A stretch of DNA of 64,000 nucleotides from Anadara kagoshimensis (taxonomy: Eukaryota; Mollusca; Bivalvia; Arcoida; Arcidae): NCBI GenBank assembly GCA_021292105.1, contig CM037871.1:55884866-55948865 (forward strand). The letters are read 5' to 3'. Of this stretch, positions 1 to 64,000 are shown piece by piece. How positions within the stretch are numbered: the stretch's first letter is position 1; each line of letters starts with the position of its first letter. Below the pieces are notes generated by a model, which worked only from the letters and a program-made list of their open reading frames with translations, did not search any database and was not told the DNA's origin. Position numbers and translations under genes: made by a program.

Positions 1-632
1 ACGCGAAACATACAGAATAAAAACTTACTTATTGGAATGAATATATATTATCTGATCAATTCAATTTATCTTGAAAGCGGAGAAAAATACTATTCATACG
101 ATATAAATATAGGTATATATCACGCGCGCGTGTGTGTGTTTAATACAGAACTGTTCATAAAGTGAAAGCTATTTTTTTATTAATCTTACACATAAGCATG
201 TATGACTCAAGTTCGTAAATTTTTATCAGTTATGGTTGAACTTTTGATAATTATGAAACAATATTTAATTAAAAAAAAATTAACAAACAGTTAAAAAAAT
301 AATCAAATAAAATCGGAAATATTTTGATAATTATGAAACAATATTTAATTTAAAAAAATTAACAGTTAAAAAAATCAAATAAAATCGGAAATATTTTAAT
401 ATAAGTTAAAATAAAAGTTTTACATGTACATATAATGTATAGGAAAAAAGAAAATTATCTTTATCTTGTGAACAGCTCTAGTGAATATCTATCCTCTCGA
501 TTAAGACACGATCTTACCTATAAAGTACGAGTTAAGTCCCTTAAATTACCGAACGATAAGTTCATAACGATCCATAAATCGATTTTTAAACATCAAAAAA
601 TAGTGAGCATTTGTTACATATGTTAAATTCTA
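1..632. other. AT-rich DNA with a direct duplication, no gene seen
   Basis: No gene is recognisable here. Two near-identical blocks (about 246-325 and 326-396) start GATAATTATGAAACAATATT and end AAATCGGAAATATTTT, a tandem duplication of about 75-80 bp with small indels. A TG/CG-rich alternating stretch lies near 121-140. The 63-codon open frame at 435-626 has no recognisable similarity and I do not call it a gene. Confidence 0.5.
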
Positions 633-701
633 TTTATGGATATCCATAAATGAATTATGGATATCCATAAATGAATTATGGATATCCATAAATGAATTAT
701 G
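633..701. repeat. 22-bp palindromic tandem repeat, three copies
   Basis: The unit TTATGGATATCCATAAATGAA occurs three times in a row. Its core, TTTATGGATATCCATAAA, is self-complementary, so each unit can form a small hairpin. Confidence 0.8.
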
Positions 702-1624
702 CATATGTAAAAATAGTGAATAAATATAGAAACGGCGCCTCATAAAGTATAGTCCCTCGCGTGACCCCCGCAAACAAAATAAAGTTACTTCCCTTTGTCC
801 AGGTGGCGCTGTTGTGGTCATAATGGCATCCGACGACGCGATTTCAAACACAAAGACAAAAAGTATTCCGTTAATAATTTAAATGAATTTCTCAGAGCCA
901 GGAAAATTTATTGTGAGTTTGGATCTATAGAAATCGACCAAGTTAGCGTGCAAATATCTATATTTATTGCACGCTTACACCTCGGGGTTTATCGTTTATA
1001 TAATAATTCTATATATTGACTATGAAAACAAAATCACCTAATTCATGAAGTAATTTGTATACAAATCATAAAAGTAGTATCAGGATTTACTATGACAACA
1101 AGAACCACAAACATAACACTCCTAGTTTACGACACGATGACGTTATTTCTTAAAGTTTGCAGATCGTCAAAATCGTAACGCTATTGCTAATTTTGCCTAT
1201 ATCTTCGCATCAAATTACGCATTTAAAGTTTTATACCAAAAAATCTAGCATGGGTACATATGTTTTTTACTTTATATTTTCAGAAAATTTAAATTTTGAA
1301 CTACATTTTGTTAGTTTCTCAAAAACATGTAGGACAAACTGTTAAACTTTTAAGAGTCTAAAAAAGCGATTTCCTATTTAGCCTATGTAAAAATTTCTAG
1401 TTGTTACTTTTTTACGCTTTATATAGCTAAAGAAGCAAAAAGGGGACCCTGTGTTTGATTGCATCAAAAAGATTTACAAATATTTAAAAAAAATCAGAAA
1501 CTTGTAGGATAGTGCCAATTTGTACCATTTGGCCTTAAGCATTCCCCCTTAATTATTTATGTAAAATTCACCTCTTAGAGAAATAAAAAAAAATTAAGAT
1601 CATCATCGCCACCATTATCACTTT

Positions 1625-1671
<47 letters not shown>

Positions 1672-2159
1672 TAGTTTATTGAGCGGGCTAACAAAATAGA
1701 GCTGGTAGGGGCAGCAGCAGTGCCACCGCCATCAACATAAGCAAAGAAAAGTCATTCAAATGACCATTGTTGGAGTAACGGCTCCTTATCGACGCTCTGA
1801 TTATAATCTTATCTCTCGCTTTTACTTTCAACGTAGATAATTCATTTATAGCAATACGGATACTCCTCTTTTTTACTTCAATCTGTGACTTTAATAAAGT
1901 TTTCAAATGAAATAATTATTGGTTTGTATTTATTTCAACTTATATTACCGAAATACTGACAGGATGTCAAATAACACAAAGTCGGAAGAAAATTGAAAAA
2001 GTCGCAAATGGCGCGAGACCTTCTCACATAGTACCTGTTAAATTATAATCAAGCGTGCTAGAGAGGAAAATCTGGTAAAATGTAGCAGATACAAGCCGGC
2101 GATTCCATGGAAAATGTTATTGATACAGAAAAGTAATTTGTACGAATCTGTAACAAAGT
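702..2159. other. Non-coding AT-rich DNA with a (TTTA)n microsatellite
   Basis: I see no gene. A (TTTA)n microsatellite of about 12 units lies at about 1624-1672. Open frames here are short, lack recognisable domains and show no splice context. The rest looks like unique or decayed DNA. Confidence 0.5.
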
Positions 2160-2512
2160 GTAACAGGTAGGAAACAAAATGTAGTCGGACTGGAGATCGA
2201 ACCCTAGACCTCTTGCACTATAGGCGAGTGCTCTACCACTGAGCTACCCAGACCGCTACAACCACCCCACCCCCTGTTATTGTGAGTTTCCCACGGTCCC
2301 AGGCGGGAAATCTCACCAAATCCCCTAGGATGGACTTTATATGGCCACCTCATTGCTAGTCCATCACGTCCTAGGGCCACGCTGGCCACCAAACTGTAAC
2401 AGGAAGAGAAATATGCAGGATCTGACCGGAGATCGAACCCTGAACCTCTCTCGCTATAGGCGCGTTTACCACTGAGCTACCAAGACCGCTACAAAAGAAA
2501 CTGGAAGCAAAA
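2160..2512 (-). mobile_element. Dimeric tRNA-related SINE-like repeat
   Basis: Two tRNA-like modules on the minus strand (about 2190-2256 and 2424-2492) each contain an A-box-like GTAGCTCAGTGGTA region and a B-box-like GGGTTCGATCTC. They are separated by about 200 bp, and each is preceded on the + strand by GTAACAGG(T/A)AG. This fits a tRNA-derived SINE or a nested or dimeric copy. The second module lacks several positions of the first, so a functional tRNA is unlikely. Confidence 0.6.
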
Positions 2513-2877
2513 TAAGCCAACAAAATATTAAGTGTTTATTATTCTGTAAACCATTTTAACTTTCTCGATACGGAAATTGGATGAATATTTGGTATCAATA
2601 AAACCATTTTCGGAAACAAATTTACGACCATTACTTTCACGATTTTCACGATTATTTTGTCCTCGCGAAACTTATATGCACGCTAATAAATGTTCGTTTA
2701 CAGTAGGGTACATGGTTAGACTGAAACTCTCGACTTTGAACTGGTATATATGATATATTGATAGAAGATAACTTAATCTTTATTTGTCTTGATCATATCT
2801 TCTATAAGCTTATTTTTTTAAAGGAACTACATGTACATAATAATGCTCATTTGAAAACATAACAGTTCATGTCCGAA

Positions 2878-2932
<55 letters not shown>

Positions 2933-2987
2933 ACACACACACACTTTCTACATTCGCGAATTTCAGTGTAATACTTTTCCCTGTAGA
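2513..2987. repeat. Non-coding DNA with (CA)n microsatellite
   Basis: The stretch 2879-2943 is an almost pure CA repeat with one interruption (ACC). The flanks hold no recognisable gene. Confidence 0.8.
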
Positions 2988-3292
2988 TTTATTGAATGGA
3001 GTTTTACGTCCAGGCAAGATATTTCACTTATATCGAGACGTCACTAACTATAGGTGACGTGTCAGAATTAATTTTACATTCGCTATGCGCTTAGGGAAAT
3101 GTGCACACGGGACCTCGTTTATTTTAAGTTCTCATCCGAAAGAGCCGTGACTTTCATTTCGTAATGCCGAGTACTTGGCGAAAGAACAGTCACTACCTAC
3201 TTTCGAGTCTTGGGTCAGACCCAATCGGGGTTCGAACCCACGACTTCCCACTTACGGGGCGAGCACTCTACCAACTGAGCTACCGCAGAGGT
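2988..3292 (-). mobile_element. tRNA-derived SINE, diverged copy
   Basis: Minus-strand copy of the same SINE family as 7605-7948. The tRNA-like head (A box GTAGCTCAGTTGGTAGAG, B box GGGTTCGAACCCC) is at the right end, and the body with the GACGTCTCGATATAAG motif is at the left. It has several mismatches and an indel relative to the younger copies. Confidence 0.8.
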
Positions 3293-4740
3293 CTATGTGC
3301 AGGGTAGGTTTTAGGGTGTCACGTCTGTCGTGACACAGGACATCGGTTTTTAAGGTCTCTTGGCGAAAGAACTTCAAGTCTTGGTCAGAACCGAACTAGG
3401 TTTGTTACCACGACCTCCATGACCACATACGAAGTGAGCACTTAGTGGTCTTTACTTAATACATTTATAGTGTCATTGTCATATATACCTTTGTAGGTGG
3501 TGTATCAAAAGCAAATATGTATAAACCTGGCATCATACTTAACAAAAACATTAACAAAAGAACTCGAGAGCCAAATACCCCCGTTCCCAACATTTAATGT
3601 TTTTTCCACAACCTTGACCTTTCCTATATGACCTTGGTTCAAGGTTATGCGCACTTCTGGACCATGAAGATTATTCATGTGAAGATTTATGACAGTCGTC
3701 CAAAGCGGCTATGAGATATGGCCCGGACACGATTTATTAGTATCTTCTATCTCCTATAGGGGTTGCCATGTTAGTCTCAGTTGTAATACAAACAAGTACT
3801 TTATTTTGTACCAAACTTTACATCAACGGTTTGTATTGCAAGTTCACCTTTTAAGCAAATAGTCGGCTTAGAGTGGTGGCTTGGTGATGACTTAGCGCAT
3901 CTAAATAAGTTTGGAAGGCTAGTGTACTTATATTGACTTAGCTCTTCCACTGTAAAAAGAAATTTGCTTAAGCATTTGACGCAAACACATGTTTGGATCT
4001 TTTAAACTATTTTGTTAACAATATTGTCTACATAAATCAGGATTTCGGCATGTCATGTGTCATACCTAATTCAATTTACTTAATCAAACAGGAAAATAGT
4101 CCCATGTTCAAAAACCAATCCCAAAACAAATGTGAAAACTTTAAAAACTAGCAAATTAAACATGTGATCTTCGTCCAGGAAAGTGTGTTCAGGTGATACG
4201 GAAGGGTAAGAACCTTATGTCGTCTAGCAACCAACACCTGTCAGGTGTGAAATCAAAACTGAGAATAAAGGGAACACCGAACCATGAGCCGTGAAATATA
4301 TCTAAGATAATAAGGTGTTAATATTTTTTCATAAAGACCTTTGTTGTTAGGCAACCTGTTACGAAGGCTGACCAGCATGCCAGATTTTTTGATTCCATAA
4401 ATATCAAACCATCTTTTACAGAGTTATTGCCCCTAAAATATAACATTTTTGCAAACTTTCCTGGTTTTGTGGCTATTTACTTAAAACGTATTAGTGTGAT
4501 ATAAAAGCAATACATTGCAAAAATAATAAATGTGACATGCTAACTAGCAATGTTTGTATATACAATATAATGTTTCACAGAGGAGTTGGTTCCCAGGAAT
4601 ATCATTTTTGCCAAATTGTTATAAATAGATAAAAACAACAAGTTGTAAAAATAATCAACATGCTAATATTTTACTCTTAGCAAATGTTGTATACGAAGGT
4701 GTTGTAAATATAACCATTGACCTGTCTAGAAATGGCGTTT
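3293..4740. other. Non-coding DNA with decayed SINE and repeat pieces
   Basis: A decayed second SINE head lies at about 3350-3452. The stretch 4370-4440 is the inverse of 14180-14262, sharing CAGCATGCCAGAT and TTATTGCCCC, and so is part of another dispersed repeat. No gene is recognised. Confidence 0.5.
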
Positions 4741-4750
4741 ATAGTGCTAT

Positions 4751-4832
4751 AACTGCCATTGCCGTGCAAAGCAAACAAATCATAATTCGCTAACGCGCAT
4801 TATTCAGTTTGCTTTGCACGGCAATGGTAGTT
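4751..4832. repeat. 26-bp inverted repeat (hairpin) beside the minisatellite
   Basis: Arms 4751-4776 and 4807-4832 are complementary with one mismatch (core GCCGTGCAAAGCAAAC / GTTTGCTTTGCACGGC), separated by a 30-nt loop. It lies immediately left of the 39-bp minisatellite. Confidence 0.85.
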
Positions 4833-4840
4833 ATTGACAT

Positions 4841-7188
4841 GGATTGATATTTTTCTTTTTAATTGTGATTTAGACATAGATCGGTATGTTTGCTTTTTGG
4901 ATTTTGATTTGGATATGGACTGGTTTATTTGCTTTTTGGATTGTGAGTTGGACATGGATTTGTATGTTTGCTTGTTGGATTATGATTTCGATATGGAATA
5001 GTATGTTTGTTTTTGATAACTTTGCTTTGAGATTGTGAGTTGGACATGCATTGGTTTGTTTGTTTTTTGGATTGTAAATTGGACGTGGATTGGTATGTTT
5101 GGTTTTTTTGGGGTTGAAATTTGGACCTGGATTGGTTTGTTTGCTTTTTGGATTGTGAGTTGGACATAGATTGGTATGTTTCCTTTTTGGATTGTGATTT
5201 AGAAATAGATTGGTATGTTTGTTTTTTGGATTGTGAATTGGACATGGATTGCTATGTTTTCTTTTTGGATTGTGATTTAGACATAGATGGTGTGTTTCCT
5301 TTTTGGATTGTGATTTAGACATGGATTGGTATGTTTGGTATTTTTTGGATTGTGAGTTAGACATGGATTGGTATGTTTTGTTTTTGGATTGTCAATTAGA
5401 CATGGACTGTTATGTTTGCTTTATGGATAGTGATTTAGACATGGATTGGTATGTTTGTTTTTTGGATTGTGAGTTAGACATGGATTGGTATGTTTCGTTT
5501 TTAGATTGTCAATTAGACATGGATTGTAATGTTTGCTTTTTGGATAGTGATTTAGACATAGATTGGTATGTTTGTTTTTGGATTGTGATTTAGACGTGGA
5601 TTGCTATGTTTTCTTTTTGGATTGTGATTTAGACATAGATGGTGTGTTTCCTTTTTGGATTGTGATTTAGACATGGATTGGTATGTTTGGTTTTTTTTGG
5701 ATTGTGAGTTAGACATGGATTGGTATGTTTTGTTTTTGGATTGTCAATTAGACATGGACTGTTATGTTTGCATTTTGGATAGTGATTTAGACATGGATTG
5801 GTATGTTTGTTTTTTCGATTGTGAGTTAGACATGGATTGGTATGTTTTGTTTTTGGATTGTCAATTAGACATGGATCGTTATGTTTGCATTTTGGATAGT
5901 GATTTAGACATAGATTGGTATATTTGTTTTTTTGGATTGTGATTTATACATGGATTGCTATGTTTTCTTTTTGGATTGTGATTTGGACATAGATTGGTAT
6001 GTTTCCTTTTTTTATTGTGATTTAGACATGGATTGGTATATTTGTTGTTTGGATTGTGAGTTAGACATGGATTGGTATGTTTGTTTTTTTTTGGATTGTG
6101 AGTTAGACATGGATTGGTATGTTTTGTTTTTGGATTGTCAATTAGACATGGATTGTTATGTTTGCTTTTTGGATAGTGATTTAGACATGGATTGGTATAT
6201 TTGTTGTTTGGATTGGGGTTTAGACATGGATTGGTATGTTTGTTTTGTTTTTGTTTTTTTTGTTTTTTTTGGATTGTGATTTGGACATGGATTGGTATGT
6301 TTGCTTTTTGGGTTGAGATTTGGACATGGATTTGTATGTTTGCTTTTTTGATTATGATTTTGACATGGATTGGTATGTTTGTTTTTAAAAACTTTGCTTT
6401 GGGATTATGTTTTCGACATTGAATGGTATGTTTGTTTTATATATCTTTGCTTTAGGATTGTGAGTTGGACATAGATTGGTATGTTTTCTTTTTGGATTGT
6501 GATTTTAACATGGATTACTTTTTTTTGCTTTTTGGATTGTGATTTGGATATGGATTGGTATGTTTGCTTTTTAGATTGAGGTTTGGAAATGGATTGTTTG
6601 GTTTGCTTCTTGGGTTGTAATTTGGACATAGATTGGTATGTTTGGTTTTGGATTGAGGTTTAAACGTGGATTGGTTTGTTTGTTTTTTGGATTGTAATTT
6701 GGACATAAATTGGTATGTTTGCTTTTTGGATTGTGATTTGGACATGGATTGGTATGTTTTCTTTTTGGATTGTGATTTGGACATGGATGGTTTGTTTGCT
6801 TTTTGGATTGATATTTGGACATGAGTTGGTATGTTTGCTTTTTGAATTGTGAATTGGACATGGATTGATATGTTTGCTTCTTGGATTGAGGTTTAGACAT
6901 GGATTGTTTTGTTTGCTGTTTGGATTGTGATTTGAACAAGGATTGGTATGTTTGCTTTGTGGTTTGAGATATGGACATGAGTTGGTATGTTTGCTTTTTG
7001 GATTGTAAAATTGGCATGGATTGGTATGTTTGCTTTTTGGAAATAGGTTTGGACATGGGTTGCTTTATTTGTTTTTTGGTTTGTGATTTAGACATAGATT
7101 TGTATGTTTGCTTTTAGGATTGAGGTTTGGACATGGATTAGTTTGTTTGCTTTTTGGATTGAGGTTTGGACATGAATTGGTTTGTTTG

Positions 7189-7230
<42 letters not shown>

Positions 7231-7422
7231 ATTGTGCTTTCGACATGGATTGGTATGTTATTTTTATTACTTTGCTTAAGGGTTGTGATTTGGACATGAA
7301 TTAGTATGTTTGTTTTTTTGAATTGTGATTTGATCAAGGATTGGTATGTTTGCTTTTTGGTTTGAGATTTGGACATGGGCTGGGTATGTTTGCTTTTTGG
7401 ATTGTAATTTAGACATGGATTG

Positions 7423-7461
<39 letters not shown>

Positions 7462-7497
7462 ATTGTGATTTTGGACATGGATTGTATATTTGTTTTT
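4841..7497. repeat. 39-bp minisatellite with nine-unit higher-order repeat
   Basis: About 2.65 kb of a diverged 39-bp unit (core GACATGGATTGGTATGTTTG followed by CTTTTTGGATTGTGATTTG). Because 39 is a multiple of three and the unit lacks stops in some frames, both strands show long repetitive open frames: 13-residue units such as FLDCELDMDWYVC on + and MSKSQSKKQTYQS on -. I regard these as artefacts. Blocks at 5303-5593 and 5655-5942 match unit by unit, giving a higher-order period of about 352 bp, or nine units. Poly-T runs of about 30-40 nt interrupt it near 7190-7229 and 7426-7460. Confidence 0.9.
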
Positions 7498-7604
7498 GAT
7501 TAATCAAAAGTGCCTCGATTTAAGTCTGTTATAAAATAAGTTGATACTGTAATGCTTTAAAAAAAGAGTACCATTTCCCCTTGATGCAGAACAATAAACT
7601 AGAG

Positions 7605-7948
7605 TGAGTGAGTGAGTAATGGTGTTTAACGTCCCAGTCAAGAATATTTCACTTATATCGAGACGTCGCCAGCTATAGGCGAAGGTGCAGAAATTTTGCC
7701 TGTGCGTTGCGCTGATGGCATTATACAGCAGGGTTCTTTAGTGTGCCAAGCCCACCATGACACGGGACCTCGTTTATTTTAAGTTCCCATCCGAAAGAAC
7801 CGTGACTTTCATTTCGTAATACCGAGTGCTTGGCGAATGAACAGTCACTACCCACTTTCAAGTCTTGGGTCAGACCCGGTCGGGGTTCGAACCCACGACC
7901 TTCCACTTACGGAGCGAGCACTCTACCAACTGAGCTACCGCAGTGGTT
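7605..7948 (-). mobile_element. Full-length tRNA-derived SINE with 12-bp target duplication
   Basis: The element is flanked by a perfect AATAAACTAGAG duplication (7593-7604 and 7949-7960). On the minus strand it begins CCACTGCGGTAGCTCAGTTG and contains an A box, a B box (GGTTCGAACCCCGAC) and a body. It ends with GGGACGTTAAACACCATT followed by an (ACTC)n tail. The intact duplication indicates a fairly recent insertion. Confidence 0.92.
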
Positions 7949-7960
7949 AATAAACTAGAG

Positions 7961-8636
7961 GGTCTGTGGGACATGCTTCTCCAGAAAACTGTTGAACTGT
8001 AGTTTAAAATCAGGCAGTCTGATGTTGTAACATAAATACATTACGTAATCATCAAAAATAGCGACTGTAACTCCTGTATCACCCCCTCCCCCTTTTCTGG
8101 GTCCGGCGGTTTTTTTTTGTTTTTTTTTTTATAACAAGTCACAAATTAATACATATAAGGGCCACCTGTCGATAAAGGCCATTTTACTGGGTCCCTTGGG
8201 TGGCCTTTATTGACAGGTTTGACTGTAATTTTTCATCACAATTTTCAAGCTCCCGTTGGGACATTTTCAAATGCTTGGTCAAGGTTTGCAGAGATGGTTG
8301 TAATGAACTTAATATGTACGAAAGCCTATTTGGCTCAGTTTGGTAGAACATTATATGGCTGCTCTTATAAAGTGTCATAACTACATCCATACTGGGTCTC
8401 ATATTTAATAACGTATGTTTTATGGACAAACCGACGTAGTGACCTATGTTTCGACAAAACCGTTTATCAGTTACTAGATTTGACGTGAGGTATGTTACTT
8501 CATATAATGTTACCTTAAAATCACTACATTTGGCGTACAACTTGTTGTTACATATAACGTGTCCCTGTTACATATGGCGGAGATTTTTACTATTTTACAT
8601 ATAGCGGTATTACTCCATATATCGTAGTTACTACAT
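7961..8636. other. Non-coding DNA with a hairpin and TACATAT-rich motif series
   Basis: Arms 8165-8180 and 8202-8217 (CCTGTCGATAAAGGCC and its near complement) form a hairpin typical of a dispersed element. Between about 8480 and 8636 the motif (T/C)(T/A)ACATAT followed by a CG-containing trinucleotide recurs at 25-35 bp spacing. A 118-codon minus-strand frame (8184-8540) spans the repeat and has no recognisable domain, so I do not call it a gene. Confidence 0.5.
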
Positions 8637-8726
8637 ATGGAATGCCTCAACCACATTAAATACATAATATTCGCATTATGTATACATAATGCGAATTATG
8701 TATTTAATGTGGATGAGGCATTCCAT
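8637..8726. repeat. 90-bp near-perfect palindrome
   Basis: The two 45-nt halves are inverse complements with almost no spacer; the centre lies between 8681 and 8682. The outer ends read ATGGAATGCCTCA and TGAGGCATTCCAT, with only two or three mismatches near ACCACATT/AATGTGGAT and ATATTCG/CGAATTAT. Confidence 0.9.
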
Positions 8727-9245
8727 AGGTTGGACATCACATTATTAGACACATCAATATCATATATTATATTATATTGTACGAGTTTCGCGCATATTAA
8801 TTCGTCTCTTCTTCTTCTTCTTTTTTTATAGAATTATACTAATTTATTTATTTATACCGTGCATAATGTATACATTAAGGACTACTGAATTGTTAATATT
8901 ATAACTATAGAAACAGGATTAATATCCGTCTCTTAATTTTAATTGAGTTAAATTTACAATTTCGCTTTTTCGCTTATTTATTTATTTATTAAATAATTGA
9001 TGCCCTATCTGAATTCCGTATCGATAGGAATTATGTCAAGTGAAAATGTGGAAAAGCTGGAATAATAATTTATAATATTGTTGATAATAATAAACATATC
9101 CTCAAAACTGGCCAGTTATCAATTGTCTAACAAAAATAATAATCTAGGACATACTATTCGAAATAATATCTAAATTAACGGTAATATAAACACCCCTGCT
9201 GTTAAAGCACAACACATGATGAAATAGGTCACCTAATGTGAAACT
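8727..9245. other. AT-rich DNA, nothing recognised
   Basis: Short CTT and TTTA low-complexity runs near 8805-8860 and 8975-8995. No gene or clear repeat structure seen. Confidence 0.5.
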
Positions 9246-9790
9246 CGTCTATTTTCGACATTGTATATCAGTGGACCAGCACTATTTTAAAAGCGTTTGC
9301 TCTGGCCACAGAGATAAATAACCTAGCATCCATATCGGAAGTCCATGTGTTTAAAATACTTATTTGAGTAAATATTATTGTGTGTTCATATGACATTTTA
9401 GTAAAATTTGCATGCCTATAGCCCCTTTCACATGCGCTGATTTACTCATGGGGTGCAAATTTTGCATATATGCAAAATCTGCAACCGGGGGTAAATTTGA
9501 GCATGTGAACGCAATTGCATATATGCAAAAGTAAATATACACATGTGCAAATATACACCCGAGTGCAAATTTACACCTACTCAGACCAGATGCAAATTTA
9601 CTTTTGCATATGTGTATATTTACTCCTAGTGTATTTTTCGTCATGTGAACGCGTAGCTTAAGCCCCATTTATACGGCGAGAATTGCATACCTAAGTATTT
9701 TTACTCATATGTAAATTTACTCATGTAAGCAAAAGTATATTTTGCTTTGCGTTCATACATAATTTATGTACCATAAGTAAATTTGAAGTT
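9246..9790. repeat. Interspersed AT-rich repeat (GCAAATTTRC-rich), copy 1
   Basis: This segment shares GACATTGTATATCAGTGGAC and GTAAATATTA with 10809-10990. It is full of near-palindromic TTTGCATATGCAAA and GTAAATTTAC words. Its AGCCCC...CGCATGTGAA edges recur at about 20535-20605 in inverse orientation. The stretch 9661-9690 (AGCCCCATTTATACGGCGAG) is the uninterrupted counterpart of the insertion site of the 8.3-kb element. Confidence 0.7.
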
Positions 9791-10808
9791 TTCAACCAAT
9801 TTTGGATGATTTTGATTCTGGACATTGAACAGTTTAGACTTGATTATCAGATAAGAACGTTTCCTTACTATTTAAGCACTGATTTGATACTGAGATATTA
9901 TAATGACAAAGGAGCAGTTCTACTTGGTGATCCAGCATATCTGTCATATAACAGTTTTCAAATTTAATCATAAAATACATAAAAATGTTATATGACATAT
10001 CCTTTAAAGACTTGTTTTCTCAAGCCTTATACAAACACTCAAAATCTTACACCAGTGCAGAGCACATTTATATACTGTCAAGTTAGGGTAGAACGACGCT
10101 GGATCTTCGATCTCTTTGGGTTGCTCGAAATGTCCATTGTGATGTTTGCAAAAAGGATTGATGCCCATGTCGTGTTTGCTTGTTCTGTAAAAAGAGCTTG
10201 TGTTGTTCCTCATAACATATATCAGATATTTAGATTAGCCCATGTCTCCTAAAACCCAGTCTAGGCCCCAAAACGTTTACACAGTTTAGCTATTTATTAC
10301 ATTAAAACTTCTTTTTAACTGAGCTGGACCCCTAACTCAAATTAGTTAAGCTTCATCCCTGTATATAAAGCTGCAAATTAATTCTTTAGGGATCGGTCGA
10401 ATGTTTTTATTGAACTTGATGGTGAAAATTATTTCAGTGATGTTGAAGATGATGATGCTTGTAATATTTGTTCTCCAAAACACTTCTTGACGACATGTCA
10501 TCTCCTTTCATTCTGTGGTTGGCTTTTGTTGTTAAAGCACTTTCTCTTTGAAAACTAGTAAAACGTCAAATTTTGGTGACCGTTTGTCACTAGTTTTTGT
10601 GCTTTTGTCAAATAAATCTATTTCAATTACAACTTTTGATCTTTATTGGTTAATTAATTTATTACAAATCAATGAGGGCCCTGTTGGTTAATAGTGGTTA
10701 TGAGAAAGATCCCCGATTGTAACACCATAATTATGTGGTGAGTGGGCTTCCCTTACAATTGGCACCTGTTGGTTAGCTCGATGTCAATACAATGAGATGC
10801 AATGTTAA
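9791..10808. other. Non-coding DNA, nothing recognised
   Basis: Open frames of 60-86 codons occur on both strands around 9992-10252 but show no known domain and overlap each other. No splice or promoter evidence. Confidence 0.4.
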
Positions 10809-11196
10809 TCTGTGACATTGTATATCAGTGGACAACACTAACAAACAATTTTTCTTGGTACAAGGCAGATTACAAACACCCATATTCACTCTTGCACCAC
10901 ATGGACCTTAATGAACATTAAACAATAGAGATAAATAACCTGGCATAAGCCCATGTGTTTAAAATTATGTGAGTAAATATTAGTGCGTTCATACGACACC
11001 GTAGCAAAATTTGCACACATAAGTATAAAATACTTACATACTATAGCAAATTTGCACTTTGTCCCTACTAGGTGCAAATTTACTTACATGAGTAAAATTT
11101 GCGTATATGCAAAGTTGTTCATACGACACAATTTGCATATGTGAATAAACTTACATATGAGTAAAAAATACTTAGGTATGCAATTCTCGCCGTATA
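10809..11196. repeat. Interspersed AT-rich repeat, copy 2, interrupted by the 8.3-kb element
   Basis: Homologous to 9246-9790, with the same opening words and the same GCAAATTTGC-rich interior. It ends in CAATTCTCGCCGTATA at the left edge of the 8.3-kb element and resumes at 19474 with GTATAAGTGGGGCTT. Confidence 0.75.
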
Positions 11197-11650
11197 CACT
11201 GTGGTACAGCGTACACGGGATATTAAAGCATAAAATGAGCAAAACAGTTAGTGTAAACAACACCAGCGGGAGTCGAAAGCCGATTTTTGACTTATCTGTT
11301 CATTTTAACATGTGATGGTGTATTGGGGCATCAATCGGATACATAAACGTTTCTATTGAAATAGTTAACTGCATCTGATACACTGTTTAAACTTTAAAAC
11401 AAATTGATAAAGCGCAAGTGCTCACCTGTGATTTTGCCGTGGCCGGGAGTTTCTGTTCAATATTTCAATTTTCACTTCTTGATTAAAAATTCTGAAGCGT
11501 ACAATTCCTCTAGGATGCTAAGAACTACATGTCGACCAAATTTCAGCTCAATGTATTGCGAAATAAAGGAGCATGAGACGTTGAAAGATCGACGTGGTGT
11601 ACTGGGAATTGATTCTCATCACCGGTTTAGTGTACTGGGAATTGCAAAAT
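11197..11650. repeat. Left terminal inverted repeat of the 8.3-kb element
   Basis: Matches the inverse of 19005-19473 with few mismatches up to about 11585. It then diverges in a zone carrying repeated GTGTACTGGGAATTG words (near 11597 and 11630). It contains a 107-codon open frame that is also open in other copies; I treat this as incidental. Confidence 0.88.
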
Positions 11651-11889
11651 TACGGTTACCGGGAATCGTGTATAACATTATTTTCAAGTCCCAATTTTTA
11701 AAGAAATTGGGGATTGCGAATGTATGATACAGTTTGTATGCATGGTGCATACAATAATAAATAAGTTTCACTGTGCAAGTTTATATTAGGTGTTCATAGT
11801 AAAGGCTCTAACCTTGATTTCAAAATTGAATTAGGTAGATCGCCAATATTAAGAGACATAGAGTGATTCCATCGTTTCATTAAAATGTT

Positions 11890-12570
11890 TAACACTTAAG
11901 GATATCCAAACTAATATGGTATCCACACTAGGAAAATATGACCTTCGAATTTAAAAGTAAAAATGTGGGTTGTGGGATTTAAACGCAACAGAAAGGCCCT
12001 TGTTCTAGAAGGTCTGTCATTGATGCAACCCCAAAAAAGGTCAATAAAGTTTATGATATTGTTACGACTGACAAGCGAGTTACAGAATGGTATGTAGCTA
12101 GTTGGCATTTCACAGGGAATACATGTATTACATTTAATTCTGACAGAAAATCTTGCAATGAGAAATGCTTTCAGTTGGGTACCAACTTACCAAGGCATCT
12201 GACAATTGGTCAGAAGCACATCAAGTGCACTTTGTTGTGTGCTTTTTTAGAGATAAGTTACTATGTATTAAACGTGGGTTTATCAATTCACCCCAGTGGC
12301 CAAAGTTTACACTTGATCACCCTGAAAAAAGACCAATACTGTTACATCAGCTGGAGAGGGTATGACCTCGGCTTCCAGTGATGCTGATCATAATCTGGTG
12401 GTAGGTTATCTCCAAAAGGGACAAACAATCAATGACACATACTATTCATCACTTATGATGCAGTTACGGAAAATTATTAAATTCAAAAAATGACGGAAAG
12501 CTCAGTAAAGATGTGCTGTTCCGCTAAAAGTAGCCTATTTAAATCAGGAAATAATAGTGAAACTGCAGCC
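11890..12570 (+). pseudogene. Decayed mariner-like transposase fragment A
   Basis: Conceptual frames, shifted several times, give pieces typical of mariner transposases: a linker like VTTDKRVTEWYVAS, an LT-x2-QKHIKCTL segment, then GYLQKGQTIND-YY and a KLSKDVLF-like segment. Stops and frameshifts disrupt every frame. The copy at 61205-61865 shows the same arrangement and also preserves DETWVHH, the first catalytic Asp context. The fragment was therefore already part of the element before it multiplied. Confidence 0.75.
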
Positions 12571-12910
12571 AGTTGGTGCTTGGTATATGTGTAATACCTT
12601 ATGTTTATTATTATTAGTACTTGTTATTGTCTATAGAATGATTAAAAATTGTCGATTCAAGGTAAAATATATCACGTTTTAAACAGCATCACTTATGAGT
12701 GGTCGGAATTGTGCACCGGTAACGTTATCAGTATGTAGGTTGCATTTACATAGAACATACTGGCTTCAATAAACAAGCTGTTCTTATTTAGAGGTGGTCT
12801 TTACGTTAATGCCACTAGACTCAAAAAGACAATATAGGCATTATAGAAAGATGTATGTAGAATGTGTAGAGTTTTTTATATCTCATTTTACGAGCGACCA
12901 TCCTAGTATC

Positions 12911-13290
12911 CCATTTCAGATTGAGAGACCGCGGTTGCCTAATGAATAAGACATCAGTCTACAAAACAAATCCAGGGTCTCTCACCGCTGTGTGTTCGAG
13001 TACCACTCAGACCACGTGCGGGAAAGTGATTTTTCCTTGCCGTTGGCCTTTACTGGTGTACCTGGTATCAGTATAATGTGCCTGGGGAGTGGTACGCTTG
13101 TCTGTGGCGTACTGACTGTGAGCTGGCACGTTAAAGTCGCCATGTGTGCGCCCTAGTACAAAGCAGACCATAAAACACACTCGTACTTCACATGCATACA
13201 CGAACTTGTTCATAGATTAATAAAATTAATAGTTCTCGTCGCGAATAGCTGGAAAATTGCTGATGCGACGTTAACCAACCAACCAACCAT
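12911..13290 (+). mobile_element. tRNA-derived SINE (second family) inside the 8.3-kb element
   Basis: The head GACCGCGGTTGCCTAATGAA with B-box-like GTGTTCGAGTACCACTC is followed by a body. It ends in CTGGAAAATTGCTGATGCGA and an (AACC)n tail. The same SINE sits at the same place in the second element copy (62214-62450) but lacks about 120 bp there, so it travelled with the element. Confidence 0.8.
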
Positions 13291-13799
13291 TTCCGATTGT
13301 CCGACACGGCCCTTATTTTTGCGCCTTGTTTCAATACATGTTTTATACCCGGATACAACATTACACGCGTATCGAGGTGTCAGTATAGTTTTAGGCACTT
13401 TTTTGCAGAGCGTAACGGGATACATATTTTTGAGTTGCACGTCCGATATTAAGGAATTTAAAAAAATGTATATAAAATTTACCAAGTGCATTATTTCTGA
13501 AATGTTATGGTTATGATAAATAGACTAGGCGATTTTTCAGAAAAGACGTCGTTTAAAGAGGAAGAGGCATTTTTTAGTAAAAGCAAACCATATATCCTTC
13601 TTACCTAATTTGGGTGTGCTGAGTTCGAAAATGGCGGATACCAAGCTGAAAAATTGCTCTAAGTAGGTCAAAATTTAAATACAAAATGGCCGGCAAAATC
13701 AAAAAGGTTTTTTGCGTAAGTTGATTTGGAAGTTGTTTTAGTAGCAAGAAACAGCTATTAATCATATATTGTAATATTCCAAGGCTTACTTAGGTGTTA

Positions 13800-14270
13800 A
13801 TGAAAAGAAAATTTAAACAAAAGGTCCATGGGCCTTATTGCTCACCTGAAAACATTTAAAAGATACTGAAATTTTAGAGGCAACAACATCTTCGTTGATT
13901 ATCATATATAAATTTGCTATGGAGTTAGATCTTGGCACGTTGATTATTTTTGCAACTTGGTGCTTTTATTAATAATACTTATTAAAACAAATATGGTAAA
14001 AAAACAAATTCGTAAAAAATTATACTCCAGGGGTAACATCTCCTCCATGGATCATCATATTTTTACAAACGTTGCTACTTAGCTTGTCATGTTCGTGTTC
14101 TTCAATGCATTGCGCTTAATGAACACAAATAGTTTTCAAGTAAATAGTCACAAAACCAGCAAAATTTGCAAAAAGAAATATTATTTTCCAGGGGCAATAA
14201 CTCTGAAAAAGATGGTTTGATATTTATGAAATCAAAAGATCTGGCATGCTGGTCCGCCTTCGTCTCAGGT
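13800..14270 (-). mobile_element. Fragment of a Helentron-like repeat end, minus strand
   Basis: CCATGGGCCTTATTGCTCACCTGA at about 13827-13850 (two overlapping short motifs) is the inverse of the 3' end of the AGCTCACCTGA family seen at 32889-32920. The following sequence includes a dispersed block (14180-14262) also found inverted at 4370-4440. Confidence 0.5.
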
Positions 14271-14558
14271 GGTCTAGCGACAAAGATCATTCATAAAACT
14301 ATATATATATTTGTCACCCTTCTGACAGAAATTTCTCGCAAGCTGATTGGTTAACTTGTCGGGGTACATAGAACTATGTTCGGAAATGAACGCACGCGAC
14401 GTTTAGCGGTAAAAGGGAAGTAACTTGTACATCGTTGACGTCTAGTTACGGTAAACAAACATGGCGACAACATACGATCTAGTCATACAAAATACGAAGT
14501 GGAAGTTAAAAAGATCCAATTGGTAACGCTTTGAAGGGTGACAAAAACGTTATTCAGA

Positions 14559-14662
14559 GCTTTCGGCAGGTTACACGGCCACATGTACCCCGTCAAAGAT
14601 GAATGTACCCTGAGCTGCATAATCTGTGACGGGGTACATGGGGCCGTGTAGCCTGCCAAAGC
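14559..14662. repeat. 36-bp inverted repeat hairpin
   Basis: Arms 14559-14595 and 14627-14662 share GGGGTACATG, GGCCGTGTA and GCCTGCC complementarity with three or so mismatches. They enclose a 31-nt loop. Confidence 0.85.
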
Positions 14663-15284
14663 CTTGTATAACTTAGCTATAATAGGCTATCCTGGACAAG
14701 TTCACATATTTAACTTTAGCCAGTTTTCAAAGTTTTTGCTTTTGCTTTTGGGTTGTAATTTGAACATGGGACTGTATGTTTCTGTTTAATTAAATGAATT
14801 GAATTAAGTATGACACATAACATGCTGAAACACTGATTTATGTAGGCCTAGACCAGAATCTGAATGAAATAGCTTCTGTGTTTGCACCAAATGCTTACGA
14901 TTTTTTTACCAGAGGAAGAGCCAAGTAGATATAACTAAACTAGCATTCAAAACCTATTTAGAGGTGCTAATTCATCACCGAGCAACTCTTAGCTGACTTT
15001 TTGCTAAAAATGTGAACTTGCATTACAAGTTGTAAACACTACACTTGGTTTTATTAAACTGGTAAAAAGTATGCAGGTTAAATGATATGTCTTGAGCCTT
15101 CTGTTAAAAAAGGAGATAACCGCTGATGTCCCTTTTCAACCCCTCTATTTCCTGATTGTGTATCCGAAGACCAGTGTCGTTTTGTAAGTTAATATCAACA
15201 AGGTATTACTCCTAAGTAAATAAGCCTTGTGAATTGGCAAATGTAAAGTGCAGAATCCAATATTTGCACAAGAACGGTTAAGCA

Positions 15285-16335
15285 CCTAAGGCTATCCATA
15301 CTGATATGAAAGCAACACAAGGAAAGGTGCCCCTTGATAGGCAATAGTAAAAAGTGGTTGGCGGATTATAAACGGCAGAACATAAATGATGACCCCAGTC
15401 CTGGAAGGCATGCCATTGTTGCAACCCAAAAATGGTCAATAGAGCTTTGTTTTCATTCATGGTAGCCGAAACAAACATTGGCTGCTTATTTCTGAGAAAT
15501 CCTTTTCTTTCAAAAAGAGTTGGCATTTCACAAAGAAGAATACACTTCATTCTGATATCCTGCAATGAGAAAGCTTGGAGCCCGTTGGGCTTCTGGCAAT
15601 TAATCAGAAGCAAACAAGATGCACTTTGACGCGTGTTAATTAAAAAATTTTAGTGGTAGATACTGCTAGCTCCCATACGAGCTTTGTTACTATAGAGGCA
15701 AAGCATCCCAAGGCCCAAACAACAGTCTAAACAATGAAACCACCTCCACCAATTAAGGCAGAGAAAGACTGTTCCATTATCCGGAAAGGTTGTGACAACG
15801 GTTAGCTTAGATATTGATGGTATTCTGGTAGTAGATTATTTCCAAAAGGGACAAAAAATAAATGTCATATTATTTGTATTATTTGTGAGGCTGTTACGGA
15901 ATAATATTTTACTCAAGTGTTGTGGAAAACTCAGTAAAGGTGTCTTGGTCTACTAGCACAATGCTACCATTGCCCTGGCTGCAATTAACGATTGTGGCTT
16001 TAGATTTTAAATTGATTGAGTGGCCAGTTTATTACTTAAGCTTGCACATCAGTCTTTCGTCTATTTCCAACACTGAAAACGGTCATTTACTTTACCCAGT
16101 TTTATAGTCAGATGATGATGATATATATTTATTGGAGGGCGTTCTGACTTTGAAAGAAAATGAATTCTTTAAAAGTTACATTGAGTTCCTTAAACACCGT
16201 TGGCAAAACTGTACAGAAACTGATACTATGTTGAAAAATATAGTTATCGGCAAAGTTCAAACCATTTCAATTTGGTAAATTGACATTTACAACAAAGGGT
16301 TCTACATACTATTTTGCAAGAACATGTGGTAAACT
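15285..16335 (+). pseudogene. Decayed mariner-like transposase fragment B
   Basis: Frame-shifting conceptual translation gives mariner-like segments in order: a KKWLADYKRQ linker with DDPSPGR-like sequence (about 15346-15410); YLSRG-like and QLR-type pieces; then an ALAAINDCGF segment (about 15968-16005) and SDDDIYLLEGVLT plus LKHRWQNC (about 16110-16210), which match the usual transposase C-terminus. Many stops and gaps; not functional. It lies in the part of copy 1 that is absent from copy 2. Confidence 0.75.
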
Positions 16336-16679
16336 CTATATAAAAGACTGTTCTTGAATAGGCTCTTTCTGCATTTCAAACACAAGTTTCGATTTTGACT
16401 ATTAATTTATTAATTTCACGCTATGATCTGAATAAAGCAGTGTTTCAGTATAGTTTTGGTCATGATCTTAATTTAATCATGTAGATTTCATCGGTGCAAT
16501 ATGCAAAAGGCACACATAATGAACAAACCTTAATTATAACCTCCACTTTATTTTTAGAAGTTCTTTTAAATTTGGGTTTTAACATTTAAACTTCAGTTTA
16601 GCCTCTTCCATTTTAATTAGCAACCTCAAGTTATGCTGAAATGTTAAAAAGAACAAAGTACCATCTTTTGCTAAACATG

Positions 16680-17545
16680 TAACTTCAATAACACTGTGAA
16701 ATTATATGCATAAATTGAAACAGTCGCCATTTTGTTTTTGGAATATGGGTTAAGCTTTACCTTCTGAATGACTTTTGTTGCAAGTTTTGAATTTAGTACT
16801 CTCAAAATTATATTTCAAAAGCATGTTATCAATTTGCCACCCCAAGTAACATTAATTTTTTTGCATTGGTACACTATGGATTTAAGTCGCCATTTTGTTT
16901 TGGAATTATGGGTTCAAAAACTTAAAATTTAGCTTGGTATCCGCCATATGTGCATTCATCACCTTCGAATTATGTTGAATAAAGCATGCTACCAACTTTT
17001 ACCAAAATTTGTCAACCCAAGTGACATATTTCGTGTATTTTGCGTTGACCCAGTACACATGAATTTTAGTCGCCATTTTGTTTTTGAAATTATGGTTAAG
17101 AAACTAAAAATTTAGCTTGGAATCCGTCATTTTTCAAATTCAGAAAACTCGAATAATGAGAAATTAGCATGTTACCAACTTTTACTAAAATTTGCCACAC
17201 AATGAACATTTTTGCAATGGTACACTATAAATTTAAGTCGCCATTTTGATTTTGGAATTATGGGTTCAAAATCTCAAAATTGAGCTTTGTATCGGCAATT
17301 TTTGAATTCGGCATCCTCAAATTGTGTTAAATAAATCATGTTACCAACTTTTACCAAAATTTGTCAACCCAAGTATCATTTTTGCATTGATTCATCATTA
17401 ATTTTAGCCGCCATTTTGTTTTTTGAATTATGGGTTCAAAAACTCAAAATTCAGCTTGGTATCCGCCATTTTCGAATTCAGCACCCTCGAATTAGGTTAG
17501 AAAAAGATGTTACCAACTTTTACTAAAAAATGCCGCTTCAAGTCA
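16680..17545. repeat. Satellite of about 165-180 bp, five units
   Basis: The word CGCCATTTTG recurs near 16725, 16888, 17071, 17239 and 17406. Each is followed by GGAATTATGGGTTCAAAA, AGCTTGGTATCCGCCAT and ACCAACTTTTACCAAAATTT words, defining five diverged tandem units. Absent from the second element copy. Confidence 0.85.
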
Positions 17546-17754
17546 CATTTTCTGAAAATGTGCCTAGTCTAAAACTAACAGGTCAAAATGGCAGTGTCTA
17601 AAAACTGGAAATTTTGAATACACGTAGATGAAATTTGAGCTTTCATCGTGGATTTGCAGAAAATCGAATCGGCTGACATTAGGATTTTTTCTATATTATT
17701 TGATAAAACTATATTTGCTTTCTGAACACATTAATTTAAAAAAAATCTATCGAG

Positions 17755-18350
17755 CGGATTTTTGAGAACCAAAGCATCAGTATACGGCGCCTTGTTGAAG
17801 CGTTTATGTCAAAAGATGATTTTCTTTTGCGTCTAAAGACAATAAAGCACAGAGTCGTCAGTGGATAGGGCCTGGGTCCCCTAGGCCAAAGAAGGTTAAA
17901 AGCATTAGTCTACTGGCAAGGTGATGACCACAGTATTTTGGGACGCAAAAGGTGTTATTGTGTGTGACTTTTAACCAAAGAGAAGTACAATGATAACTGG
18001 AATGCACTATGCAAACTTGCTAGACCACACGAGAACTGATACCTGTGAAACCGCCGCAACAGGACAAAGCAAGAGTACACAGTTGCAAAGTTACAATGAA
18101 GGCTGTGGGGCGAAATACCCGTGACCATCTGCCTAGCTCGTAGCGACTTCTTCTTTTCCCAAAATTGAAAAATGATACCTGAGGGCGTCATTTCAGGTCT
18201 GACCAAGAAGTCATGAAGACAGTTGAGGAGTGTGTCAATGGAAATGACCCTTTCTTTTTCAGATCTGGGGTGATGGATAAGTGCATCACACTAGAGGGCA
18301 CTGAATTACATTAAAAAGAAGAGGTGGATCTAATCCGGAAAAGAGGTTAA
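17755..18350 (+). pseudogene. Decayed mariner-like transposase fragment C
   Basis: Segments resemble the catalytic and C-terminal half of a mariner transposase: VFWDAKGVIVCDF (second Asp context), ANLLDHTRTD, a VHSCKVTMKAVGRN segment, and FFFRSGVMDKCITLEGTEL followed by KEEVDLI. Each is separated by stops or frameshifts. Copy 2 has the equivalent at 62875-63515. Confidence 0.8.
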
Positions 18351-18999
18351 GCTGGTTTCTTATTGATTGGCCCTCGTAAATAAAAATTCAAAATAAACAT
18401 ATGACACTATGAACTATGTTAAAAATGAAAAAATGTGTTATATTGTTAAAACTTTTTATTTATAAATCAGATTCAAGACGTTTGATTTTACTCTCGTCTC
18501 ATTTGTGGATCTGTTTTACACCAGATACCTCCTTTCGACGACTGTCTCATCTTGATCTTTGATATAAATAAGTCATATTTTCGCTGGTCGATTCGATCTA
18601 ATGACATTAGGTTAAATATTTTAAAAGATTTCTCAAATTGTAATCTTCATTTTCCTGCTCAGTTCCAAACTACAAAGTTTTTTTCTTTGCTTTCACTAGT
18701 TGCATTTGCTATGACACCGTCAAACTTGAACTTAAGAACGGATTATATTTTGACATTACACATAGGCCTTTCTAATGGTTTAGTAAACACTTGGATCATA
18801 TATCGGGGAAATGTGGGTTAAAGATGTGGTTTATGTATGTTTCATCCACATCTCGTCTATATTGCATTATTAATAATTACAGATGTTGAAGATTTTCACT
18901 AGATAATTAATTGTTTTGTTTGTCATTGAAAAACAAGTATAAATTCTATATAAATTCATTAAAACATGAAAATCGCACAGCTGGCAAGATATTTGAATC
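18351..18999. other. Inner non-coding part of the 8.3-kb element
   Basis: AT-rich sequence shared with copy 2 (63520-64000), including an 89-codon open frame at 18552-18821 that is not preserved without frameshifts in copy 2. No gene recognised. Confidence 0.5.
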
Positions 19000-19004
19000 C
19001 TCAA

Positions 19005-19473
19005 TTCCCAGTACACCTACTTCCTCCTTAATTGCCAATACCCAGTACACCTTTTTGCAATTCCCAGTACACCGCATGTTATCCTCCAACGTCTCCTGCT
19101 CCTTTATTTCTCAATACATTGAGCTGAAATTTGGTCGACATGTAGTTCTTATTATCCTAGAGGAATTGTACACTTCAGAATTTTTATTTATCAGGCGAAA
19201 TTTGAAATATTGGAAAGAAACTCCCGGCGACGGCAAAATCACAGGTGAGCACTTGCGCTTTATCAATTTGTTTTAAAGTTTAAACAGTGTATCAGATGCA
19301 GTTAACTATTTCAATAGAATCATTTATGTGTCCGATTGATGCCCCAATACACCATCGCATGTTAAAATGAACAGATAAGTCAAAAATCGGCTTTCGACTC
19401 ACGCTGGTGTTGTTTACACTAACTGTTTTGCTCATTTTATGCTTTAATATCCCGTGTACGCTGTACAACAGTG
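19005..19473. repeat. Right terminal inverted repeat of the 8.3-kb element
   Basis: Inverse of 11197-11650. The inner edge carries three CAATTCCCAGTACACC-type words, against two on the left arm. Confidence 0.88.
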
Positions 19474-19706
19474 GTATAAGTGGGGCTTTATTTTACACAC
19501 GTCCGATGCTCTATGTATTGCGCCATTGCCCAGTTTAGTTAAAGCGCGCCAAATTAACATAAAAATGGCTGTCCAGAGGAAGACTGCCAATTAGTTTAAA
19601 CAATATTTTATTTAATTCATAAATACATAAGTAAAATAAACATAATAGACTGCCAATTAAGTAATAGCCACCTGCTTTTGGACGCCTAGTGGCTGTGAAC
19701 AATTTT

Positions 19707-20207
19707 TAGCTCAACTGGCTATAGCTTATGTCATGGTGAAGTCTTCAACTCTGAAACCACTAGGTAAGTTGAAACCAAATTTGTTGGGAAGGTGGAGTAG
19801 ATCAAAGTTTGTAAAAGGCGACCTTTACGAAATCCAAGATTATATCCGTTATTAATAAATAGCAAAATCACTCAAATGGTCATTGTGCATTTAATTTTCC
19901 AGTCAGTTGAAACCAAATTTGGTGTGGTAGGACAGTAGGTGGAGTAGATCAAAGTTTGTACAAGGCGACCCTGTACGAAATCCAAAATGGTCGCCGTTAT
20001 TATAAATAGCAAAATCGCTAAAATGGTCATTGTGCATTCAATTTTCCACCGATTTTCTTCAAAAATAGAAAGTAGATACCCGGCCATTTAACATATATAA
20101 CAGGTTTTTCTTACAAATTTTTCATTGAACCAATTTTAGCAAATTATGCAAATGAGGTCAAATAATTTTGCCAGTTGAGCATTACAGGCCATTTTGGGCT
20201 TTTGTTT
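19707..20207 (+). mobile_element. Helentron-like short element, family B
   Basis: Begins AGCTCAACTGGC and ends GCCAGTTGAGCATTACAGGC followed by CATTTTGGGCTTTTGTTT, so subterminal inverted repeats frame the element. Inside are about two 150-bp units containing GTGGAGTAGATCAAAGTTTG and AAATCCAA(G/A)ATGGTCGCC. A sister copy lies at 51286-51945. The structure recalls Helentron-associated interspersed elements; the class assignment is inference. Confidence 0.65.
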
Positions 20208-20479
20208 CTTTGGGCGTCAAGTAATCGGCCAAACCATTGCAAAGCATTTCAAACGTGCATCTTCTCATTCGAAAGTTCCGAGTCGAGATCGAGTCGATCT
20301 ATTGAAAATGTCAAACGTTTGTAACACAATTCTGTCGTACCAGTCTGTTGACCTTTCCCTAGCCCATCGATCCCTCAATTAACCACCCGACACAAAAACC
20401 TAGAGTAACACAGTAAGAAACACCCTCCTTCATCTTCTCAAACGAGAATGCTTCGCCATGTTGATCAAACTTCCAGAAA

Positions 20480-20745
20480 CTGTCATTTGACCTGTAATCA
20501 TGTGAACGGCTAGCAAATATACTTTTACACCCGGGTGCAGATTTTGCGCATATGCAAAATTTGCACCCCATGAGTAAATTAGCGTATGTGAATGGGGCTT
20601 AAGTATAAATTACTCGCAAATTTGTATTGGTCCCAGCTACTAGGTGCAAAGTTGCCATACTGCATATGTGCATTGGTGTTCATTCGGCAAAATTACTTAT
20701 GTTAGTCAATTTACAAATGCGTAAAAATAGTTTTAGTGGGGGTGG
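20480..20745 (-). repeat. Interspersed AT-rich repeat, copy 3 (inverted)
   Basis: Contains GTGCAGATTTTGCGCATATG and TTTGCACCCCATGAGTAAAT, the inverse of sequence at 9435-9500, and the edge GTGAATGGGGCTTAAG. Confidence 0.7.
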
Positions 20746-20852
20746 GTGGCTAGATTAGCTTTTAATAAAAGTATAAAAATATTGTATTTCATTCGTGGTA
20801 AAACTATTGTTTTTAAATGGAGTGCATGCTTAGAAGAATAATCATTGGGAAG

Positions 20853-20860
20853 AAAAAAAA
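20853..20860 (-). terminator. Pol III terminator of tRNA-Val
   Basis: Eight consecutive A on the + strand, read as T8 just downstream of the tRNA-Val gene. Confidence 0.85.
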
Positions 20861-20863
20861 GAT

Positions 20864-20935
20864 GGTTTCGCTGGGGGTCGAACCCAGGACCTTTCGCGTG
20901 TGAGGCGAACGTGATAACCACTACACTACGAAACC
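20864..20935 (-). tRNA. tRNA-Val: tRNA-Val (anticodon CAC)
   Basis: The minus-strand transcript folds into a complete cloverleaf. The acceptor stem GGTTTCG/CGAAACC is perfect. The D arm contains TAGTGTAGTGGTTATCAC. The anticodon arm TTCGC-CTCACAC-GCGAA carries CAC. The T arm is CTGGG-TTCGACC-CCCAG. The A box and B box fit a Pol III internal promoter. A run of eight T in the transcript (20853-20860 as A on +) follows four nucleotides after the 3' end and is a good Pol III terminator. It is not embedded in a SINE body, so I call it a real gene. Confidence 0.95.
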
Positions 20936-21099
20936 CGGATGAAGAAACGTAAACAAAGTTATTATTTATTCCTTCTGGTTAACATTTTCTTGTTCTGGTC
21001 AAATTGTTTTATGCAATAAAAACATAATTTGTCTTTTGACTTTGTCATATTTTTCAAAACATTTATCCCGTCTACAGTTTTACAATGAACTCGCCACAA

Positions 21100-21770
21100 A
21101 ACATTCGGGTAAAGTCGTGCGTCACTCATGTTACCCACAATGCACTACGATCTGCAGTACAGGGCAAAAACGGCCATATTTGTTGATGTTCAGGTGGAAA
21201 TTGACAGATGAAAACATCGTAATTAACTGCTAAATAGGTGGATATACCGCAAAATCGTCATGTAAGTAGTTTATCATTATGCATTCATCGTTTCTGGTGA
21301 AAAATCAATCTTGAAAGTTCATGTGCATTCTGGAAATTATTCATTAAAATAGGAAAAATATCTTATTTTGTTGATAATGTGATTGTTTGGATGAAGATTA
21401 TAATTTAAACATTGAAATCTAGTCGTTTTCAACAGTTTTAGGGACCGTTTGCTGTCAGTAAGCGTTACATTTTGTACTCTATTGCAGGACCAGTTCTGAC
21501 GTGAGCATAAGTGATGATGACACGTGATTAGAAAGGAATTCCTATTCGATTCTGCATTATTGTAGACCTCGCCGCCGCCATAATGAGGAAAAAGCATCGA
21601 TCATAATGAGCAAGGTTTGACTTGAATTTTATTCTCAACTTTGATTATTATATTACTTATACGTGATTGTTTTACTTTATAATATGTTGTCATTATTTAA
21701 TATGCTTTAATTTTATTAATTTAAGCTTGAAATGGGAGCGACGAGTAGCCTGTTGGACGCCATCTTGGAA
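21100..21770 (+). promoter_or_regulatory. CHD1: Candidate CHD1 promoter region
   Basis: TACCCACAATGCACTACG (21132-21149) resembles the ZNF143/Staf-type promoter motif. GCCGCCAT (21574-21581) and CGCCATCTTGG (21759-21769) match the YY1 motif, which is commonly found just downstream of transcription starts. This is a locally more CpG-containing stretch in otherwise AT-rich DNA, upstream of the only gene found on this strand. Motif matches are seen in sequence; promoter activity is inferred. Confidence 0.4.
21480..21614 (+). CDS. CHD1: Candidate first exon of CHD1 (start codon at 21606)
   Basis: ATGAGCAAG followed by a GT (donor at 21615) would splice in phase 0 to the exon at 35656, giving M-S-K-V-E-I-S. 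The 5' limit is arbitrary. A seven-codon upstream frame (21583-21606) ends at TAATG, overlapping the proposed start by one base. The donor GTTTGA is weak. The call rests on promoter-like motifs, phase compatibility and the absence of a better start nearer to 35656. An unseen additional exon in the 14-kb intron is possible. Confidence 0.3.
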
Positions 21771-24700
21771 TTTATGTGTTCAAAAATTACACATTGACTT
21801 TTTGATTTACAATGCTTCATACGTGTTATATTACAAATGCATATTTATTTTTTTGATTGCTCTAATTATTCAAGATCACAATTATGCAGATTTGTATTCA
21901 TGATTACAGCTTTTGCAGCAGTATTTTTCTATTTTTCTGGTGTACCCTTACTTGGAATTTCCAACCAGATGCATGGGTCTGAATGAGACTCTTGACATAT
22001 AATTTACCATAAAACATCAAAATACAGTGTGTTCCACTGTGGTTTTTGTTTTTTCACACATTTGAATGACTTGACATTCAGTTGCCCTTGAAATTTCAAC
22101 TTTTCTTGTGGGACCCATTTTTGCAATTTTGACAATTATTTTGTGTTTTATATTGAATATAACATTTCCTCTTATATTTTAGGTAGTAAATTTTACTTTT
22201 TAAACTTTTTTGTCATATTTTGCTCTGGATATTGTTGTATATTGGGTTATATTGCATTGTGCTTAATTCAGTGGGGGTAAAACGAATGTTTTTGTATGCA
22301 AAACATTCGTTTGAAGAAACTTTACAATATTTTCTATGAAAAAAACAGTGTCTCAAAAGAATCGACAGTAGAATTGTACTGATATATACTTTTGTGTAAC
22401 ACAAGGGTGTCTTCTTAAGCTTTCTGCATGACAATGTTGCATTTGGATGCAAGGAAAATAGATTTAAAAATGTACTTTTGAGTTAAAAAACTTGACAATT
22501 TAATAGATTGTGTGCTATATGCAGATGGGCAAGATCTAGTTATATACCCTATCTTTTGATTTACTGATAAGTACAACAGGTCTTTTAAAGAAAATAACAC
22601 AGACATATATTTATGATGGATAATACCTTGATATATTGCTATTTCACATGGCTAAAACACTTGGACGATGTGGAGATTCATATATATACTATATATAGAT
22701 ATACACCACTGTCTCATTGATAATTTAATGTTTTTGTGTCTGTAATGTTTTGAAAGGCATTGTTATATATTGTTTTGTTGCATTTGTATGTATTTGTACA
22801 TGTTTTTATATACTGTGCCATAAAACATCATTCAAACCACAATAATTTGTTTATAGATATGCTCAAATATGGTTACAATGAGATAGCAGATAATATAAAC
22901 TTACTAGTGTACAAGAATGCACTTTTTAGTCATTTCTGTATATTGAAATTATGGGGAAACATTCTGCGTATTTAAGCTGATCTTATTTGTCTCGAACTTG
23001 CTTGAAATTGTCTTAACAATTCATTTGCTTGTGCACTTTTCTTCAGACATGGATTTACAATGTCACTGTATACTGCATGGAGCTTTTGTCTGTATTCTTA
23101 AATATGTGAATATCTGTCTATATGGCTCTAAATGACGAAAAAAATTATCATTAAACAGTAAATAGTGTTGACTGTTGGACATTTTTTTTGTAAAAGGGTC
23201 ATCAATTTGAATCATGATTTAATGTTAAATTATGTGCAACTTACTACGTCTCATACATGGATTGCTTTTAGTTCCAATATTGTTAAATGTGGATAAACAG
23301 AACTGGACCCATACATGTACTTTATTTGACCATAGCTGTGTTTGACACTAGAAACAATATTGAATTACATGCATAAAATGTAACAGACTTAGTAACATGT
23401 TCATAGTATATGTAGTCTAACAAATTCAAAAAGAGTCGAAACATCTAAAGCTGCTCCTTTTAGAATCAGAATACTCACAACGATGAAATTGCTGTGTTTG
23501 CAATCTATCTGAACCATAGGGTCACCTTATTATTAACTTACAATGTAATCCTCATAATAGTTGAATTATTGACTTTCAGAATAATATTTATTGGCATACA
23601 ACAAAAACAGGATTATAGTCCAACATATAACTACATATTGAATAAGATCATGTCGGAAAACACTATTAACATAGAAGGTGGTCTTAGTTTAAAAAACATA
23701 CTATTAATTAAATGTTATTAAAATTATCAATGAAATGACACACTAAAATATTATTGTTTTTAACTAGGTTAGTCATATATTGGCATTTTGTTGATTATTT
23801 AGGAGTCCTATCACAGTGTTTACTGCTTCAAAAGCTACCTTGTTTGTACTACTTGTTGTTTTTAATAATAAACCATTTCAATGGAATGTTGTTGGGGCAG
23901 TTGCCCAAATTTGATGTTTTTGCAATAGGTAATTCAATTGTATTTGGTTTGTGGGGAAATACCTTTACGGTATATAGGGATTTTCATCTTCTATTGGTAA
24001 TATTCTGCTTGGTATTTTAAGCTATTTAAGCCAGTTTTCAAGGGAGGCAAATCTTTTAAAAGTTGCAAGTTTCATGTACTGTAACTTGTATTTAGGTTGA
24101 TATAAAAGTATTCATACTAACAGTACAATGTATAGATTATTAACCCTTGAATATTAAAATTAATTACATTTTGGGTTCTGTGAATATTCTTTCATTGAAG
24201 GTTATTAAAAGAAGTATGCAAAATTGAGACTGAAAAATGCTGAATTTACAATGGAAGATTTTTGTGAAAAGAAACTGCATAAATTTCATTTCTATAGATT
24301 TAATATACATACAAAATATCTTGGTTTTAAAATACTTGAAAATATTTCATGCATGTATTAATTGTGTGATTATTTAAATTCTATATAATTTGGAAATAAA
24401 TGAATCACTTTGCTGTAACTTTGGTTAATGAGAGTCTTGATATATAAGGAACCATAATTTTGGTTTAATCTTCACAAACATGAAGATGGACTCTAAACGC
24501 TGTTGAAAATTGTAAAATAATAATAATAATAGTATTATTTGGTAAATTTTGATTAATAAATTTTTTATCTTTGCACTTGCTGGGTTTGACAGCAGAAGTT
24601 ATACTTATCATATGGTAGTTGTAAAAAAGAATTTGAATATACCTTAACAGTAACCTGTTTTATAAAAATGTTTACATTAAATTTGTGCATATTCTTGTTT

Positions 24701-27700
24701 ATTATGTTTTTAATCACTAAAGAAATGCAAATTTCACTAACTGTACTTATAATGATTGTCCTGGTCGATAGGTTTAACCACTGTATGCAAGATCCACCAT
24801 TGTTCATTTGTGAAGTTGTCATGAACAATGGCATTAAAAAACATCTTGATAATGTGTGGACCACAGTGGATTAGCTTTATTTTAGTTCTATACACAATAT
24901 TGCTTCAAATGAGGGGTGACTTTATAGGTTATGGATCGGACGCCGTTGCATAAAATTGAGGTTTTGTCACATTGTTTTTAATTTGTAGTGATCTTAATGA
25001 GATGCAATAGAAGTATGAAAACCCTCATAGTGGTGTGCTTTATTTTACTGAATATTTTCTTCAATTAACATATTGTTTAAAGGTTGAAATGAGTTTTGTA
25101 GATTGGGTTATATTGGATTCACTTTTTGATCTGGACTTATACTATATTCTATATTGAATTATGAACTTTATGGAAAGAGTTATGGCAGTTTCTCATCAGT
25201 GTTCTTTATTCCTTGTGTTGCATTTAAACCAAATAAGAATTATTTTACTGTTTATATACAGTTATTTGTTGTTTTTTTAATTATGTTAATGAGAAGTCTT
25301 ATAGATGTTTTGTCTAGCATTTTTAGTAAAAACTATGTCTTATCTTGAAAGTTAATGATTGTTGATTTAAAGTTACTTTGCCAGTTGATAGACATCTTAG
25401 TTTTAGAGGAGTTTCAGTATTTTTATGAATTTATCCAAAAGATTAGCATTTGTGTTAATTATCTGTGCCATACATGGAAAGGGAGACAAATCTTACAAAT
25501 TATACACAAAATGGATGCCTCCACACTTAGTTACTAGTAACATGCTCTGCCATACATGATGTTGAAATAGCTTGCATTGTCATTCCAAGTAGGTAAAATG
25601 CACCTGTTTAAGATGTGGACCATCTTAAATTTATTTTATTTTAGTTCTTTGTTACAAATGTCAGATTGATGAATTATTTTAGTGATTTTTGAAGTGACGC
25701 CATTGCACAAATTAAGATTACAATACTAACTGCATGCATGTGCTACAGGTATGGAAAACAGTGATGGTAATGTTATAAATAAAAGTTTTCTTTTTTGTTT
25801 TGTTTTGTTTTTCATAAATATTTTGCTGTATTATAAATGTAAGCATTTAAAATATTTGCTGCATTGAACAGTTGTCAATGTGCAAGATCTTGACTCACTT
25901 ATTTAAGAACTTCAATGTGTCCTACCATTACATTTGTACTATTGTGATATTTTATGTATTTTTATTAAATTGATCTACTTAACAGTAATAATTGTTATGA
26001 ATTTTAGTGTTTTTTTTGTTTTTTTTAATAATTTATCTCGAGATTGTTGTTAAAATGTACTTTGTTTACTCTAAGAAACATTTTTTTCCGTTTTCTAAAG
26101 GGAGATAATTAGCATGTGTTGAATATATTTTTGTATTAAACATTAATGTTTTTAATACAATCAAGTCATATTTTTCACTGTAATATATTTGTCTTTATAT
26201 TTTTATGTTATTTTTTAAGGTATTTTGTGTCGTATCATTTTTTTTCAGTTTTAGAGTTTGTATTATGGTTGTTGCAGTAAAATTATTGGCTTTTGGTGAA
26301 TATTGCAGAGTTTTAATATTTATTCGATGCTTTCCTTTCCAGGCCTGTTTAGCCCACCTATTTCTGTTTATTTGTATATGGTCGTATATAAACATTTTAA
26401 GTTTGATGTTGAGAAGTGATGGTGATTTATATTGTGATTTGAAATTAGCTTCTCAGATACATAAGTTGCTTGTACAAAAAAGTTTTTAAGGATAATTGTA
26501 CATGATTGCAGTAATTAACATGAATTTGTGATATTATAAATGGCAGAGGGGACAAATTTTACCAATGACAGTAAAGATAAATGCTATATGTAATAGTCGC
26601 CACTATTGATACATTGTCTTAAGATTCATGTTCATAATTGACCATGTCATAAATTCAGACATTATAAAACATCATCATAAGGTGTGGACAACACTGGATT
26701 TGCTTTATTTTAGTTCAATGCATTATATTGTTTCAAATGAGGGGTGACTTTATGAGTTATGGATCGGACGCCATTGCATAAAACTGAGGTTTTGTCATCT
26801 TGCTTTTTAATTTGTTGTCTTCATAATGTGATAAAACAGTAGAATAAAACCTCATAGTGATATTCTTTCTTCTACTAAATGTTTACACTTCAACATGTTG
26901 TTTTGAAGGCAGGAATGACTTGGGAGTTTTGTGCATGGTAAATTTATTTGATTTGCTTTTGATCTGGACTCTTGACAACATTGAATTATGAACATTAGGA
27001 AAAGAAATAGTAGTTTATCATTAGTGTTCTAAACTTTTTCATGTCTCATTCAATATAAATTTGAATTATTATTTTATTTTATTTATTTTATTATTTATTT
27101 TGCAGCATTTTCCCTTTTGTTAAATGAGGCTGAAAGATGTTTGTCTTGAATATTTTAGTAAAACTTGTGACTTTTGTCTTTGGAGTTGACTCTTTAAAGC
27201 AAATTTGCCAGTTGTTACACTTTTTAAATAAACAGAAAGTCATTGATTTCATGATTTTTTTTAGAAAAATTGTATTTTGTATTAGTTATCTGTGCCATAC
27301 ATATAGGAGACAAATCTCGCAAATCATTTGCAAAATGGATGCCTCCGCACTTGAAACTAATATCAACCATACTCTGCCATACATGATGTTGAAATAGCTT
27401 GCATTGTCATTCCAAATGGGTAAAATGCATATGTATAAAATGTGAACCATCTTAAATTTATCTTATTTTAGTTCTTTTTTACAAAAATGTTGAATAGATG
27501 AATTATTTTAGTGATTTTTGAGGCGATTAAGATTTCAATTCTATTGACACATATTGTTGCAGACCTGCTTTTGTGCTACATAACAAGTATTGAAACTGTG
27601 ATAGTAATATTATAAATATAAGTTTTCTTTTTATACATATTTTGCTGTATTATAAATGTAAACGTTTAAAATATTTGCTGCATTGAACAGTTGTCAATGT

Positions 27701-28057
27701 TTGAGATCTTGACTCGCTTATTTAAGAAGAATTTCAATGTATCCTACCAATATATTTGTACTATTGTGATACTTCATGATTTACCTTATAGTGTTCTAAA
27801 GTAGTTATGAGTGTGAGTGTTATGAATTTTAATGATTTAAAAATAATTTATTGTGAAATTATTGTTAAAATTTACTTTGTTTACTTTTAGAACTAATATT
27901 TTTCTCTTTTCTAAAGGGAGATAATCAGCACCATTCATTGAACATATTTTGGGAGTTTTTTCAAGTCGAGCCATTTTTGCTTAGAAGTTTTCTTTATCTT
28001 TTTATGCTGTTATTTATGGTATTTTGTGGTATTTAAGATTTTCCAGTTTTAAAGTTT

Positions 28058-28483
28058 GTGTTATGGATATTGCAGTAAAAATAATTGGGTAATAATTGTT
28101 GGTTTTTCAAACTTACTTGATGTTTTCAGCTGTCTTTTCCAGGCCTAATTAAATAATTGATTTCTGCTTATTTGTGTATAGTCATATATTGTAATATTTA
28201 GGGGATAAGTTTGTGTTTTGATGATAAAAGGTAACAATGTTTCATATTGTGATTTGTAAATTGTTCCTTGGTGTTATGGATATTGCAGTAAAAATAATTG
28301 GGTAATAATTGTTGGTTTTTCAAACTTACTTGATGTTTTCAGCTGTCTTTTCCAGGTCTAATTAAATAATTGATTTCTGCTTATTTGTGTATAGTCATAT
28401 ATTGTAATATTTAGGGGATAAGTTTGTGTTTTGATGATAAAAGGTAACAATGTTTCATATTGTGATTTGTAAATTGTTCCTTG
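28058..28483 (+). repeat. 213-bp near-perfect tandem duplication
   Basis: 28058-28270 and 28271-28483 differ at about one base (CCAGGCCTAA against CCAGGTCTAA). This recent duplication lies inside the third large tandem unit. Confidence 0.93.
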
Positions 28484-30034
28484 GAGTTGCATATGAGAAA
28501 GTTTTTTTTCTAACAATTGTACATGATTGCAGTAATTCACATCAATTATGATATAAAATTATAAATACCAAGGCACAAAAACTACAACTGGCAATAAGGA
28601 TGAATGCCACATGAAATTGCCACCATTATTGATTATGCTTTAGATTCGTCTTCATATTTGACCATGTCATAAACTCTGACATTATAAAACATCTTCATAA
28701 CCTGTGGACCAAACTGGATAAGCATTATTTCAGTTCTATACATAATTTTGCTTCAAATGAGGGGTGAGTTTATGGGTTTTGGATTGGACGCCATTTCATA
28801 AATTTTGGGTTTTGTCATGATGGTTTTGATTTGTTGTTTTTGTAAGGTAATGCAATTAAATAAGTATGAACAAGCCTCTTAGTGGTAGTGTTTTGTCTTT
28901 CAAAGAACTTATTTTGCAATTACCAGATTGTTCAGAAGGTAGAAATGACTGAAGTTTTGTGTATTGGGGTATATTGGATTTACTTTGATTTGGACTCTGA
29001 CAATAATATTGAATCATGAACAATAGGTTAAGAGTTAAAAGCAATTCGTTGTTTGTGTGCTTAATTCTTCATATTTCATTTAGTATTATGAATCTTTCTA
29101 GTGTTTCACAAAGTAATTGTTGCTTTTTTGATTGAGAAGGATGGTAGATGTTTGTCTTGGAATTTTTAATTAAATGTTGTCTCTCTGGGGTCAGTGATTG
29201 TTGATTATGGTTTGCCAGTTGTTGTACATTTTGAATGAAGAGAAATTCAATATTTTTATTGATTTATTCAGAAAATTTGTATTTTGTGTGAATTGTGTCA
29301 TACATAGAAAGGGAGACAAATCTCACAAATCTTATCTAAAATGGATGACTCCACACTGTGACTAATGGATACAGTACTTTGTCATAAATGGTGTTGAATG
29401 CAAATGTATTTCCATAAGAAACAGGTAAAATACATATGTATAAGATTTGGTACACCTTAAATTTAGTATATTTTAGTTCTTTTTATAAAAAATGTTGGCT
29501 TGGATGAATTATTTAAATGATTTTAAAGGGTACAGCATTCGTTGCAAAAATTAAAATTTCAGTACTTTAGATATATTTGTTGGACCTATGCTTCTGGCCT
29601 CCCCATATTTAGAAGAGGTATATTATTCCTTTTGATTAAAGATTTTTAAACAGTTATTTTGACATTTAATAAGCAATTAAAACTTTAAAATGTTTACTGC
29701 ATTTTATAGTTGATGATGGTTGATCTTGGCTTGTGCATGTAAAATTGAAATTATTGATGGATTTTATATTTCTTATACATACACATTTGTGTAAATTGAT
29801 GTATTTTCCTTATATTAATCTTTGGTACTAATTATATCATTATTTACTTTGGTTAATGTGAGTGTTGTTAAAATGTACATTGTATGTATACTTTGTGTAC
29901 TACTATAAAAAAAATTTAAAGGGAGATAATCCACATTCATTAAAAATATTTTGGGTCTTTTCAGAATTTTGATGATTTTTACATAAAGTCAAGTTATATT
30001 GTTAACATGTCTATATTTTTATGTTAATCATTTT

Positions 30035-32920
30035 TAGCTCACCTGACCGAAGGTCATGTGAGCTTATGGCATAGCGCAGCGTACGTATGTGCGTGTGTGC
30101 GTCGTTAACACCTATTTTCGACTTCTCCTCTGAAACTAGTGGACAGTTTTTAATGAAACTTTGTCAGAAGTATATATGGGCCGGTGCAATTCAGATTTGT
30201 TCGTGGCGTTGCTATGGCTACCATAACTAGGTCAAGGTTACCTAGGGGTTCAAAAATCTTAAAAAATCTTCTTCTCCGAAAGTACTGATTGGAGAAAAAA
30301 TCTGATGTGATATTTGGCTTCTCTAGGGTCTTAAGCCTATAGTTTGTTCATTTTGTGAAATTCGGATAAAAAATAGGTTACGCGTTTTTGCGTTTAATTT
30401 TTAAAAAATCGTAAAATAGCTTCAAATTGTTATAACTTGACTATTTGACCAGATAATGACATGGGGTTTTCAGTTTTGACATCTTCTTGTTAGTATCTTC
30501 AAAAAAAGGTCAAGGTCAATTGTGAAGGTCGTGACCTAATTTTTTTTGCCTCTGATTATAATTATTATCTCAAAAACTATAAACTTTTTGTATAGGCATG
30601 TATATTAGAATGTTGTAGGTATCGATACAACGATCATTTTGATGTATACAAAAAGGTCATGGGTTCAAAGGTCAAGGTCACAGATGCGAAACAATACCGA
30701 AATGGTTAATTATCTCGAAAACTATAAACATTTTGTATAGGCTTGTATATTAGAATGTTGTAGGTATTGATACAACGATCATTTTGATGTATAGAAAAAG
30801 GTCATGGGTTCAAAGGTCAAGGTCACATATGCGAAACAATACCGAAATGTTTTATTATCTCGAAAACTATAAACTTTTTGTATGGGCATGTATATTAGAA
30901 TGTTGTAGGTATTGATACAACAATCATTTTGATGTATAGAAAAAGGTCATGGGTTCAAAGGTCAAGGTCACAGATGTGAAACAATACTGAAATGGTTAAT
31001 TATCTCGAAAACTATAAACTTTTTGTATAGGCATGTATATTAGAATATTGTAGGTATTGATACAACGATCATTTTGATGTATAGAAAAAGGTCATGGGTT
31101 CAAAGGTCAAGGTCACAGATGCGAAACGATACCGAAATGGTTAATTATCTCGAAAACTATAAACTTTTTGTATAGGCATGTATATTAAAATGTTGTAGGT
31201 ATTGACACAATGATCATTTTGATGTATAGAAAAAGGTCATGGGTTCAAAGGTCAAGGTCACAGATGTGAAACAATACTGAAATGGTTAATTATCTCAAAA
31301 TCTATAAACTTTTTGTATAGGCATGTATATTAGAATGTTGTAGGTATTGATACAACAATCATTTTGATGTATAGAGAAAGGTCATGGGTTCAAAGGTCAA
31401 GGTCACATATGCGAAACAATACCGAAATGTTTTATTATTTCGAAAACTATAAACTTTTTGTATGGGCATGTATATTAGAATGTTGTAGGTATTGATACAA
31501 CAATCATTTTGATGTATAGAAAAAGGTCATGGGTTCAAAGGTCAAGGTCACAGATGTGAAACAATACTGAAATGGTTAATTATCTCGAAAACTATAAACT
31601 TTTTGTATAGGCATGTATATTAGAATATTGTAGGTATTGATACAACGATCATTTTGATGTATAGAAAAAGGTCATGGGTTCAAAGGTCAAGGTCACAGAT
31701 GCGAAACGATACCGAAATGGTTAATTATCTCGAAAACTATAAACTGTTTGTATAGGCATGTATATTAAAATATTGTAGGTATTGATACAACGATCATTTT
31801 GATGTATAGAAAAAGGTCATGGGTTCAAAGGTCAAGGTCACAGATGCGAAACGATACCGAAATGGTTAATTATCTCGAAAACTATAAACTGTTTGTATAG
31901 GCATGTATATTAAAATGTTGTAGGTATTGATACAGCGATCATTTTGATGTATAGAAAAAGGTCATGGGTTCAAAGGTCAAGGTCACAGATGTGAAACAAT
32001 ACTGAAATGGTTAATTATCTCAAAATCTATAAACTTTTTGTATAGGCATGTATATTAGAATGTTGTAGGTATTGATACAACGATCATTTTGATGTATAGA
32101 GAAAGGTCATGGGTTCAAAGGTCAAGGTCACATATGCGAAACAATACCGAAATGTTTTATTATTTCGAAAACTATAAACTTTTTGTATGGGCATGTATAT
32201 TAAAATGTTGTAGGTATTGATACAACAATCATTTTGATGTATAGAAAAAGGTTATTGGTTTAAAGGTTAAGGTCACAGATGTGAAACAATACTGAAATGG
32301 TTAATTATCTTGAAAACTATAAACTTTTTGTATAGGCATTTATATTAGAATGTTGTAGGTATGGATACAACGATCATTTTGATGTATAGAAAAAGGTCAT
32401 GGGTTCAAAGGTCAAGGTCACAGATGTGAAACAATACTGAAATGGTTAATTATCTCGAAAACTATAAACATTTTGTATAGGCTTGTATATTAGAATGTTG
32501 TAGGTATTGATACAATGATCATTTTGATGTATAGAAAAAGGTCATGGGTTTAAAGGTCAAGGTCACAGATGCAAAACAATACCGAAATGGTTAATTATCT
32601 CGAAAACTATAAACTTTTTGTATAGGCATGTATATTAAAATGTTGTAGGTATTGATACAACAATCATTTTGATGTATAGAAAAAGGTTATTGGTTTAAAG
32701 GTCAAGGTCACAGATGTGAAACAATACTGAAATGGTTAATTATCTTGAAAACTATTAACTTTTTGTATAGGCATGTATATTAGAATGCTGTAGGTATTGA
32801 TACAATGGTTATCATGATGTAAAGAAAAAAGTCATTGGGGTTTAGTATTTATGTTTTCTTTAAATCTATCAGCTAGCCATTAGTTATCAGGTGAGCGTAT
32901 CAGGCCCATGGGCCTCTTGT
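30035..32920 (+). mobile_element. Helentron-like element, family A, with 145-bp tandem core
   Basis: Begins TAGCTCACCTGACCGAAGGT and ends TCAGGTGAGC...AGGCCCATGGGCCTCTTGTT, so short subterminal inverted repeats frame it and a GGCCCATGGGCC hairpin precedes the 3' tip. The centre holds about 15-16 tandem units of 145 bp (motif GGTCATGGGTTCAAAGG every 145 bp from 30656 to 32831), with larger-scale similarity every four to five units. No coding sequence. The architecture fits Helentron-associated interspersed elements known from molluscs; the class is inferred. Confidence 0.75.
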
Positions 32921-33167
32921 TTTTGTGTTATTAAAAGCATTTTGTGTAATTTTATGAAATCACATTATATAATCATAGTGTCTTGGATTAGTGTTCATAT
33001 ATGTCATAAACTCGGACATTATAAAACATCTTCATAAGGTGTGGACCACACTGGATTAGCTTTGTTTTAGTTCATTACAAAATGTTGATTCAAATGAGGG
33101 GTAACTTTACTTGTTTTAGGTTGGACGCCATTTCATAAATTTGAGATTTTATCCTGTTGGTTTTTAT

Positions 33168-34585
33168 TAGCTCACCTGACATGTCGTGTGAGCTTATGGC
33201 ATAGCGCAGCGTGTGTATGTGAGTGCGTGCGTCGTTAACACCTATTTTGGACATCTCCTCTGAAACTATGAGACAGATTTCAATGAAACTTGGTGAGAAG
33301 TATATATGGGCCGGTGCAATTCAGTTTGTGGCATTGCCATGGCTACCATAACTAGGTCAAGGTGACCTAGGGGTGCAAAAATCTTAAAAAATCTTCTTCT
33401 CCAAAAGTATTGATTTGGTAAAAAAATCTGATGTGATATTTGGCTTCTCTAGGGTTTAAGCCTATAGTTTGTTCATTTTATGAAATTCGGACAAAAAATA
33501 GGTTACGCGTTTTTGCGTTTAATTTTGAAAAAATCGTAAAATAGCTTCAAATTGTAATAACTTGACTTATTTGACCAGATAATGACATGGGGTTTTCAGT
33601 TTTGACATCTTGTTAGTATCTTCAAAATGAGGTCAAAGTCAATTGTGAAGGTCGTGACCTAATTTTTTTTACCTCTGATTATAATTATTATCTCGAAAAC
33701 TATAAACTTTTTGTATAGGCATGTATATTAGAATGTTGTAGGTATTGATACAACAATCATTTTGATGTATAGATAAAGGTTATGGGTTCAAAGGTCAAGG
33801 TCACAGATGCGAAATAATACAGAAATGGTTAATTATCTCGAAAACTATAAACTTTTTGTATAGGCATGTATATTTGAATGTTGTAGGTATTGATACAACG
33901 ATCATTTTGATGTATAGAAAAAGGTCATGGGTTCAAAGGTTAAGGTCACAGATGCAAAACAATACAGAAATTGTTAATTATCTCGAACTTTTTGTATAGG
34001 CATGTATATTAGAATGTTGTAGGTATTGATACAACGGTCATTTTGATGTATAGAAAAAGGTCATGGGTTCAAAGGTCAGGGTCACAGATGCGAAACAATA
34101 CCGAAATGGTTAATTATCTCCAAAACTATAAACATTTTGTATAGGCATGTATATAAGAATGTTGTAGTTATTGATACAACGATCATTTTGATGTATAGAA
34201 AAAGGTCATGGGTTCAAAGGTCAAGGTCACACATGCGAAACAATACCAAAATGGTTAATTATCTTGAAAACTATAAACTTTTTGTATAGGCATGTATATT
34301 AGAATGTTGTAGGTATTGATACAACGATCATTTTGATGTATAGAAAAAGGTCATGGGTTCAAAGGTCAAGGTCACCAATGCAAAACAATACCGAAATGGT
34401 TAATTATCTCGAAAACTATAAAGTTTTTGTATAAGTATGTATATTAGAATGTTGTAGGTATTGATACAATGGTCATTATGAGGTAAAGAAAAAAGTCGTT
34501 GGGGTTTAGTATTTATGTTTTCTTTAAATCTATCAGCTAGCCATTAGTTATCAGGTGAGCATATCAGGCCCATGGGCCTCTTGTT
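33168..34585 (+). mobile_element. Helentron-like element, family A, second copy
   Basis: Same 5' end (TAGCTCACCTGA), same unique region (TTATGGCATAGCGCAGCGTG), about five or six 145-bp units and the same 3' end (CAGGTGAGCATATCAGGCCC, then ATGGGCCTCTTGTT). It sits in the fourth large tandem unit, 250 bp after the previous element. Confidence 0.75.
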
Positions 34586-35655
34586 GTTTCTGTAATTATT
34601 ATGCAATTGATGAAGTGAAGACTGTTGATGCTATTCATTATTTACTAAAGATGTTTCATTGTACAGTTTTTGTAAGGTCCAGATTAACTTAAAGGCTGAA
34701 ATATCCTAATAGTTTCTTTTTAGGTTTTTAGTGTATGAGTGACTTTTTTTACACTCGGTCAGTGTTGAATGAGTATTATGAAGAGTAATAGCAGCCTGTG
34801 TTTGTTATTAACTTGAATTTTCCCCTCCAACTACTGGTATTTATTTAAGTGATTTTTGCAGTATGTATTTGCTTGGAGATTGATGGATATTTGTCTTGGA
34901 TTTTATGTAAAAATTATGTCTTAATAGAGTGTTCATCAGTTTTAGATAATGGACATTTTGAACTTGAGAAAATCAATATTTTTAATTTTTATCAATTAAT
35001 TCAGAAAAAAAAAATTTGTATTTTATGTTAATTACCTGTGTCATACAGTGAAGGGGAGACAAATCTCACAAATCATATTCAAAATGGATTCCTCAACAGA
35101 TTGAGTGACCATAACACTTTATTTTTATTTCTCACACTTAGCTTAAAATTGTTAAAATTTGTATTGTATTTGTATCATACATATTTATTCAGTTAAGCTA
35201 TGACACAGTGTGCATTCTTTAAACTTTTTTTATTTACAATTATAGTCAATTTAAAGGTAAAAACCCTTGACAATAAATATTTTTCAAATATGAGAATGTA
35301 AATTCTATGGAATAGCTAATAGTTTTAGAATAGATCCCGTGTGTGCAGAGTATATGAAATATTGGTTATTTGATTATATTTTTTTGTAGGTGGTGTTTTT
35401 TAGTAACATTCTTTGTTATATATTTTCTCCACTTTTTCACCTCAAAAAAGTTACATCATTTGTGTTTATTTGTGTATTCCCAAAGGGTTTGTCAAGCTAC
35501 ATATGTTTGTGTTATGATTATAAGTATCTTTTATTGACACTGACAAATCAATGATATAATGGCATGCAGTATAACAGTGAATTGAATTAGTAGAAAAAAG
35601 CTTATGGCTTTATTTATAAAAATATTATGAAGACATTTATTTTTTATTGTTTCAG

Positions 35656-59269
<23,614 letters not shown>

Positions 59270-59312
59270 GTAAGTCATGTACAGGAACCATACCATAGAC
59301 ATACATGTTTAG

Positions 59313-59653
59313 ACCACTGTGGTAGCTCAGTTAATAGAGTGCTCATTACGTAAGTGGGAGGTCGTGGGTTTGAACCCCGACCGGGTGTGACCCAAGACTT
59401 GAAAGTGGGTAGTGACTGTTCTTTGGCCAAGCACTCTGCATTACGAAATGAAAGCGGCGGTTCTTTGGGTTGGGAACTTAAAGTAAAAGAATATGTCAGG
59501 GTAGGCTTGGCACGATAAAGAACCCTGCTGTAAAATGCCATCAGGGCAACGACTGGGCAAAATTTCTGCACCTTTGCCTATAGATGGCGACGTCTCAATA
59601 TAAGTGAAATATTCTTGACTGGGACGTTAAACACCATTACTCACTCACTCACC
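59313..59653 (+). mobile_element. Young tRNA-derived SINE with 11-bp target duplication
   Basis: Perfect TACATGTTTAG duplication (59302-59312 and 59654-59664). Full length from ACCACTGTGGTAGCTCAGTT to the (ACTC)n tail, with intact A and B boxes. Confidence 0.94.
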
Positions 59654-59741
59654 TACATGTTTAGTTTTTATAGTGATCTTTATACAGAGATGGTTACTTT
59701 AGCATGTTTTACAAAGAATATTCCTTTTCAAAATGTGTTTT

Positions 59742-59757
59742 TAGCTCACCTGAGCCA

Positions 59758-59789
<32 letters not shown>

Positions 59790-59815
59790 GTCCGTTGTCT
59801 GTCGTCGTCGTCGTC

Positions 59816-59854
<39 letters not shown>

Positions 59855-60503
59855 ACGAACCACTGGGCAGATTTCAACGAGACTTGGTCAGATGCATATC
59901 TTGGTCGGTGCAATTCAAATTTGTTCGTGGTGTTGCCATGGCTACCATAACTAGGTCAAGGTGACCTAGGGGTGCAAAAATCTTAAAAAATCTTCTTCTC
60001 CGAAAGTATTGATTAGAGAAAAAATCTGATGTGATATTTGGCTTCTCTAGGGTCTTTAGCCTATAGTTTGTTCATTTTGTGAAATTCGGACAAAAAATAG
60101 GTTACGCGTTTTTGCGTTTAATTTTGAAAAAATCGTAAAATAGCTTCAAATTGTTATAACTTGACTATTTGGCCAGATAATGACATGGGGTTTTCAGTTT
60201 TGACATCTTGTTAGTATCTTCAAATTGAGGTCAAGGTCAATTGTGAAGGTCGTGACCTAATTTTTTTTACCTCTGATTATAATTATTATCTCGAAAACTA
60301 TAAACTTTTTGTATAGGCATGTATATTAGAATGTTGTAGGTATTGATACAACAATCATTTTGGTGTATAGAAAAAGGTCATGGGTTCAAAGGTCAAGGTC
60401 ACAGATGTAAAACAATACCAAAATGGTTACTTATCTCGAAAACTATAAACTTTTTGTATAGGCATTTATATTAGAATGTTGTAGGTATTGATACAACGAT
60501 CAA
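59742..60503 (+). mobile_element. Helentron-like element, family A, interrupted copy
   Basis: Starts TTAGCTCACCTGAGCCAAAG, has a short (GTC)n/(CGT)n run, the conserved unique region and about 1.3 of the 145-bp units. It breaks off at TACAACGATCA, where the second long-TIR element begins. Confidence 0.85.
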
Positions 60504-61204
60504 AACTGTGGTACAGCGTACACGGGATATTAAAGCATAAAGTGAGCAAAACAGCCAGTGTAAACAACACCAGCGTGAGTCCAAAGTCGATTTTTGACTT
60601 ATCTGTTCATTTTAACATGTGATTGTGTATTGGGGCATCAATCGGACACATAAACGTTTCTATCGAAATAGTTAACTGCATCTGATACACTGTTTAAACT
60701 TTTAAACAAATTGATAAAGCGCAAGTGCTCACCTGTGATTTTGCCGTCGCCGGGAGTTTCTGTTCAATATTTCAATTTTCACTTCTTAATTAAAAATTCT
60801 GAAGCGTACAATTCCTCTAGGATGTTAAGAACTACATGTCGACCAAATTTCAGCTCAATGTATTGCGAAATAAAAGAGCAGGAGACGTTGAAAGATCGAC
60901 GTGGTGTACTGGGAATTGATTCTCATCATTGTTTTAGTGTACTGGGAATTGCAAAATTACGATAACCGGGAATTGTGTATAACATTATTTTCAAGTCCCA
61001 ATTTTTAAAGAAATCGGGGATTGCGAATGTATGATACAGTTTGTATGCATGGTGCATACAATAATAAATAAGTTTCACGGTGCAAGTTAATATTAGGTGT
61101 TCATAGAAAAGGCTCTAACCTTGATTTCAAAATTGAATTAGGTATATTGCCAATATTAAGAGACATAAAGTGATTCAATAGTTTCATAAAAATGTTTAAC
61201 ACTT

Positions 61205-61865
61205 AAGGATATCCAAACTAATATGATATCCACAATAGGAAAATATGACCTTCAAATTTAAAAGTAAAAATGTGGGTTGTGGGATTTAAACGCAACAGAA
61301 AGGCCCTTGTTCTAGAAGGTCTGTCATTGATGCAATCCCAGAAAAGGTCAATAAATTTTATGATATTAATTGTTACGACTGACAAGCGAGTTACAAAATG
61401 GTATGTAGCCAGTTGGCATTTCACAGGAAATACATGTATTACATTTAATTCTGACAGAAAATCTTGCAATGAGAAATGCTTTCAGTTAGGTACTAATTTA
61501 CCAAGGCATCTGACAATTGGTCAGAAGCACATCAAGTGCACTTTGTTGTGTGCTTTTTTCAGAGATGAAACGTGGGTTCATCATTTAACCCCAGTGGCCA
61601 AAGTTTACACTTGATCACCCTGAAAAAAAACCAATACTGTTACATCAGCTGGAGAGGGTATGACCTCGGCTCCCAGTGATGCTGATCATAATCTGGTGGT
61701 AGGTTATCTCCAAAAGGGACAAACAATCAATGACACATACTATTTATCACTTAGATGCAGTTACGGAAAATTATTAAATTCAAGAAATGGGGGAAAGCTC
61801 AGTAAAGATGCTGTTCCGCTAAAAGTAGCCTATTTAAATCAGACAAATCTTAAGAGAAGTTAGTG
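61205..61865 (+). pseudogene. Decayed mariner-like transposase fragment A, second copy
   Basis: Frame-shifted pieces VTTDKRVTKWYVAS, GQKHIKCTLLCAFFRDETWV followed by HHLTP (first catalytic Asp context), and GYLQKGQTINDTYYLSL. Better preserved around DETWVHH than the first copy but interrupted by stops. Confidence 0.78.
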
Positions 61866-62213
61866 AAACTGCAGCCGGTTGGTGCTTGGTATATGTGTAA
61901 TACCTTATTTTCATTATTATTAGAACTTGTTCTCGTCTATATAATGATTAAAAATTGCCGATTAAAGGTAAAATATATCACGTTTTAAACAGCATCACTT
62001 ATGAGTGGCCGGAATTGTGCACCGTTGTCAGTATGTAGGTTGCATTTACATAGAACATACTGGCTTCAATATACAAGCTGTTCTTATTTAGAGGGGGTCT
62101 TTACGTTAATGTCACTAGACTCAAAAAAGACAATATAGCATTATAAAAACATTTATGTAGAATGAGTTTTTTTATATCTCATTTTACAAGGGACCATCCT
62201 ATCCTATTTTCGA

Positions 62214-62450
62214 TTGAGAGGCCGCGGTGGCCTAATGAATAAGACACCAGTCTACAAATCCAGGGTCTCTCACCGCTGTGTGTTCGAGTCCCACTCAGAC
62301 CACATGTGGGAAAGTGGTTTTTCCTTGCCGTTGGCCTTTACTGGTTTACCTGGCATACACGAACTTGTTCATAGATTAATAAAATTAATAGTTTTCGTCG
62401 CGAATAGCTGGAAATTTGCAGATGCGACGTTAACCAACCAACCAACCCAT
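62214..62450 (+). mobile_element. tRNA-derived SINE (second family), internally shortened
   Basis: GAGGCCGCGGTGGCCTAATG head and GTGTTCGAGTCCCACTCAGA B box; ends GATGCGACGTTAACCAACCA. Lacks about 120 bp present in the copy at 12911-13290. Confidence 0.8.
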
Positions 62451-62874
62451 TTCCGATTGTCCGACACGGTCATTATTTTTGTGCCTTGTTTCAATACATG
62501 TTTTATACCCGAATACAAAATTACACGCGTATCGAGGTGTCAGTATAGTTTTAGGCACTTTTTTGCAGAGCGTAACGGAATACATATTTTTGAGTTGCAC
62601 ATCCGATATTAAGGAATTAAAAAATGTATATAATATTTTACCAAGTGCATTATTTCTGAAATACTATGGTTATTCGCGTAGTAATATGATAAACTAACAG
62701 GCCTAAAATGGCAGTGTCTAAAAACTGGAAATTTTGAATACATGTACATGAAATTTGAGCTTTCATCGTGGATTTGCAGAAAATTGAATCAGTTGACATT
62801 AGGATTTTTCTATATTATTTGATAAAACTATATTTGCTTTCTGAACACATGAATTTAAAAAAAATCTTTCGAGC

Positions 62875-63515
62875 GGACTTTTGACAACCAAAGCATCAGT
62901 ATACGACGCCTTGTTGAAGCGTTTATGTCAAAAGATTCTAAATAAAAGACTGTATACGAGATTTTGGTACAATAATATAAGCCAGACAATGAAGCACAGA
63001 GTCGTCAGTGGATGGGGCCTGGGCCCCCTAGGTCAAAGAAGGTTAAGAAGCATTAGTCTACTGGCAATGTGATGGCCACAGTATTTTGGGACGCAAAAGG
63101 TGTTACTGTGTGTGACTTTTAACCAAAGAGAAGTACAGTGATAACTGGAGTGTACTATATGCAAACTTGCTAGACCACCCGAGAACTGATATCCGTGAAA
63201 CCGCCGCAACAGGACAACGCAAGAGTACACAGTTGCAAAGTTACAATGAAGGCTGTGGGGCGAAATACCACATTCTGCCTAGCTCGTAGCGACTTCTTTT
63301 CCCAAAATTAAAAAATGATACCCGAGGACGTCATTTCAGGTCTGACCAAGAAGTCGTGAAGACAGTTGAGTGTGTCAATGGAAATGACCCTGTCTTTTTC
63401 AGTTCTGGGGTGATGGACAAGTGGATCACACTAGAGGACACCGAATTACGTTAAAAAGAAGAGGTGGATCTAATCTGGAAAAAAGGTTAAGCTGGTTTCT
63501 TATTGATTCGCCGTC
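62875..63515 (+). pseudogene. Decayed mariner-like transposase fragment C, second copy
   Basis: Same order of broken pieces as 17755-18350, including the TATTTTGGGACGCAAAAGG stretch (VFWDAKG context) and the CACTAGAGGACACCGA C-terminal region. No usable frame. Confidence 0.75.
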
Positions 63516-64000
63516 GTAAATAAAAATTCAAAATAAACACATGACAAAAAAAAAATGAAAAAAATGTGTTATATTGTTAAAACTTTTTATTTATAAATCA
63601 GTTTTTCAAGACGTTTACTCTCGTCACATTTGTGGATCTAAAACTGCTTCCGACGACTGTCTCATCTTGACCTTTGATATAAATAAATCCTATTTTAGTT
63701 GGTTGATTCGATCTAATGACATTAGGTTATAAAATATTTTAAAAGATTTCTCAAATTGTAATCTTCATTTTCCTGCTCAGTTCCAAACTACAAAGTTTTT
63801 CCCCTTTACTTTCACTAGTTGCATTCGCTATGACACTGTCAAACTTTAACAATTTAAGAACGGATTCTATTTTGACATTACACATGGGTCTTTGTAATGG
63901 TTTGGTAAACACTTAGATCTCTCTCAATCCACATATGTGTTTAAGATATGGTCTATGTATGTTTCATCTTTATCTCGTTTATAATGCATGAATAATAATT

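Follow-up and report, generated by a model that had tools for sequence, protein, structure and literature searches.

Transib transposons carry CAC tips of the heptamer type, with the consensus CACWRTG. Neither they nor RAG-like elements usually have inverted repeats as long as 415 bp. In the Drosophila Transib families hopper and transib2, the target duplication is 5 bp and the target motif is CCANTGG (PMC3276498). Protostome RAGL transposons start with CAC, generate 5-bp duplications and have reported non-autonomous forms, and the tip consensus given for mollusc RAG-like elements is CACTWMCAAACKTYKBB (PMC7204232). In the available parts of both sources, 5 bp is the Transib/RAG-like duplication value (PMC7204232, PMC3276498). 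The available part of PMC12730594 describes hAT5 with 5-bp duplications, CACTA/EnSpm families with CAC..GTG termini and 3-bp duplications, and the CMCT clade (EnSpm-Mirage-Chapaev-Transib and relatives), whose members generally have CA..TG ends and duplications of 2-5 bp.

The window, a 64,000-nucleotide stretch of the Anadara kagoshimensis genome, contains an element with the tips CACTGTG/CACTGTT and with GTATA on both flanks, both as reported in the initial annotation (Table 1). Its inverted repeats, put there at about 460 bp, are about 415 bp each in our alignment (416 columns, 93.3% identical). The annotated 8.3 kb holds for the element as it stands, but it is not the length of the family because the inner segment is a nested insertion, and the 8.3-kb unit was rejected. 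The nested element has the ends TAGACTAGGC..GCCTAGTCTA and is flanked by AAA on both sides; its counterpart site is empty in copy L010 and in the second copy in the window. Thus, the window element is a ~4.2-kb transposon interrupted by a foreign 4.05-kb element. The match of the rejoined flanks to the inverse of 9660-9690, an unoccupied relative of the insertion site, was also reproduced. Positions 11164-11196 are the exact reverse complement of 9670-9702 (33/33), and the right flank TATAAGTGGGGCTT shows, by eye, one difference from the inverse of 9660-9673. The second copy lacks the first base of its left tip and shows no 5-bp duplication.

Table 1. Positions of the element and related features in the window
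Feature	Position	Strand	Remarks
Whole element, nested insertion included	11197-19473	+	8277 bp
Left GTATA, 5-bp target duplication	11192-11196	.	
Right GTATA, 5-bp target duplication	19474-19478	.	
Left terminal inverted repeat	11197-11611	+	tip CACTGTGGTACAGCG
Right terminal inverted repeat	19058-19473	-	tip CACTGTTGTACAGCG (inverted, at 19473)
Nested foreign element	13521-17571	.	4051 bp; breakpoints read from sequence
Unoccupied relative of insertion site	9660-9702	-	single GTATA
Second family copy	60505-64000	+	extends beyond the window to ~64.6 kb

The 24-nt tip has 540 exact matches in the host genome, all with the heptamer CACTGTG, while a reversed-pattern control has none. Among 100 of these 540 places listed, 80 constitute 40 convergent pairs, 22 of which span 4.1-4.4 kb. 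Within 15 kb, the other 20 lack an exact partner, and divergent neighbours are absent. Family members are mostly 4.2-4.3 kb long, with inverted repeats of ~415 bp and the tips CACTGTGGTACAGCG. These precise inverted-repeat ends are common to many copies, as in non-autonomous DNA transposons with terminal inverted repeats.

An exact 5-bp duplication is present in 39 of 47 two-ended copies. Twenty of the 47 were taken as pairs in list order, with earlier-fetched ones skipped and two exact tips required. L025 is outside the 47, as its right end is absent from the fetched stretch. The eight copies without an exact duplication are L021, L026, L033, the second window copy, and four of the 20 in the second sample. 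The flanks of L033 are inverted, not direct. The pairs L059/L060 and L061/L062, whose flanks are shared, probably represent a single duplicated region; they were entered as two pairs, one of them exact. When the left flank of one copy is set against the right flank of another, the 5 bp agree in 2 of 380 comparisons (second sample, 20 pairs only). The tips against their control, the duplications and this low background together exceed chance. It is an abundant non-autonomous DNA transposon family, usually with a 5-bp duplication.

The left 1250 bp of 22 copies of the first subfamily are on average 98.1% alike. The window aside, 40 copies were listed, and the 20 fetched first had the highest scores among them; their closeness is therefore biased. 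The compared copies are young and the family is recently amplified. Hundreds of tips, with a divergence of a few per cent where compared, indicate that a matching transposase was recently at work in A. kagoshimensis.

The family shows no recognised transposase of its own. Nine frames of at least 89 codons in L010 have no match in Pfam. The comparison of L010 with L032, which represent two subfamilies, gave no consistent excess of third-position substitutions in 16 frames, leaving out the poorly aligned middle (~1400-2100). In most frames substitutions are nearly even across codon positions; two short frames favour the third position (6/10/16 and 10/10/18). The longest frames of other fetched copies showed, by eye, no recognised coding capacity. 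Among ~25 fully read copies, neither an autonomous copy with the family ends nor a RAG1L-RAG2L pair between them was seen; with 540 exact tips in the genome, this is weak evidence. Interior pieces of 1.8-2.0 kb from five longer pairs contained, by eye, no transposase. Those of L038 and L040 are family-like over most of their length, that of L039 has a single 0.3-kb match to subfamily B, and those of L037 and L041 have no match to the family. The L041 piece contains one LINE-like frame.

Searches for other families with the same tip gave no result. CACTGTGGTACA with four excluded bases occurs at 89 places, compared with 48 for the control. Fifteen of these 89 are in one tandem array (C3:13474000-13474930), and no convergent pair within 20 kb was seen by eye. 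The 15-nt tip with four excluded bases has one place in the genome, and the 24-nt tip with five excluded bases has one, which is the left end of a pair already known. IMG/VR viral contigs have no match to a 20-nt tip, and CACTGTG as a word is absent from the literature matches listed, as far as their available text goes.

CACTA/EnSpm elements share the CAC..GTG termini, but they make duplications of 2-3 bp, against 5 bp here, and were rejected. Long inverted repeats are also found in Mutator-like elements and Galileo. In the available text, maize Mu has repeats of ~215 bp and a 9-bp duplication. Galileo makes duplications of 7 bp. Both differ from the 5 bp of this family.

The best single explanation, with a probability of about 0.5, is a recently amplified non-autonomous cut-and-paste family that depends on a transposase from elsewhere, the best guess being one of the CMCT clade. 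This guess follows from the CA..TG ends and 2-5-bp duplications typical of CMCT and from 5 bp being the Transib/RAG value. A DDE transposase would act in trans; it would cut at the CAC tips, and the excised element would enter the target DNA at a cut staggered by 5 bases. Against this guess are the lack of a transposase between the ends read, the AT-rich duplications without CANTG, the ~415-bp repeats, the eight of 47 copies without an exact duplication, and the 5-bp duplication of hAT5.

A narrower form of the CMCT explanation, in which a Transib/RAG1-like transposase reading the RSS-like heptamer CAC(A/T)GTG moves the family, is possible but doubtful. The tip CACTGTG fits the Transib consensus and, as its reverse complement, gives the RSS heptamer CACAGTG. 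CAC start and 5-bp duplication are shared with protostome RAGL transposons, and the latter with Transib, as far as the sources describe them. Copy L022 carries an unrelated insert with CACAGTG tips and ATATA on both sides. A RAG1-like open frame is present on contig 8 (PF12940, E 3.3e-7; PDB RAG1 chains from E 2.1e-5). It is the only match to the RAG1 model in the whole genome (C8:56669592-56669981). The surrounding 10.3 kb have no match to the family repeats, and inverted CA..TG ends with a duplication over 3 bp are likewise absent there. Inverted matches over 40 bp around it shift two bases at a time and therefore look like dinucleotide runs. The 10.3 kb include a 160-bp stretch 80% like the L010 interior (1919-2077), and the locus contains one 8-nt CCACAGTG. 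The contig 8 protein has only two matches in the window and fetched copies (E 2.2 and 7). The family tip departs from the mollusc consensus after CACT (PMC7204232); by eye, positions 1-4, 10, 11 and 14-16 agree, and 5-9, 12, 13 and 17 disagree. The duplications are AT-rich with CANTG in none of 39, in contrast to C|CANTG|G in the two Drosophila families (PMC3276498); the initial annotation had called the AT-rich duplication atypical for the Transib/RAG-type group. The ~415-bp repeats and the lack of a transposase between the ends read are further differences. Of the earlier proposal of a non-autonomous relative that a Transib/RAG-like transposase may mobilise, the non-autonomous nature, the CAC tips and the 5-bp length in most of the copies, with no many-copy group of another length, were upheld. 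The mobilisation was not, and neither an autonomous copy with these repeats nor a RAG1-core transposase between them was found in the copies and the locus above.

The usual hAT ends are YARNG, whereas the family tip is CAC, with C as its third base. It is unlikely that a hAT5-type transposase moves the family, although hAT5 shares the 5-bp duplication (PMC12730594) and the available part of a mollusc survey puts hAT next after TcMar among its richest DDE/D groups (PMC10294476).

A superfamily without a described 5-bp member, or an undescribed superfamily, is likewise unlikely. Long repeats, AT-rich duplications and the 5-bp stagger jointly match no family named in the available parts of the literature compared (PMC7204232, PMC12730594, PMC10045372, PMC3276498), but the missing enzyme counts for little given the share of copies read. 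A pairing of inverted repeats into the 8.3-kb structure by chance or in the assembly, which the 20 unpartnered tips would fit, is refuted by the copies already read, as dozens of insertions have the same ends and duplications and an empty-site relative exists.

The family is well defined and unusually long for a non-autonomous one, and is useful mainly as bait for its enzyme. Once that enzyme is identified, it should be clear whether the combination of RSS-like ends, 5-base stagger and AT-rich targets is part of the RAG/Transib branch or has a separate origin. It is quite improbable that a living Transib/RAG1-related recombinase, perhaps a relative of the contig 8 frame, recognises CAC(A/T)GTG at the 415-bp repeats and prefers AT-rich targets. 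If so, hundreds of young insertions would record RAG-type activity that lies beyond the Transib and RAGL lineages described so far.

The window element carries inverted repeats at 11197-11611 and 19058-19473 (93.3% identity over 416 columns) and is flanked by one GTATA per side. The initial annotation had proposed an empty-site relative, and it was recovered. Positions 9670-9702 are the exact reverse complement of the 33 bases ending at the left tip; beyond them the relative resembles the right flank over 14 bases with one difference and carries a single GTATA, both as judged by eye. The proposed unit length of 8.3 kb is not upheld, because a nested insertion accounts for it. The window element is colinear with L010, a 4246-bp copy, with this 4.05-kb segment as the sole exception. 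The inverted ends of the segment are imperfect (75% over 130 columns), its internal repeats lie ~170 bp apart, and parts of it match 3831-4696 in inverse orientation at 73-75%. Elsewhere in the window, the frames at ~4870-7115 and 49320-49800 are built of repeated units, which suggests tandem repeats; the former sits in a stretch with strong GC skew.

Coordinates of features in the window and of the RAG1-like locus
Feature	Position	Strand	Ends or basis
Window element	11197-19473		left tip CACTGTGGTACAGCG; right tip, inverted, CACTGTTGTACAGCG
Nested insertion	13521-17571		own ends TAGACTAGGC..GCCTAGTCTA; AAA either side; from sequence
tRNA match	2183-2253	-	above Rfam gathering score
tRNA match	20863-20935	-	above Rfam gathering score
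RAG1-like open frame	G000:C8:56668092-56671481 (L029), frame 1162-3390	-	PF12940, E 3.3e-7

The genome (1,115,223,567 bases, 36 contigs) was searched with the left 509 bp, and 40 scored matches were listed from 943 candidates; each of the 40 starts at the tip or at most 5 bases ahead of it. Twenty copies, 10 kb apiece, make up a first batch. Both ends are present in 19 of them, with lengths of 4.2-4.4 kb in 17, 7.0 kb in one and 7.5 kb in one. Among the copies so read, size above 4.3 kb is inserted DNA. The insert in copy L009 encodes a DDE_3 transposase (E 8.2e-15), and different inserts are found in L022, L025, L030 and L034. The L025 insert (1461-8952), inside a family copy, has direct repeats of ~0.88 kb at its borders, 97% identical.

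Exact matches to the 24-nt tip number 279 in forward and 261 in reverse orientation across the genome, against 0 for the reversed control. Among the first 100 tip places listed, 80 form 40 convergent pairs, with no divergent neighbours closer than 15 kb. The pairs span 4.1-4.4 kb (22), 4.85-5.0 kb (8) or over 5.5 kb (7), and the remaining three span 379, 2492 and 4576 bp. At 379 bp, L043 is a miniature form, flanked by ATTAC on either side. A second subfamily comprises L031-L033, and its identity to the first over the left 1250 bp is 88.6%. In L031 and L032 (4.9 kb) the middle is unlike that of the first subfamily, and the second-subfamily middle has a frame that by eye resembles a Penelope-type reverse transcriptase; the scanned piece of L032 gave no Pfam match.

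Pairwise identity across the left 1250 bp averages 98.1% (range 92.7-100%, 231 pairs) among 22 copies of the first subfamily, that of the window included; this mean is biased upward because most copies were picked as best hits. None of nine L010 frames has a Pfam match. Of 16 frames compared between L010 and L032, most carry nearly equal numbers of substitutions at the three codon positions, and two short ones may lean toward the third.

The 5-bp target duplication described in the initial annotation recurs in most copies examined, being exact in 39 of 47. The first batch contributes 17 exact cases among its 19 two-ended copies; adding the window element, L043 and the copies L030-L034 (four exact out of five) gives 23/26. 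A second sample consists of 20 pairs from contigs 1-3: the duplication is exact in 16, and in 0/16 does the match extend past 5 bases. Flanks differ by one base in L026 and L059/L060. They do not match in L021, L033, three more pairs of the second sample and the second window copy (from 60505, running past the window end), which is without a 5-bp duplication. L033 (G000:C1:2104643-2110774) has inverted flanks, CCCTTATG..CATAAGGG, in place of a direct duplication, and is possibly a rearranged insertion. When left flanks in the second sample are set against the right flanks of other copies, 2/380 combinations agree. The duplications have a G+C content of 20.5%, and their context leans toward a palindrome, with a preceding pyrimidine in 30/39 and a following purine in 32/39.

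The probability that a CMCT-clade transposase moves the family is about one half. The clade in general has CA..TG ends and 2-5-bp duplications (PMC12730594). According to the same source, hAT5 likewise makes 5-bp duplications, as the family does; hAT5 or other enzymes take the probability left over by the CMCT clade. A Transib/RAG-like enzyme proper, counted within the CMCT share, is a less likely mover than the clade as a whole: the tip CACTGTG is the RSS heptamer CACAGTG reverse-complemented, the stagger is 5 bp and a RAG1-like open frame exists on contig 8, but Drosophila Transib families prefer CCANTGG (PMC3276498) whereas CANTG occurs in 0/39 duplications here, and the tips diverge after CACT from the protostome RAG-like consensus CACTWMCAAACKTYKBB (PMC7204232).

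The setting of the contig 8 frame speaks against such an enzyme: the frame is the only match in the genome-wide RAG1-model search, and the 10.3 kb around it contain no family repeat. Neither CA..TG inverted ends with a duplication >3 bp nor other transposon ends were recognised around it in this interval. The frame has 743 codons within the locus and 832 by the genome-wide search. By eye, it has acidic, CxxC and HxxxH positions where the RAG1 pattern places them.

The 2789-bp insert in L022 (G000:C14:31793448-31803447) has 74-bp inverted repeats, ATATA on either side and CACAGTG tips, the RSS heptamer itself. It is a candidate second 5-bp family, seen once, and its ATATA duplication is unconfirmed because the empty site in L010 is without ATATA. 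At G000:C13:21783120-21789528, 0.56 kb from a family copy, a P-element-like transposase frame of 790 codons (its TNP-like RNaseH match, at E 6.4e-5, narrowly misses the cut-off) is convergent with a 1049-codon PIF1 helicase having a PHD finger. The pair is enclosed by 45-bp inverted repeats (89%), around which no target duplication was recognised.

Genome-wide patterns that kept the tip but excluded the bases following it in the family brought up no other family with this tip; such patterns would miss a partner that shares any single excluded base. It is therefore probable that an autonomous partner has an even longer part of the end in common with the family, departs from it inside the first 12 bases, or has been lost. 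No autonomous copy was found among the ~25 copies read at full length.

Dozens of copies now confirm the observation as real. No such family is named in the literature examined; as far as that literature shows, it is new and of a known kind. Its ends are fixed, most copies carry 5-bp duplications, its multiplication is recent and no coding capacity was recognised in it. A transposase produced elsewhere would bind both long repeats, cut at CAC and join the ends over a 5-base stagger at AT-rich sites.
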